Positions 1-64,000 of a stretch of DNA of 64,000 nt are shown here, piece after piece; positions within the stretch are counted from its first letter, which is position 1, and every line of letters begins with the position of its first letter. The position numbers were made by a program, and so were the translations under genes. The notes beneath the pieces were generated by a model. The model had not been told where the DNA came from and ran no database searches. It saw only the letters and a list, made by a program, of their open reading frames with translations. This stretch comes from Planctomycetota bacterium (lineage in GTDB: Bacteria > Planctomycetota > Planctomycetia > Gemmatales > Gemmataceae): positions 1-64,000 of the forward strand of contig JAIOPV010000042.1 of the NCBI GenBank assembly GCA_021413735.1. The letters run 5' to 3'.

Positions 1-990
1 GAGACGCTTCAGATGGTCCGCGTGTATCAGAAGTTCGCCGAGGAATACATGGCGATGCCTGTGCTTGTCGGGCCCAAGACAGAGGGCCAGCGATTCCCTG
101 GAGCTGTCGAAACGCTGTGCATCGAGGCGATGATGCAGGACGGCAAGGCGTTGCAGGCGGGCACGTCGCACTTCCTCGGGCAGAACTTCGCGAAGGCGTT
201 CGACGTGACATTCAAGAACGAGCAGAACAAGGAAGAGTTCGCGTGGGCGACAAGCTGGGGCGTCAGCACCAGGCTCATCGGCGGCCTAATCATGACGCAC
301 TCCGACGACAACGGACTCGTTGTGCCGCCGCGACTGGCTCCGCTGCACGTCGCGATCTGTCCGCTGGGGAAGAACGACGCGGAACGTGGCCCGAGCATTG
401 CCGCAGCGGAGAAGCTGGCAGCGGAACTGCGAGCGTTGCCCCGCGATGACTTCTTCGGATACGAACCGATCTCGGTGAAGATCGACACGATGTTCGAGAA
501 GCAACCCGGCTTCCGCTACGCGGAGTACGAGGTTCGCGGGGTGCCTGTGCGTGTCGAAATCGGGCCGAAGGACATCGAGAAGTCAGCGTGTGCGGTCGCT
601 CGGCGTGACACGCCCGGCAAGGAAGGGAAGCAGTTCGGCATCCCCCTCGCGGGAGCGGCCGAGCACATCTCGAAGTTGCTGCGAGACATCCAGACGGCAC
701 TCTACGAACGCGCGAAGAAGTACCGCGATCTTCGCACGGTGACGGTGAACACAATCGACGAGTTCCGCGACCTGTTCCCAGTTCGCAAGGACGACGAAGA
801 GTTGCCGGTGGAAGCGTTGAAGTTCGTGTACGCCCACTGGGACGGCACACGCGAAACGGAAGATCGCGTTCAGAAGGAGTTCAAGGCGACGATCCGCTGT
901 CTCCCGTTCGACGGCCCAACGGAACCGGGAACTTGCATCTTCAGCGGCAAGCCGTCGGCGAAGCGAGTAGTGTTCGCGCGAGCGTATTAG
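1..990 (+). CDS. proS: Prolyl-tRNA synthetase, archaeal/eukaryal type, 5' end outside window
   Basis: This enzyme charges tRNA-Pro in the cytoplasm. The frame is open to the left edge, so the start lies outside and 329 residues are visible. The class II core stretch GTSHFLGQNF lies near residue 55 and the motif 3 stretch SWGVSTRLIGGLIMTH, with its conserved Arg, near residue 85. The anticodon-binding domain opens around PLHVAICP, and the protein ends in Tyr after a short Cys-containing tail. No room exists for the bacterial editing insertion between motifs 2 and 3 in the visible part. Together these fit the archaeal/eukaryal ProRS type. A double-hairpin repeat begins 16 bases after the stop. 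Confidence 0.93.
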   Translation, partial: ETLQMVRVYQKFAEEYMAMPVLVGPKTEGQRFPGAVETLCIEAMMQDGKALQAGTSHFLGQNFAKAFDVTFKNEQNKEEFAWATSWGVSTRLIGGLIMTHSDDNGLVVPPRLAPLHVAICPLGKNDAERGPSIAAAEKLAAELRALPRDDFFGYEPISVKIDTMFEKQPGFRYAEYEVRGVPVRVEIGPKDIEKSACAVARRDTPGKEGKQFGIPLAGAAEHISKLLRDIQTALYERAKKYRDLRTVTVNTIDEFRDLFPVRKDDEELPVEALKFVYAHWDGTRETEDRVQKEFKATIRCLPFDGPTEPGTCIFSGKPSAKRVVFARAY

Positions 991-1006
991 ACCAGTTTTG
1001 GGGGTG

Positions 1007-1062
1007 GTGTCGCGGCGAACCCAGCGGGTCTGCTTGTCGCCCCGTTGGGGCGACCGCGACAC
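1007..1062. repeat. A-type double-hairpin repeat after proS
   Basis: Nine-base outer arms GTGTCGCGG (1007-1015) and CCGCGACAC (1054-1062) enclose an imperfect hairpin and a perfect one, GTCGCCCC-GTT-GGGGCGAC. It lies between the convergent 3' ends of proS and the 1070-1411 gene. The layout matches the elements at 9781, 10923 and 37851. Confidence 0.75.
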
Positions 1063-1069
1063 GCAAATG

Positions 1070-1411
1070 TCATTCACTTCGGGCAGGAAACGCCAGTGAA
1101 CCGGCCCGCGTGTCGGTTCGTTCGCCGTTCACTCGCACCTCAACCGACCACGCATAGCCGAACGGAGCGTCGCGGGTCCACAGCGTCGGCTCGGGGATCA
1201 CACACTTCAGTGACACCGCGTTGTCACTCGTTCCCACTGGAAGCAGCGAATACGCTACTTCCACCGTCGTGAACCCCTTCGCGTGTGGCCCAACCACGCG
1301 GCCGCTCACCTCGCACTCCGCTGGCGAACCGTCTAGATTCACCCGGATTACAAATTCGACACTGGCCTGCGAACCACGCCCAGGCTCGACGGTAGTAGAC
1401 ACGATTTTCAT
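1070..1411 (-). CDS. Small protein of unknown function, possibly a frameshifted lipoprotein
   Basis: The frame encodes about 113 residues with alternating beta-strand-like sequence and no recognised family. The likely ATG at 1411 has no good ribosome-binding site. In another frame just upstream (minus strand from 1475) lies a start followed by MRLAIILLVACSD, a textbook lipoprotein signal with lipobox LVAC. A single-base frameshift between about 1412 and 1440 would join the two. The product may therefore be a lipoprotein whose signal was separated by mutation or by sequencing error. The gene could also start at 1411 as a cytoplasmic protein. No function is assigned. Confidence 0.5.
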   Translation of the reverse strand: MKIVSTTVEPGRGSQASVEFVIRVNLDGSPAECEVSGRVVGPHAKGFTTVEVAYSLLPVGTSDNAVSLKCVIPEPTLWTRDAPFGYAWSVEVRVNGERTDTRAGSLAFPARSE

Positions 1412-1491
1412 CAAGGCACCACCGCGGCGTTGCTGGATCTGAACAAGCGACCAGCAGAATGATAGCGAGACGCATAAGTCAAGAAAGACGC

Positions 1492-1932
1492 TTACCGCCC
1501 AGCCGCTTTGAGTGCTGCTTCCTGTGTTTCGTGGCTGCCTGGAGAGATGTTTCCCTTCGTAAAATGCCCATTCATTCGAGATACTGGCTGGTTACTCCCT
1601 CTCACGTCAATGATGACCCACTTGCCAACCTTCGGGGCATCATCTTCGCCGGGCTGTTGATGCTTTGGCACACTTGGCACAAAGATCACGCACGTCTTCC
1701 CTTTCTCCCCTGCTATCGTTGCCTGACAATCAGCGGTACCCTTCCATGATTTCAGAAGACCAACCAAACGAATATCCCGCTCCTCACTGTTTGTGTCTGC
1801 GAAAAATTCCTCAACTGTCAGTATTTGTGGTTTTGGCTTTTCTTTCACGTTGGAATCTTGATTATTCCCACCGCCACAACCGCTCACCGATACCAGCACG
1901 AGGGCAGCAAGGACGCAAGCGAAACGGCACAT
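1492..1932 (-). CDS. Small lipoprotein of unknown function
   Basis: The 146-residue product starts MCRFACVLAALVLVSVSGC, a signal peptide ending in the lipobox VSGC, followed by a Gly/Asn-rich linker typical after a lipidated Cys. The mature domain of about 110 residues begins with ILTVEEFFADTN. It contains strand-rich stretches such as WVIIDVRG, which could be an OB-like fold, though no family is claimed. The frame stays open far upstream, but the start at 1932 is chosen because it alone yields an export signal. It is probably anchored in a membrane facing the periplasm. Confidence 0.75.
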   Translation of the reverse strand: MCRFACVLAALVLVSVSGCGGGNNQDSNVKEKPKPQILTVEEFFADTNSEERDIRLVGLLKSWKGTADCQATIAGEKGKTCVIFVPSVPKHQQPGEDDAPKVGKWVIIDVRGSNQPVSRMNGHFTKGNISPGSHETQEAALKAAGR

Positions 1933-2088
1933 CGGCAACCTCTCAGATTGAGCAGCCAGTAGGGTACTGAGGAAGAGCGCAGACGCAAGCACAAACAATT
2001 CATGATTCGCTCCCTCCGAGTCGCTTCGATGCCGCTCCGGCTCACAGCGGGGGCATCTCATACACGAACCCGCTGGTTGAGTCCCACA

Positions 2089-2134
2089 TTTGGTGTCACA
2101 GGTCTCTGGCCGGCCAGAGGCCTGTGACACCAAA
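2089..2134. repeat. Near-perfect 46-base palindrome
   Basis: Arms of 23 bases meet with no spacer around GGCCGGCC (centre 2111/2112) and carry one mismatch. Each arm contains GGTGTCACAGG or its complement. It lies upstream of the small lipoprotein gene in a region without a clear gene. A spacer-free palindrome of this length suggests a small dispersed element; no target duplication was seen. Confidence 0.8.
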
Positions 2135-2185
2135 ACCAAATGCAGCAACTTCAGCAGGTTCCGGTATGAGAACACGCCAGCCAGA

Positions 2186-2308
2186 TCATTGTGCTGGATT
2201 TATCGCTTCAACGCGGTGCTCGATCGGAACGACGAGCGGTTCGTCGTCGTGGTCGCCGCGATGACAGCCGTGCGCGAAAATCGGCAGCGCCAAGAACGTG
2301 ATGAACAC
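2186..2308 (-). CDS. Possible 40-residue exported peptide
   Basis: A GTG at 2308 would start a 40-residue frame opening FITFLALPIFAHGC, a short hydrophobic segment followed by Cys, and then a charged His/Asp-rich tail. It resembles a miniature lipoprotein. There is no convincing ribosome-binding site and no alternative ATG. It lies downstream of the alpha/beta hydrolase gene on the same strand, beyond a hairpin. It may be chance. Confidence 0.25.
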   Translation of the reverse strand: MFITFLALPIFAHGCHRGDHDDEPLVVPIEHRVEAINPAQ

Positions 2309-2321
2309 CAACAAGAACGAG

Positions 2322-2352
2322 GGGGAGACAGACTTTGTCTCCTTGTCTCCCC
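2322..2352 (-). terminator. Hairpin after the hydrolase gene
   Basis: GGGGAGACA (2322-2330) pairs with TGTCTCCCC (2344-2352), starting 18 bases past the hydrolase stop. There is no T-run, so intrinsic termination is only a possibility. Confidence 0.4.
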
Positions 2353-2370
2353 GGACCGGCCCCGCGACGA

Positions 2371-3285
2371 TCATTTCTTTCCCTTCAGGTGCTTGTCGAG
2401 AAACTTGAACGAAGCGGCTGCGGCTTTCGACATCTCGCGGTCGTTCCAGTTGCCGTGGCCACCGAACGAAATCGTGAGCATTTCCGCTGTCACGCCTGCG
2501 TCGTTCAACGATTTCAGCAACGTCTCCGAATGCTTGATTGGCACAATCAAGTCGATCGTGCCGTGAAGGATCAGCGTCGGCGGACACTCCTTGCACACAT
2601 AGTTAATGGGCGACACCTTCTTGTACACCGCCGCGTCGGTCTTCACTTCCTTGCCGAACACCGGAACGATGTAGTTGTCTTCGATTCCGGTGCTGGGGGC
2701 GTACAGGCTCAAATCGGTCGGCCCGAAGAAGTCGATGATGCACTGCACTTTCCCGCTCATGTCGAGGTTTTCGCCAACGTCGAACCCAGTGGACTTGTCG
2801 CACATTCCGCAGAGCAACGAGAGGTGTGCCCCGGCGGAGAACCCAACCGCCCCGAACTTTTCGGTGTCAATCTTGTATGTCTTGGCGTTCGCACGGAAAA
2901 ACCGAATCGCGCTGCGAGCGTCTTCGATCATCGCAGGGAATTTGTGCTTCGGAGCCAGCCGATAGCTGATTGCCGCCGCGACGTATCCCTTCTCGGCAGC
3001 AACTTCGATCCAACTCGGACCTCGCTTGCCGTCTTTGTCTCGGTCGCCGACTGAGAATTCGCCGCGAGTGCCACCCTGCCACGCTCCGCCGTGAATCATC
3101 ACGAGACACGGGAACGGCCCTTCGCCTGCGGGAACGGCGATGTCGAAGTACAACTTCTCGCCGCCGACCGTGGCATAGACGAGATTTTTCGTGACTTTGA
3201 TTGCCGATTCTGGCTCCGCCGCGAACAGCGGAGCCTGGAGAATGGCGAGTGCGAAGATGGTGGCAAGACGAGTGTGAGTAAACAT
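2371..3285 (-). CDS. Secreted alpha/beta hydrolase (esterase/lipase family)
   Basis: A 304-residue serine hydrolase with an N-terminal signal peptide cleaved after LFAAEP near residue 23, so it acts outside the cytoplasm. The oxyanion-hole motif HGGAW lies at residues 65-69 and the nucleophile elbow GFSAG at 148-152 with Ser150. The likely acid is Asp245 in GTIDLIVP and the catalytic His is His277 in GGHGNW. The HGGAW arrangement places it with the hormone-sensitive-lipase/BD-FAE-like esterases that deacylate small esters or polysaccharide side groups. The substrate cannot be told. It stands alone, with a hairpin after its stop. Confidence 0.9.
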   Translation of the reverse strand: MFTHTRLATIFALAILQAPLFAAEPESAIKVTKNLVYATVGGEKLYFDIAVPAGEGPFPCLVMIHGGAWQGGTRGEFSVGDRDKDGKRGPSWIEVAAEKGYVAAAISYRLAPKHKFPAMIEDARSAIRFFRANAKTYKIDTEKFGAVGFSAGAHLSLLCGMCDKSTGFDVGENLDMSGKVQCIIDFFGPTDLSLYAPSTGIEDNYIVPVFGKEVKTDAAVYKKVSPINYVCKECPPTLILHGTIDLIVPIKHSETLLKSLNDAGVTAEMLTISFGGHGNWNDREMSKAAAASFKFLDKHLKGKK

Positions 3286-3372
3286 TCGGGAACTCCGTTT
3301 CGGACGGGAACGATGATATTGTAATCACGTTCTGTGGCCGGTGATACCGCACTTGTCGGGCGGCCCAACCAG

Positions 3373-3804
3373 TCAGGGAGTCGTGTGGAAATGAATGGCG
3401 TCGCAAGGCTCAAGTGCGCTCACCACGCATTCCCCACAGCCCGCAGCATGCGCGAAGAGTCGAAGTACCTTTTCGATTTCGATGCGATACCAGTCGTCCG
3501 GTGGAACAGGCTGAGAGGCGGTAACTTGTTGCCACGCTTCGGATAACGTGGTGTAAAGGGATCGGACTGTTTGAGGATCATGAAAGCAGGGATCACGCAG
3601 TTGGTGCCGCAGTGAGGAGTTCAGGATCTCCCCGCCATCGATCGCCTGCCCGAGCAACTGCCCGAGAGGTTGCGTTTCAACCCAGTAGGCGATGAGATGC
3701 GAGACAGAAAGAGCCAGACTGGGTGTGATGATTGCAATCTGGTTCCCACGCAAGGCTTCGACTTGGGCGTGCGTCGCAGAAACAAGATGATTCCGAAACG
3801 CCAT
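3373..3804 (-). CDS. Protein of unknown function, DUF1877-like
   Basis: A 143-residue soluble protein with no signal or membrane segment. The layout of a Leu-rich N-terminus, the segment LGQAIDGGEIL near residue 52, a stretch HQLRDPCFHDPQTV, and a C-terminal helix with HAAGCGECVV loosely recalls the DUF1877/YfbM family. The resemblance is by eye and weak. The start is supported by GAGGAA seven bases upstream. It begins 10 bases after the argF stop, so it may be the last gene of the arginine transcription unit, although nothing in it points to arginine metabolism. Confidence 0.7.
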   Translation of the reverse strand: MAFRNHLVSATHAQVEALRGNQIAIITPSLALSVSHLIAYWVETQPLGQLLGQAIDGGEILNSSLRHQLRDPCFHDPQTVRSLYTTLSEAWQQVTASQPVPPDDWYRIEIEKVLRLFAHAAGCGECVVSALEPCDAIHFHTTP

Positions 3805-3814
3805 CGCGAGTTCC

Positions 3815-4726
3815 TCACTTCAACAGCCACTCCATGACGGCCTTCTGCGTGTGGAGGCGGTTGCCGGCCTGCTGGAACGCTGCGCACGCGGGACCATCCA
3901 TCACGTCGTCGGTGATCTCCTCGCCCCGATGCGCCGGCAAGCAGTGCAGCACCTTGCAGTGCGACGGTGCCCTCGCCATCAACCTCGCGTTCACCTGGAA
4001 CGGCGCGAATCGCTTCAGGCGTTCCTCACGCTCCGCTTCCTGACCCATGCTCGTCCAGACGTCGGTGTAGATCACGTCGGCGTGCGAGACGGCTGCGTGC
4101 GGGTCGTTCACCTCGACCGGGAAGTTCGCATCGACGCGCTGCCGATACTGCTCCTTGAACTTGTCGTCGAAGCCGTACCCCATCGGGCACGCCAGCACGA
4201 ACTTCATGCCGAGCTTGCCGCACGCCACCGCCAACGATCGCGCCACATTGTTGCCGTCGCCGACGAACACCACCGTGCGACCGGTTTCGGTGCCGAACAG
4301 TTCCCGCACTGTCAGGACGTCCGCGAGCCCCTGGCACGGGTGCGACCAGTCCGACAACGCGTTGATAATCGGAATCGTCGAGTGCTGTGCGAGGCCGTCG
4401 AGCGTTTCGTGGCGATAGACCCGCAGCACGAGCATGTCGACATACTGGCTAATCGTGCGGGAGAAGTCCGCGAGCGTTTCGCGCCAGCCGAGACCAACCT
4501 CGTTGCCCGGCAGGTAAAGGCTTGTGCCGGTGAGTTGGGCGATGCCGCTCTCGAAGCTGACTCGCGTGCGGAGGCTCGGCTTCTCGAAGATCAACGCAAC
4601 GACGCGACCCGTCAGGCTGTGGGCAGGGATTCGCCGCGAGTGCGCTTCTTTCAGCCGCGCTGCCTCGGAGAGAAGCCCCAAGAGCTCGTCGTTACTCAGG
4701 TCGATGATGTTGAGAAAATGCTTCAT
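3815..4726 (-). CDS. argF: Ornithine carbamoyltransferase
   Basis: Transfers the carbamoyl group from carbamoyl phosphate to ornithine, giving citrulline, in cytoplasmic arginine synthesis. The 303-residue length is normal. The carbamoyl-phosphate site PSLRTR lies at 50-55 and HPCQ at 129-132, with the ornithine-loop DVWTSMG and the motif HCLP in the C-terminal half. The start at 4726 gives the family's usual N-terminus. An open stretch upstream of it is only the palindromic repeat being read through. It is the third gene of an argB-argD-argF unit. Confidence 0.96.
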   Translation of the reverse strand: MKHFLNIIDLSNDELLGLLSEAARLKEAHSRRIPAHSLTGRVVALIFEKPSLRTRVSFESGIAQLTGTSLYLPGNEVGLGWRETLADFSRTISQYVDMLVLRVYRHETLDGLAQHSTIPIINALSDWSHPCQGLADVLTVRELFGTETGRTVVFVGDGNNVARSLAVACGKLGMKFVLACPMGYGFDDKFKEQYRQRVDANFPVEVNDPHAAVSHADVIYTDVWTSMGQEAEREERLKRFAPFQVNARLMARAPSHCKVLHCLPAHRGEEITDDVMDGPACAAFQQAGNRLHTQKAVMEWLLK

Positions 4727-4738
4727 TTCTATCTCGTC

Positions 4739-4829
4739 GAAAGTCGTAACGTCCAAAGTCGTAACGTCAAAGGCGAAACCGAAAGACACAAGTCTTTTCG
4801 ACTTTACGACTTTGGACGTTACGACTTTC
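4739..4829. repeat. D-type palindrome between argD and argF
   Basis: Perfect 26-base arms (4739-4764 and 4804-4829) flank a 39-base loop. Each arm is itself a repeat of the word AAAGTCGTAACGTCC. It starts four bases after the argD stop codon and ends 12 bases before the argF start. There is no T-run in the downstream direction. Confidence 0.9.
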
Positions 4830-4833
4830 AACT

Positions 4834-6045
4834 TCAAGCGGAGCGAATAGCCAACAGCACCTCACCAATGATGTCGCAGCCGTCGTCGATCTGCTCATCG
4901 GAAATGGTCAGTGCCGGGAGCAAACGCAGGACCGTTTGATGCGTGCAGTTAATGAGCAATCCTTGCTTCAAACACGCTTCCACGACCGCAGCACCTTCCA
5001 CCGCCAATTCAACGCCAATCATCGTGCCCTTCACGCGAACGTCCGTAATCAGCGGGCACTTCTCCTTCAGATCCGTGAAGCGAGCCCGGAACTTCTCACC
5101 AATCTGAACGCCGCGTTCGAGGAGGTTATCGGCTTCGATCGTCTCGATGGTCGCGAGTGCAGCGCGAGCCGCGAGGGGGTTGCCGCCGAAAGTTGCCGCG
5201 TGCGTGCCAGGCTTCAACTTCTCGCCAACTTCCGGCTTCGCGATCAAGGCGCCCATCGCGACGCCACCGGCGAGTGCCTTCGCCAGCGTGATGATGTCCG
5301 GCTTGATGTTCCAGTGCTGATACGCGAACCACTTCCCGGTGCGGCCCATGCCGGTCTGCACTTCGTCGAGGATCAACAACAGCCCGTGCTTGTCGCAGAG
5401 TTCGCGGAGCCCTTCGAGGAAGCCCGCTGGCGGCAGGTTAATTCCGCCTTCGCCCTGGATCGGTTCAAGCATCACGGCGCACGTTTCGCCGTCGATCGCC
5501 TTTTCGATGGCGGCGAGATCGCCGAACGGAGCGTAGTTGAAACCCGGCAGCATTGGCTCGACGCCCGCGTGATACTTCGGCTGGGCGGTCGCCGTCAACG
5601 CTCCCATCGTGCGGCCGTGGAAGCCGCCGGTCAGCGTCACGATCTTGTAGCGGCCCTTCGGCTTGCCATTCAGACGAGCGAGCTTGATCGCGGCTTCGTT
5701 CGCCTCGGTGCCGCTGTTGCAGAAGAAGCAGACGCCGTTGAAATCGGTGCGTTCGCTGAGCGCCTGACCGAGCAGCGCCTGCGGTTCCGTGTACCACGTA
5801 TTCGGAACATGAATCAGCGATGCGACCTGTTCCTGCACCGCCTGCACGACCCGCGGCGGGCAGTGACCGAGCAACCCGCAGCCCCAGCCTGGGAAGAAGT
5901 CGAGGTAGCGATTGCCTTCGGCGTCCCAGACCCACGAATTCTCGCCGCGAACGAGGCACACCGGGTAACGGGTGTAGTTCTGCGTGAGGTATTTCTTGGC
6001 GAGGGAAATGACCTGTTCGGTGCTGAGAGTGTCGGTTGTGGCCAT
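4834..6045 (-). CDS. argD: Acetylornithine aminotransferase
   Basis: A PLP-dependent class III aminotransferase that makes N-acetylornithine from N-acetylglutamate semialdehyde and glutamate. The 403-residue product shows CNSGTEANEAAIKLAR at 109-124, the PLP-contacting LDEVQTGMGRTG at 226-237, and the Schiff-base lysine Lys256 in ITLAKALAGG. The TFGGNPLA segment that follows is also typical. The start at 6045 is chosen because conserved sequence begins soon after it. It sits 62 bases after argB and is followed by a 26-base-arm palindrome before argF. Confidence 0.95.
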   Translation of the reverse strand: MATTDTLSTEQVISLAKKYLTQNYTRYPVCLVRGENSWVWDAEGNRYLDFFPGWGCGLLGHCPPRVVQAVQEQVASLIHVPNTWYTEPQALLGQALSERTDFNGVCFFCNSGTEANEAAIKLARLNGKPKGRYKIVTLTGGFHGRTMGALTATAQPKYHAGVEPMLPGFNYAPFGDLAAIEKAIDGETCAVMLEPIQGEGGINLPPAGFLEGLRELCDKHGLLLILDEVQTGMGRTGKWFAYQHWNIKPDIITLAKALAGGVAMGALIAKPEVGEKLKPGTHAATFGGNPLAARAALATIETIEADNLLERGVQIGEKFRARFTDLKEKCPLITDVRVKGTMIGVELAVEGAAVVEACLKQGLLINCTHQTVLRLLPALTISDEQIDDGCDIIGEVLLAIRSA

Positions 6046-6107
6046 TGCTGTTATTGGAGTAAAAGGAGGATTTCGTTTAGCCGCGACCCGGAAGGGGAGC
6101 GTGAAGG

Positions 6108-6968
6108 TCACCGCGTGATTTCGGTGCCTGTGAACGTGTCGTGCAAGAACACGTCGAGAAGAGAGAAGGGCACACGTCCATCGAGAATGAGGGCCGATTT
6201 CGCCCCGGCTTCCAACGCCTCGAAGCACGCCTCGACCTTCGGCACCATTCCGCCGTCGATGACACCAGACGCGATCAACTCACGGCACTCGGCCTGCGTG
6301 AGCTTCGGGAACAGCGACTTCGGGTCGTGACGATCTCGCAGCACCCCGGGCGTGTCGGTGAGGAAGATCGCTTTGTCGACTTGATAAGCCCCAGCGACTG
6401 CTGCTGCCGCCGTGTCGGCATTCACATTCAGCCACTTTCCATCGACATCGAGTGCGAGGGATGGGACGACAGCGACTTGGCGTTCGTCCCCCTCTTCTGG
6501 CAAGTGAGTTATCTCGACCTTGGTCACGCTCCCAACGTGACCAAGGTCGATCGGATGGCCTGCGGGTCCGCCGAGGGTGAGTTTCTGACCGATCAGCGCG
6601 CTATCAACCCCCTCAGTCACGATTCCCAATTCTTCGAGCCCTCGCACAAGATTCGCGTTGATTTCGTGCAGCACCCGCACCACGATTTCCAATGTCGCGT
6701 CGTCGGTGTAACGACGACCTGCGACCTTCTTCGGCACGAGGCCGGCTTCGGCCATCGCGCGATCGATCGGCTTGCCGCCCCCGTGGACAAGGACGAGCGG
6801 AACGCCGAAGCGGTTCAGGGTGGCTACGGATTTGAGGCAGGCTTCGGTGGCGGCGGGGTCTTCCATCGCGCTGCCACCGAGTTTCACCACCACTGTCCGA
6901 TTCTTGTGCGCAGCCACCCGCTCAACGGCGGTAGCAAACGCTTCGGCGGACACGGGGGAACCGGGCAT
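6108..6968 (-). CDS. argB: Acetylglutamate kinase
   Basis: Phosphorylates N-acetylglutamate, the second step of arginine synthesis. The 286-residue product has the amino-acid-kinase phosphate-binding motif VVKLGGSAM near residue 27, the substrate loop VLVHGGGKPID near residue 60, a NVNADTAAAAVAG segment, and ALILDGRVPFSLL near the C-terminus. No N-terminal extension of the arginine-sensitive hexameric type is obvious. It is the first visible gene of the argB-argD-argF unit. The 250-base divergent region upstream contains a hairpin at 6987-7020 that could lie in its leader. Confidence 0.95.
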   Translation of the reverse strand: MPGSPVSAEAFATAVERVAAHKNRTVVVKLGGSAMEDPAATEACLKSVATLNRFGVPLVLVHGGGKPIDRAMAEAGLVPKKVAGRRYTDDATLEIVVRVLHEINANLVRGLEELGIVTEGVDSALIGQKLTLGGPAGHPIDLGHVGSVTKVEITHLPEEGDERQVAVVPSLALDVDGKWLNVNADTAAAAVAGAYQVDKAIFLTDTPGVLRDRHDPKSLFPKLTQAECRELIASGVIDGGMVPKVEACFEALEAGAKSALILDGRVPFSLLDVFLHDTFTGTEITR

Positions 6969-7117
6969 CGACGATGACCCGACAACTGAATGAGGACGCG
7001 GCCTGCCGAGTTCTCATTCAGGCAAGTGGGGGTATCTCGGAAAAACACATGGTATGTCAGCCTCTGTGCAGCGTCAACGTTGCCAGCTTCATTCGCACAG
7101 AACATTTCAGGCGGTTA

Positions 7118-7146
7118 TTGCTCCAAAGAAAGCCGATAGGTATAGT
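7118..7146 (+). promoter_or_regulatory. Predicted sigma-70-type promoter, copy 1
   Basis: TTGCTC (7118-7123) and TATAGT (7141-7146) are separated by 17 bases. The same boxes and spacing recur upstream of the second gene copy, which supports the call. The leader of about 70 bases that follows can form a hairpin between GGGCGGACC (7163) and GGTCGCCC (7181). Confidence 0.6.
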
Positions 7147-7218
7147 GTCCCGGAACGGTTGGGGGCGGACCGCCGTGGGTGGTCGCCCAATCGGGATTAA
7201 CAACCTTGGGTTCCTTTC

Positions 7219-7572
7219 ATGATGCGTTTTGTTCTTGCGGCCGCCCTCGGCGTCGCCGCCTTCACCCTCGCGGGTGTGACCACCAACAATGTCCGCGCTG
7301 AAGACAAGAAGAACGACAAGGCCAAGACCCTCGAAGGTACGCTCACCTGCACCAAGTGCGCACTGAGCGAAACCAAGCAGTGCGGCCACGCTCTCATCGT
7401 CAAGGACGGCGACAAGAAGGTCACATACTACCTCGTCGATAAGGGTGGCAAAGAGCCATACCACAAGAACTGCTGCACCGCTGACGTCGCTGGCGTGAAG
7501 GTCACGGGCGTTGTCGTCGAGAAGGACAAGAAGCAGACGATCACCGATCCGAAGGTCGAACTGCCGAAGTAA
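7219..7572 (+). CDS. Small exported Cys-containing protein, copy 1
   Basis: A 117-residue product with a signal peptide (MMRFVLAAALGVAAFTLAG, cleavage near NNVRAED). The mature part carries a CTKC pair near residue 43, a third Cys in KQCG and a CC pair in YHKNCC, separated by beta-strand-like sequence such as KVTYYLVDKGG and VKVTGVVVEKD. The four-or-five-Cys layout suggests a metal- or disulfide-stabilised periplasmic domain. No enzymatic motif is seen and function is unknown. It is about two-thirds identical by eye to the gene at 7871 and has the same promoter. Confidence 0.88.
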   Translation: MMRFVLAAALGVAAFTLAGVTTNNVRAEDKKNDKAKTLEGTLTCTKCALSETKQCGHALIVKDGDKKVTYYLVDKGGKEPYHKNCCTADVAGVKVTGVVVEKDKKQTITDPKVELPK

Positions 7573-7770
7573 TCACTGTGAGCTTCGTTCACAAAACGCT
7601 ATCCAGGCTGCCGCCAAACTACACGACAGGCGGCAGCAAATCACGTCAGCAAACACAAGCATCGCCAAATACTCCGACAAGCGGGGTCTGTCGGGAAACA
7701 CTGCGGTATGTCAGCCTCTCTGCGGCGTTGAAGCTGCATCTTCATTCGCACAGAACATTTCAGGCAGTTC

Positions 7771-7799
7771 TTGCTCCAACGAAAGCCGATGGGTATAGT
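7771..7799 (+). promoter_or_regulatory. Predicted sigma-70-type promoter, copy 2
   Basis: TTGCTC (7771-7776) and TATAGT (7794-7799) are 17 bases apart, exactly as in copy 1 although spacer bases differ. The surrounding leader is also duplicated. Confidence 0.6.
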
Positions 7800-7870
7800 G
7801 TCCGAGAACGGTTGGGGTCGGACCGCCGTGGGTGGTCGCTCAATCGCGTTTAACAACATGGGTTCCTCTC

Positions 7871-8221
7871 ATGATGCGTATCGTTTTAGCGGTTGCCTTC
7901 GGCATCACCGCCTGCACCCTCGCGGGTGTGACCACGAATGCCGTCCGCGCTGAAGACAAGAAGACCGAAGCCAAGACCCTTACAGGGACGCTCACTTGCA
8001 CCAAGTGCGCCCTCAAGGAAACCGACAAGTGCGGCAACGCTCTGATCGTCAAAGAAGGCGACAAGAAGGTCACCTACTACCTCGACGATAAGGGCGGCGG
8101 CGCACCTTACCACAAGGCATGCTGCAAGGGCGACGTTGAAGGCGTGAAGGTGACCGGCAAGGTCGTCGAGAAGGACAAGAAGCAGACGATCACCGAGCCG
8201 AAGGTCGAACTGCCGAAGTAA
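7871..8221 (+). CDS. Small exported Cys-containing protein, copy 2
   Basis: A 116-residue paralogue of the 7219 gene with the same signal peptide type, CTKC, KCG and ACC cysteines, the KKVTYYLDDKGGG segment and an identical KKQTIT/VELPK C-terminus apart from one residue. The start at 7871 is set by alignment with copy 1. A strong intrinsic terminator lies 23 bases downstream, so this copy closes the transcription unit. Conservation of the cysteines in both copies argues that both are functional. Confidence 0.88.
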   Translation: MMRIVLAVAFGITACTLAGVTTNAVRAEDKKTEAKTLTGTLTCTKCALKETDKCGNALIVKEGDKKVTYYLDDKGGGAPYHKACCKGDVEGVKVTGKVVEKDKKQTITEPKVELPK

Positions 8222-8244
8222 TCACTGTGAACTTCGTTCACAAC

Positions 8245-8279
8245 AACGCCACCCGAACAATCGGGTGGCGTTCTCTTTT
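8245..8279 (+). terminator. Intrinsic terminator after the duplicated genes
   Basis: A perfect 12-base stem, AACGCCACCCGA (8245-8256) and TCGGGTGGCGTT (8261-8272), with loop ACAA is followed by CTCTTTT. It is the clearest intrinsic terminator in the window. Confidence 0.85.
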
Positions 8280-8300
8280 CACCATCACCAAGAGTGCCAC

Positions 8301-8612
8301 ATGATCCACGTCGTTGCCACGATCACGCTGAAACCTGGCGTCCGTGCCGCGTACCTCGAAGTCTTCAGGTGGCTGACGCCGCTCGTGCGAGCCGAGGTTG
8401 GCTGTGTCGAATATCAAGCCACAACCGATGTAGAAACAACGATTGCGGTGCAAGACCCGCCGCGGCCCGATGTCGTGACCGTCATCGAGAAATGGTCGAC
8501 GCTCGACGCGCTCTACGCGCACGGCACGATGCCGCACATGAACGAGTATCGAGCCAAGGTGAAGGACTATGTGACAGGCGTGAAATTGCAGGTGACGGAA
8601 CCCGCAACGTGA
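8301..8612 (+). CDS. Antibiotic biosynthesis monooxygenase (ABM)-like protein
   Basis: A 103-residue single-domain protein of the dimeric alpha-beta barrel fold. MIHVVATITLKPG opens the first strand, the middle has GCVEYQATTD, and VVTVIEKWSTLDALYAH followed by HMNEY matches the strand-helix pattern of the ABM/YgiN family. Members act as quinol monooxygenases or small-molecule oxygenases. The sequence does not tell which substrate is used. The start at 8301 is preferred over an in-frame upstream codon because it begins at the conserved first strand. Confidence 0.85.
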   Translation: MIHVVATITLKPGVRAAYLEVFRWLTPLVRAEVGCVEYQATTDVETTIAVQDPPRPDVVTVIEKWSTLDALYAHGTMPHMNEYRAKVKDYVTGVKLQVTEPAT

Positions 8613-8751
8613 TCTTGCAAAGGTTCAAGTCTGCCCATTTCAAATTGAATCGAACTTCCTTGCACGCCGAGTAGCCCAAAGCTAGGCTACAGCCGCCTAA
8701 GCCGCCAAGATCGGGAAGCCACCTTCCCGAACAACCGCAAGGGGTGCTGTC

Positions 8752-9765
8752 ATGCTGCGAACACTCGGTGTCGTCTGGGTCGGAGTGGTGTTGGTCTCCT
8801 CGGTGCCCGTGTTCGCTCACGGCGACGCGAAGAAGGGGAAAGACTGGAAGGGCAAAAGTCTGGAGAAGCGCGACCTTCGGAACGAGAACCTGGAAAATGC
8901 CACCCTCGACGATGCGAAGATGTTCCTCGCGAACTTGAAGGATGTCAACGCAGCCGGTGCGAGTTTCAAGGATGCGGACCTGACGAGTGCCTCGCTGGAC
9001 GGTGCGAACCTGAGCGGGGCCGACTTCCGCGATGCCACGCTGAGCAATGCGAGTCTGTCGAAAGCCGATCTGAAGAAAGCCAATCTTGAAGGCGTCGATC
9101 TCAGCACGACATCACTTCGAGAGGCCGACTTGCGGGGGGCCAACCTGAGGAACGTCAAAGGGCTTCAGGACATCACTAAGGCCGATTTTCGGGACGCCGA
9201 CCTCCGAGGGGCGAACATGCTCGGAGCCAAGGATTACACCGGATCGTCGGTGAAGTTCAAGGGAGCGAAGTTCGACAAGAACACGCGCTGGCCCAAGGGC
9301 TTCGACGTGGAAGGTTCCGGGGCCGTGCTGACCGCCGAGGCGGACGCTCCCGCCAAGACTGACCCACCTGCCAAGACAGAAACACCCAAGACGGCGGATC
9401 CCAAGAAAGACCCCGTGGACCCGAAGAAGGAGCCTGCCGAGGTCGAGGGCCCGAAGGGTGTGCCGCCCGTGAAGGAAGTGAAAGCTCAACTCGAAAAGCA
9501 CATGTGGGGACCGCCCGCACAAGGCGGCACAAAGCACACCTATGACTACAAGACGCTGAAGTTTGGCGAACCACGGAAGGGCGAAGCCAAGCCCGATGGC
9601 GTGCCCGCGAACCGGGAAACGATCGTATATCCCGTGCGTGTGGTGGTGGAAGTGACCCGCACGTTCACGGACGGCACGAGCAAGAAAGAGGAGAAGAAAC
9701 AAACCTACGTCTTCTTCAAGGACGAGTTTGGCGACTGGACATTCCGGTTCAAGTCGAACGATTGA
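8752..9765 (+). CDS. Exported pentapeptide-repeat protein
   Basis: The 337-residue product has a signal peptide ending near VPVFAHG. Residues about 40-170 are pentapeptide repeats of the A(D/N)LXX type (ADLTS, ANLSG, ADFRD, ADLKK, ANLEG), which fold as a right-handed quadrilateral beta-helix. A Lys/Pro/Asp-rich linker spans about 195-235. The rest is a C-terminal domain of about 100 residues with TYDYKTLKFGEPRKG and VRVVVEVTRTF, of unknown function. The leader contains the hairpin TCGGGAAG-CCAC-CTTCCCGA (8711-8730). A double-hairpin repeat follows 15 bases after the stop. Confidence 0.92.
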   Translation: MLRTLGVVWVGVVLVSSVPVFAHGDAKKGKDWKGKSLEKRDLRNENLENATLDDAKMFLANLKDVNAAGASFKDADLTSASLDGANLSGADFRDATLSNASLSKADLKKANLEGVDLSTTSLREADLRGANLRNVKGLQDITKADFRDADLRGANMLGAKDYTGSSVKFKGAKFDKNTRWPKGFDVEGSGAVLTAEADAPAKTDPPAKTETPKTADPKKDPVDPKKEPAEVEGPKGVPPVKEVKAQLEKHMWGPPAQGGTKHTYDYKTLKFGEPRKGEAKPDGVPANRETIVYPVRVVVEVTRTFTDGTSKKEEKKQTYVFFKDEFGDWTFRFKSND

Positions 9766-9780
9766 GCACGTTTTGTACCG

Positions 9781-9836
9781 GTTTAGCGGTTGCCCCAGCG
9801 GGGCAACCGGCGGACCCGTTGGGTCCGCCGCTAAAC
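9781..9836. repeat. A-type double-hairpin repeat, overlaps a stop codon
   Basis: Outer arms GTTTAGCGG (9781-9789) and CCGCTAAAC (9828-9836) enclose GGTTGCCCC-AGC-GGGGCAACC and GGCGGACCC-GTT-GGGTCCGCC. The right arm supplies the TAG stop of the minus-strand WD40 gene. It separates two convergent genes. Confidence 0.88.
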
Positions 9837-10889
9837 GATCTTCGGTACGCTCCACATCTGGATCGGGGAGTTGTTCGCGGGGTAGTCGCCGCCCTTGTCC
9901 TTCACGCGACCGTTGCCGCTGCTGTTCGCATTCGTCGCGCTCACGGCAACGATCTCGCCCTTCGGATGAAGTGCCACACTGTGGCAGTTCGGCAACTTGC
10001 CACCGCTGAAGAACGGAGCCGCTTCGCCCGGCTTCCAGAAGAAGAACTTCCCCTGCCCCGGTTGGCCTGATGTCGTTCCGATGACATAGCCATCCGGATG
10101 CCAAGCCAGGTCGGTGATGTAGCCTTCGTTGTCGTTCACACCCTTGTATTGCGACAGCCGTTTGCCGCTGCGGTCGAACGCGATCATCAGCGGAACGCAC
10201 TGCACAAAGCCGCCCGACTTCGGTTCTGCACCCGCCACGAACAACGTCTTGCCGTCGGCCGACACCATGAGATTCTTCACGCCGCCGACGTCCTGAATGC
10301 GATCGAGCCGGTGCAATTCTTTCGCCTCAAACGTGCGAATCACCTTCCCGCTCGGCACTTCCAACTCACGCACGATGCCGAACAGGTCGCCCGCGAACAG
10401 CGACTTACCATCCGGTGCGAAACACACCGAAAGCACATCCGCCTTCAGGTCAAACTCACCGAACTTCTTGCCGTCGGTGAGATTCCACAGCCGAACGAAA
10501 CCATCCTTGCCGCAGGTCGCGACATCCGACCCGGGAACGACGCTGACGCCGCGTGCCCAGCCGTCGTGGGCGTTCTCGACGCCCCAGGACTTGGGTTCCT
10601 TCGCGGTGACGTCCGACGCGATGATCGCGCCCCAGGAATCCGTGCTGAACAGCGCGTTGCCCGCGAACGCGAGTGATGTCACCCAGCCGTTGTGTCCGGT
10701 GATCGCGGGCAGTTCTACGGGTTCCTTGCCACTGACATCCCATCGCTTCACGGTGCCATCGAAGCACGCGGCGACGAGCATCTTGCCGTCCGGCGAGAAT
10801 CGAATGCGATTGATTTGCGTCGTCGGAACGAGCGGCTTCCCGAGTTCCTTGGGTGCGTTGGCGTCGGGAGGTGCTTTCTTGGGTTGCAT
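9831..10889 (-). CDS. WD40-repeat beta-propeller protein
   Basis: A 352-residue cytoplasmic-looking protein starting MQPKKAPPD. WD40-type blades recur about every 40 residues, shown by INRIRFSPDGKMLVAA, GTVKRWDVSGK, VTSLAFAGNALFSTD, VRLWNLTDGKK, LSVCFAPDGKSLFAGD and ITDLAWHPDG. Six or seven blades are likely, so it is a scaffold without catalytic residues. The start at 10889 avoids reading through the repeat at 10923. It is the last gene of the minus-strand array that begins at 20940. Its last codons and stop lie in a repeat. Confidence 0.9.
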   Translation of the reverse strand: MQPKKAPPDANAPKELGKPLVPTTQINRIRFSPDGKMLVAACFDGTVKRWDVSGKEPVELPAITGHNGWVTSLAFAGNALFSTDSWGAIIASDVTAKEPKSWGVENAHDGWARGVSVVPGSDVATCGKDGFVRLWNLTDGKKFGEFDLKADVLSVCFAPDGKSLFAGDLFGIVRELEVPSGKVIRTFEAKELHRLDRIQDVGGVKNLMVSADGKTLFVAGAEPKSGGFVQCVPLMIAFDRSGKRLSQYKGVNDNEGYITDLAWHPDGYVIGTTSGQPGQGKFFFWKPGEAAPFFSGGKLPNCHSVALHPKGEIVAVSATNANSSGNGRVKDKGGDYPANNSPIQMWSVPKIV

Positions 10890-10922
10890 CGTTGATTCAC
10901 CGATTGCGAATTGAACGGTGTC

Positions 10923-10978
10923 GTTTAGCCGTGACCCCAGCGGGGTCACCGGCAACCCCGTTGGGGTTGCCGCTAAAC
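10923..10978. repeat. A-type double-hairpin repeat after DUF1501 gene
   Basis: GTTTAGC and GCTAAAC ends bracket GTGACCCC-AGC-GGGGTCAC and GGCAACCCC-GTT-GGGGTTGCC. It begins eight bases after the DUF1501 stop and lies before the WD40 start. Confidence 0.88.
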
Positions 10979-10986
10979 CGGATTGT

Positions 10987-12255
10987 TTACGCCAACACTT
11001 CCTTAACCGGTTTCATTTCCTCGTGTGCGATCGGCAGCGGTTGCCCGCCGTTGCGGAACTCCGTTTCCTTCGGGTCGATGCCCAGCGCCTTGTACCACGT
11101 GTGAAACAAGCCGCCGATGTCCACGGGGTCGGTCGCGACTTCGGTTCCCTTGTCGTTCGTCTTGCCAGCGACCACGCCGCCCTTGATGCCGCGACCGGCC
11201 ATGCAGACGCTCCACGCTTCCGGCCAGTGATCGCGACCGATGTGCCCGTTGATCCGCGGCGTGCGACCGAACTCCGCACACGCAATCACCAGCACGTTGT
11301 CGAGCATCCCACGATCACGCAAATCCTCGATGATCGCAGCGAACGGCCGGTCGAACTTCGGATGCAGACTCGCCGCTCCGTTGAAGTGGTCGCCGTGTGT
11401 GTCCCAGCCGTAGCTCGTCACCTTCACGAACGTCACGCCTTCTTCGAGCAGTCTGCGGGCGAGAAGCATATGCCTGCCGAGGTCGTGCGAGCCGTAGCGA
11501 TCCTGGTCCTTCTGCGGCAGCTTCGACAGGTCGAATAGCTCGATCTTCTTCTGAAGCTGTGCGGCCATCTCGAAGGCATGCGTGTTCGCCTCGGTGAACT
11601 CCTTGCGACGCTGTTCCGCGTACTTTGTGTCGAGCAACTTGCGGAGTTCGTTGCGTTCGTCATCGTCCTCGGTGGTGATTTCCTTGGGGCGAAGCAGGTT
11701 CTCGGGTGGCTTGCCATCACCGAGCGCCAACGCCCCGTATTTCGGCCCGAGGAAGCCTGCGTCCTTGTAGATGAAGCCGCCGTTCATCGGCTTCACCCAG
11801 ATGTACGACGGCAAGCCGCTGTCGTTGCTGCCGACGAGCTTCGACACCGCCGAGCCGAAGTACGGGTACACGACGCCGCGGTTCTTCGGGTCGCCGCGAT
11901 TGATGCGATCGACGCCCGCCGAGTGCGAGTTGTCTTGCGTGGAAACGCTGCGCACGATCGCGAGATGTTTCATCAGCTTCGCGGACTGCGGCAGCAACTC
12001 CGAGATCTGGATGCCGGGAACGGTCGTTTGGATGGGTCGAAATGGACCGCCGAACGGCGTGTTCGGTTTGGGGTCCCACGATTCGAGTTGGCTCATGCCG
12101 CCGTCGAGCCAGACGAACAGCACTTGCCGGCGCTCCTTGCGAAGCTTCTCAGCGATGGCTGGCGTGACGAGTCCGCCGAGACTCAGAGCAGACCCTCCCG
12201 CGGCACCGAGGAACCGGCGACGCGATAGGCTGTGTTCGATCGGGGTGCAAAGCAT
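10987..12255 (-). CDS. DUF1501 family Tat-exported protein
   Basis: A 422-residue member of the sulfatase-like DUF1501 family. The N-terminus SLSRRRFLGAAGG is a twin-arginine signal, so the protein is exported folded. VLFVWLDGGMSQLESWDPKP near residue 46 matches the family's metal-site region, and TSYGWDTHGDHF plus ACAEFGRTP near the C-terminus are further hallmarks. Catalysis has not been shown for the family. It starts 10 bases after a lipoprotein gene that itself follows the DUF1549/DUF1553 gene, the usual partner of DUF1501 in planctomycetes. Confidence 0.95.
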   Translation of the reverse strand: MLCTPIEHSLSRRRFLGAAGGSALSLGGLVTPAIAEKLRKERRQVLFVWLDGGMSQLESWDPKPNTPFGGPFRPIQTTVPGIQISELLPQSAKLMKHLAIVRSVSTQDNSHSAGVDRINRGDPKNRGVVYPYFGSAVSKLVGSNDSGLPSYIWVKPMNGGFIYKDAGFLGPKYGALALGDGKPPENLLRPKEITTEDDDERNELRKLLDTKYAEQRRKEFTEANTHAFEMAAQLQKKIELFDLSKLPQKDQDRYGSHDLGRHMLLARRLLEEGVTFVKVTSYGWDTHGDHFNGAASLHPKFDRPFAAIIEDLRDRGMLDNVLVIACAEFGRTPRINGHIGRDHWPEAWSVCMAGRGIKGGVVAGKTNDKGTEVATDPVDIGGLFHTWYKALGIDPKETEFRNGGQPLPIAHEEMKPVKEVLA

Positions 12256-12265
12256 GGTGGCGATC

Positions 12266-13528
12266 TCACTTCTTCTCGAAGTCTAACTCGACGGTTTTTC
12301 CCGCGACCACATCGACAGTTCGTGATTGCTTCGCGGCACGCACTTCGTACCGGCCCGGTGCGAGGTTCTTGAACAGCGCCTTGCGGTTCACGATCTGCTG
12401 CTCCAGACCGAGGTGAAAGGCCAACGCCTCGAACAAGCCTTCGTCCAGCGGCGGGTGGCCCGGCTCGTCGGCCGGCGTCAGTCGCACCTTGCTGACAGCT
12501 TCCAGTGGTGCCGTCACTTCCAACCCGCCGGTCTGCGTCCCGTCCACGGTCAAATCGGCTGTGATCGTGCCGCCGGCCTTCACATCAACCCACTTCCACG
12601 CATTCGCTCCGCCCCCGACTCCGGCGAACACGAGATACCGCCCCGGCGTGAGTTTGCTGTGTTCGTAGTAACTTGGCGTCTGCTTGCCGTCGCCCGCGTA
12701 AAGCATCATGATACGCGGCTTGTCCTGGTTGCTGCGTTTGGACTGGCCGCCGTCAAGTTCCACCTCCAAGGAACCACTGGGAACCCTCCCCGGACCTTCC
12801 AGAATGCCGAAATAACCCGCGCTGAGCTTGGCCATAGGTGCCTCGGGGCGAACGTTGATCGCTCCGCGAACATAGGGCACCGCTTCGATATTTGGTGGGT
12901 CGCTCGGACTCCGGGCACATTCGACAACAAACGTTCCCGCGAGGAAACTTCCCTTCGGCGTGTCGGGGTGGGCTTCCGTGTAGTCCGGCAGCGAGAGGAA
13001 AATCTTGCCGGGGAGTTTCCCGTTCTCGCGTTTGCCGAATTCGAGCGTGACAGCATAGCCGTTGGTCCACCCGAGACGCTCCGCTGGTTCCCACTTCTTC
13101 TCGGCACCGTCCGGGGTGGGGAACATCACGGGTTTGGGGAACAGGGCATTCACGCTCCAGGCCGTTCCCGTCGGCGTGTCGGTGGGTGTCCGCACCATCT
13201 TCGAAGGCGAACCTTCGCGGCCCGGTTCCGATGGCAACTCGATGGACACATACCAAGGCTCACCGGGTGCCCCTTCTGCCTTCTGGAAGATTAGCCGTTT
13301 CCCTTCTAGGTGAACGTCGGCTGTCACATCGACGCCCACGAGCCTCCCAATGACCGGTCCAGTGGGAATGACGTGCTTCGCCGGGTCCATCTCGTGCGAA
13401 GCTTTCACCGGCGTCAGCGTCAGTTCGACTTTCGGTTCGGGCTTCTCGTCGCTCGGCTGCGTCGAATTGGACTTCGATCCGCACCCGAGCAGGAACGAGA
13501 GAAGCACTGCAAACATCGTCCGTGACAT
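12266..13528 (-). CDS. Lipoprotein of unknown function within the DUF1553/DUF1501 operon
   Basis: A 420-residue product starting MSRTMFAVLLSFLLGC, a lipoprotein signal with lipobox LLGC. The mature protein is strand-rich. Two C-terminal stretches, KLTPGRYLVFAGVG and LFKNLAPGRYEVRAAKQ, look like the repeated PGRY motif of small beta-sandwich (transthyretin/carboxypeptidase-regulatory-like) domains. The rest is unrecognised. It sits 12 bases after the DUF1549/DUF1553 gene and 10 bases before DUF1501, so it is probably co-made with them and may tether or assist them at the membrane. Confidence 0.88.
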   Translation of the reverse strand: MSRTMFAVLLSFLLGCGSKSNSTQPSDEKPEPKVELTLTPVKASHEMDPAKHVIPTGPVIGRLVGVDVTADVHLEGKRLIFQKAEGAPGEPWYVSIELPSEPGREGSPSKMVRTPTDTPTGTAWSVNALFPKPVMFPTPDGAEKKWEPAERLGWTNGYAVTLEFGKRENGKLPGKIFLSLPDYTEAHPDTPKGSFLAGTFVVECARSPSDPPNIEAVPYVRGAINVRPEAPMAKLSAGYFGILEGPGRVPSGSLEVELDGGQSKRSNQDKPRIMMLYAGDGKQTPSYYEHSKLTPGRYLVFAGVGGGANAWKWVDVKAGGTITADLTVDGTQTGGLEVTAPLEAVSKVRLTPADEPGHPPLDEGLFEALAFHLGLEQQIVNRKALFKNLAPGRYEVRAAKQSRTVDVVAGKTVELDFEKK

Positions 13529-13540
13529 CGTTCACAATCC

Positions 13541-15115
13541 TCAATGGTTGACGCCGAATTCCATCGACGCGAGCAATGCCCACGCAACGCGGCCGACCGC
13601 CTCGGCTCGCTTATCCGTGTGTTTCGCCAATAACTTCGCGACCGCCGCACGCTCGGTCTCGGTTGGTTTACGCGACAGCACCGCAAGGTACAACTCGTCG
13701 GTTGCAGCAGCGTCGTCGAGTTTCGCAACCCGCTCCACCAAGTTCCCCGGCTTCGAGTTCACCAGTTCGAGGACGGCCGCGTCGTGCAGCACGAACAACG
13801 CCCCCTTCAGCGAAGGAGCGATCTCGTCTTCTGGCTCGCGGGCCTGATTCGCGAACGCCTTCACGAACTTCGGCCGCAGCGTGTCGGCGACTTTCGCGTC
13901 ATTCTCGGTGGCGGTCAGCATCGCGTTCAGCAGTTGATCCGCGGACAGTCGCTTTTCCAACGCCACCGCGAACAGCCGGGCGTCGGGCGTATCCTTCCCC
14001 GCAACCACTACGCTTGACCGCTGGTAAGTTTTCGTCAAGGCCAACTCGCCGAGGAGCCACTTGATGTCGAACTTGTGGCTCGCGAATTCGTCGGCCAAAA
14101 GCGTCAGCAGTTCGGGGTGCGACGCCGGGTTGCGACTGTGGTGCAAGTCCAGCGGATGCACGAGGCCGCGACCCATCACGGCGAACCAGATGCGGTTCAC
14201 GGCGTTACGGGTGAAGTCGGTGTTCTTCGCTGTGGGAAGCTGTTCCGAGATCGCTTGCAGCGTGCTGAACTTCGGCACCCCCGGCTCATTCGTCTTGCGA
14301 TCGGGCGGTGTGACGAACTCCATGCCCTTCGCGAACATTGGGATGTCGATCATCATCATGCCGGGCAGCGACGGGCCCGTCGTCATCTGGATTTTCGTGA
14401 ACACCGACGCGAATGGGTGCTTCTCGGTCGTCAGTTTCTCTGCGACGACCCCTTTCGAGAGGAACGTGTTCTTGAAGAACGTGTGCAATCCCTGGAAATG
14501 CTGTTGCTTGTAGTCGTCGATGAACAGGTGGTCGTGGCACTCGCAGCACTGGAAGTTCTTGCCGAGGAACAGCCGGCCCACGTCCCGAGTGAGTGCCGAG
14601 TAATCGACGGGGTTCTGCCCGTAGTTTTCGAGCCGCTTCGAGATCCAGAACGACGCGCCGACGTTGTTCGTATCCTTCGAGTTGGCCCGTAGCATCTCGC
14701 GAACCATCTGGTCGTATGGCTTGTTCTTCGCGAACGACTCGCGAAGGTACTTGGACCATTCCGGGCTGTCGCCCAGGCGTTCCATGAGCGCGACGTTGAA
14801 CAGGTCGGCCATGTGGGTTGCGTATGTGGGGCTGTTCAACAGCGACTCGATGAGCTTTTCGCGCTTGCTGGCGCTGGTGTCGCTGAGGAATGCGCGCGTG
14901 ACGCTGACGGGGGGAATGGTGCCCGCGAAGTCGAGGTACGCACGCCGGAGGAACTCGGCATCGTCAGCGGGTGCGGCGACGGCGGCGTTTTCAGCTTTGG
15001 CTTTCGCGTCGATGATAGCATCAATGCGAACGTGCAGCGGCTCGGCTGACTTGGCGAGCGGTGGGTTTACACCCACTGTTCCCGCAACCACGACGAGAGC
15101 GAGCAGGCGAGGCAT
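13541..15115 (-). CDS. Secreted DUF1549/DUF1553 protein
   Basis: A 524-residue exported protein with signal MPRLLALVVVAGTVGVNPPLAKSA. The DUF1549 part spans about 25-240 (EFLRRAYLDFAGTIPP, then FLGKNFQCCECHDHLF with a CxCHDH cluster that could bind metal or heme). The DUF1553 part follows, with NAVNRIWFAVMGRGLVHP, HPELLTLLADEF and LALTKTYQRSS. A cytochrome-like PSCyt1 domain, often fused at the N-terminus in this family, is absent, making this a short form. It is read together with the downstream lipoprotein and DUF1501 genes. Confidence 0.94.
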   Translation of the reverse strand: MPRLLALVVVAGTVGVNPPLAKSAEPLHVRIDAIIDAKAKAENAAVAAPADDAEFLRRAYLDFAGTIPPVSVTRAFLSDTSASKREKLIESLLNSPTYATHMADLFNVALMERLGDSPEWSKYLRESFAKNKPYDQMVREMLRANSKDTNNVGASFWISKRLENYGQNPVDYSALTRDVGRLFLGKNFQCCECHDHLFIDDYKQQHFQGLHTFFKNTFLSKGVVAEKLTTEKHPFASVFTKIQMTTGPSLPGMMMIDIPMFAKGMEFVTPPDRKTNEPGVPKFSTLQAISEQLPTAKNTDFTRNAVNRIWFAVMGRGLVHPLDLHHSRNPASHPELLTLLADEFASHKFDIKWLLGELALTKTYQRSSVVVAGKDTPDARLFAVALEKRLSADQLLNAMLTATENDAKVADTLRPKFVKAFANQAREPEDEIAPSLKGALFVLHDAAVLELVNSKPGNLVERVAKLDDAAATDELYLAVLSRKPTETERAAVAKLLAKHTDKRAEAVGRVAWALLASMEFGVNH

Positions 15116-15142
15116 GGCGAGTTACCGATGCGGGATGGGTTG

Positions 15143-15248
15143 GTGAGCGTCGAGGCGTGAGCCCGACGGTGTTTGTTTGTCCCGACAGTGTTTGTTTGTC
15201 CCGACGGTGTTTTGTCTCGCACCGTCGGCCTGACGGCTCGACGCTCAC
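15143..15248. repeat. Palindrome with tandem-repeat loop after DUF1552 gene
   Basis: Arms of 29 bases (15143-15171 and 15220-15248) differ at three positions and share GTGAGCGTCGAG ends. The loop carries three copies of a GACGGTGTTTGTTTGTCCC-like unit. The right arm ends 10 bases from the DUF1552 stop. Confidence 0.85.
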
Positions 15249-15258
15249 GGGGTCAGAA

Positions 15259-16596
15259 TCAAATCTTCATGACGCCGGTGCTGTCGCCGAACGACTTTGT
15301 CGGGGCACCCATTCGCTCGAAGATCGCCAGGAACAGGTTCATCAACGGCGTATCGCTCTTCTTCGGGAACACGACGTGCTTGCCGGTTTCGATCGAGTTG
15401 CCGCCCTTACCGATGAGCAACAACGGCAGTTCGTCGTGGTTGTGACGGTTGCCGTCGCCGTTACCGCTGCCGTAGATGAGCATCGAATTGTCGAGCAGCG
15501 TTGTGCCGTTGCTCTCCTTGATGCCCTTCATCTTGCCGACGATGTACGCCAACTGCTCCGTGTGGAACGTGTTGATCTTCTTGATCTTCTCGAGCTTCTT
15601 CGCGTCGCTGCCGTGGTGCGACAGGTCATGGTGACCCTCCGGCACATCGATGAACTTGTACGGCCGATTGCTGCCCTCGTTCGCGAACGGGAACGTCGCC
15701 ACGCGGGTCAGGTCCGTCTGGAACGCGAGAATCATCAGGTCGCCCATCAGGCGAATGTGGTCCGCGTATTCCTTGGGAACGCCGGTCGGGGCTGGCATCT
15801 TCGGCTTCGCAACCGGAGCCGACGCCGTTTGCTTCGCCTTCTGGATGCGTGTTTCTACTTCGCGAATGCTCGACAGATACTCGTCGAGCTTCTTCTGGTC
15901 AGCAGTGCCGAGCGTCTTGTTCAGCCCCTTCGCGTCCTCGTTCACGAAGTCGAGAATGCTCTTGTTGTAAAGGTCACGCTTGGCTCGTGCCTCGGCGAGT
16001 TCCTTCGGGTCGTTGCCGCCAAAGAGACGGTCGAAGACAGCCTTCGGGTCGGTTTCCTTCGAGTTGGGCGTCGATTCGCCACGCCACGACAGGTTGTGCG
16101 AATAGGCACAGGAATAACCCGAGTCGCAGTTGCCGGTGCTGCCGCCGCGTTCGATGCCGAGTTCGATCGACGGGAAGCGGGTCGCTTCACCAACCACACT
16201 CGCGATGTGCTGGTCGGCGGACATGCCAGCGCGAATGTCGGCACCGTGCGTCTTGCGGGCCTGGCGACCTGTGAGGAACGCTGCCATGGCGCGGGCATGG
16301 TCGCCAGGACCGTCGCCGTTAGCACGGGCTTTGTCGAGGGCCAGCCCGCTGTAAACGTTGAACGAATCCTTGAACGCTTCGAGTGGCTTGAGGATGTCGG
16401 GCAGGTCGCCGAGTTTGCCTTCGCCCTTGGGGGTCCACGCTTCCATGTTCACGCCGTTGGGAACGTAGAAGAACGCGGCGCGGCGAGGTGGTGTGCTGGC
16501 CGCCGGGGCAGCGAATGAAAGCGATTCGAGCATCGGCAGCGCGACGGCGGTGCCGAGACCTTTCAGCATCGTCCGGCGAGTGATTCGGCTATTCAT
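15259..16596 (-). CDS. DUF1552 family Tat-exported protein
   Basis: A 445-residue protein with twin-arginine signal ITRRTMLKGLGTAVALPML. The family hallmarks RRAAFFYVPNGVNMEAW near residue 40 and GRQARKTHGADIRAGMSAD, SIELGIERGG and LLIYGSGNGDGNRHNH are present. DUF1552 proteins are almost always encoded beside DUF1592-type proteins, as here. Their biochemical role is unknown. The start at 16596 gives the Tat signal. The gene begins between two palindromes. Confidence 0.94.
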   Translation of the reverse strand: MNSRITRRTMLKGLGTAVALPMLESLSFAAPAASTPPRRAAFFYVPNGVNMEAWTPKGEGKLGDLPDILKPLEAFKDSFNVYSGLALDKARANGDGPGDHARAMAAFLTGRQARKTHGADIRAGMSADQHIASVVGEATRFPSIELGIERGGSTGNCDSGYSCAYSHNLSWRGESTPNSKETDPKAVFDRLFGGNDPKELAEARAKRDLYNKSILDFVNEDAKGLNKTLGTADQKKLDEYLSSIREVETRIQKAKQTASAPVAKPKMPAPTGVPKEYADHIRLMGDLMILAFQTDLTRVATFPFANEGSNRPYKFIDVPEGHHDLSHHGSDAKKLEKIKKINTFHTEQLAYIVGKMKGIKESNGTTLLDNSMLIYGSGNGDGNRHNHDELPLLLIGKGGNSIETGKHVVFPKKSDTPLMNLFLAIFERMGAPTKSFGDSTGVMKI

Positions 16597-16647
16597 GGCA
16601 GCTCCGAGGATGGGTCGATTCTGGCGGGATGTTGGTGGGTTTGGTCT

Positions 16648-16699
16648 GAGCCCGAGCGCCAGCGAGGTCGGCAAAAACACCTCGCTGGCGCTCGGGCTC
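16648..16699. repeat. B-type palindrome after DUF1592-type gene
   Basis: Perfect 20-base arms GAGCCCGAGCGCCAGCGAGG (16648-16667) and its complement (16680-16699) flank a 12-base loop. The right arm ends five bases from the DUF1592-type stop. A degenerate copy lies at 44539. Confidence 0.9.
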
Positions 16700-16704
16700 G
16701 GACT

Positions 16705-19245
16705 TTACTCGCTTCGCTTACCTTTGCGTTTCTGGAACGGGTCGGATTTCACAATGGCGAGCACGAGCGAGGAGAACGAATCCTTGTTCGCTTTCGAGGC
16801 AGCAGCGATGTCGTCGAGAACGCACTTATCGTAATACTCTAACCCACGACCCAGCCCGAAGGTAATGAGTTTTTCCGCGAAACAGTGACGAAACATATCG
16901 GCCTTGCCGATCAGCACCTTCCGCAACTCCGCGGGGCCTGCGAACTTCTCGCCGCCAGGCAGCACCCCCGACGGATCAATCGCTTGCTTGTTGTCCTGCG
17001 TTCGCCATGAGCCGATGCCGTCGAAGTTCTCCAATCCGAAGCCGAGCGGGTCCATCTTCGTATGGCACGTCGCACACGCCGGGTTCGACCGGTGCTGCTC
17101 CATCTGCTGGCGCAGCGTGCCCTTGAGTTGCGGCGTCGGCGGCAGTTCCGGCACATCCGGTGCGGGCGGCGGTGGTGGCGTTCCGAGCACGTTTTCGAGA
17201 ATCCACTTCCCACGTTTCACGGGGCTTGTGCGGGTCGGGTTCGACGTCACCGTCAGCGTGCTTCCCATCGTCACGACGCCACCCCGCCGACCATCGGAGA
17301 GCGTCACTTTGCGGAAGTCGCCGCCGGTGACGTTCGCGAGACCGTAGTGCTTCGCAAGGCGATCGTTCGCGAAGGTGTAATCCGAATCGAGAAACTCCAA
17401 AATGCTGCGGTCGTTCTGCACGATGTACTCGAAGTACATTTCAGCCTCGCGAGCCATTGCGTTCTTGAGGCCGTCGTCCCAAGTGGGGTAGTAGCCTTTA
17501 TCGGGGGTCAGCGTCTTGAGCTTGCGAAGTTCGAGCCACTGCCCCGCGAAGTTCTCCGAGAGCGATTTCGCCTTCGGGTCTTTGAGCATTCGCTTCACCT
17601 GTGCTTCCAGCACGGCAGGCTTGCGAAGTTCGCCCTTGTCCGCGAGTTGGAACAGCGTGGCGTCTGGCATGCTCGACCACAGGAAATACGACAGCCGCGT
17701 CGCGAACTCGTGATCGTTGAGCGTGCGAACGTCGTTGGGGCTCTTGGGGTCGTCCTCAATGCGATACAGGAAGTGCGGCGACACCAGCACAGCCTTCATC
17801 GGCAGGCGGATCGCCATGTCGAACCGTTCGCCCTGCTTGGTGGCGAGGTCGAACAACTTCATGAGGCGTGCGATTTCGTCAGGCTTCACGGGTCGGCGAT
17901 ACGCACGACGAGCGAAGTTCGTCAGCACCTTCTCGGCTGCGACTTGTGCGGTGACGGTCGCCGACGGACGCGCGATGAGCAGCAGTTTCACCGAATCTGG
18001 TTCCTTCGGCGGCACCGCATCAAACGGCCCTTCGACCTCGATGCGGTCGATCCCAAACTCGCGGAACTTCTTGTTGGCCTTGTCCTCGAAGCCATTCGTG
18101 AACGCGATGGCAACCTTCTTCTCGCCGCCGAGGAGCTTCGTTCGGGTCTCGTAAACCTGCGGCTTCGCGGGGTCGGCTTCCACGCTGAACGTCTTCAGAT
18201 CCTTGCCATCGACGCGCACGACGACCTTCGGGAACTCGTCACCGACCTTCGTACCCCAACCGCGGAACCGCACAACATACTCGCCTTCCGCGACGAAGTT
18301 GAACTTTTCGAGGAACGCCGAACCTTCCGATTTGAACGCGATCTTCACGGGGTCGGTGGTCTTCGCCGAACGCGGAATTACGAGGATGTTCTGCGCTCGA
18401 AACTCTTGCTTCGCACTCTTCGCCGTTTCGGGGATGTTGATGGCCGTCGTGAGGATCTTCTCGGTCGCGGTCATGTACTTTTCGAGCAGGATCGGCTGGA
18501 ACGAGAGCACGTCGCCGATGTTGTCGAAGCCGTAGCCCACGTCGTCGGCGGGGAAGTCGTCGGCAGGCTTGAAATCGACGCCGCAGAGATCGCGAATCGT
18601 GTTGTTGTACTCGGCTCGATTCAGCCGACGGATGGTGACGCGGCCGGGGTCACGTGGCCCGCTGCAATCAACCTTCGTGAGCGATTTCTCGATCCAATCG
18701 ACAACGAAGGCACGTTCTTCCTTCGTGGGCTGTGGCTTCTTTGTCTTGGGTGGCGGCATCTCGTTGGCCGCGAGAACGTGCTGCATCGCGCCCCAGTCTT
18801 TGCGGGCCTTGCGAGCGAGGGCTTCGGTGGTGAAACCGTCGAGCCGCAACCCGCCGCCGGGCTTGTCGCCCTTGTGACAGTCGATGCAGTATTTCTTCAG
18901 GAACGGCAGTATCTTCGTGTCGAACGAATCATCTGGCGGAGCAACCGCAATGGGCATGGCCGGTTCGACAGGAGCGACCGGTTCCATCGGTGTGGGAGTG
19001 ACGGCAACGGGTTCCGTGGACTTCGGCGTAACCGGCTCCGGCGTTGGTTCAGTTTCGGGTGTCGTGCTGCGGCCGATGCGGTTGCGAAGCGTGGTCGGGG
19101 CCGTGGGTTCTGGGGTTGGTTCGGGTGTCGGCGTGGTTGAAGCGACAACGGGAGGAGCGCGTTCCGCCAATCCCGTGGCCCAGGCGAGGGCGAGGCTGAC
19201 GGCCGTGGCCGCGCCGATCAGGATAAGGACGGATCGCAACGCCAT
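16705..19245 (-). CDS. Secreted multidomain DUF1587/DUF1592/DUF1588/DUF1585 protein with cytochrome-like motif
   Basis: An 846-residue exported protein with an N-terminal signal anchor and a Pro/Thr/Glu-rich linker (about 30-105). A CIDCH motif at 120-124 is a c-type heme site of the planctomycete cytochrome (PSCyt) type. Then follow a DUF1587-like part (RRLNRAEYNNTIRDL), a carbohydrate-binding-like beta domain (about 270-400), DUF1595 (FARRAYRRPV), DUF1592 (LSYFLWSSMPD), DUF1588 (NPACATCHTKMDPLGFGLEN) and DUF1585 at the end (FGLGRGLEYYD). The start at 19245 gives the signal. It is paired with the DUF1552 gene, 108 bases downstream. No substrate is known. Confidence 0.94.
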   Translation of the reverse strand: MALRSVLILIGAATAVSLALAWATGLAERAPPVVASTTPTPEPTPEPTAPTTLRNRIGRSTTPETEPTPEPVTPKSTEPVAVTPTPMEPVAPVEPAMPIAVAPPDDSFDTKILPFLKKYCIDCHKGDKPGGGLRLDGFTTEALARKARKDWGAMQHVLAANEMPPPKTKKPQPTKEERAFVVDWIEKSLTKVDCSGPRDPGRVTIRRLNRAEYNNTIRDLCGVDFKPADDFPADDVGYGFDNIGDVLSFQPILLEKYMTATEKILTTAINIPETAKSAKQEFRAQNILVIPRSAKTTDPVKIAFKSEGSAFLEKFNFVAEGEYVVRFRGWGTKVGDEFPKVVVRVDGKDLKTFSVEADPAKPQVYETRTKLLGGEKKVAIAFTNGFEDKANKKFREFGIDRIEVEGPFDAVPPKEPDSVKLLLIARPSATVTAQVAAEKVLTNFARRAYRRPVKPDEIARLMKLFDLATKQGERFDMAIRLPMKAVLVSPHFLYRIEDDPKSPNDVRTLNDHEFATRLSYFLWSSMPDATLFQLADKGELRKPAVLEAQVKRMLKDPKAKSLSENFAGQWLELRKLKTLTPDKGYYPTWDDGLKNAMAREAEMYFEYIVQNDRSILEFLDSDYTFANDRLAKHYGLANVTGGDFRKVTLSDGRRGGVVTMGSTLTVTSNPTRTSPVKRGKWILENVLGTPPPPPAPDVPELPPTPQLKGTLRQQMEQHRSNPACATCHTKMDPLGFGLENFDGIGSWRTQDNKQAIDPSGVLPGGEKFAGPAELRKVLIGKADMFRHCFAEKLITFGLGRGLEYYDKCVLDDIAAASKANKDSFSSLVLAIVKSDPFQKRKGKRSE

Positions 19246-19593
19246 TCGCCGACTCCGAATTGGATGCAAGGTGGGAGGTTTTGCGTGGCTGTGTGGGGTG
19301 AGGCACAGCCATGGGCGTACAGAATGATACCGCGAGGCGGGCACTTCTGATTCAAACTTAGTCGAGTATCTTGTGATCCGCAACCAGAATTGCCGTTTGG
19401 ATAGGCTTGCTCCGCAGCGAGCGGCTTCATTCTGACGCTATTTCTTCCGGACGAATCAATTGATTCCGGACGGCAACGATGGTTCCGGGCGTGAAACGGA
19501 TGATTCCGGTCCTGAAACGGATGGTTCCGGACGTGGGGTGGGGAAGTGGCCCGGAACCAATGAGAACCCGTACCTCTCACTTGACAAAGCGAT
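19246..19593. other. Gene-free gap with C-type TTCCGG repeats
   Basis: No credible gene is seen. The part near 19246-19330 is the leader of the DUF1592-type gene. The rest is occupied by the TTCCGGAC word cluster described separately. Confidence 0.6.
19445..19558. repeat. C-type cluster of TTCCGGAC words
   Basis: TTCCGG-containing units recur about every 20-30 bases (GATTCCGGAC, GGTTCCGGGC, GATTCCGGTC, GGTTCCGGAC) and the cluster closes with a CCGGAACC. Related pieces lie at 28823-28864 and 56434-56500. It starts downstream of the 20940 gene on the minus strand. Confidence 0.75.
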
Positions 19594-20940
19594 TTACTTC
19601 ACCGGTTTGGCGTAACTGCCACGCATGAAACCGCTATCGGCAGGCGGATCATACCGCATGTCGAGGTCGGGCGTCTCCAATCGCTTCGACTCGTTCACTC
19701 GCGATTCCAGAGCGTAATCGAGGATGCCGCCGGTGAGCAGCGTTCGCTCAATGGGGTACGGCGGCTTGCCCGTGAGCAGGAACGTCTCGACGTGCGTCGT
19801 GAGTGCTTCGAGGAACGCCGCTCCCGGAGGCGGCGGCAAGAAGAATAAGCACGACGACGGCTTCTCTTCACCGTGAACTCGCGCCGCGAAAGTGTCGTCG
19901 GCAACGTGGCCATCGAGTTGGAGTACGGTCGCCTTCATGCCGTCGCGGTACTCGATCAAGAACGCAATCGGCCCCTTCACGAAGTTGCCCCACGCTCCGG
20001 GACGCGGGAACCGCTTGCAGTTCGCGCGAACGTCGCCAGCGTTGCGGGATTCGCTGCGACCGAGGGCGTGTTCCAGTAGATCCCACGACCAGAGTTTGTC
20101 GTCGCCGGCCTTCCACACAGCATCGCCTTGCAGGCAGGTCACCGCCTTCACGCCTTGCGAAGCAGCCGTTGCGCCGCCCGCCACGAATCGGCGTTCGACC
20201 ATGCACTGCAATGCTTCGAGTGCGTGGATGCCATAGATTTCCAATTCGCCACGCGACGCGACCAGAGCTTCCGTGATCTGCGTGCCAGGCTTGAACTCCA
20301 GTTCTGGCCGTCGCCACGTCACCGGCAAACTCGATCCCGCCATCAGCGGGAACTTCATCTTCTGGGAAGTCGCCAGCATCTCCGCAGCCTTCTTGCGGTC
20401 GTAGCTGAGATGCTTGTCGCAGAACACCGGCACCGACTTCCCCGACTTCTCGAACACCGCCGTGATCTTCTTGAAGTATTCGTGCCGTGGGTAGAGCTTC
20501 TGGCCCTTCGCGTTGTACGGGTAGTCGCCGTGTTCCCCGATCAGCAGCACGCCATCGACCGCGAGTTTGCCCGTGCCGAGTGTCAGCGCATCCTCGATGG
20601 TTTCCGAGATGCGGAAGCCGTGTTCCTTCGCGAGATCACGACTGAGATCAGGGGCACGTACCTGTTCGACGTAAGCACTGGCAACGCCGAACTCGGGGAA
20701 ATGGTAAGCATCGCCACGCATGTAGCCGTCGAGGAACCGCCCCGCGATGTGGTAAGCGTGCGACAGGTAGCCGTAAACGGTAGTGATCACCGCGACATTC
20801 TTCGCGGCAGGCTTGGGTCGCTTCGGCGGCCGACTTCGGGGAGTATCGCTGGCCACGGCGAGCCGCGGGTTCACACCCACGGGTAACTCGGTGCCAGCGA
20901 GAAGCGATGACGCAAGGAAGGTGCGACGAGTGATTGACAT
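19594..20940 (-). CDS. Tat-exported conserved protein of unknown function
   Basis: A 448-residue protein starting MSITRRTFLASSLLAG, a twin-arginine signal. NVAVITTVYGYLSHAYHIAG near residue 48 looks like the first strand and helix of a Rossmann-like domain. It is followed by GDAYHFPEF, GVLLIGEHGDYPYN and PVFCDKHLSYDRKKA, then PLMAGSSLPVTWRRPELE and GIHALEALQCMVERR. The layout is reminiscent of Gfo/Idh/MocA-type proteins but no NAD-binding GxGxxG is seen, so no activity is claimed. It is the first gene of the minus-strand array and is separated from the DUF1592-type gene by the TTCCGG cluster. Confidence 0.85.
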   Translation of the reverse strand: MSITRRTFLASSLLAGTELPVGVNPRLAVASDTPRSRPPKRPKPAAKNVAVITTVYGYLSHAYHIAGRFLDGYMRGDAYHFPEFGVASAYVEQVRAPDLSRDLAKEHGFRISETIEDALTLGTGKLAVDGVLLIGEHGDYPYNAKGQKLYPRHEYFKKITAVFEKSGKSVPVFCDKHLSYDRKKAAEMLATSQKMKFPLMAGSSLPVTWRRPELEFKPGTQITEALVASRGELEIYGIHALEALQCMVERRFVAGGATAASQGVKAVTCLQGDAVWKAGDDKLWSWDLLEHALGRSESRNAGDVRANCKRFPRPGAWGNFVKGPIAFLIEYRDGMKATVLQLDGHVADDTFAARVHGEEKPSSCLFFLPPPPGAAFLEALTTHVETFLLTGKPPYPIERTLLTGGILDYALESRVNESKRLETPDLDMRYDPPADSGFMRGSYAKPVK

Positions 20941-20958
20941 GCATCCGACTTTACGCGG

Positions 20959-20988
20959 AAAGGCCACCCATCGCAACGGGTGGCCTTT
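20959..20988 (-). terminator. Probable terminator of the HEAT-repeat gene
   Basis: AAAGGCCACCC (20959-20969) and GGGTGGCCTTT (20978-20988) form a perfect 11-base stem, 33 bases past the stop of the minus-strand HEAT gene. The T stretch after it on that strand is short. Confidence 0.6.
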
Positions 20989-21021
20989 CAGGTTAACTTC
21001 CGTTCGCTTTCGGACGTTCTG

Positions 21022-21537
21022 TCACATGCCCTTTACGGCGATCGCTTTCATTGCAGCCTTCGCACTTGGGGCGATCTTGCTTGCCTTGTCGCCGGCATAT
21101 TCGCGGAGCGTCGGCAAGGCGCCCTTAGCGTTCGGTCCCATCGAGCCCAAACCCTTTGCGGCGCCGATCTTTACGGAATCGTCCTTGTCGTCCTTCAGCA
21201 GTTTGACGAGTGCTGGTACGGCCTTGTCAGCGGGTTCGTCGCACGCCCCGAGAGCCTGTGCCGCGGCCGCGCGAACGCTGGCGTCCTTGTCATCCAAACT
21301 CTTGTAGATCTCGGGCAGCGCATCTTCGGCGTAGCTCTTCATGATCGCGGCAAGTTTGCCCAGTTCGTGTAGAGCGTTCGCCTTTGTCTTGGCGTCCTTC
21401 GCTGTTTTCAGTTCCATCGTGTAGCGCCGGGCGTCGGCGTCGGGGCCAGCCTGGGCTTCCGGTGTAATGCTCAAAAACAGCACGCCGTTGAACAAAGCGA
21501 CTGCAGCAAGTGCTTTTCCGAACCTGGCGGTAGCCAT
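21022..21537 (-). CDS. Exported HEAT-repeat protein
   Basis: A 171-residue product with a signal peptide cleaved near PEAQAGPD. The mature part holds three to four HEAT/PBS-lyase-like helical repeats, visible as LPEIYKSLDDKDASVRAAAAQALG, VPALVKLLKDDKDDSVKIGAAKGLG and LPTLREYAGDKASKIAPSAKAAM in sequence. Such arrays bind partner proteins and have no catalytic site. It is a single gene with its own probable terminator. Confidence 0.88.
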   Translation of the reverse strand: MATARFGKALAAVALFNGVLFLSITPEAQAGPDADARRYTMELKTAKDAKTKANALHELGKLAAIMKSYAEDALPEIYKSLDDKDASVRAAAAQALGACDEPADKAVPALVKLLKDDKDDSVKIGAAKGLGSMGPNAKGALPTLREYAGDKASKIAPSAKAAMKAIAVKGM

Positions 21538-21705
21538 GAACGAACTCCGGATTTGGGAGAAGGGTAGTTAACGGTTGAACCCCGCAAAGGGACCCGTGTT
21601 CCGTTTAGACGCACGAGACGGTTTTCCCGTTCCCGGATCGCTCCGGATGTGGTTCAATCTGTTCTGCCTACCAATTTAGCACTTCCGGGGTCGGAGTACA
21701 CGCCG

Positions 21706-22947
21706 ATGCACACACGATTGTTCGCGATTTCGTTGAGCCTCACCATTATCACGGGTTTGGCAGTTGCCGAAGATTGGCCCGCCTGGCGCGGTCCGCGTTC
21801 CGACGGCACTGTGACCGACAAAGGTTTCCCGCTGAACTGGACCGCGAAAGAGAACGTCCGCTGGAAGACCGAACTGAGCGGCAGCGGTCATTCGTCTCCG
21901 GTAGTGAGCAAGGGAAAGATATTCGTGGCCGGTTGCATCGAAGCCGAGAAAAAGCGTGTGCTGTACTGCGTGGACCGCACGACTGGCAAAATCGAGTGGG
22001 AGAAAGCTGCCGTCGTTTCGGACTTGGAGAAGAAACACAACGAGAACAGTTGGGCGAGTTCCACGCCAGCCGCGGACGGCGAGCGCGTTTACATCACGTT
22101 CCTCGACAAACCGCAATTGCGTGTCTTCTGCTACGACTACTCTGGCAACCTGATCTGGGAGAAAACCCCTGGCGAGTTTCATTCCGTTCACGGCTTCTGT
22201 AGCCCGCCAATGTTCTACAAGGATCTCGTGATCGTCAACGGCGATCAGGACGCTCCGAAAGGTCAGACGGCGTTCATCGTGGCATTCGACAAGAAGACGG
22301 GCGAGGAGAAATGGCGAGCGGATCGCCCGACGAAACTGCGGTCGTACTGCCCGCCAATCGTGATCGAAGCCGCTGGCAAGAAGCAACTCGTGCTGACTGG
22401 CAGCAAGTGTGTCGCGAGTTACGACCCGGACACAGGCAAGCAGAACTGGATCATCGACGGCCCGACGGAGCAGTTCGTTTCGAGCATGGTGTTTCACAAT
22501 GGCATTCTGTTGCTGACGGCTGGCTTCCCGGAGCACTGGGTGATGGGCATTGATCCGAGCGGCAGCGGCAATGTGACGAAGACACACATTCTGTGGTCGA
22601 AGAAAAACGACGGCGGATACGTTCCTTCGCCGGTGGCTTACGATGGCAAGTTATTCTTGGTGGATGACAAGGGTGTCGCGAGTTGTTGGGACGTGAAGAC
22701 TGGCAAGCAATACTGGAAGGAACGGCTCAGCGGGAAGGGTCATCACGCCTCGGCGATCGCGGCTGACGGCCGGATTTACCTGACGTCGGATGAAGGGCTG
22801 ACGTTCGTGTTGAAGGCGTCGGAGGAGTTCGAGGTGCTGGCAAAGAACCCGCTGGATGAGCGAGTATTCGCGTCGCCAGCGTTCTGTGACGGCGACATCT
22901 TCATACGCGGCTCGAAGCACCTGTGGTGCCTCGCGGAGAAGAAGTGA
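21706..22947 (+). CDS. Exported PQQ-like beta-propeller protein
   Basis: The 413-residue protein has a signal peptide (ISLSLTIITGLAVAEDW) and WPAWRGPRSDGT right after it, the usual opening of planctomycete PQQ-like propellers. Blade motifs recur as CVDRTTGKIEWE, CYDYSGNLIWEK, AFDKKTGEEKWR, SYDPDTGKQNW and CWDVKTGKQYWKE, giving seven or eight blades. It lacks obvious PQQ-dehydrogenase catalytic residues and resembles BamB-type scaffolds. The start at 21706 yields the signal. A half-length A-type hairpin follows seven bases after the stop. Confidence 0.92.
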   Translation: MHTRLFAISLSLTIITGLAVAEDWPAWRGPRSDGTVTDKGFPLNWTAKENVRWKTELSGSGHSSPVVSKGKIFVAGCIEAEKKRVLYCVDRTTGKIEWEKAAVVSDLEKKHNENSWASSTPAADGERVYITFLDKPQLRVFCYDYSGNLIWEKTPGEFHSVHGFCSPPMFYKDLVIVNGDQDAPKGQTAFIVAFDKKTGEEKWRADRPTKLRSYCPPIVIEAAGKKQLVLTGSKCVASYDPDTGKQNWIIDGPTEQFVSSMVFHNGILLLTAGFPEHWVMGIDPSGSGNVTKTHILWSKKNDGGYVPSPVAYDGKLFLVDDKGVASCWDVKTGKQYWKERLSGKGHHASAIAADGRIYLTSDEGLTFVLKASEEFEVLAKNPLDERVFASPAFCDGDIFIRGSKHLWCLAEKK

Positions 22948-22954
22948 CGTGGTT

Positions 22955-22984
22955 GTTTAGCGGCGGTCCCAACGGGACCGCCGG
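22955..22984. repeat. Half-length A-type hairpin between the PQQ-like gene and murB
   Basis: GTTTAG is followed by CGGCGGTCCC-AAC-GGGACCGCCG, a 10-base stem with a three-base loop. It has one hairpin and one end box, so it is half of the usual element. Confidence 0.8.
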
Positions 22985-23015
22985 TGCGTATAGTGAGGGA
23001 TAAGGAGAATCCGCC

Positions 23016-23894
23016 ATGTCGCTTGCTGAGACCTTCCCCGAGATCACGAAGCGGAACGAGCCGCTTGCGCCGTACACGCACCTCAAGATCGGCGGGCCGG
23101 CCGAGTTCCTCATCAAACCGCGTGGCGTGGACGAACTCCGCAACGTGCTCACCACCTGCCAGACGAAGAAGGTGCCCGTTCGCATGTTGGGCGGCGGTCA
23201 CAACCTGCTCGTCCGCGATGATCCCGTTCCTGGAGCGGTCGTGCAACTCACGGCTCCCGCGTTCACCATGATCGAATGGGACGGCAAGCGAATCACGGCT
23301 GGCGGCGGCGGGTCACTGTTCGATCTCATCGCGTTCTCAGTGCGACAAGGGCTGACCGGACTCGAAACGCTCGTTGGGCTGCGGGGCACGGTCGGCGGCA
23401 GCGTGCGATGTAATGTCGGCGACCGCACCGGCGAAATCGGCCAGGGCGTACGGCAGGTTACCGTGCTGACCGACACGGGCAAGGTGCAGGTTCGCACGCA
23501 AGAGGAGCTCACGTTCTCGGAACATCAGAGCGACATCGACGAGCCAGTGATTCTGAGTGTTGCCTTCGATTTGGAGAAGGCACCGGCAGCGGCGGTTCTG
23601 AAGCGAATGCGGAAAGCCTGGATTCTTCGCAAAGCGGCGGAACCGCTCAGTTTTCAGGCGGCGGTTCGGCTTTTCCGCAACCCGCCCGCACAGACTGCCG
23701 CTACCCTGATTGATCGTGCAGGCATGACGAAGGCTCGCGTGAACAACGCCGAGCTCAGCGAGCGAAACTCGAACTACGTCGTGGCACATCCCGGCACGAC
23801 AGCCACGGATATTCTTCAGCTTGCCGACAAGGTTCGCACGCGAGTTCGAGAACGCACCGGCGTCGATCTCGATCAGGAATTGCACGTCTGGTGA
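23016..23894 (+). CDS. murB: UDP-N-acetylenolpyruvoylglucosamine reductase, atypical active site
   Basis: MurB reduces UDP-GlcNAc-enolpyruvate to UDP-MurNAc with FAD and NADPH in peptidoglycan precursor synthesis. The 292-residue protein has the FAD-binding stretch LGGGHNLLV at 58-66, GLRGTVGGSV at 121-130 and a C-terminal DQELHVW with the conserved Glu288. The proton-donor Ser of the usual GS(x)F(K/R)NP motif is replaced: AVRLFRNP at 216-223 puts Arg218 there. The usual YRxS motif reads SEHQS. It has good ribosome-binding bases AAGGAG eight bases upstream. It is followed by an FtsQ-like gene. Either it uses other residues or it has lost MurB activity. Confidence 0.85.
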   Translation: MSLAETFPEITKRNEPLAPYTHLKIGGPAEFLIKPRGVDELRNVLTTCQTKKVPVRMLGGGHNLLVRDDPVPGAVVQLTAPAFTMIEWDGKRITAGGGGSLFDLIAFSVRQGLTGLETLVGLRGTVGGSVRCNVGDRTGEIGQGVRQVTVLTDTGKVQVRTQEELTFSEHQSDIDEPVILSVAFDLEKAPAAAVLKRMRKAWILRKAAEPLSFQAAVRLFRNPPAQTAATLIDRAGMTKARVNNAELSERNSNYVVAHPGTTATDILQLADKVRTRVRERTGVDLDQELHVW

Positions 23895-23921
23895 GTTGCC
23901 TCCAATGGAGTCGGGTGAAGG

Positions 23922-24593
23922 ATGCCCGCGAAACGCACACCCAAAGCCGAGTCGTCTGGCGGGTCGGCTCGCCTTGTGCGTCGGCTGATCGTGGTCGCGC
24001 TCACGCTTGCGGTTGGGGTTGGCGTGGTGTGGGGCGTCGCTCGCCTTGGTGAAGAAGCTCGCCGAGGCATCGGGTCACGTGATCGATATGCGGTCCATTT
24101 CGCCAGCATCGAGTGCGACTCGCCGCCAGGTCTGGAGCGGGTCGCGTTCCTCTCGGAAGTGCGGTACGTCGCGAACTTCCCCGAATCATTTCAGTCACTC
24201 GACCCCGAACTGAACGCAAAGTTGACAGCAGCGTTCGCCGCTCATCCGTGGGTTGCTGGCGTAGAAGATGTGTCGGTGACCACAGATCGCGTTGTGCAGG
24301 TGAAGTTGCGGTTTCGTGTGCCAGTTCTCGCGGTGCATCCCCAGAACGGAACCGTGCGGCTCGTGGACTCAGCGGGGGTGCTGTTGCCTCCCGAGGCATC
24401 GCCCGATGGCACAGCGGAACTGACAAGCCCCGTTGCAACGTCTCTGCCGCTTGCGGGGCAAGTGTGGCCCGACGCGGATGTGAAGCGAGCCGTTGAATTG
24501 GTGGAATCGCATCACCCGAGACGTTTGGAGAAGACCCCGCAGGGTTGGCGACTCACCACCGCCGACGGGAAGACGCTGGTACTCGAAAGGTGA
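23922..24593 (+). CDS. FtsQ/DivIB-like single-pass membrane protein
   Basis: The 223-residue product has a short basic cytoplasmic tail, one membrane segment at about 20-41 (LIVVALTLAVGVGVVWGVA) and an extracytoplasmic region. FASIECDSPPGLERVAFL opens a POTRA-like domain, and HPWVAGVEDVSV with VVQVKLRFRVPVLAV matches the second half of POTRA/FtsQ domains. In most bacteria FtsQ follows murB in the division and cell-wall cluster and recruits the FtsBL complex. Here it follows murB by 27 bases, with ribosome-binding bases GTGAAGG. Known planctomycetes lack FtsZ, so a division role is not assured. The family call is from topology, motifs and context. Confidence 0.7.
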   Translation: MPAKRTPKAESSGGSARLVRRLIVVALTLAVGVGVVWGVARLGEEARRGIGSRDRYAVHFASIECDSPPGLERVAFLSEVRYVANFPESFQSLDPELNAKLTAAFAAHPWVAGVEDVSVTTDRVVQVKLRFRVPVLAVHPQNGTVRLVDSAGVLLPPEASPDGTAELTSPVATSLPLAGQVWPDADVKRAVELVESHHPRRLEKTPQGWRLTTADGKTLVLER

Positions 24594-24597
24594 TTCG

Positions 24598-25194
24598 TCA
24601 GCCGCGACCCAACTCCGCCAACACGAACTGCGACCACGTTTCAAACTCGTCGTTTCGTGCGGCGAGTTCCGCGAGCGGCGAGAATCCAGCCTCAGCCAAC
24701 GCTTCCTCGCGCGAACGCACATCTTGGCTCGCCAGTTCCACCAGATGCACGACGCCCAGATGAACACTGCCAACAGGCGTGCGGTCGTCGTTGATGAACC
24801 CGAAGAACGAATCCTTCCAGTCGCAGCCGATCTGCACTTCTTCGGTCAACTCACGCATCATGCCCGTTGCGTATGGATCATCGCCACCACGAGCGTCTTC
24901 TTCGCTGATGTGCCCGCCGATGCCGACCGACCGCAGCGAACGCAATCGTGCCTCGGTGCCCGCCGCTCCACGTCGATAGTGGAACAGGTCGTTGCCGCAC
25001 TTCAGCACGACATACGGAATCAACTGCTTGAACTCGGGCTGTGTTTCCACTTCCGAACGCGGTCGAAATTGAAACGCACTCGGCTCCAGCACCGCGGCAC
25101 GATACGCAGCATCCGCCGCACGGAAGCCGTGGAAGCACCCCGCAGCACGGAACCGCTCTGTCGGGATCACGAGAACTCGCTCATCCTTGGGCAT
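24598..25194 (-). CDS. NUDIX hydrolase
   Basis: A 198-residue protein with a Nudix box in GIGGHISEE at about 91-99 followed by GMMRELTEEV, preserving the Arg-Glu and Glu-Glu metal ligands. The box has a slightly longer spacing than the standard 23 residues because of the insert DARGGDDPY. The N-terminal MPKDERVLVIPTERF and FQFRPRSEVE flank form a pre-domain seen in some larger Nudix families. It presumably cleaves a nucleoside-diphosphate-linked substrate, identity unknown. Its start is only one base after the stop of the radical SAM gene, so the two are translated together. Confidence 0.9.
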   Translation of the reverse strand: MPKDERVLVIPTERFRAAGCFHGFRAADAAYRAAVLEPSAFQFRPRSEVETQPEFKQLIPYVVLKCGNDLFHYRRGAAGTEARLRSLRSVGIGGHISEEDARGGDDPYATGMMRELTEEVQIGCDWKDSFFGFINDDRTPVGSVHLGVVHLVELASQDVRSREEALAEAGFSPLAELAARNDEFETWSQFVLAELGRG

Positions 25195-25195
25195 G

Positions 25196-26488
25196 TCACT
25201 TCCCTGCTAACACAGCTGGCGCAGAATGCTTCGCGTGTTCCGCATCGAGACCCGCGTAGACCCCGAAATCGTTGAAGAACAGCCGCTTCGCCAGCCGGTA
25301 GAAAATGTTCTTCTCCGGGATCTCCGCCGCCGGGTTGTACTGCGACGTTCGCGGCACCATCGCCTCCAACTCTGCCAGCGCCGTTTGCCGAGCGGTTGCG
25401 TCCTTCGCTCCGTGTGCCTCGACAAGCTTCTTCAGCAGATCGGGACGCTCCAGCACGATGCAACCGCGGGTCGTGTTCGCTGCGAGCTTGCGGAAGTCTG
25501 CAAGAAACGCCGACTGCATGAACTTCTCTTTCAGCGGTCGCGGATCGGCAGGCGTCGCGTGAATCGACTCCGTCGAGAACTGCACGATCGGGCACGGCTC
25601 GATGCCGCCCCATGGGTTGATGTGATGGCTGATCCCGTTCGCAGCCGGGCACAGCGCTTTGCCGCCGCCGTCGTGGTAAGCGTCGATAATCACAATCGCC
25701 TTCTTCGCTCGCATCTCGACCACAAACTTCCGCGCTCGAACCGCTTGCTCCGGCGTCAGACACAGTTCGGGGTTCGGGTTCGGCCCCATCGGTCGATAGA
25801 CGTGGAACCATGTGTACAGCACGCCCATTTCGATGAGCTTGTCGACCCAGGCTTCCTGCAACGTGTCGTCGATGTTCGTGCGAGCCAGGCTCGTGCAGAC
25901 GCCGGTGAACACGCCCGAGTCGAGGCAGTTGTGCAAACCCTGCATCGTCTTGCTGAGCACACCTGAACGCCCCCGGCGTTCGTCGCTGACGATCTGCGTG
26001 CCTTCGACCGAGATCAACGGCGTGATGTTGCCGAGTTGCCGCATTCGCCTGGCGCGCTCGGGCGTGATGAAGTGGCCGTTCGTGAAGATCTGGAAGTAGC
26101 AATCCGGGTGCTCCGCGAGCATGTCCAGCAGTTGCGGATGCATGAACGGCTCGCCGCCAACGATGCCGAAGAACACGTTGCCCATCTGCTTCGCTTCACG
26201 CACCAACTTGTGAAACGCTTCGGGCGCAATCGTCTGCTGCTTCATGCTCACATCGACCCAGCAGCCCTGACATCGCAGGTTGCAGGTGTTGATGATCGAC
26301 ACATACAGAAACGGCGGGAAGAACTGCCCGCGTTGCATTCGCCGCTTATGCTTGTGAACCGACAACGCCCCCTTCACACCCATCGTGTACGCGAGCTTCC
26401 ACAGCAACCGTTTGTCGGTTTCGAACACGACCCGCCGGGCCAGTTTCAACGTAGCAAGCAGCGTCACGACAACCTCGGGATGAAGCAA
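25196..26488 (-). CDS. Radical SAM protein with SPASM-like C-terminal cysteines
   Basis: A 430-residue enzyme with the 4Fe-4S and S-adenosylmethionine motif CNLRCQGC at 69-76. GIVGGEPFMHP near residue 110 and FQIFTNGHFIT are the family's second and third strand motifs, and ISVEGTQ follows. Cys residues in ALCPAANGI, GIEPCPIVQF and TTRGCIVLE suggest an auxiliary cluster region. The N-terminal 60 residues are a basic, amphipathic extension before PPFLYVSIINT. It uses a 5'-deoxyadenosyl radical on an unknown substrate. The adjoining NUDIX gene is translationally coupled and may work in the same pathway. Confidence 0.92.
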   Translation of the reverse strand: MLHPEVVVTLLATLKLARRVVFETDKRLLWKLAYTMGVKGALSVHKHKRRMQRGQFFPPFLYVSIINTCNLRCQGCWVDVSMKQQTIAPEAFHKLVREAKQMGNVFFGIVGGEPFMHPQLLDMLAEHPDCYFQIFTNGHFITPERARRMRQLGNITPLISVEGTQIVSDERRGRSGVLSKTMQGLHNCLDSGVFTGVCTSLARTNIDDTLQEAWVDKLIEMGVLYTWFHVYRPMGPNPNPELCLTPEQAVRARKFVVEMRAKKAIVIIDAYHDGGGKALCPAANGISHHINPWGGIEPCPIVQFSTESIHATPADPRPLKEKFMQSAFLADFRKLAANTTRGCIVLERPDLLKKLVEAHGAKDATARQTALAELEAMVPRTSQYNPAAEIPEKNIFYRLAKRLFFNDFGVYAGLDAEHAKHSAPAVLAGK

Positions 26489-26538
26489 ATGGGCACAGTC
26501 GAGTGTATCAGTAGTTCATCCTCGCGGCGTGGATGCAA

Positions 26539-27876
26539 TCACACCGCACCAATCCCTGGACCGTTCAGCAAAGCGGTATTCATGGTGCCGTCGGTGATGG
26601 TGAACACGCCTGGGAATCGTTTGTCCCACTCCGCATTCGCCGACGGACAATACTGCCGGCCGTTCGACTCGATTGCCGCGATTCCCGGAATGTGGGCTGC
26701 AATGCTCGCCGACTGAATCAGCGACGCACCCACGCACGTCAGGTCTTGCACGCAGCGGAAAAGGCCGAACTTCTGAGCCGCGGCCGCGAGCAGTAGCGTT
26801 TGCGTCTGCCCCTTGCAGGCCTTGAACGCGACGCCGGTATACCCCATCTCGCGCGACATCAGCAGGCTTTCCAGATCGAGCAGCGACTCGTCGATGACGA
26901 CGGGCTTCAGCTTCGCCGCCTCGTGCATCCGATTCGCGGGGTTCGCCTTCAGATCGCGAGCCGTCGGCTGTTCGACATACTGCACGCGATCGTACCCGGC
27001 TGGCGTTCGGTCCTTGAGCCGCCGCAGAAATTCCAGCAGATACTCGACGTTCTGGCAGCGTTCGTTGAAGTCGAGCGAGTACCACCACTGCGTGACGCTG
27101 CGTTTCTGCTGCACGGCTTCGGCGATGCCATTCACCGTCACGACTCGCTCGACATCCCAGGCAATGTCGTCACCATTGAGCTTGATTTTCAAATGCGTCA
27201 GTCCATCGCGTTGAATCCACTCGCCGAGGTGTTCGGGCAAGCCGTCGCCCACGGGTTTCCCGACATCGGCAGGAGTCATCGGATCGAGCGCTCCGACAAG
27301 GTGATACAACGGCATCCGCGCCTTCGGCTCTGGCGTGATGTAGTTGTGCAGCCGGTCGCCCGCGAACTCCTTGCCGAGATAGTGGCCGAGGTCGTGCTCG
27401 AGGAAGTCGGGTCCGTAGGTGTGGTAGCAGTTCAGACCGTGGAGTTTGCCATAAGCGTCGTGCAACGCCGCGTCGAATGCGGAGCCGACGACCAGCTTCG
27501 CGAGCGCCGGCATCGGCTCACTCAAGTTCAGCACAGTGGCCGTGAGCAGGTCTGGCTCGATGGCGTGCGTGATGTCGATGGGGTGGCCCGAGAGCTTGCA
27601 ACCGGAATAAAGTCCGGCGGTCGTCCCCGCGAAGGTCTGCATCGCTGTGAGCGTCTGGTCGTAAGTGAGGGCACGCGTTGGCCACGCCCAGACATTTCCC
27701 AGCGGCATCGACCCGAAACCCTTGCCGACCTTCCCGGACGCGGTTTCCACTTCCATCCAGACGTTCAGAATGGTGACGCGATCGAGGGCAACGCCGCCGA
27801 ACTTGATTGGCGTGCGATAGCGGTAGTCCTCGAACGAGACGGAAACATCGCGAATAGTGATGTCGGTGGACTTCAT
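26539..27876 (-). CDS. Enolase-superfamily (mandelate racemase/muconate lactonizing) enzyme
   Basis: A 445-residue protein. The capping N-terminal domain starts MKSTDITIRDVSVSF. The barrel carries HLKIKLNG, a KxK catalytic lysine motif on the second strand, then WWYSLDFNER with a probable metal Asp, VQYVEQPTARDL with a Glu, and VVIDESLLDL with Asp/Glu. FKACKGQTQTLLL supplies a further lysine where a catalytic Lys usually stands. The overall order fits the MLE/dipeptide-epimerase branch, but the substrate cannot be named. The start at 27876 avoids the palindrome upstream. It is divergent to the methyltransferase gene. Confidence 0.85.
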   Translation of the reverse strand: MKSTDITIRDVSVSFEDYRYRTPIKFGGVALDRVTILNVWMEVETASGKVGKGFGSMPLGNVWAWPTRALTYDQTLTAMQTFAGTTAGLYSGCKLSGHPIDITHAIEPDLLTATVLNLSEPMPALAKLVVGSAFDAALHDAYGKLHGLNCYHTYGPDFLEHDLGHYLGKEFAGDRLHNYITPEPKARMPLYHLVGALDPMTPADVGKPVGDGLPEHLGEWIQRDGLTHLKIKLNGDDIAWDVERVVTVNGIAEAVQQKRSVTQWWYSLDFNERCQNVEYLLEFLRRLKDRTPAGYDRVQYVEQPTARDLKANPANRMHEAAKLKPVVIDESLLDLESLLMSREMGYTGVAFKACKGQTQTLLLAAAAQKFGLFRCVQDLTCVGASLIQSASIAAHIPGIAAIESNGRQYCPSANAEWDKRFPGVFTITDGTMNTALLNGPGIGAV

Positions 27877-27877
27877 G

Positions 27878-27983
27878 TGGGTTGTTGCTGGTGGGTTGTG
27901 GGTTGTAAGACAGCCACACGGCGATGTCGATAACGTATTCCGTGGCGTTCCATTCACAATCAACAATCCACAACCAACACCCG
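27878..27983. repeat. D-type palindrome filling a divergent gap
   Basis: GTGGGTTGTTGCTGGTGGG and TGTGGGTTGT words on the left pair imperfectly with ACAATCCACAACCAACACCC on the right. The element spans essentially the whole 108 bases between two divergent start codons, leaving no room for ordinary separate promoters outside it. Confidence 0.75.
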
Positions 27984-27984
27984 C

Positions 27985-28809
27985 ATGCCTCTCGATTGGC
28001 AACTTCCTCCTGGCGTCGATCGCGGTCTGTGGGACTATCTGCACGCCGACGACATGGTCGCAGGCTACGACGAGCAGATGCGTGTGTCCCCACTGGCCGC
28101 AACCGATGTGGCGTTCTGCGAGCGTGCGTTCCCGACGCCTGGAAAGCTGGTCGATCTCGGCTGTGGCACGGGTCGGTTGTGCGTTCACTTCGCGGCGAAG
28201 GGTTACGATTGCGTTGGCGTCGATCTATCCGACGAGATGCTGGCGAAGGCGAAGGAGAACGCGAAGAACCTAACCCCCCAGCCCCCTTCCCGAAGAAGGA
28301 AGGGGGAGCCGGATTTAGCCCCTCTCCTCTTAGGGGAGGGGTTGGGGAGGGGTTCTGCTTCCTTTGTGAAGGGCAATCTTGTCGAGCTGACGGAGTTGCC
28401 TGCCGCGAGCTTCGATTACGCCGCATGTCTGTTCAGCACGCTCGGCATGGTTCGTGGTGCGGACAACCGAGCGAAGGTGGTCGCGAACGCCTTCCGATTG
28501 CTGAAGCCGGGCGGGCGATTCGTGCTGCATGTCCACAATCGCTACTTCGGTGGACTCGGCTGGCGGCGTGTTCTCGGTCAGCGCTGGAAAACGCTCCTCG
28601 GCAACGCACACGCGGGTGATATCACGATGTCACAGGCTTACGGCGGTGCCCCGCTGACGCTGCATCATTTCACGCAGCGCGAGGCGACGGACTTACTTGT
28701 GGCTGCGGGATTCGTGGTGCGGGAAGTGTCTGCGATTGGCGACGATGGCAGACCCGCGACTGGTTCGCGGGCCTATGGCTGGTTGGTGCAAGGGGAACGC
28801 CGACAGTGA
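27985..28809 (+). CDS. SAM-dependent methyltransferase carrying an in-frame repeat insertion
   Basis: A 274-residue class I methyltransferase. LVDLGCGTGRLCVHFAAKG at about 55-73 is motif I, GVDLSDEMLAKAKENAKN follows with the acidic motif II residue, and LKPGGRFVLHVHNRYFGG is the post-motif region. Between them, at about residues 95-125, the frame reads through a repeat (LTPQPPSRRRKGEPDL, then LLLGEGLGRGS), which aligns with nothing in the fold and interrupts the loop after the second strand. The gene stays open, so a functional protein with a surface loop insertion is possible. The start lies at the edge of a palindrome. Confidence 0.85.
   Translation: MPLDWQLPPGVDRGLWDYLHADDMVAGYDEQMRVSPLAATDVAFCERAFPTPGKLVDLGCGTGRLCVHFAAKGYDCVGVDLSDEMLAKAKENAKNLTPQPPSRRRKGEPDLAPLLLGEGLGRGSASFVKGNLVELTELPAASFDYAACLFSTLGMVRGADNRAKVVANAFRLLKPGGRFVLHVHNRYFGGLGWRRVLGQRWKTLLGNAHAGDITMSQAYGGAPLTLHHFTQREATDLLVAAGFVVREVSAIGDDGRPATGSRAYGWLVQGERRQ
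28269..28356. repeat. G/C-rich palindromic repeat inserted in-frame in the methyltransferase gene
   Basis: CCCCCTTCC and GGAAGGGGG form an inner hairpin, CCCCTCTCC and GGGGAGGGG a second, and CTAACCCCCCAGCC at the left pairs with GGTTGGGGAGGGGTT at the right. This G/C-rich type is normally intergenic. Here it is about 88 bases long and leaves the frame open. Confidence 0.85.
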
Positions 28810-28822
28810 GGTCGGCCATGAA

Positions 28823-28864
28823 AATGGTTCCGGACCACATGCACACCCCACGTCCGGAACCATT
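28823..28864. repeat. C-type palindrome after the methyltransferase gene
   Basis: Perfect 13-base arms AATGGTTCCGGAC (28823-28835) and GTCCGGAACCATT (28852-28864) with a 16-base loop, 13 bases after the stop. The arm matches words at 19445-19558 and 56434-56500. Confidence 0.85.
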
Positions 28865-28865
28865 C

Positions 28866-29393
28866 CATTCGACCGGAAGAAACTACGTTAGACAAACATT
28901 AAAGAGCGGTTAAATCGTAACTTACGAAAAGTTAATGCCCGAGATGAATCGATTCCAGGGCCGGAACAAATACGAAGTAATACGAAAAACGAGTCTGTCG
29001 CATCGCGAGTGCTGTTGTTATTTGTTTTCGCCCTGAAGGGGCGGAACAACATAGCCCGGGGCAAGCCGAAGGCGCCGCCCCGGGAACAGTCCAAACCCAA
29101 TAATCCACCCTGAAAGGGTGGGACAAGAGCTGAAGCCCACCGGGACTGCGAAAGTGTGTCGCACTCCTTCCGAGTGCAATGCGTTTTGGTCGTTGGTCCC
29201 GGGGCGGCGACAGCTTCGCTGTCTTGCCCCCGGGCTCGGTTGTCCTGCCCCTTCGGGGCAAATACATTCCACCTCTCACCAGCAAAACACACCTTCTGAC
29301 AAGTCCACCACGGCAACAGCGGCACTCGCCGTGCTACAGTCTCCGAAAAAACCACCATTTCGGCGCTTTGATAATAGCTGAATTCTGCCAAAC
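28866..29393. other. Gene-free, multi-hairpin region
   Basis: No credible gene is found in about 530 bases. At least six hairpins follow each other: CGCCC/GGGCG (29029-29043), CCCGGGGC/GCCCCGGG (29055-29084), CCACCC/GGGTGG (29105-29121), GCACTC/GAGTGC (29161-29177), a long CCCGGGGC/GCCCCCGGG stem with inner GACAGC/GCTGTC (about 29198-29233) and TGCCCC/GGGGCA (29246-29260). The run CTGAAGGGG-like hairpins suggests a composite repeat island. Confidence 0.65.
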
Positions 29394-29669
29394 TCAACAG
29401 GTATCGCTCGTCACGACCTCAATCAGACGCATGGCAACACGTCGATCACGTTCTTCATCGACACGCGAGAGCCCCATGCTCTCGCGTGCGATTTCTACAA
29501 GTTGCGATGAAATTGCAGCCTCTTCGCCGCCACTCATGATTCGGCGAATCAGCCCCGCCGCATCCGAGTCATACTCGTCTCGCGGTAAACCGTGCACACC
29601 GATTGGGTTCCACTCGTCGCACAAAATATCGCAAACCCGACGGTATATTTCAGCGGTAAGGTGTCCCAT
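29394..29669 (-). CDS. Small protein of unknown function downstream of fusA
   Basis: A 91-residue acidic soluble protein. MGHLTAEIYRRVCDILCDEWNPIGVHG followed by DEYDSDAAGLIRRIM and ESMGLSRVDEERDRRVA recalls small DUF1871-like proteins with a WDPIG and DEYD core. The resemblance is by eye (the quoted start is in two parts: MGHLTAEIYRR and DEWNPIGVHG). The ATG at 29669 lies four bases after the fusA stop. An in-frame ATG at 29705 would overlap fusA. Either way translation is probably coupled to fusA. Confidence 0.7.
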   Translation of the reverse strand: MGHLTAEIYRRVCDILCDEWNPIGVHGLPRDEYDSDAAGLIRRIMSGGEEAAISSQLVEIARESMGLSRVDEERDRRVAMRLIEVVTSDTC

Positions 29670-29673
29670 ACCA

Positions 29674-31806
29674 TCACTCGCCACGTAACTGTCGTAGCAC
29701 TTCATCGGGGGCTGGCTGGTAGCTGTGCGGCTCCATGCTCATCGCGGCGCGACCCTGACTCAAACTCCGCACCTCATTCGCATACGTGAACAGATTCGCC
29801 AGCGGCACCAACGCCATCACTTCCATCATGTCGCCGCTCGGACTCGATTCCTGCGAGTCAATCTGACCGCGTCGCCGCGTCAGGTCGCCGATGATGCTCC
29901 CCAGGAACTGAGCAGGGGTCGTCACCGTCACCTTCATGATCGGTTCCAGCAACTGCACGTTCCCTTCCGTCGCCTGCCGATACGCACGAATCGCAGCAGC
30001 CACGAACGAATCGTCACTCGACAGCGTGGCGTCGAACTTCGCGTCGATGATGCGAGCCTGCGCGTTCATCATCGGGTAGCCGAGTTCGCCCGTCTGAAGC
30101 GCGTCCGTCAACGCCTTCTCGGCCGCGGCCATGAACGCCACCGGCACCGGGTTCTCGTCAGCACTCACAACGTTGAATACGCCCACCGGCTTCTCGGCCT
30201 TGAAGTTCGTGAACGACACTTTCAGTTCCGCGAACGCGGGCTTGTCGCCGAGCTTGTCCACCTTCGCGTCGATCGTGCGAGGTTGCTTCAGCATCTCGCG
30301 ATAGCTGACGTTCGGCTTGCCGACCCGCACCTTCAGTTTGAAGTCGCGTTCGAGGCGGTGCTTCTTCACTTCAAGGTGCAGCGTGCCCATGCCGCTCATC
30401 AGCGTTTGACCCGTGTCCTTGTCGGCCTTCACTTTGAACGTCGGGTCTTCAAGCTGAAGGATTTCGAGAGCTAATCCGAGCTTGTCGCGGTCGCCGCCGC
30501 TATCCGGCTCAATTGACTGACTCACCACCGCTTCCGCGAATGAGATGTTCTCCAGCAGAATCGGATGAGCCGTTTCGCAGAGCGTGTCGCCGGTCACGGT
30601 GTCCTTCAACCCGACAACGCAGACGATGTCGCCCGCTGGGCCTTCGGGCACTTCTTCAAGGCCGCGTGCGGGGTCAGCGTGAACGTGGAACGGCTTCGCG
30701 ATGTTCTCTTTGACGTCCTTGCCGGGGTTGTACGCTCGCATGTTCGGCTTCAGCACGCCCGAATACACGCGCAGGAAGAAGCGGTTGCCGCTCGGGTGCC
30801 ACGCCGCCTTGAACACCAGCGCACAGAAGGGTTCTTTGGGGTCAGGCTTCCGCTTCACTTCCTTGCCCTTGCCCTTCGGGTCGGTGCCGACAACCGGCGG
30901 TCGATCGAGCGGCGACGGCAAGTAATACGTGACGGCATCGAGCAGCGGTTGAATGCCGATGTGTTCCCGACCCGACCCCGACAGCACCGGGAAGATTTTG
31001 CGGCTCAGGCACTGTTCGCGGATGAGCTGCCGGACCTTCTCTGGGTCTGGGTCTTTGTCGTCGAGCACGACCGACGTGATGAGATCTTTCTCGTCATTCT
31101 GCGTCAGCACATCGAACAACTCGGCGCGATACTTCTTGGCTTCTTCGAGTTCTTCTTCGGGGATGTCGGCATCGCGAACGGTTCTGCCGAGGTCGCCGGC
31201 GTCGAAGAACTTCGCCCGCATTGTGATGAGGTCGATCACGCCACGGAACGGCTTCCGACTATCGGCTTCGCCGCCGGCCCCGATGGGAATGACGATCGGG
31301 ATAGGCCGCCCGTGATCGGTGTAGTTTGGCGTGAGGCGGTTATGGATCGTCTCCAGCGTCTTCGCGAAGTTCGCCCCGACGACGTCCATCTTGTTGACGA
31401 ACACCATTCGCGGCACGCCGTACTTGTTCGCCTGCCGCCACACCGTTTCCGATTGCGCTTCGACGCCCTTCTGCCCGTCGAACACGACGACCGCACCATC
31501 GAGCACACGCAGCGAGCGTTCGACTTCGGCCGTGAAGTCGACGTGTCCGGGCGTGTCGATGAGGTTGATGGTGTACCCATTCCACTCGAATGGCACGCAC
31601 GCCGAGTAGATGGTGATGCCGCGAGCCTGTTCTTCGGGATCGTAGTCCGTATCGGTGGTGCCCTCATCGACGCCGCCGAGTTTGTGCTTGGCGTTGGCGT
31701 AGAAGAGTAAGTGTTCCGTGGTCGTGGTTTTGCCAGCGTCGATGTGCGCGATCACGCCCAGGTTGCGAACCTTCGGAAGATCGAAGCCGGTTTTGGATTT
31801 GGCCAT
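29674..31806 (-). CDS. fusA: Elongation factor G
   Basis: A translational GTPase that drives ribosome translocation or recycling. The 710-residue protein carries the P-loop AHIDAGKTTTTE at 20-31, the switch region RGITI at 62-66, DTPGHVDF at 84-91 and NKMD, then domains II to V, ending with GDLTRRRGQID and the SQGRAAMSMEP segment of domain V. The region before RGITI reads GTTDTDYDPEEQ instead of the common DWMEQEQ, so it is somewhat divergent and could belong to the spd-type EF-G group. Position after rpsL-rpsG supports the housekeeping role. The start at 31806 is set by the conserved N-terminus. Confidence 0.93.
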   Translation of the reverse strand: MAKSKTGFDLPKVRNLGVIAHIDAGKTTTTEHLLFYANAKHKLGGVDEGTTDTDYDPEEQARGITIYSACVPFEWNGYTINLIDTPGHVDFTAEVERSLRVLDGAVVVFDGQKGVEAQSETVWRQANKYGVPRMVFVNKMDVVGANFAKTLETIHNRLTPNYTDHGRPIPIVIPIGAGGEADSRKPFRGVIDLITMRAKFFDAGDLGRTVRDADIPEEELEEAKKYRAELFDVLTQNDEKDLITSVVLDDKDPDPEKVRQLIREQCLSRKIFPVLSGSGREHIGIQPLLDAVTYYLPSPLDRPPVVGTDPKGKGKEVKRKPDPKEPFCALVFKAAWHPSGNRFFLRVYSGVLKPNMRAYNPGKDVKENIAKPFHVHADPARGLEEVPEGPAGDIVCVVGLKDTVTGDTLCETAHPILLENISFAEAVVSQSIEPDSGGDRDKLGLALEILQLEDPTFKVKADKDTGQTLMSGMGTLHLEVKKHRLERDFKLKVRVGKPNVSYREMLKQPRTIDAKVDKLGDKPAFAELKVSFTNFKAEKPVGVFNVVSADENPVPVAFMAAAEKALTDALQTGELGYPMMNAQARIIDAKFDATLSSDDSFVAAAIRAYRQATEGNVQLLEPIMKVTVTTPAQFLGSIIGDLTRRRGQIDSQESSPSGDMMEVMALVPLANLFTYANEVRSLSQGRAAMSMEPHSYQPAPDEVLRQLRGE

Positions 31807-31828
31807 GACAGAAGCTCTCAATGAAGAC

Positions 31829-31950
31829 GACACAGGGCTTCCGCCCTGTGCTACAAACGCCGGCCCCATCCGGGGCGGAAAACCAAGACCAACCACCCTC
31901 TTCGCCCTGGAAGGGCCGTCTTTCGTAGCACAGGGCGGGAGCCCTGTGTC
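31829..31950. repeat. Palindromic repeat upstream of fusA
   Basis: Arms of 26 bases (31829-31854 and 31925-31950), each containing CACAGGGC on both sides of a small inner hairpin, differ at one position. The 70-base loop includes CCCCATCCGGGGC. It lies between rpsG and fusA. Confidence 0.88.
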
Positions 31951-31982
31951 GCAATTGCCAACCAATCGCCCCATAAAATGAT

Positions 31983-32028
31983 ATCAGCTACCAGCTCGCA
32001 GGTTCGGCCCTGCATGCTGATAGCTGAT
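31983..32028. repeat. D-type palindrome downstream of rpsG
   Basis: ATCAGCTACCAGC (31983-31995) and GCTGATAGCTGAT (32016-32028) pair with one mismatch around an inner GCAGG/CCCTGC stem. The word ATCAGCTA is shared with the palindrome at 41683. A further stem TGACCC/GGGTCA (32044-32060) includes the rpsG stop codon. Confidence 0.8.
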
Positions 32029-32057
32029 TGGATTGTCGTTGAATGACCCCCGAAGGG

Positions 32058-32534
32058 TCACCATGCGAAGTGGCTGAACGCCTTGTTGGCTTCGGCCATC
32101 TTGATCGTTTGTTCGCGCTTGCTCATCGCTTCGCCCTGTCGCTGGAAGGCTGCCATCAGCTCTTCGGCGAGACGCAGGAACGTTGGACGGCCTGCTTTGC
32201 CACGGATCGCGGCGAGGATCCACCGAATCGCGAGGCTCTCGGCTCGCTTCGGCTTCACTTGCATCGGAACCTGATAGTTCGCACCACCAACGCGGCGGGA
32301 GCGAACTTCGAGGCTCGGCTTGACGTTGTTCAGCGCGTCGGTGAACACGCCAATCGGGTCGGCGTCCGGCATACGCTTCTTGATCTGATCGAGCGCATCG
32401 TAAACCACTCGCGTGGCGACGGACTTCTTGCCGTCGTACATGAGGCAGTTGATGAACTTGCTCAGAAGAAGCGAACCGTACCGGGTGTCCGGCGCGAGCT
32501 TCGTGTAACTGGCGGTGCGGCCTTTGGTTGCCAT
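32058..32534 (-). CDS. rpsG: Small ribosomal subunit protein uS7
   Basis: A primary 16S rRNA binder that nucleates assembly of the 30S head. The 158-residue length is normal. LLLSKFINCLMYDGKKSVA, VEVRSRRVGGANYQVP-like sequence (here LEVRSRRVGGANYQVPMQV) and RGKAGRPTFLRLAEELMAA are family signatures. It follows rpsL in the classical str order and precedes fusA. Its 5' flank carries one palindrome and its 3' flank two. Confidence 0.97.
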   Translation of the reverse strand: MATKGRTASYTKLAPDTRYGSLLLSKFINCLMYDGKKSVATRVVYDALDQIKKRMPDADPIGVFTDALNNVKPSLEVRSRRVGGANYQVPMQVKPKRAESLAIRWILAAIRGKAGRPTFLRLAEELMAAFQRQGEAMSKREQTIKMAEANKAFSHFAW

Positions 32535-32540
32535 CGGGGA

Positions 32541-32652
32541 AGTTCTCAGTTCTCAGTGATCAGTTGTCAGTTAAAAAATCGGGTTCGGCTGTGTCGTCGA
32601 GTTCTCAGGCAGCCACGATCGACTGACAGCTGATAACTGACGACTGACAACT
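32541..32652. repeat. D-type palindrome between rpsL and rpsG, overlaps the rpsL stop
   Basis: The 31-base arms (32541-32571 and 32622-32652) are built from CAGTT and TCAGT words and pair with about five mismatches. The right arm includes two bases of the rpsL TAG stop codon. Confidence 0.85.
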
Positions 32653-33025
32653 ACTTCCCGTCCTTCTTCGCTCCGTACTTCGAGCGAGCCTGTTTACGAT
32701 CCGAAACGCCCTGGCAGTCGAGCACACCGCGAACGATGTGATAACGAACGCCCGGCAAGTCGCGAACGCGGCCACCACGCACGAGCACAATCGAGTGCTC
32801 TTGCAGGTTGTGGCCTTCGCCACCGATGTATGCCGTCACTTCGATGCCGCTCGAAAGACGAACACGGGCCACCTTTCGGAGTGCCGAGTTCGGCTTCTTC
32901 GGGGTCATCGTCTTGACCACGGTACAGACGCCTCGCTTCTGCGGGCATCCTTGCATGGCTGGGTGCTTCGGCTTCGACCGTTGCGGCACCCGCGGGCTCT
33001 TGATTAGCTGATTAATCGTCGGCAT
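32651..33025 (-). CDS. rpsL: Small ribosomal subunit protein uS12
   Basis: Decoding-centre protein of the 30S subunit. The 124-residue product has QLIKSPR, the streptomycin-site loop [15 protein letters not shown] with the usual Lys, [11 protein letters not shown] and [14 protein letters not shown]. No resistance-type substitution is visible at the KKPNS lysine. Its stop codon lies in the arm of a palindrome. The gene follows rpoC after 189 bases. Confidence 0.98.
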
Positions 33026-33122
33026 TCGTCGAAATCCTGCTCGGCCGCCAGCGTGGGTCGCCGGACGGGAATGAGTATGTTAGCGGATCGCGGAAAAGCG
33101 GGAAGGTCGCGCTGCGGAAAAA

Positions 33123-33213
33123 GTGTTGAGTGGTTCGTGTTTAGTGTTTGGCCTCAAACCACGCGATGTTCGGGTGGTGTTGGGCAAAATACTAAACACG
33201 AAACACTCAACAC
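33123..33213. repeat. D-type palindrome after rpoC
   Basis: The 23-base arms (33123-33145 and 33191-33213) contain TTCGTGTTTAGT and its complement and differ at one base. The right arm ends one base before the rpoC stop codon. Confidence 0.9.
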
Positions 33214-33214
33214 G

Positions 33215-37792
<4,578 letters not shown>

Positions 37793-37850
37793 AGATGAAC
37801 TCCCCGGTATGGACAGGAGCAATGTTCGTGCGTGTGGTCGATATTGTTGA

Positions 37851-37906
37851 GCGGCCGCCCCATCGGGGCGGCGGACGCGCGTCGCCCCGTTGGGGCGACC
37901 GCTAAC
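37851..37906. repeat. A-type double-hairpin repeat between rpoB and rpoC
   Basis: GCGG and CCGC ends bracket GCCGCCCC-ATC-GGGGCGGC and GTCGCCCC-GTT-GGGGCGAC. It begins 10 bases after the rpoB stop. The second hairpin is identical to the one in the repeat at 1007. Confidence 0.88.
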
Positions 37907-37916
37907 CGGAAACCAA

Positions 37917-41663
<3,747 letters not shown>

Positions 41664-41682
41664 CGGGGTTGCTCCTCCCTAG

Positions 41683-41772
41683 GAGCTATCAGCTATCAGC
41701 TTTCAGCCATCAGCAAGAACAAGTGGAAGCAATCATTCTGGCTGACGGCTGAGAGCTGATAGCTGATAGCTC
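41683..41772. repeat. D-type palindrome upstream of rpoB
   Basis: The 32-base arms (41683-41714 and 41741-41772) contain CTATCAGCTATCAGC and its complement with two mismatches. It ends 20 bases before the rpoB start codon, so it would lie in the mRNA leader just above the ribosome-binding site. Confidence 0.9.
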
Positions 41773-42118
41773 TCAGAAACGGCGAAGCCGACGCGCGACC
41801 GCTGCCCCCGTGGCAACGGGCCTTGCGTCGGGACGCAGGGGTGGTTATTGGACGCTTGAACGGCGAGTTGTCGTGTCAGTCATGGAGTAAGCCTCCGGCG
41901 CACACGACGCGCGAGTTATGGACACGGACGACCACCCAGTAGGTTCGCCAGCAGAGCCGGCATCACCGGGTATGTAAAATCCCACAGGCAAAGGCATGGT
42001 GTGGATTCGAGAGGTTGAGACACATCGGAGCAAGTGGGTCGCGCGCATTGTCACCACTGGCTACGCGGATGGCCCCGTCTACCTCTCCCACTGGTCGTGG
42101 GACAAGGATACGGGGCCG
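41773..42118. other. Gene-free rplL-rpoB spacer
   Basis: About 350 bases between the attenuator and the palindrome. No reading frame here has a credible start, ribosome-binding site or family match. No tRNA-like cloverleaf was seen. It may contain a promoter for rpoB, but no boxes stand out. Confidence 0.5.
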
Positions 42119-42150
42119 AAAAAACCGGTCAGCTTGACCGCTACCGGTTT
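42119..42150 (-). terminator. Intrinsic terminator or attenuator between rplL and rpoB
   Basis: On the minus strand AAACCGGT pairs with ACCGGTTT, with an inner AGC/GCT stem and loop GGTCAA, and the stem runs straight into TTTTTTC. It lies 126 bases after the rplL stop and 455 bases before the rpoB start. In E. coli an attenuator occupies the equivalent spacer, so partial readthrough into rpoBC is a reasonable inference. Confidence 0.75.
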
Positions 42151-42209
42151 ATAGTATTGGGGTGAGTTGAGAAAATCCACCCACCCGGGCATTTTTTTTG
42201 CTAACGACC

Positions 42210-42262
42210 TTCGCCGCTTGCGTCGTAGCGATCTTCCCGAGCGCTACGCCGCAAGCGGCGAA
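42210..42262. repeat. Palindromic repeat after rplL
   Basis: The 21-base arms (42210-42230 and 42242-42262) contain CGCCGCTTGCG and its complement and differ at one position. The right arm ends 14 bases from the rplL stop. The plus strand has an eight-base T run just beyond the left arm, on the wrong side for termination of rplL. Confidence 0.88.
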
Positions 42263-42276
42263 AACCCAAAATCCAA

Positions 42277-42669
42277 TCAGCCGGCTGGCTTGACGGTGAC
42301 CTTCGCGCCAGCTTCTTCGAGCTTCTTCTTGAGGTCTTCGGCGACCTTCTTGTCCACGTTTTCCTTGATGGCCTTCGGCGCGCCTTCGACGGTCGCCTTG
42401 GCTTCGGCCAAGCCTTGGCCGGTCAGTTCGCGGACGATCTTGATGATGCCGACCTTCTTGGCAGCGTCGAAGCCGCCTTCGAGGATCACGTTGAATTCGG
42501 TCGCAGCAACGGGCTCTGGCCCCTTGTCAACCACAGCCGCTGGTGCAGCGGCAGCAGCGCCAGCGGCTGGCTCGATGCCGTACTTTTCCTTGAGCAGATT
42601 CTTCAGTTCAACAGCCTGGGCAATCGTCAGGGCGGCGATCTGGTCGCCGAGTTCAGCAATGCTAGCCAT
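42277..42669 (-). CDS. rplL: Large ribosomal subunit protein bL12
   Basis: Stalk protein that recruits translation factors. The 130-residue protein has the N-terminal dimer domain [19 protein letters not shown], an Ala/Pro hinge (about 34-55) and the factor-binding domain with [18 protein letters not shown]. It follows rplJ. A palindrome, an attenuator and a second palindrome follow before rpoB. The copy number of L12 is several per ribosome, so termination after this gene would adjust its ratio to RNA polymerase. Confidence 0.97.
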
Positions 42670-42807
42670 GGGAATATCCTTTCAAAAAGCTGCCGGGTGA
42701 AGCTGCCCGGCGGAAGCGTAATAGCCAAGTTTGGGAATGCCCACGGACAACAGATGGTTGCCCGCGGGCCTTACTATCGTGACATTTCAAACGTTCGTCG
42801 GGTTCGC

Positions 42808-43368
42808 TCAGCCAGCGGCCGGAGCAGCCGTTTCAGCGGGAGCCGCACCGCCGGTCTTTTCTTCGATCGCCTTGAGGATGCCAGCGAGGTTGTTCGCCGG
42901 ACCCACCAATGCGCCGGCGATTGCCGAACCCGGCCCGAGGATCGCCGCGACCAAGCCGCCGATTGCTTCCTTGCGGGTCGGGATCTTCTCGGCGACATCA
43001 ATCGTGACGGGCGTGCCTTCCGACACCGCCGTCTTGATCTTGAACTTGTCTGGTGCCTTCGGGTCCTTCTTCAGTTCCTTGAGAAGACCGGTCACTGCGA
43101 GTGCGAGTTCCTTGACGCTTTCGCCGCCCCACGCCAGAAGCGTTGGGCCGCTGCCGGTTTCGACCGACACGCCGTTCTCGGTGAAGACCTTCTTCACGAG
43201 GCTGTTCTTCACCATCTTGACGCGAATCTTTTTGTCGCGGAGCTTCTTGCGAAACTCGTAGTCGGTCGCCGAGTCGAGCTTCAATGGCTCGAGCAGGACC
43301 ATGTCCCGCACGCCCTTGAACGTCGCCCGGAGGGTATTCAACTCCAGCTCTTTGATTTTCTTGCTCAT
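42808..43368 (-). CDS. rplJ: Large ribosomal subunit protein uL10
   Basis: Anchors the L12 dimers to 23S rRNA. The 186-residue product opens MSKKIKELELNTLRATF and continues MVLLEPLKLDSATDYEFR, RVKMVKNSLVKKVFTE and TLLAWGGESV in order. The C-terminal Ala/Pro-rich tail that binds L12 is present (AAPAETAAPAAG). It is somewhat acidic and longer than the E. coli protein. It follows rplA across a D-type palindrome and precedes rplL by 138 bases. Confidence 0.95.
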   Translation of the reverse strand: MSKKIKELELNTLRATFKGVRDMVLLEPLKLDSATDYEFRKKLRDKKIRVKMVKNSLVKKVFTENGVSVETGSGPTLLAWGGESVKELALAVTGLLKELKKDPKAPDKFKIKTAVSEGTPVTIDVAEKIPTRKEAIGGLVAAILGPGSAIAGALVGPANNLAGILKAIEEKTGGAAPAETAAPAAG

Positions 43369-43375
43369 GACTTTG

Positions 43376-43480
43376 TGGTGTTTTGTGTTTCGTGTTTTGT
43401 GTTTAGTTGTTTCGTGTTTGGTGCTGTGCTTGAGGCCCGAGGCTTCTCAAAACACGAAACACCAAACACTAAACACCACC
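43376..43480. repeat. D-type palindrome between rplA and rplJ
   Basis: Repeats of TTCGTGTTT and TGTTTAGT words on the left (about 43376-43423) pair imperfectly with AACACGAAACACC and AAACACTAAACACC on the right (about 43450-43480). The right side ends two bases from the rplA stop codon. The words are shared with the palindrome at 33123. Confidence 0.82.
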
Positions 43481-43481
43481 G

Positions 43482-44363
43482 TTAGAAACTAATCCGGATG
43501 CCGGGCGACATGGTGGCGGAGAGAACCACCCCGTTGATGAAGTTACCCTTCACGCCCGACGGCTTGGCGTTGCGGACCTGCTCAACGAACACGTTGATGT
43601 TTTCCACCAACTTCTGTTCGTCGAAGCTCATCTTGCCGACGCCCGCGTGAATCTGGCCAGTCTTGTCCGAACGGTACTCGACCTTACCAGCCTTGAATTC
43701 CTTCACGGCGGCGCTCAGGTCGCCCGAGGCTGGAACCACGGTGCCGGCCTTCGGGGTCGGCATCAAGCCGCGTGGTCCGAGGACTTTACCGAGTCGCGAA
43801 ACCATCGCCATCATGTCTTGCGTGGCGATGACCACGTCGAACTCAAGGAACCCTTCCTTCTGAATCTTCTCGACGAGATCAGCAGCACCGACGATGTCGG
43901 CTCCGGCTGCCTTCGCCTTGGTCGCGTTATCGCCTTGTGCGAACACCGCAACGCGAACGCTCTTGCCGATACCGTGCGGCAGCGGGATCGCACCGCGAAC
44001 CATCTGGTCCGACTGGGTGACGTCGATGCCGAGGTTGATGTGGATTTCGACCGTTTCGTCGAACTTCACTCGCTTGAGCTTCTTGAGTTCCGCGACGGCC
44101 TGCTTGACCGGAATCGTGCCGACTTCGCGGAGTTTCTTTTCCACGTTGCGGAGGTGGTTGCGGAGCTTCTTGCCGCGACGGGGCGGCACGCCGGGCTTCT
44201 TGTTCTTGTTTGCGGTCGGCAACGCGGCTTCGGCCTGAGGTTTTGCTTCCTTGGCTTCGGCGGGCTTGGCGGCCGCTGTTTCGGTTGGGGCTGCCGCGAC
44301 GGGGGTGCTTGCGGCTGGCGTCGGCTCGGCTGCCGGCGCTGCGTCTTCCTTATCCTTCGCCAT
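43482..44363 (-). CDS. rplA: Large ribosomal subunit protein uL1 with long N-terminal extension
   Basis: L1-stalk protein. The core begins near residue 65 and shows [55 protein letters not shown] and a C-terminal domain with [15 protein letters not shown]. Residues 1-60 form an Ala/Pro/Glu/Lys-rich, probably disordered extension absent from the usual protein of about 230 residues. This is the first gene of the cluster. The usual upstream partner rplK is not here, since the next gene upstream is an unrelated DUF1501 gene. Confidence 0.95.
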
Positions 44364-44471
44364 GTCATCCTCTTGGTGGCGGGGTTCGTTGGCAGAGCCA
44401 ACTACGACCCCTCCCGCTGCGGTGGCATCGTTTGTGACGAGCGCGTGCGGCGGTGCGTGAGAAGATATCGT

Positions 44472-44498
44472 TTATAACGCGGAACGAGTGTCGGCAAT
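44472..44498 (-). promoter_or_regulatory. Possible promoter of the rplA-rplJ-rplL cluster
   Basis: On the minus strand TTGCCG (44498-44493) and TATAAA (44477-44472) are 15 bases apart, shorter than the ideal 17. The position, about 110 bases before rplA, is sensible. The call rests on the boxes alone. Confidence 0.3.
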
Positions 44499-44538
44499 AG
44501 AGAGAGGTGAAAATTTCTCTTGACAAGTGGTTTTGTCC

Positions 44539-44591
44539 GAGCCCTCGCGCCAAGCGAGGGGCTCCACAATACCTCGCTGGCGCTCGGGCTC
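44539..44591. repeat. B-type palindrome, degenerate copy, after the DUF1501 gene
   Basis: A left arm containing GCCCTCGCGCCAAGCGAGG (44539-44559) and a right arm CCTCGCTGGCGCTCGGGCTC (44572-44591) pair imperfectly. The right arm is identical to that of the element at 16648. It ends 14 bases from the stop of the DUF1501 gene at 44606. Confidence 0.85.
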
Positions 44592-44605
44592 AGATGAGGA
44601 GGTAA

Positions 44606-45844
44606 TCACTTCTTCGCGAACACTTCGACTGGCTTGAATTCACCACCCAGCACGGCCTTCGCATCGACGCCGAGCCATTGCTCCAGCACCGCCGAATACA
44701 CCCGGCGGAAGTCGGTCGCGTGAACGAGATTCCCGTCTTCCAACTTCGTCAGGCTCGGGTGTTCGCCAACGATGCCGGCTTTCACGTTGCCGCCGACCAA
44801 CATCATCGGTGCGCCGCTGCCGTGGTCGGTGCCCTTGCTGCCGTTCTCCTTCGCCCGTCGACCGAACTCCGAGAACGTCATCACGCACAGCCGATCCTTG
44901 TGCCCGTGACCTGCGAGATCACGATAGAACGCTGAGATGCCATCCGAAACTTGCTGCAACAGATCCGCGTGAGCGCCCGTCGCGCCGCCTTGCCCCGAGT
45001 GCGTGTCGAAGCCGTCGAGGGCGACGTAGAAGATGCGGGCACCGATGCCGCCGTCGATGAGTTGCGCCGCGAGCTTCAGCTTGTTCGCGAGTGCCGTGTT
45101 CGGATACGGAACCTTCGGCTTGTATGACTTTCCAAGTGCCGCCAGTTTCTCACTGCTCGCGTAGGTGTTCATCTGCGTGCGAGACACGAAATCCAGCAGT
45201 CCGTTGCCACCACTCGACGTATCAGCAACGCCGGTAATCACGCCCTTCTGAGCAGCACCGTCAGCACCGCTGGCCGCGGATGTCTTCAGTTTGAAGTCGT
45301 CGAGCGACGCCACCGACGGCACCCGCACCGGAGCGCCCGCCAACGCCAACGGAGATGTCTCGTTGCTCGCCGCGAGGTGAAACGCAGGCGACGGCTTCGC
45401 CTTCAGCGTGCGACCGAGCCAACCATCGGTGAGGTTCGCGGCCGTGCTGCCTGCGTGCCAGATGTCCATGCTGCGGAAGTGTGACTGATCCGGGTTCGGG
45501 TAGCCGACGCCTTGCACGACGCACACCGCTGACTCTTCGGTGTAGAGCTTCGCGAGTTCAGCCATCGCAGGGTGAAACGCGATGTCGTCGGTCAGCTTCT
45601 TGACCTTGTCCTTCGCGATGGCGAGGGTTGGTCGCAGCTTGTAGTAGTCGGCGTTCGTAAACGGAATGACGGTGTTCAGGCCGTCGTTGCCACCGGTGAG
45701 TTGCACCACAACGAGAATGGTATCCTTCGCGCCAGGCTTGTCGGCGGTGCGTGCGGCAAGTGCCGACTGCCCGAGGAACGTCGGGATAGTGGCCCCGAAC
45801 CCGAGGAGCGAGGAGTCTTTAAGGAAGTCGCGGCGAGTGGACAT
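44606..45844 (-). CDS. DUF1501 family Tat-exported protein
   Basis: The 412-residue protein starts MSTRRDFLKDSSLLGFGA, a twin-arginine signal. ILVVVQLTGGNDGLNTVIP near residue 43, RSMDIWHAGS, FYVALDGFDTHSGQGG and MTFSEFGRRAKENGS are DUF1501 hallmarks. It belongs to the branch that pairs with DUF1800, unlike the protein at 10987 which pairs with DUF1553. It starts 10 bases after the DUF1800 gene. Confidence 0.94.
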   Translation of the reverse strand: MSTRRDFLKDSSLLGFGATIPTFLGQSALAARTADKPGAKDTILVVVQLTGGNDGLNTVIPFTNADYYKLRPTLAIAKDKVKKLTDDIAFHPAMAELAKLYTEESAVCVVQGVGYPNPDQSHFRSMDIWHAGSTAANLTDGWLGRTLKAKPSPAFHLAASNETSPLALAGAPVRVPSVASLDDFKLKTSAASGADGAAQKGVITGVADTSSGGNGLLDFVSRTQMNTYASSEKLAALGKSYKPKVPYPNTALANKLKLAAQLIDGGIGARIFYVALDGFDTHSGQGGATGAHADLLQQVSDGISAFYRDLAGHGHKDRLCVMTFSEFGRRAKENGSKGTDHGSGAPMMLVGGNVKAGIVGEHPSLTKLEDGNLVHATDFRRVYSAVLEQWLGVDAKAVLGGEFKPVEVFAKK

Positions 45845-45854
45845 GGGAAACTCC

Positions 45855-47237
45855 TCAGTTCAGTTGGAATTCGGGCAGCGTCAGCACCAGATGCGCCACG
45901 GCTCGAACGCGGTGATTGCTCACGTCGCCGACGGACCAGTACGCGGGATACTTCACATGCATCGCGGTCTTCAGGTAATCGTGCAGCCTGTCGCGGGCAG
46001 CGGGTTGCACGTCGCTTTGCAGAAACACGTCGAGCAGGAAATCGACGATCTCGCCGTTGTGCTTCGCCAGCACCGCAGCCGGATCGCAGCGAGAACCGAA
46101 CCGCGTGTCTTCCGTTGATGTGAGCGCCAGCGCGAGGTTGTTGCGACCCAGAAGCGTCTGGGCGTTGAGCCACGCTGGGCCGCCGTCCCAACCTTTCACC
46201 GATGGCGGCGCGAACAACACTTGCCCCAACCCTTCGAGCGATTCCGCTAACGGCAACGCACCGGCCGTGCCCTCCAGTCCGCGAACGATTCCCGTCACGA
46301 ACTCCACCGGCGACTTGATCTTCGCTCGATACGATTCCTTCGCAAAGAACAGATTCGACCGCAGCATCACGGAGACCAGTTTCCCCGTGTCGAAGCCTGA
46401 CTTGCGGTATTCCTCCGCGAGCGGGTCGATGAGTTCAGCCGGGGGAGTGTCCGATTCGCTGATGAGGAAGCGATACAGTTTGCGGACGATGAACCGCGGG
46501 CACGCCGGTTGTTCGAGGCACAGCTTCGCAATGTCATCGCCCTTGAACTTCCCCGATTTGCCGAAGACCTTCTTTTCGCTGCCGTCGTGCTGCCGGTAAC
46601 TGAATGTCGATTTGCCGTAGCTGAGTTCGTAGCCGGTGAACGCCTTCGCAGCCTCGCGAATGTCGGCTTCCGTGTAGTTGCCGATGCCGAGCGAGAACAG
46701 TTCCATCAGTTCGCGAGCGTAGTTCTCGTTCGGGGCAAGTTTCGTGCTCTTGTTCGTATCGAGCCAGACGAGCATGGCGGAATCGGTGCCCATCGCAATG
46801 AGCATCTCGCTGAAGCTGCCGAGGGCGTGCCGTTGCATCAGGTGATATTGATCGAGCATGAAGCGTGCGTTCTTCACCTTGGCGTTGCTGGTCGCGAAGT
46901 GATTGTGCCAGAACAGCGTCAGCTTCTCACGCAGCGGATGAGCCGTCTTGAGCATCCGGTCGAGCCACCACGCCGAGAGACGTTCTTGCGGAGCGCCGCT
47001 CGGCATACTCCGTTCCGACGCCATGAACGCCGACGTGGAACTGAAGTCGTCCGATTCCGCGTGCCCGTCGATGACGCGGGTGAGGGTCTTCAGGTGGCCG
47101 TCTTTGACGCCCGTGTCGAGTTCGGCGGTTGTTGCACCGAACCCCGCACGGCGATAGAGATGCCCAACCTTCCGACGATCCCACGGGTTCGCGTCAGTTG
47201 GTTCGTAGGGTGCCCAGGCCCATTTCGGATCTGTCAT
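45855..47237 (-). CDS. DUF1800 family protein
   Basis: A 460-residue protein. HLYRRAGFGATTAELD near residue 30, LTLFWHNHFATSNAKV, PNENYARELMELFSLG, YTEADIREAAKAFTGY and FLISESDTPP match DUF1800 in order, including the conserved HNHF. It has no clear signal peptide, so it is either exported with its DUF1501 partner or stays inside. The start at 47237 lies 20 bases after the upstream gene's stop. Function is unknown across the family. Confidence 0.93.
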   Translation of the reverse strand: MTDPKWAWAPYEPTDANPWDRRKVGHLYRRAGFGATTAELDTGVKDGHLKTLTRVIDGHAESDDFSSTSAFMASERSMPSGAPQERLSAWWLDRMLKTAHPLREKLTLFWHNHFATSNAKVKNARFMLDQYHLMQRHALGSFSEMLIAMGTDSAMLVWLDTNKSTKLAPNENYARELMELFSLGIGNYTEADIREAAKAFTGYELSYGKSTFSYRQHDGSEKKVFGKSGKFKGDDIAKLCLEQPACPRFIVRKLYRFLISESDTPPAELIDPLAEEYRKSGFDTGKLVSVMLRSNLFFAKESYRAKIKSPVEFVTGIVRGLEGTAGALPLAESLEGLGQVLFAPPSVKGWDGGPAWLNAQTLLGRNNLALALTSTEDTRFGSRCDPAAVLAKHNGEIVDFLLDVFLQSDVQPAARDRLHDYLKTAMHVKYPAYWSVGDVSNHRVRAVAHLVLTLPEFQLN

Positions 47238-47257
47238 GGTGAAATTCCCGCACGGGG

Positions 47258-48979
47258 TTACTTGATGTTCCACACCACATCCACGCGGTATTCCGATTCC
47301 GTGATGTCGAGTTCGACCGCGACCGTGCCGAGCGTCTTCACGAATGCCACGAGGCCGGCCGTTTCTTTGCGTGCGTCCGCCAATCCGATGCCGCGAGTCA
47401 GCACCGAATCGGTCGTCAGCGCATCGGCGAAATCCCCAAGCGTCTGGCCTGCGTTCGCTGCGTTAAACTTGCCCTTCAGCAGAACGGTTGTCGGCTGCGA
47501 CGTGCGAGGTTTCTTCAACTCGGTGATGAGCTTCTTGCCGAGTTCCACGGTCGACGCGAGAACCAACTCCTCGCCCACCACCGCGAAGCACGGCTCAAAG
47601 TTGAACCGCAGCCCGTCCGGATCGTCGGCGAGCGTCTTGTTCTCGGGGAAACGATACACCACAAGCGGCACGCCTTCGTGTTCGAGCTCGGTCAGCTTGA
47701 GGCCGTATTGCAGCGTGCCGATCAGCCCGGCAGCGCGAAGAACCGGATCGAGCGACGGCCCGAACTTCTTGTCGCGAGCACTGCCGACGTATCCGAATGC
47801 GGGCAACTTCCGCGATGGCTCGGTTTTGTACGGTCGCTGATCGTGATTCACGACAACGACGCGGTGATACGGCCCCCACATTTCCAGCAGGTCGCCGAGC
47901 TTCACGTTCGACGGCAATATCTTGGAAATCTGTTTCTCACCCATCTCGATGTTGCCACGCATCTCGTCACTGAGGAGCTTGTCGCGGTTCTTCCACATGT
48001 AGCCGACGTCGAGATGCAAGCTGTGGCTGTAGATCGTGCCGGGGGGTTCCAACAACGGAAGCGTTCCCGGTGCGGTCTTCGGCGGGACGTGCATCGCAAG
48101 TTCCGACCACATGCCCGTGCGACCCGCTGGCATCCGTAATGCGAGACGGAAACCGGTCTTCTCCTGATACAGTCCCAGCGCGAGGAAGTTCGACCGCTGA
48201 ATGGTGTCGATGGTCGCGCCGAGAACGAGCGTCTGGAGGAAGTCTTGCCGTGTGGAGTCGAAGAAGTCTTTCGACGCCTTCGATTTCTTGATGGAGGCGA
48301 GATCGAGCCACAACCACGCCGACGGGTTCTTGGGCAGCAACCCGAGTGTTGCGGCACGAGCCGGATGCGACTGGCGTTTCTTGTCGGTCGCGGTCTTGAT
48401 CGCTGCTTCGAGGTTCGCAGCCTTGTTCGACACCAACAGAGTAGCCGCAATCCGTGCGAAATGAACATCGTCGCCAACCGAGAATGCTTCGACGCCCACG
48501 ATCTTCGTGCGTTTCACGCTGGTCTTGGAACCCTGGCGAGCGAGTTCTTCGTCGATCACTCCAACGATGAGTTCCAGAGCTTTGGCCGACTGCTTCTCGT
48601 CCTTGCCTTCCGCCACGAACACCAGCGGTTGAAGGTCGTCGCCATCGTAATGAAACGCCAACGCGACGCCATTGCCGGCGAGTTGATCGAGGAGTTCGGG
48701 CCACTTCGCCCCGAGATCCTTTTCAGCGAACGCGAGCAGTTGTAGTGCCCGGCGTGCCTGCGCGGAGTCGTAGATTTGGCGAACGGGAGCGAGCTTCTGG
48801 GCGTCCTTGAAGGCATCCAACCCGGTGATGGCCTCGGCGAGCTTGCGGGGGTGATCCGCCACAACCACGACCTGCGCCGACGCTGGCACGCAATCGAGTG
48901 GATCGGCCGCAGCAAGGCGAGCGGAGGACGTGAGTCCTCCGATGAGCAGCGTCAGTGCGGTGAGAGCGAGGCGGAACAT
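47258..48979 (-). CDS. Exported DUF3352-like protein of unknown function
   Basis: The 573-residue protein has a signal peptide ending near ARLAAADP. PLDCVPASAQVVVVADHPRKLAEAI looks like the opening of DUF3352-type proteins, in which a domain measuring about 250 residues repeats (the quoted stretch is split by family position: CVPASAQVVVVADHPRKL). GVEAFSVGDDVHFARIAATLLVSNKA and RAATLGLLPKNPSAWLWLDL resemble the core. It is the first gene of the operon with DUF1800 and DUF1501. The family call is tentative. Confidence 0.75.
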   Translation of the reverse strand: MFRLALTALTLLIGGLTSSARLAAADPLDCVPASAQVVVVADHPRKLAEAITGLDAFKDAQKLAPVRQIYDSAQARRALQLLAFAEKDLGAKWPELLDQLAGNGVALAFHYDGDDLQPLVFVAEGKDEKQSAKALELIVGVIDEELARQGSKTSVKRTKIVGVEAFSVGDDVHFARIAATLLVSNKAANLEAAIKTATDKKRQSHPARAATLGLLPKNPSAWLWLDLASIKKSKASKDFFDSTRQDFLQTLVLGATIDTIQRSNFLALGLYQEKTGFRLALRMPAGRTGMWSELAMHVPPKTAPGTLPLLEPPGTIYSHSLHLDVGYMWKNRDKLLSDEMRGNIEMGEKQISKILPSNVKLGDLLEMWGPYHRVVVVNHDQRPYKTEPSRKLPAFGYVGSARDKKFGPSLDPVLRAAGLIGTLQYGLKLTELEHEGVPLVVYRFPENKTLADDPDGLRFNFEPCFAVVGEELVLASTVELGKKLITELKKPRTSQPTTVLLKGKFNAANAGQTLGDFADALTTDSVLTRGIGLADARKETAGLVAFVKTLGTVAVELDITESEYRVDVVWNIK

Positions 48980-49179
48980 GCGGTGCCTCCGTGAACGATG
49001 TGCGAGGAATTACTCGGCAGAGGACGGCAGAGTTTCAAGTTTCGGCTGCGGATTGCCGTACCCGACCATTCCACAGGAAAACTTACCCAACCCCCAGGGC
49101 GATTCCGTGTTTCCCATTGGGTTTGTGAAGCGCACCCCAGGGCAGCCGTTTTCGCTTGACGGTGCGAGGGTTCCCCAGG
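48980..49179. other. Gap upstream of the DUF3352-like gene
   Basis: The region should hold divergent or leader sequence of the 48979 gene. Nothing convincing is seen beyond a GAGGTAC-like purine stretch; no gene is called. Confidence 0.4.
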
Positions 49180-49401
49180 ACCATTCACTTCACACTCTGT
49201 TCGTTTTCTCGCTGGCATCGCCTGTGCGGTGTTCGCGTTGAGCAGCTCGGCGGTGCCCAAGAACGACGGCCCGTGATCGCGCGGCCGCCTGCGGTTCAAC
49301 CACTGTCGCCTCCGAATCCGAAGAGTCTGGTTCTGGCAACCAAGGGTGCCGACAGCACGGTGCGAATCTGAAACCTCCAGAACAAGGCGAAAAACGCGAC
49401 T
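49180..49401 (+). pseudogene. Remnant of a secreted WD40-repeat gene
   Basis: One frame reads FLAGIACAVFALSSSAVPKN, a signal-peptide-like stretch, and stops at TGA 49274. A second frame continues with a Pro-rich stretch and then SLVLATKGADSTVRI, a WD40 blade end, and stops at a TGA (49369-49371) exactly where the blade's Trp (TGG) is expected. After it NLQNKAKN continues the blade. A frameshift plus a nonsense mutation in a WD40 gene is the simplest reading. No start codon is obvious. Confidence 0.45.
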
Positions 49402-49487
49402 ATCCCGAACCCGCGTTTCGAGCCAGCCAGCATCGACTGCTGCAACTCGCCCGGAAACGTCAACGGCTCGTCGGGGCGACGGTTCTC

Positions 49488-51599
49488 GTGCCTGCCCTTG
49501 ATGCGGGGCTAACTCTGCCGCCGCGTCGCCGAGTTCCGGACGCTCCCTCGCAGGGCGGATACTGCGACGTGACCACGCGCGGCGAACCCGAGCGACTGTT
49601 GCCGTCGCAGTTCGCGCTCGACACGGACGAATTCCTCCGTCGTTTCGCCGCGAAGGAACTGCTCTACTTCCAGCGAGAAGACCCAGACCAACCCGAGTTA
49701 CCCGAGCGTGTGATCGTTCTCGATCAGGGCGTGCGAACGTGGGGAAGCGTGCGGCTCGCGCTCGCCGCTGCCACGTTCTCGCTGTTGGCTCCGCGAGCGA
49801 AACGCTGTGCGTCGGTCCGGTTGTTCCTCACCTCCGCACGCGGACCAATCGACATCACCGGGCAGGATGTGGAAGCCGTCGCCGACCTGCTGGAATCGAG
49901 CGACCTCACACCGGACCCGTTCTCGTGCCTCTTGCTTGCCCTCCACGAGACGGCAAAGGGAACGGCCCCGCGTGACGTGATCCTGCTAACGCATCCGCGA
50001 AGCGTGCGGCATTTCATGACTCCGTTCGAGAACCTGCGACCAAACGACCGCGTGTTCGCGTTGGCGGTCGATGAACGCGGCAAGGCTGAACTCGGCGAAT
50101 GGCTCCTGAGCGGTTTCGCGACGATTCGTTCATTCCGCGTCGACCTTGAGGCAGCCGAGAACGCGAAGCCCGAGAGCGAACTTGATGCTCCGCGACCCGT
50201 GCCCGGCGCGGCAGGCGAATGGACCGGCGACATCGAACCGGTGCCGTTCCCGTTTCGCGTCGGTCTCCTCGCGGAACCGCAGATGTTCGGGTTCGACGCG
50301 ACCGGTGAGTGGCTCGTCATCGTCAGCCAAAACGGTATCCTTCACGGGCTCGCGTTCGACGGCTCGGCAGCGGAAGTGTTGCCGCGAGCGTTTCATGGCA
50401 GTGTGGTTCTCGATCAAGTAGATGCGGTTCTGGGCGTGGCTGGTGGCGTTGTCGTATGCGGGCGAACCAACGCGGGAACGCAACAGCTTCAGCAAGTCGC
50501 GGTTCACTATGACCGGGCGACTCGTCGTGTCACATCGCACCTTCTGGGGCCAGCGATTCTGGAAGCACGCTGGGCCGCGTACCCCGATCTGCATTGCATC
50601 ACGCTCCGCACCGAGACCGTCACCGGCTGCGCTCTCGATCTCGGCACGGGCGGCCGCTACTCCAAGGTCACGGATACCGGGTTGGTGAGCCGTGCCCGCG
50701 GCGCGTGGGACCGCTCCTCGAAGGGCGGCACGCCACCGTTCACACTCCCGGTTCTCTCCAAGACATCGGTTCCTGAGCAGACCACCATAGAGCAACCATA
50801 TCTGAACTTCATCGACAAAGGATTCCGGGTAAGGCGAGCGGAAGGAATCTGGGCGGGCGCGTATTTGTGCAACCCGCTTTGCGACGGCAAGCCGCTTCTC
50901 GAAGGCGCGACGATTCACTCCGCACAGCTCGCGGGCGACGTTCTCGCGTTGTCGTTGCTCAACGCCGGTCAGCGGAAACTTGTGCTGTTCCGTGGACCAC
51001 ACGGAGCCATCCTCGGCGAAGTGACGCACTCGATTCGCTATGCCTTCAGCTTGTCGCCAGATGGGGAGTTGCTCGCCCGCCGCGATGCGATGCGGTCGGT
51101 AGTTGTGTCGAAGTCGGTCGATGCAGCGAAGCCAATCGCCACAGCACCGCACGCCGCGTTGCACAACGCCCTCGACGTTCGCCTTGATGCGGAGCCGTTC
51201 CGGCTGACCATCGCCATCGGCACGTTCGCGCACACCTTCCGCTTGCTGAACGGCGAACTGCGGTACTCGCTCGCCCTTGGCTGGGACAACTTCCCCGAAC
51301 CGAAAGTGCCGTTCACGGCACTGGCGCGGCAAGCTTCACCGATCAAGTACGATGAGGGACGTTTCCCCAGCAACGAAGGAGCGGCGTCTGGCCCGTGGCG
51401 TGCGGTCCTTGATCGACTCGGGCAGGTGCTGCTGTACGCGAAGGGTGAACTTGTCGCGGTGTTCGTGGTTCGTCGGGAACGAGCGGCTGCGTGGATTCCG
51501 GGCGGCGTGTTCTGGGGCACGCCAGCGTTGATCGGCGGTCCCGCGACCCCCGACGCCGAGAAGAAGATCGGCCGTGCGATTCAGAATGCGGGAGGGTGA
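49488..51599 (+). CDS. vWA-like/beta-propeller protein of a MoxR-vWA-beta-propeller-type system, probably 5'-truncated
   Basis: The 703-residue product from a GTG start opens PALDAGLTLPPRRRVPDAP. VIVLDQGVRTWGSVRLALAAA near residue 75 looks like a von Willebrand A first strand without the DxSxS metal site. VILLTHPRSVRHF and FALAVDERGKAEL would be later strands, and from about 250 to the end the sequence is a beta-propeller of WD40-like blades. Before the GTG the same frame continues to code (RDYPEPAF, HRLLQLARKRQRLVGATVL) back to about 49383, with no start codon. The gene therefore seems to have lost its 5' part. It precedes a TPR/beta-propeller gene by three bases. Confidence 0.75.
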   Translation: MPALDAGLTLPPRRRVPDAPSQGGYCDVTTRGEPERLLPSQFALDTDEFLRRFAAKELLYFQREDPDQPELPERVIVLDQGVRTWGSVRLALAAATFSLLAPRAKRCASVRLFLTSARGPIDITGQDVEAVADLLESSDLTPDPFSCLLLALHETAKGTAPRDVILLTHPRSVRHFMTPFENLRPNDRVFALAVDERGKAELGEWLLSGFATIRSFRVDLEAAENAKPESELDAPRPVPGAAGEWTGDIEPVPFPFRVGLLAEPQMFGFDATGEWLVIVSQNGILHGLAFDGSAAEVLPRAFHGSVVLDQVDAVLGVAGGVVVCGRTNAGTQQLQQVAVHYDRATRRVTSHLLGPAILEARWAAYPDLHCITLRTETVTGCALDLGTGGRYSKVTDTGLVSRARGAWDRSSKGGTPPFTLPVLSKTSVPEQTTIEQPYLNFIDKGFRVRRAEGIWAGAYLCNPLCDGKPLLEGATIHSAQLAGDVLALSLLNAGQRKLVLFRGPHGAILGEVTHSIRYAFSLSPDGELLARRDAMRSVVVSKSVDAAKPIATAPHAALHNALDVRLDAEPFRLTIAIGTFAHTFRLLNGELRYSLALGWDNFPEPKVPFTALARQASPIKYDEGRFPSNEGAASGPWRAVLDRLGQVLLYAKGELVAVFVVRRERAAAWIPGGVFWGTPALIGGPATPDAEKKIGRAIQNAGG

Positions 51600-51602
51600 G
51601 CA

Positions 51603-54350
51603 GTGGAAGTTCCGTTCAGACTGACGCGACGCGAAGTACCCACCGCCGCCGATGCGTACTTGCTGTTCGCCACGGACGCGACGCCATTGGTCGATGCGTG
51701 CGTGCGTCTCGGTGGCGAAGCGCCGCCTGCCGTGTTCGCGGTTCGTGGCGGCTTTGTCGTGATGCCTCCATACGCCGAAACGCGAACGCTTCCGGGCGCG
51801 ATTCGTCTCCGTCGCATTGGAGGCGATCTGTTCATCCCTGCCGACGCCGACCTCGTGCCGTCGCTCCTGCTGGATGAAACCGCGGTTCTCTCGCAGAAAC
51901 GCGGGTTGATCGTGCTGCCGGGCGGCGAAGTGCTGTCGTTCATCCCAACGCCGCTCCCGGTCACCAAGTGGCTGGCACCGATCTGCGTTCGTCGTGATGA
52001 ATGGCAATCGTTTCCGCCGCGACCGGATCGACCCGAAACGCTGAGCGTGATCGAACGGCCATCACCGCCCGCGTCCCTGATGGAGATGCTCGGCGAAGGT
52101 GCCCCCGACGACGCGAACCCACTCTCTGACGCGACCGGCGTACCGGAAGATGCGAGGCCGCCAGCTTCTGGTTCGACGCTGAGCAATCTGGCCGCGAACG
52201 TGAACCTTGCGGTCGGCGGCTTCCTCACGTGGCTCGGCAAGCAACTCGGTGCATCGGGGCTCGCTCGGCTTGGCGGCAACCTTGCCCGCAAGGCGTTGGA
52301 AGCCGTGCCGCGACTCAGCGAGAAGGTTCTCGGCCAACAGGAAGCGGCGTTGCGGGAAGTGCTGCGGCAGCTTCAATCAGGTGACATCGAGAAGGGGCTT
52401 CGTCGCGCTCCGATTGCTGTCGGCGACCCGGATCAACCCGCGAAGGTTGGCACCAACGCCCGGCTTGGCAATCGCGATCCGCGTTACTCGCTGCGTGATC
52501 TGATCGGCACCGGGGGTGGCAGCGCAACCACGTGGCTCGGTGGCGGTGACATCTGGAATGAACTGGCTCGCGAGTATCGCAAGCTCGCGGAGGAGGCGAC
52601 CGCACGAGGCGACTTCCGGCGTGCCGCGTATTTGTACGGCGTGTTACTGCGTGATCTTCGCAGTGCCGCGAATGTGCTCATGGCTGGCGGGCTGTGTCGC
52701 GATGCGGCGCTGCTGTACCGCGATCGGCTGAATGATCCGTTGGCGGCCGCGAATGCGTTCGAGCGTGCCGGCGATCACGACGAAGCGCTGCGGCTCTTCG
52801 AGAAGTACGAACACTTCGAGAAGGCAGCGGAGTTGCTGCGACGCATCGGCGACGAAGACCGTGCCGTGGCGTACTACGTTCGGGCTGCGGACTTGCTTGC
52901 GAAACGCGGCTTCTTGCTCGGGGCCGGTGATCTGATTCGCATGAAGGCCGGTCGGCGTGATCTCGCCATCGGGTACTACGAACGCGGTTGGAATGGCATC
53001 TCTGCCGAGGTTCTAAGCTGTGGCGAACGACTGCTCGACGAGCATCTCATCGCGGAGGACATGCCACGGGTTCAGGAGTTGCTTACGGATGCGGAAGCCC
53101 GACTCGCGGATCGGGCGAGCGACGCGGGGCACTTCTTCAACTATGCACTGGATGTCGGCAAACCGTTCCTTTCGCCCGAGATGCGAGACGACCTGACCGA
53201 CCGCGTGCGGTTGCTGTTCGCGGCTCATCTGCGTTCAACCGGAAGTTCGACCGAGGGCGTGCGCCTCGCTCGTGAGTTGTTCGGACAGAATCAACCGTGG
53301 CCGGGTCCGGTGGTGCGAGACGCGAGTTTCGCTGTGCTTCACAAGGATCGCGTTCCGCCTGTCGTGGCGGCTCCGAAACATTCGCCACCGGTGAAACTGG
53401 GGAACGGCACCGTGACGGCTGTGGCCGTAGCTCGCGGCACAGCCGATATCGTCGTGGCGACAGAACAGGCCGTGGTGCTGTGGCGAGTCGACGAGAACCG
53501 CGTGGTGCTGGTGACGCCTCTCACGAACGGACCCATCTTTGCGTTGTCGGTCAACTCCACCGGCGAGATCGTGTACGGGCTCCAAGATCGCGGAACCGTG
53601 GCTCTGTGGTGTTTCGAGGCCGAGAGCAAGAATGCCTTTCGCAGTGGCGGCGTGGTGGACGACCTGTCCCAAGACTCCCAGGAAGATTCATGGTACTTGC
53701 AACCCTCCCCGGCGATCCGAAACCACGAATATCGGATTACGGTTCACACCCCTGTGTTGAACAAAACGTATATCGGTCCGAACTTGAAACGAGACTCAAC
53801 GGACGTGTTTCTCACTGGAACTTTGGAAACGCATTTGCTCGTCGAAACGGCCGAAACCCGTGGGGACATTTGGGAATGGTCCGACGGTTTGGTCAGGCAT
53901 TGGACTCGCTCAAACGCAGGCAACGTGGGTTTCCCAAGCTCTCGTTGGCACGCTCCGTGGAATCCGCTTAGAGCGAACGTCGGGGGAGTAGTGGATTGGA
54001 TCGCTCCCGGAACTGGAATACTGGAAGTTGCTGGCATCGATACGGAGGGTTGCCTTCACTGGGCAAGATTCTCAGGTGAAGACAACCGCGACCCAGGACA
54101 GCGCGACGCCCACCGCCCACCGCCCGATCGGTACGTCGCGGCGTGTCTCACCGGTTCGGGGGCAGTCGTCGCGGTGAATGCGCACAACGAGGTGAATTGG
54201 TTTCGCGTCGCCGGGACATCGCTTGAGGTCACCGCCACGCTCACGCTCGATGTGCCGACGCCTGCGGTCACTCTCGTCGCTCGCCCCGCACAGAACGAAG
54301 TCGTCGCCATCCTCGCCGACAGTTCCGCCATTCGCTTCAAGAACCCGTGA
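51603..54350 (+). CDS. bpX6-like N-terminal, TPR-like and beta-propeller protein
   Basis: A 915-residue protein from a GTG start. The N-terminal 120 residues (VFAVRGGFVVMPPYAE, GAIRLRRIGGDLFIPADADL, RGLIVLPGGEVLSFIP) resemble the bpX6-type domain of ternary systems. Then come a disordered linker (about 155-200), an amphipathic region (ANVNLAVGGFLTWLGKQLG), TPR-like repeats at about 320-480 (DFRRAAYLYGVLL, AANAFERAGDHDEALRLFEKY, HFEKAAELLRRIGDEDRA) and a C-terminal beta-propeller. These proteins act with a MoxR AAA+ ATPase and vWA partner, none of which is in the window. Function is unknown. Confidence 0.75.
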   Translation: MEVPFRLTRREVPTAADAYLLFATDATPLVDACVRLGGEAPPAVFAVRGGFVVMPPYAETRTLPGAIRLRRIGGDLFIPADADLVPSLLLDETAVLSQKRGLIVLPGGEVLSFIPTPLPVTKWLAPICVRRDEWQSFPPRPDRPETLSVIERPSPPASLMEMLGEGAPDDANPLSDATGVPEDARPPASGSTLSNLAANVNLAVGGFLTWLGKQLGASGLARLGGNLARKALEAVPRLSEKVLGQQEAALREVLRQLQSGDIEKGLRRAPIAVGDPDQPAKVGTNARLGNRDPRYSLRDLIGTGGGSATTWLGGGDIWNELAREYRKLAEEATARGDFRRAAYLYGVLLRDLRSAANVLMAGGLCRDAALLYRDRLNDPLAAANAFERAGDHDEALRLFEKYEHFEKAAELLRRIGDEDRAVAYYVRAADLLAKRGFLLGAGDLIRMKAGRRDLAIGYYERGWNGISAEVLSCGERLLDEHLIAEDMPRVQELLTDAEARLADRASDAGHFFNYALDVGKPFLSPEMRDDLTDRVRLLFAAHLRSTGSSTEGVRLARELFGQNQPWPGPVVRDASFAVLHKDRVPPVVAAPKHSPPVKLGNGTVTAVAVARGTADIVVATEQAVVLWRVDENRVVLVTPLTNGPIFALSVNSTGEIVYGLQDRGTVALWCFEAESKNAFRSGGVVDDLSQDSQEDSWYLQPSPAIRNHEYRITVHTPVLNKTYIGPNLKRDSTDVFLTGTLETHLLVETAETRGDIWEWSDGLVRHWTRSNAGNVGFPSSRWHAPWNPLRANVGGVVDWIAPGTGILEVAGIDTEGCLHWARFSGEDNRDPGQRDAHRPPPDRYVAACLTGSGAVVAVNAHNEVNWFRVAGTSLEVTATLTLDVPTPAVTLVARPAQNEVVAILADSSAIRFKNP

Positions 54351-54387
54351 ACGTGCCGCGTCGTGTCGTCACCAGTACCATGCCGAT

Positions 54388-55509
54388 ATGCCGGAAACGT
54401 CGCTTCTTATCGTGTTCGCCATCGCCTGGGTCGGGCACTTCTGCCTCTGGACGTCGCTGCTCAGCCACCTCTTCGGGCGAGCGTTGCCGAAACCGTTCCT
54501 CAAAGCGTGGCGACTACTCACGGCGTTCGTCATCCTCGGCTTCCCACTGCTGATCCGCGAACATCTGAACGCTGAGGTGTGGTGGTACGTCTGGCCGTGT
54601 GCGGTCGGCGGCGGCATCATCTTCCCGGTAATCACGGTTGCGAGACTGCTCCGGAAACCGTCCGGGTGCATCGTGTCGGAATCGACCGTCACCCGCGACC
54701 TGTGGCCCGAACTCGGTCAGAAACTCATCGGCGACGGGAATCTGTCGTTCGTCGCCAGGCTGCCGGGCAACGGTCTCTTCCGCGTGGACTTCACCGACAT
54801 CACGCTCGCGCTGCCGGAGTTGCCGCCGGAGTGGGAAGGGCTAACGCTTCTCGTTGTCAGCGATGTCCACTTTCATGGCACCCCGGCGCGAGCTTTCTTC
54901 GACCGCGTCATGGATGAACTCCTCGCCGGGCCGAAACCCGATCTCGTCTGCTTGATCGGCGATTACGTCGATACCGACTCGCACCACACCTGGATTCCGC
55001 CGGTTCTCGGAAGGCTCGCGGCAACTGAAGCGAAGCTCGCCATCCTCGGCAACCACGACCGGCACCATCACCCGACGCAGGTTCGCGACGAACTAACGGC
55101 CGCGGGATACACGGTATTCGGCAACAGTTGGCAAGTCGTGACAATCCGTGGCGTGTCGTGCGTCGTCGTGGGGCATGAGGGACCGTGGTTCGCACCGCCA
55201 CCGGATCTGAGCGGGGCTCCACCTGGGCTATTCCGCCTGTGTCTGAGTCACACGCCGGACAACTTCTATTGGGGCATCCGGAACCGCATCGGCTTGATGC
55301 TGTGCGGACACGTTCATGGCGGCGCGATTCGTGTTCCCGTGATTGGGTCGATCTTCGTGCCGAGCGTGTATGGACGGCGATTCGATTACGGCATCTTCGA
55401 GAAGCGCGGAATGGTGATGGTGGTGAATCGCGGTCTGAGCGGGAAGGAACCCGTTCGCATTCGGTGCAATCCGCAGGTGATGCGCGTTAAACTTGTGCGA
55501 CCACAATGA
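54388..55509 (+). CDS. Membrane-anchored metallophosphoesterase
   Basis: A 373-residue protein with two to three N-terminal membrane segments (about 5-30, 38-55, 64-85) and a calcineurin-type phosphoesterase domain. The metal motifs appear in order as VVSDVHFHG, LIGDYVDTDS, ILGNHDRHHH, CLSHTPD and LCGHVHGG. The fold and YPEPA-less arrangement fit the YkuE/LpxH-related membrane branch. The substrate could be a UDP-sugar lipid or a phosphodiester. The start at 54388 gives the first membrane segment. It follows the beta-propeller gene by 37 bases. Confidence 0.92.
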   Translation: MPETSLLIVFAIAWVGHFCLWTSLLSHLFGRALPKPFLKAWRLLTAFVILGFPLLIREHLNAEVWWYVWPCAVGGGIIFPVITVARLLRKPSGCIVSESTVTRDLWPELGQKLIGDGNLSFVARLPGNGLFRVDFTDITLALPELPPEWEGLTLLVVSDVHFHGTPARAFFDRVMDELLAGPKPDLVCLIGDYVDTDSHHTWIPPVLGRLAATEAKLAILGNHDRHHHPTQVRDELTAAGYTVFGNSWQVVTIRGVSCVVVGHEGPWFAPPPDLSGAPPGLFRLCLSHTPDNFYWGIRNRIGLMLCGHVHGGAIRVPVIGSIFVPSVYGRRFDYGIFEKRGMVMVVNRGLSGKEPVRIRCNPQVMRVKLVRPQ

Positions 55510-55519
55510 GGAAGTAGCC

Positions 55520-56430
55520 ATGTCGCGATTGCCGCTGATGCTGTCTGTGCTGGTGTTCGTCGCTGGCGTAGGCGGCTTGCTCGCGGCTCAACCGCCGAAG
55601 GATACGCCAGCCACCAAGTAGGCGACTTACGCGGGCAAGCCCTTCTCGGAGTGGGTTCGGTTGCTCCACAGTCGAGACCCAGATGAGCGAACGAAGGCGA
55701 TCTTTGCCGTGCGAGCGATGGCGCAGCAGACAGATGCTATTGCCGAAAAATTGCTCGCAATAGTGGTCAACAAGAAAGACCAATCGCTGGCCGTGGTCGA
55801 GGCGTTGATCGATCTCGGTCCCAAGGCGATTCCCGTTCTCACTCAAGGGTTGTGGTCCGATGACGAACGGACGCGTTCGGAGTGTCTGGACGTCCTTCGA
55901 CAAATCGGGTTTGACGGTCGCCCGGCCACGAAATCGGTAGCGCGATTACTGGCCGATCCGAGACCCGATCGGACCCGCTGCGAAAGACACTGTGCTCGCG
56001 ATTCGCAAGAAGTTCGCCGAGGACAAGAAGGTCGCCGAGAACGGTCGAGGTCAAGTGGCGCTCGCGTTGTTGCGAATCGCCCGCGACCCCGATGCGGCCA
56101 AAATCCTTCGAGATAGCCTTCCCGCCAAGACCACACTGCCACCGGAACAACATCTCGCCGTTCTCTGGCGAATCGACTCTGGACCCGACACGGTCGCGAC
56201 TTTCACGGAGTTGTTGAAATCAGACTAACCCCGAATCGCAACGGGTGCGGCTGCTCACTTGGGCACGAAATCGAAAGAAGCGATCCCATTCCTCGTGAAG
56301 ATGCTCGCACCCGATAAGTCGCCAGCGTATGCCGTCGCAACTCTCGTTCGGCTGGGACCGGACGCGAAAGGGGCGTTGGAAGCACTTCGCGGAGCGACAA
56401 AGAATGAAGACGACATGACGGCGCTGTGGA
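55520..56430 (+). pseudogene. HEAT-repeat protein gene broken by two stops and a frameshift
   Basis: The start at 55520 gives a signal peptide (MLSVLVFVAGVGGLLAA), and the frame hits TAG at 55619 after 33 codons. The same frame resumes with YAGKPFSEWVRLLHSRD and HEAT repeats (VVEALIDLGPKAIPVLTQGL) to about 55970. There a one-base shift moves coding to another frame (TVLAIRKKFAED, VALALLRIARDPDA), which hits TAA at 56226 and then resumes in-frame (KEAIPFLVKMLAPDKSPA, LVRLGPDAKGALEALRG) until a TTCCGG repeat at about 56434. Three lesions of two kinds, plus a truncated 3' end, mark a pseudogene. The gene had a single signal-anchored HEAT array. Confidence 0.85.
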
Positions 56431-56433
56431 ATG

Positions 56434-56500
56434 GTTCCGGGTCTGAAATGGATGGTTCCGGACGGGGGTGGGTAAGTGAGCCGGAATCAAACACTGACTT
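56434..56500. repeat. C-type repeat at the 3' end of the HEAT pseudogene
   Basis: AATGGTTCCGGG, GGATGGTTCCGGACGG and GAGCCGGAATC lie within about 65 bases. They match the cluster at 19445 and the palindrome at 28823. The HEAT sequence stops here. Confidence 0.8.
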
Positions 56501-56607
56501 CGTTATACCTCTCCCTTTGAAGCACGCATAAGATGAGAGAAGTGAGCCTTCCACATGGAAGGTCTGGCACCGGTTCGCCCGTCACCGACGCACGCGGTAG
56601 GACACCA

Positions 56608-57534
56608 ATGCCACGCAAAATCATCATCGTCGCCGATCCGGGCATCGACACCGCTTTCGCGGTCGCGCTCGCTCTCAACGACCCCAATCTCGAAGTCGTT
56701 GGGCTGCTGCCTACCGCCGGGAATGTGAACTCCGAACAGGCCACCGCCAACGTTCACACCCTGATTGACGTCATCGACCCGCCGAAGTGGCCACGGCTTG
56801 CAGCCGCACTGCCCGCACGGTACGACGCCGACGGAATTGCTCTCCACGGTCCGGGGGGGCTTGGCGGCGTGACTTTTCCGAGCGCCACGAGGCACACGCT
56901 GCACCCCGCCGACAAAGTGCTGTGCGAACTCGCGCATGAGAACCCACGGCAGGTTACGGTCATCAATCTGGGGCCGCTCACGACGCTCGCCGCGGCCATC
57001 GACCGCGACCCAACACTTCCCGCCGTCCTCGATCAAACCGTGATTGTGGGCGGTTGCTGGAATGTGCCCGGCAATGCTGGCCCCGTCGCGGAGTTTCACG
57101 TTCACCTTGATCCGGAGGCGGCCAAGCGGGTGCTGCACGGCGAACTGCACCCGCTGCTCATTCCGCTCGACGTGACGCGAAAGCTGATCTTCTCGCCGTC
57201 GGATTTGTTGGAGTTGCCGAACCCGGATTCACGGACGTGTCAGTTCTTGCGGAAGATCGTGCCGTTTGGCATCCGTGCGAGTTCCAACCTGTACGGCATC
57301 GAAGGCTTCCACCTGAAAGATGTGCTCGGCACGGTGGCGGTGGCGGTGCCCGCGTTGGTGTCGAGTGAGCCGCGATATGTGGACGTCGAGACTCGCGGCG
57401 AACTGACACGCGGCATGACCGTGGTCGATGCGCGGCCAACGCCGGCATTGCCTCCGAACTCGCGAGTGGCGACGAGTGTCTCGGTTGCGGAAGTGCGGAG
57501 CTACATTCTGAAAACCCTGAAGCAAGCGACATAG
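56608..57534 (+). CDS. Nucleoside hydrolase-family protein with altered active site
   Basis: A 308-residue protein of the inosine-uridine nucleoside hydrolase fold, which cleaves the N-glycosidic bond of ribonucleosides. ADPGIDTAFAVAL at 9-21 keeps Asp10 and Asp14 but has Thr15 where a calcium-binding Asp is usual. VINLGPLTTLAAAI and VIVGGCWNVPGNAG follow. AEFHVHLDPEAA has His165 where the ribose-binding Asn is usual. Near the end the HDPLA motif is replaced by FHLKDVLG at 235-242. The family fold is clear but ordinary hydrolase activity is doubtful. The start at 56608 gives the family's N-terminus. Confidence 0.85.
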   Translation: MPRKIIIVADPGIDTAFAVALALNDPNLEVVGLLPTAGNVNSEQATANVHTLIDVIDPPKWPRLAAALPARYDADGIALHGPGGLGGVTFPSATRHTLHPADKVLCELAHENPRQVTVINLGPLTTLAAAIDRDPTLPAVLDQTVIVGGCWNVPGNAGPVAEFHVHLDPEAAKRVLHGELHPLLIPLDVTRKLIFSPSDLLELPNPDSRTCQFLRKIVPFGIRASSNLYGIEGFHLKDVLGTVAVAVPALVSSEPRYVDVETRGELTRGMTVVDARPTPALPPNSRVATSVSVAEVRSYILKTLKQAT

Positions 57535-57547
57535 CGGGGGTTGGCGG

Positions 57548-57979
57548 ATGCGGATGTCTCGCGGAATCACGGTGACGTTGCTTTCAGGGCTGATGCTCAC
57601 CGCATGTTTGACAAGCGGCGGTTGCGGACGGCGGCATGCAGACCACACCTGGTACGATGCCCAGGGTCACGCGATTTCCGAGAACTGGAAAACCGACACC
57701 AGCGGCAAGCAAATCCCCGACCCGTTCCCACATGATCGTTATGGCAGGCAGTGGGTCTACGACGCGAACGGCGTGTTGATGCCGTTGCCGCCGCCGACCG
57801 GCTACTCCTACCACCCGACCTACTGGTGGTGGGGCGGTTCGGGTTATCGCTCGACGAGTTCTGGCACGTCGTATCGGACTGGCTCGCCGGGAGCAGGTGG
57901 GCCTTCACCATCTTCGTCGTCTTCATCTTCGTCGGTGAGTCGTGGTGGTTTCGGCAGCATCGGACTGAGCGGCGGCTGA
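57548..57979 (+). CDS. Small lipoprotein with Ser/Gly-rich tail
   Basis: The 143-residue product starts with a signal and lipobox LTAC (Cys20). The next 75 residues are unusually rich in Trp, Tyr, Pro and Gly (DHTWYDAQGHAIS, GRQWVYDANGVLMPLPPP, YHPTYWWWGGSG). The last 40 residues are Ser/Gly-rich and end RGGFGSIGLSGG. Such tails occur in cell-envelope proteins of unknown role. The start could also be the ATG at 57554. It follows the nucleoside hydrolase gene by 13 bases. Confidence 0.8.
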   Translation: MRMSRGITVTLLSGLMLTACLTSGGCGRRHADHTWYDAQGHAISENWKTDTSGKQIPDPFPHDRYGRQWVYDANGVLMPLPPPTGYSYHPTYWWWGGSGYRSTSSGTSYRTGSPGAGGPSPSSSSSSSSVSRGGFGSIGLSGG

Positions 57980-58015
57980 GAGCAGACAGACACGCAAACT
58001 GTTGGAGCACCGTAC

Positions 58016-58480
58016 ATGGCGCGAGAACCGATTCCGACGTGGAGTTACGCTCTGGTGGTTGTGCGTCGTGGCGACAAGTTCCTGATGGTTCATGAGGTGA
58101 AGCACGGTCAGTTGTGGTATGTGCCGGCGGGTCGCGTGGAGCCTGGCGAAACGTTCGCGGAGGCAGCTGTTCGCGAGACATGGGAAGAAGGCGGAATTCC
58201 GATCCGGCTCGTCGGCGTGATTCGAGTCGAGCATTCGCCGCAGGACTTCGGAGCGCGAATGCGGGTGATCTTCTTGGGTGAGCCAACGGACGACACGCCG
58301 CCGAAAAGCGTGCCCGACGCGGAATCGTTGGAGGCCGCGTGGGTTGGTGTCAATGAGCTGTCGGGGTATGCGTTGCGTGGTGACGATGTTCGGGAGCTGT
58401 TCGAGTATGTGGCCGCTGGCGGAGTTGTGTACCCGCTGGCCGTTCTGCAACTGGAGGGGTTGCCGTACCCGATCAGTTGA
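58016..58480 (+). CDS. NUDIX hydrolase
   Basis: A 154-residue single-domain protein. The Nudix box is complete: GRVEPGETFAEAAVRETWEE at 39-58, followed by GGI, with all metal-binding Glu residues. WSYALVVVRRGDKFLMV supplies the first strands and a C-terminal ESLEAAWVGVNEL the helix. It hydrolyses a nucleoside-diphosphate-linked substrate such as an oxidised nucleotide or nucleotide sugar. The start ATG is shortly after the lipoprotein stop. Confidence 0.93.
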   Translation: MAREPIPTWSYALVVVRRGDKFLMVHEVKHGQLWYVPAGRVEPGETFAEAAVRETWEEGGIPIRLVGVIRVEHSPQDFGARMRVIFLGEPTDDTPPKSVPDAESLEAAWVGVNELSGYALRGDDVRELFEYVAAGGVVYPLAVLQLEGLPYPIS

Positions 58481-58493
58481 ACTGAGGACGCCT

Positions 58494-60080
58494 TCAAGAG
58501 TGGACATATCCGGGGCGGAATCGAGCAGGCAGCAGCCTCAACCAGAACATGCGTGCGATCAACAGGGCAGCCAACGCCGCGGACGTGATCCCGAACCCCG
58601 CATAGATGTCCGCGAACACCAAGGCGTCGGCCTGGTAGTTGACTGAGCGGAACATCAGCGTCTCGGCTCGTCGAGCGGCTTCGGGTGATCCACTGGCGGC
58701 AAACGTTGACTGCAATTCCGCGGTTCGATTCGCGACCTCGACCGCTTGAATATCGCCACGGTCAGACGTGTAGGAATACTGCCACTGGTGCCCGGCCAGC
58801 AACGCGGTGGATAGAAGTCCAATTCCGATTCCGGCCCCAATGAACTGCGATGCTTGAAGACCAATTCCAATGCGAGCTTCGCAGGCAGGGTCGCCATCCG
58901 AGCGGCGCATTTCCGACTGGATGATGAGGCCGAACCCGAACCCCAGGAGGAAGCGGCCCGGAGCCATCTCCCAGGTTTGGGGTGCGGAAAACCAGTTGAA
59001 CTCGACCACGTTCAACACGCTCCAGTACGGCCAGCCCAGCATTTTCGTGTAAAGAAAAGCCATCCCCAGCGTTATCAACACGAGCCCGAACACCGAGGCA
59101 TTTTTCTCCAGGCGCACGGGGCTAGGAATCATCCGTCCCACGAGGAGCGACACGGCGGCTCCAAAACTCAAGGGCCAGACCTGCCAGGCGCGTTCCAATT
59201 CGCTGACATTGATGAACAGGCCACCAAACACTCCCGTCTCGGACACCTGAAAGAACTGCACCATCCCTGCGTACCCGATGAGCAAGCCCCGCGGCACTGC
59301 TTCCCGGACAATTGCGAACGTGAGACTGGGCCAAGAGAGCCACAACGTGGCAATCAGTCCAGCCAGTCCAGCGAAGGCAACAAGGAGCACGAACCGGTCA
59401 TCGGCCCAGCCCATCAGTTGGCCCCACTGGAGCAGGTACCAAATGCTCGCGATCCCAAGAACGAACGCGGGGAGATATCCAAGCGAGCTGGCTGGCGACG
59501 GTGGTGGATCGGGTTTGGGATTGAGCGGGATGACACAGCCAAGTCCGAACAATGCGAGTAATCCCTCGAAGAGAAACCCTCCTTCCCAATTGGACCAGCC
59601 ATACCACATGCTCGCGCCGGCGACGATCAGCGGACCGAATCCCGGCAGCAGAACCTCGAATACTTTGACCGCGCCCGGCCTCGCCTCGGGAAGCAATCGC
59701 AGACCTGCACACATCACCTGACCGGCTCCAAATCCCGCGAGGATTCGGCCGAACACTGCGACGCTATATGAGGCGTGCGTGTCCAGTCCGTTGAGGAACG
59801 CACCTGAACAGAGCATCCCAAGCCCGAGCTTAGTGAGTGTGTGCGACGACACCCGGTACTTGAGAACCGGAGATAGCAGGATCGAGAACGCGATGGTGAA
59901 GAGGTACGCAGAATGGAGTCCGTACCCAACCGAGGAGATCCAACCGTGAGAGGCGTTCATCTCGCGGAAGTTGGTGGTGTGTCCAGCCGTGGTCAGCCAG
60001 ACCGAGACGAGTGCCGCCAGCGGTCCGGCCACAGCACCGACCCTCGCGAAGAAGGGGGGGCGGTCACTCGCCGTCGCCAT
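58494..60080 (-). CDS. MFS transporter, 14-TM EmrB/DHA2-like
   Basis: The 528-residue polytopic membrane protein has about 14 membrane segments, starting VGAVAGPLAALVSVWLTT and ending ITSAALAALLIARMFWL. Motif A is degenerate (FGRILAGFGAGQVM), and the motif C area keeps GFGPLIVAGASMWYGWS, where the usual form is GPxxGG. It is presumably a proton-driven exporter working with the HlyD-like and TolC-like proteins at 61098-63958, as in EmrAB-TolC. Its gene is last in that operon and its start overlaps the preceding lipoprotein gene by 17 bases. Confidence 0.9.
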   Translation of the reverse strand: MATASDRPPFFARVGAVAGPLAALVSVWLTTAGHTTNFREMNASHGWISSVGYGLHSAYLFTIAFSILLSPVLKYRVSSHTLTKLGLGMLCSGAFLNGLDTHASYSVAVFGRILAGFGAGQVMCAGLRLLPEARPGAVKVFEVLLPGFGPLIVAGASMWYGWSNWEGGFLFEGLLALFGLGCVIPLNPKPDPPPSPASSLGYLPAFVLGIASIWYLLQWGQLMGWADDRFVLLVAFAGLAGLIATLWLSWPSLTFAIVREAVPRGLLIGYAGMVQFFQVSETGVFGGLFINVSELERAWQVWPLSFGAAVSLLVGRMIPSPVRLEKNASVFGLVLITLGMAFLYTKMLGWPYWSVLNVVEFNWFSAPQTWEMAPGRFLLGFGFGLIIQSEMRRSDGDPACEARIGIGLQASQFIGAGIGIGLLSTALLAGHQWQYSYTSDRGDIQAVEVANRTAELQSTFAASGSPEAARRAETLMFRSVNYQADALVFADIYAGFGITSAALAALLIARMFWLRLLPARFRPGYVHS

Positions 60081-60573
60081 GCAACAACCTCCGTCCTGGG
60101 GGCAGGTCGTTCACCCAGGCTAACTCCAAACCCTGAGGAGTCTGGATTGTCACAGTCGGAAGGAGCGGACCGACCTTGGCGGTCGTCAACCGCTCTGACA
60201 GATCAGTGAACGCCGCTGCCGTGAGAGCCTCTCGCTGGTTGGCGGGTAGAGCAGTCCAACCTGGACCAGTCGTGAGGACCACCGGCAGCCGCGGAACTTT
60301 TTGGTAGGTCCCGATGCCATACGGGAGCAGGGTTGGGACTGGCGGCAACACCTCCACACGCTCGAACACTGGCTTGCCGTTGGCCTGTTGCTGTTCGACC
60401 CATGTGGTAAACCCGCGAGCGGCATCGGCCACCTTGGGATCGGTGATCGTGGATCTCGGATATGCTGGTGGCAGATTGCCTGCGGCCGGTGTTTGTGGGG
60501 GCGGAGGAGCCGGCTTGCACCCCGTTGCGATAATCAACGCTGTCGCCAGGATGCTCCTGGTGTGCTGGCTCAT
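60064..60573 (-). CDS. Lipoprotein of unknown function in the efflux operon
   Basis: A 169-residue product. The signal MSQHTRSILATALIIATGC ends in a near-standard lipobox ATGC, followed by a Pro-rich linker KPAPPPPQTPA. The mature domain has LPPVPTLLPYGIGTYQKV and LTAAAFTDLSERL, with no recognised family. It overlaps the preceding gene by four bases (ATGA, 60570-60573) and the MFS gene by 17 bases, so it is co-translated with the pump. It might be an accessory subunit. Confidence 0.85.
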   Translation of the reverse strand: MSQHTRSILATALIIATGCKPAPPPPQTPAAGNLPPAYPRSTITDPKVADAARGFTTWVEQQQANGKPVFERVEVLPPVPTLLPYGIGTYQKVPRLPVVLTTGPGWTALPANQREALTAAAFTDLSERLTTAKVGPLLPTVTIQTPQGLELAWVNDLPPGRRLLHGDGE

Positions 60574-60971
60574 GGCTTCTTCCCCTTGTGCTTTTCCTCG
60601 GGCTCATGAGCCGGGTAGACCATCAACGGCGACTCCGGTGGGAGCTTCTTCGCACATGTTGTTCCGAGCGCGACGGCCAGTGTGTCGCCGGGTTCGAGCG
60701 ATGCCGCCTGCCCTGGCTGGAAGCTGGCGTAGGCCACTCCAAGCAGAAGTCCAACTCCAGCTCCGCCTAGCACCGCAGGAGTCTTGGGGTGAATGAGGGT
60801 TGTTGCCGCAGCTGCCCCGAACACGGCTCCTTCAAATAGGAACAGCGACGTGATGGCTCTCCGGCGTTGGGCCGAGGTAAACCGTTGATCCTCGATGTCA
60901 AAGCCCCATTGTCCAGGTTTGGCACCGTCTGGACCGACAGGCCACGCAACGCTCCCCTCGGCTGAGTCCAT
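60570..60971 (-). CDS. Small membrane-associated protein of the efflux operon
   Basis: The 133-residue frame starts MDSAEGSVAWPVGPDGAKPG and contains two possible membrane segments (FEGAVFGAAAATTLIHP, AVLGGAGVGLLLGVAYA). ASLEPGDTLAVALG near residue 90 looks like a beta turn. It overlaps the preceding 60898-61101 frame by 74 bases in a different phase, which is unusual, and lacks its own clear ribosome-binding site. One gene with a frameshift is an alternative. The stop overlaps the next start (ATGA). Confidence 0.6.
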   Translation of the reverse strand: MDSAEGSVAWPVGPDGAKPGQWGFDIEDQRFTSAQRRRAITSLFLFEGAVFGAAAATTLIHPKTPAVLGGAGVGLLLGVAYASFQPGQAASLEPGDTLAVALGTTCAKKLPPESPLMVYPAHEPEEKHKGKKP

Positions 60972-61101
60972 CTTTCGGAATGACCTGTCGAACCCGGAGT
61001 TCGACCTTAGCCCCTTCGCAGAGCTGAGCGGGCGGAGGCGGTGCGGTGATGCCGAGAACCGAGACCGCGAGCAGTGCGGCGAATACCCACAGCGATCTCA
61101 T
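60898..61101 (-). CDS. Signal-peptide protein at TolC/EmrB junction, possibly the 5' part of a frameshifted gene
   Basis: The 67-residue frame starts MRSLWVFAALLAVSVLG, a good signal peptide, and its ATG overlaps the TolC-like stop as ATGA (61098-61101). After about 40 residues (CEGAKVELRVRQVIPKDG) the sequence turns into a Cys/Arg-rich stretch. The natural continuation lies in the frame of the 60570-60971 gene. A one-base shift near 60960-60990 would join them into one protein of about 170 residues. Confidence 0.5.
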   Translation of the reverse strand: MRSLWVFAALLAVSVLGITAPPPPAQLCEGAKVELRVRQVIPKDGLSRGERCVACRSRRCQTWTMGL

Positions 61102-62633
61102 GGCTTCACCTCTGGGAGAGGAGCGGGCAACTGCGGCGGACGTGTGAGGTCCGCTGGACTTGGGCTGGACCGCTTCCCACCACGCACTTTCTCGATGTAG
61201 TCGAACAGCAACTCCGTGGATCGCAGGACGTCCAAGCGGGCGAGTTGGAGGTTGTACCACGCAGTCCAGCGATTCGCATCGGCCTGCAATGTGGTGACCT
61301 GGACTGCCAGCACCTCCACCGGAATCACCTGCTTCTCGGTGAGCAGTTGGCGTTGACGGACCAGAGACTCCAACCGCAATCGGTACTCATCCTCACGCTG
61401 TCGCCATTCTTTCTCGGCGAACTGCCAGCGGTCCCACGCATCCCCCGCATCGGCGGTCACCTCGACCAGAGATTTTTCGAGGTCAAGCTGGGACCGGACC
61501 ACATCAAGCCGTGAACGTCTCAAGGCAGCCCACAGACCAATATCCACCAAAGGGACATTGTAGGTGTTGCCGAAAATTGCTCCGAACGCAAGTCCACCGT
61601 TCGCTGTGTTGGTGTTCTTCAAGCTCAGTCCAAGAGGGACTTGTCCAAGTCCAAGAAGACTGAGCACGTCCCTCTTGTCTTGGATCTCGGCGGCTCGCAG
61701 TCCAACCTCCATAATCTTGACCTCAAGCCGCTGCTGCTTGGCCCGTGCGATCGCATCCTCTCGGCTGGTCGGAAAGTCCGGGATCAGTCCAAGGTCCACG
61801 GTGTCTGGGTCGGCCAGGTCAAACTGATACCCGGCCTCAACCTCGATCGGGACGGGTTCCTCTGCCTGCGGCACGAGTAGCCGGCTTGAGTGAAGCACCA
61901 CCCCCAATCGTCGTCGGCGGACATCGAATTCCTTGCCGAGTTCAGCAACCAAAACTTCCGCACGTCCCACGTCCACACGGGCCTGGACCACCTCCAGGTC
62001 GAACGCCTGCTTCTCCGTAAACCGTTGTTGCGTTACCGCCAGGAAGTCTTGAGCATACTTGACTCCCAACTCGGCTGTCCGCAGCCCATAGGGAATCTGC
62101 TTCGCCTCGTAGAACTGTTGAGCCGCGAGAACCGCCTGGGACCGACGGACAAGTTGCTCCATCAACTCCTTCGCCCGGATACCCTCTTCCGCCAACGGCA
62201 GCGCGGCTATCTGCCCACCTGGGTCGAGCGGGAAGAACATATTCATTCGCGTCAGCGTGGCATAGTTCAAGCCGGGTTGAGCCACAAGCGGCGTACCACC
62301 AGTCACATCTGGGAAGATGATCCGCGAGTCCTTGTCCCCGCTGAACTGGTGAAAGTTCGCAATCAATTGCGGCATGTTCGCCATTGGGACGAACGACTTC
62401 AAAGCCTCGAACCGGCCCACTGTCGCCGTGCGAACAGCCACGTTCGCACGCACAACCTCGACGTTTGCAAGGCTCCGCGCGAACGCCGCTTCGAGTCTGA
62501 GAGGGCCACTTGGCTCCGTCGGATCGGGCGGAGGCAATCGCCCCTTGAGGACTGTATGCGGCTTGAGGATGCCACAGCCGACAGCCGCGCACAGCGTGAC
62601 AATGGCGAACAGCCAGGTCCGAGGGGTTACCAT
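61098..62633 (-). CDS. TolC-like outer membrane factor lipoprotein
   Basis: The 511-residue protein starts with a lipoprotein-like signal ending AAVGC. The body has two alpha-helical repeats of about 200 residues (VQARVDVGRAEVLVAEL, VRSQLDLEKSLVEV, RRSQAVLAAQQFYEAKQ, RQREDEYRLRLESLVRQ), as in the TolC outer-membrane channel family. The start at 62633 overlaps the HlyD-like stop by seven bases. It would form the exit duct of a tripartite pump with the HlyD-like and MFS subunits. No specificity can be read. Confidence 0.9.
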   Translation of the reverse strand: MVTPRTWLFAIVTLCAAVGCGILKPHTVLKGRLPPPDPTEPSGPLRLEAAFARSLANVEVVRANVAVRTATVGRFEALKSFVPMANMPQLIANFHQFSGDKDSRIIFPDVTGGTPLVAQPGLNYATLTRMNMFFPLDPGGQIAALPLAEEGIRAKELMEQLVRRSQAVLAAQQFYEAKQIPYGLRTAELGVKYAQDFLAVTQQRFTEKQAFDLEVVQARVDVGRAEVLVAELGKEFDVRRRRLGVVLHSSRLLVPQAEEPVPIEVEAGYQFDLADPDTVDLGLIPDFPTSREDAIARAKQQRLEVKIMEVGLRAAEIQDKRDVLSLLGLGQVPLGLSLKNTNTANGGLAFGAIFGNTYNVPLVDIGLWAALRRSRLDVVRSQLDLEKSLVEVTADAGDAWDRWQFAEKEWRQREDEYRLRLESLVRQRQLLTEKQVIPVEVLAVQVTTLQADANRWTAWYNLQLARLDVLRSTELLFDYIEKVRGGKRSSPSPADLTRPPQLPAPLPEVKP

Positions 62634-63958
62634 GCGTCCCCTGCTTTCCGCACCGGCGCTGTCTCTTCGACCCACACATGAGCCGACATCCCAGGCCGAA
62701 TCCGAGTCTCATAGTTCTGCGGACCGTTGAACCGAATACGCACCGGCAGCCTCTGGACAACCCGAGTGAAGTTCCCGGTCGCGTTGTCTGCCGGGAACAC
62801 TGAGAACACTGTCCCCGTCCCGCCAGACACGCTCTCGACCCAGCCCTCAAACGTGCGACCTGGGATCGCGTCCACGGCCACTTTGACAGGCAATCCAACT
62901 CGCACGCGGGCCATCTGGTCTTCGGTGAAGTTTGCCACCACCCAGACGTCCTCAATGTCGAGCGGCACGATACTGAGGAACGCGGTTCGTGGAGTGAGAG
63001 TTTGACCCAGTTGGATCGTGCGCCGACTCACAATCCCACCCTGTGGGGCGCGAATCAAACAATTGCTGAGTTGCAACTGAGCCTGTCGAAACTTGGCCTC
63101 GGCGAGCGCAACGCGATCCGTGGCAGCCTTCGCGTTGGCAACCGCAACATCGGGCTGAAGTTGGGAGGCTTCGGCCTGTCCAACCGTGGCACCGGCGAAC
63201 GCCAACGCACGGCGGAATTGTTCGAGCCGAACCTTGGCTTCCTGAATCTGTCGCTCACTGACCTGCACGCCCCGCTCAGCAGAGGCAACGTCGCTCTTCA
63301 GCGATTGCAACTTCGCAGCCGCTTCGCGGTAAGTCGCCTCTCGGTTGTCCCGCTCCTGGCCTGAGATCGCACCGGTTGCCGCGAGCCGGTCGAATCGGAG
63401 GCGGTACTCGTCAGCGTTCTTGACCAGTGCCTCCTGCCCGGGAATCCGTGCCTTCAACGCATTGAGAGCTTCTTCTTCCTTCTGGTGGGTTCGTTCACGC
63501 GATTCGACTTCGACTGCGGCGGCTCGCACGGCTTGATCGGCCTCATCCTTGCGGGCCGTGGCTCCGAGCAGAAGGTTCGTGCGGTCGCCCTTGACGAACC
63601 GTGCGTTCACCTCGGCCGCGACGGCTTCCGCTCGCGCTTGTCGGAGGTCGGCTTGGGCCTGATCGACTTGCAGTTGGTACGGGACAGGGTCGAGCTGTGC
63701 GAGCGGGTCTCCCGCAGCGACCACCATATTGTCGTCAGCGTAGAGGGCCACGACCGTGCCACCGACCTCCGAAGAGACTGGAGTGATGTTCCCCACCACA
63801 TAGGCGTTATCGGTGGTGACCTGCCAGTGCGAGTGATACCACATCCAGGCCAACCCGCCGCCCGCCGCGATCAGCAGAAGCAGCGCAACGAGGTGCCGCA
63901 ACCACGATCGGCGAGGAGTTGCTGGTGGTGGCGTCGGCGTATGTGTGGCTTCAGACAT
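62627..63958 (-). CDS. HlyD/EmrA-like membrane fusion protein
   Basis: The 443-residue periplasmic adaptor has one N-terminal membrane anchor (LVALLLLIAAGGGLAWMWY, about 22-40). TDNAYVVGNITPVSSEVGG is the lipoyl/biotinyl-like first half, a long coiled coil follows from about 95 to 265, then LIRAPQGGIVSRRTIQLGQ completes the lipoyl domain and FTRVVQRLPVRI the beta-barrel. The layout is EmrA-like, which fits the 14-TM MFS partner. It is the first gene of the operon in the window. The 42 bases upstream hold no clear promoter. Confidence 0.94.
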   Translation of the reverse strand: MSEATHTPTPPPATPRRSWLRHLVALLLLIAAGGGLAWMWYHSHWQVTTDNAYVVGNITPVSSEVGGTVVALYADDNMVVAAGDPLAQLDPVPYQLQVDQAQADLRQARAEAVAAEVNARFVKGDRTNLLLGATARKDEADQAVRAAAVEVESRERTHQKEEEALNALKARIPGQEALVKNADEYRLRFDRLAATGAISGQERDNREATYREAAAKLQSLKSDVASAERGVQVSERQIQEAKVRLEQFRRALAFAGATVGQAEASQLQPDVAVANAKAATDRVALAEAKFRQAQLQLSNCLIRAPQGGIVSRRTIQLGQTLTPRTAFLSIVPLDIEDVWVVANFTEDQMARVRVGLPVKVAVDAIPGRTFEGWVESVSGGTGTVFSVFPADNATGNFTRVVQRLPVRIRFNGPQNYETRIRPGMSAHVWVEETAPVRKAGDAW

Positions 63959-64000
63959 CGTTGTCGCCGGTTGGTAACTGTGAAGTCCACCCCTGGGCTT

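Follow-up and report, generated by a model that had tools for sequence, protein, structure and literature searches.

A MoxR-vWA-beta-propeller ternary system apparently split over two contigs in a Planctomycetota genome

Two adjacent genes in the window, the 64,000-nucleotide stretch of Planctomycetota DNA analysed here, resemble components of MoxR-vWA-beta-propeller ternary systems and raise the question of whether they are a remnant, as the original prediction had it, or members of a system whose other parts lie elsewhere in the genome. These systems are defined by bpX domains and constitute vWA-MoxR subsystem 4, for which a ternary complex and a role in biological conflict were proposed from sequence (Kaur et al. 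2020, PMC7159879). The corresponding Pfam families are bpX0-bpX4 and bpMoxR. A literature search retrieved no experiment on this subsystem.

Both predicted ORFs are present, on the same strand (+) and 3 bp apart (Table 1). A search of the two for bpX domains returned bpX1 and bpX3, each over its Pfam cut-off, so the outcome of no remote match did not occur and the proposed family assignment stands. In the first protein, bpX1 forms the C-terminus (residues 635-701; E 3.4e-11, 43.3 bits against a cut-off of 27). Its AlphaFold2 model (pLDDT 84.5) displays an alpha/beta region at residues 66-225 followed by a propeller, which superimposes on WD40-type structures with Z of ~12-13 over ~240 residues (rmsd ~4 A); the protein thereby combines a vWA component, a C-terminal propeller and bpX1, as in ternary systems. 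It is 71% identical to the product of a gene in the related genome G008, which is 942 aa long and includes bpX0, and gene 1 reads as an N-terminally truncated relative of such a bpX0-vWA-propeller-bpX1 gene.

The second protein had been described as bpX6-like, an identity dropped here: residues 7-164 match Pfam bpX3 (E 1.8e-16, 60.7 bits, above the curated cut-off), and bpX6 was not seen in the Pfam search. Residues 1-915 align to the G008 homologue at 64% identity. The AlphaFold2 model consists of an N-terminal alpha+beta domain, a helical solenoid and a propeller similar to solved WD40 propellers (Z 22-23, rmsd ~3.5 A, ~295 residues), with weak Pfam TPR matches in the middle (about residues 314-436). 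Models and Pfam together bear out the vWA-plus-propeller and TPR-plus-propeller architectures that had been proposed. The central TPR region had been thought uncommon, but it belongs to the standard architecture, the third component typically combining TPRs with a propeller (Kaur et al. 2020, PMC7159879), as gene 2 does. Across homologues, column entropy in the bpX3 protein is lowest in the solenoid/TPR region (1.62), and variability peaks in propeller stretches, in this protein as in the vWA protein. In 28 planctomycete homologues, other stretches vary more than the bpX3 N-terminus, in which hydropathy reveals no clear membrane helix. Should the systems serve to recognise variable targets, the propellers would offer the likelier surface in this clade.

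Table 1. Features of the gene pair and of the sequence immediately upstream (window coordinates).
Feature	Position	Strand	Remarks
Probable WD40-blade relic with in-frame stop	49300..49400	+	Weak WD40 matches; lies just before the break and outside the operon
~18 in-frame codons homologous to G008 residues ~199-216	49434..49487	+	tblastn/blastp of relatives' N-termini against the window
Gene 1, vWA-like / beta-propeller / bpX1 protein	49488..51599	+	703 aa as called, GTG start; Pfam bpX1
DQGVRTWG (residues 79-86), conserved motif in place of DxSxS	49722..49745	+	End of first vWA strand (strand 73-78 in model)
L-T-H (residues 167-169), second MIDAS aspartate position = His	49986..49994	+	Strand 162-168 in model
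Beta-propeller region of gene 1	50241..51287	+	About residues 252-600; WD40-type structure matches
bpX1 domain	51390..51590	+	Pfam
Gene 2, bpX3-TPR-propeller protein	51603..54350	+	915 aa, GTG start; Pfam bpX3; full length against relatives
bpX3 domain	51621..52094	+	Pfam
TPR-like helical solenoid	52545..53342	+	Residues ~315-580; helices in model; most conserved part of protein
C-terminal WD40-type beta-propeller	53364..54347	+	Residues 588-915; match to solved WD40 propellers

As had been noticed from the sequence, DxSxS is absent from the vWA-like strand. The position holds D79-Q-G-V-R83, part of a DQGVRTWG motif that is invariant in 34 aligned homologues, and two more distant homologues carry DVGLRMWG and DSGIRSWG instead. 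At the second aspartate position, T168 is invariant and H169 occurs in at least 90% of the 34, so that DQGVR and LTH replace both MIDAS elements in all or nearly all of them. Because DQGVRTWG is kept throughout this set, the absence of DxSxS is a family trait and not decay; the vWA domains of this subsystem may be without one or both aspartates (Kaur et al. 2020, PMC7159879). The order of alpha/beta elements in the model fits a vWA fold. The PDB match lists for the whole protein are filled by the propeller and include no solved vWA structure among the matches listed, and a profile search of the PDB also gave no significant one; Pfam VWA_3 matched one of 27 homologues, at E 0.12. The segment just N-terminal of the vWA region is similar to Pfam ivWA (PF19997; hhalign probability 96.8%, E 3e-10, 52 columns), the vWA component of FtsH ternary systems, with the shared motif GGY..TRG..LL.SQ.A..ELLYY.RE. 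This likeness was found in the pre-vWA segment only, whereas the DQGVRTWG region did not align. The ivWA genes in G030 and G057 are the ones weakly matched by the window vWA protein. The invariant DQGVRTWG motif is an obvious place to probe how a vWA protein that lacks a MIDAS site is coupled to a MoxR ATPase. An ivWA gene (PF19997, 148 bits) is also carried by contig C150 of the window genome (L134:8243-9925), with no MoxR on C150 among the matches listed.

The original prediction that no MoxR or vWA partner accompanies the pair holds around the two genes and past the end of the window: none was seen at 46-58 kb of the window, and similarity searches of the next 19 kb of the same contig (C214:64001-83000) retrieved no MoxR/vWA gene. 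The suggested genome-wide search located the MoxR partner on another contig, C244. The genome (G000; 9.8 Mb, 293 contigs) contains a single gene each for bpX1, bpX2 and bpX3, together with one strong bpMoxR gene (C244:31783-32397, about 309-310 bits; next MoxR, 208). On C244, genes for bpX4 (132 bits), bpMoxR (about 309 bits) and bpX2 (159 bits) stand side by side. The P-loop of the C244 MoxR, GPPGTAKS at residue 45, conforms to GxxxTAKS, the variant that Kaur et al. (2020, PMC7159879) describe for this subsystem. Since bpMoxR lies on C244 and none is found near the window pair, the MoxR partner is present but unlinked; the components, whose linkage is typical and not universal, are split over C244 and C214. 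The bpX2 gene ends about where the vWA gene should begin. This bpX2 gene also possesses an in-frame N-terminal insert of ~50-55 aa (L042:4890-5045) derived from a palindromic G-rich/C-rich repeat, and a related copy is located at window positions 28269-28291 (-), with 1 mismatch in 23.

Relatives display the collinear order bpX4-MoxR-bpX2-[bpX0-vWA-propeller-bpX1]-[bpX3-TPR-propeller], observed in G008, G013, G012, G016, G009, G007, G050, G051, G095 and others. A scan of 84,980 species genomes returned 35 loci, all from Planctomycetota or their MAGs with two exceptions, a short Rhodocyclaceae-labelled contig and a record titled just 'Bacterium'. By count from the locus table, MoxR, bpX2 and the vWA gene follow in that order in 30 of the 32 Planctomycetota loci with enough contig, bpX4 being undetected in four of the 30; the exceptions are L092 and L088 (Zavarzinella formosa). 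In L092, an uncultured Gemmataceae contig, MoxR and bpX4 stand in inverted orientation on the other side, downstream of bpX3. In another locus (L047, genome G016), the vWA and bpX3 genes are both split by apparent frameshifts, attributable to sequencing error or decay. Across 99 related genomes, MoxR, vWA and bpX3 occur together almost without exception: MoxR (E <= 1e-90) is found in 20 and bpX3 (E <= 1e-20) in 21, the bpX3 set being the MoxR set plus G055, in which the vWA gene sits at a contig end. The components of Z. formosa (G028) occupy four separate loci, with MoxR at C2:276 kb, bpX3 at C2:121 kb, the vWA gene on C5 and bpX2 on C11 (L111, L112, L055 and L137). This dispersal, with the parts kept, is independent of the split in the window genome.

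The break falls inside the vWA gene. In relatives its product measures about 940-970 aa with bpX0 at the start, and bpX0 is present in all close relatives with enough contig. Homology to that gene starts at about 49434 of the window (G008 residue ~199), upstream of the first ATG/GTG/TTG, and this position therefore marks the break. The missing ~195 N-terminal residues, bpX0 included, were not found in the rest of the assembly, where only chance-level matches were obtained. On C244, bpX2 is followed by CCTGAACGCACTCGAA, which looks like the opening codons of the vWA gene and may be a ~5-codon stub, a tentative reading made by eye over about 12 bases; the sequence past it is unrelated. A cellulase gene precedes bpX4 on C244, and likewise in G035. 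This common neighbourhood, seen in one other genome, suggests that the arrangement on C244 is the older one and that it was the window half that relocated. On the window side, the stretch immediately before the break, translated with X in place of the stop, gives weak WD40 protein matches (best E 7.6e-4) and none in Pfam. No long repeat was found at the break to explain the rearrangement. A ~44 bp segment upstream of it (window 49095-49138) has 91-93% identical copies on C59, C282, C226 and C232 and shorter copies elsewhere.

The sequence that remains is constrained. No stop or frameshift interrupts the 703 + 915 codons of the pair. Where at least 90% of homologues agree, the window sequence differs at 0/82 positions in the vWA protein and 3/84 in the bpX3 protein, compared with 1/82 and 2/83 for G008. 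All five gene trees group the window genome with G008 and G013, with modest support (51-93 where given); distances to the outgroup G012 are similar for the three genomes, and branch lengths are normal for vWA and bpX3. The bpX3 dN/dS between the window genome and G008 is 0.125, a rough value given that dS, near 1.9, is saturated. This pattern argues against long decay but not against recent silencing, since most of the constraint may predate the break.

What had been termed a remnant is a split system rather than an orphan one. The term stands insofar as the operon is broken and the vWA gene has lost ~195 codons at its 5' end; it does not stand if an orphan is meant, given that bpX4, bpMoxR and bpX2 persist on C244 and no relaxed constraint is detected. 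We consider it likely that the pair are genuine ternary-system components, and that a five-gene operon was broken within the vWA gene and dispersed in this genome. Against this reading, the vWA gene has no obvious start, Shine-Dalgarno sequence or promoter after the break, the first GTG corresponds to a codon within the ancestral gene, and the bpX0 region was not found in the genome. The same observations would fit a pair recently truncated at the 5' end and silent, with the vWA promoter, start and bpX0 lost and both genes on the way out, as would the relic with its stop codon just upstream. We judge such silencing unlikely, however, in view of the intact ORFs, the unaltered conserved vWA positions, outgroup branch lengths equal to those of intact relatives and the retention of the other components, in Z. 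formosa as well as here; moreover, only ~62% of vWA components have a long helical N-terminal region (Kaur et al. 2020, PMC7159879).

The split could also be an artefact in which the real operon is intact and C244 and C214 are chimeric. The assembly is a draft (293 contigs, 95.7% complete) and ~600 bp of the expected gene are missing, but these ~600 bp occur in no other contig, and both breaks are well away from contig ends (49 kb into 86 kb and ~34 kb into 52 kb). Furthermore, of the 456 bp preceding the break in the window only ~45 bp have matches in other parts of the genome, and the C244 cellulase neighbour recurs in G035, making misassembly rather improbable. An independent two-gene module working without MoxR would account for a pair that stands without MoxR in the window. 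It is very hard to reconcile with the finding that, of 21 genomes carrying a bpX3 relative, 20 also have a close MoxR relative, the window genome among these 20 and G055 the exception; no complete genome with vWA-bpX1 and bpX3 but without bpMoxR has been seen so far.

Under the preferred reading of a broken and dispersed operon, bpX4, bpMoxR and bpX2 would have stayed on C244, with the window containing the 3' portion of the vWA gene and the complete bpX3 gene, and about 195 codons with the bpX0 domain gone or unassembled. By analogy with RavA-ViaA and the proposals of Kaur et al., a MoxR hexamer would hydrolyse ATP and, via the vWA/propeller protein as co-chaperone, remodel or assemble a complex with the bpX3-TPR-propeller protein as third component, whose propellers may recognise partners or targets. 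The split parts probably still work in trans, because unlinked parts are retained in two lineages (this one and Z. formosa) and MoxR, vWA and bpX3 co-occur; any part in conflict or defence would likewise be conjectural for this locus. The balance is even on a broader proposal, that the machine tolerates complete dispersal of its operon, here and independently in Z. formosa, with its parts under normal constraint, and that the vWA protein here works without bpX0, via the non-MIDAS DQGVRTWG.

The pair belongs to a known kind of system, ordinary in kind and mildly unusual in organisation. It shares with the ternary systems of Kaur et al. all component domains, a vWA protein with C-terminal propeller, a TPR-propeller third component, the GxxxTAKS P-loop, a divergent vWA and occurrence in Planctomycetota. 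It differs in that the operon lies on two contigs with the vWA gene truncated before bpX0, and in that the bpX3 N-terminus in this clade is neither hypervariable nor clearly membrane-associated, the propellers varying most. The pairing of a MoxR AAA+ ATPase with a vWA co-chaperone also resembles RavA-ViaA of E. coli, RavA being the closest solved relative of the C244 MoxR (163 bits). To our knowledge, ViaA has no propeller or bpX domain, and RavA-ViaA no third TPR-propeller component. Searches of the defence-system library PADLOC and of NCBIfam gave nothing useful. What seemed an orphan becomes a core set that is complete although split, and it offers a natural experiment on which components are needed: in genomes with a dispersed system, such as this one and Z. 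formosa, the contribution of gene linkage can be told apart from function, and the truncated vWA gene raises the question of whether bpX0 is dispensable.

Two flanking candidates for membership were rejected, the downstream metallophosphoesterase gene and the upstream DUF1501-DUF1800 cluster, each of which is conserved within the genus yet lies away from the operon there. The latter (window 44606-48979, -) encodes DUF1501, DUF1800 and a 573 aa protein, a three-gene order kept in G016, G006 and G007.
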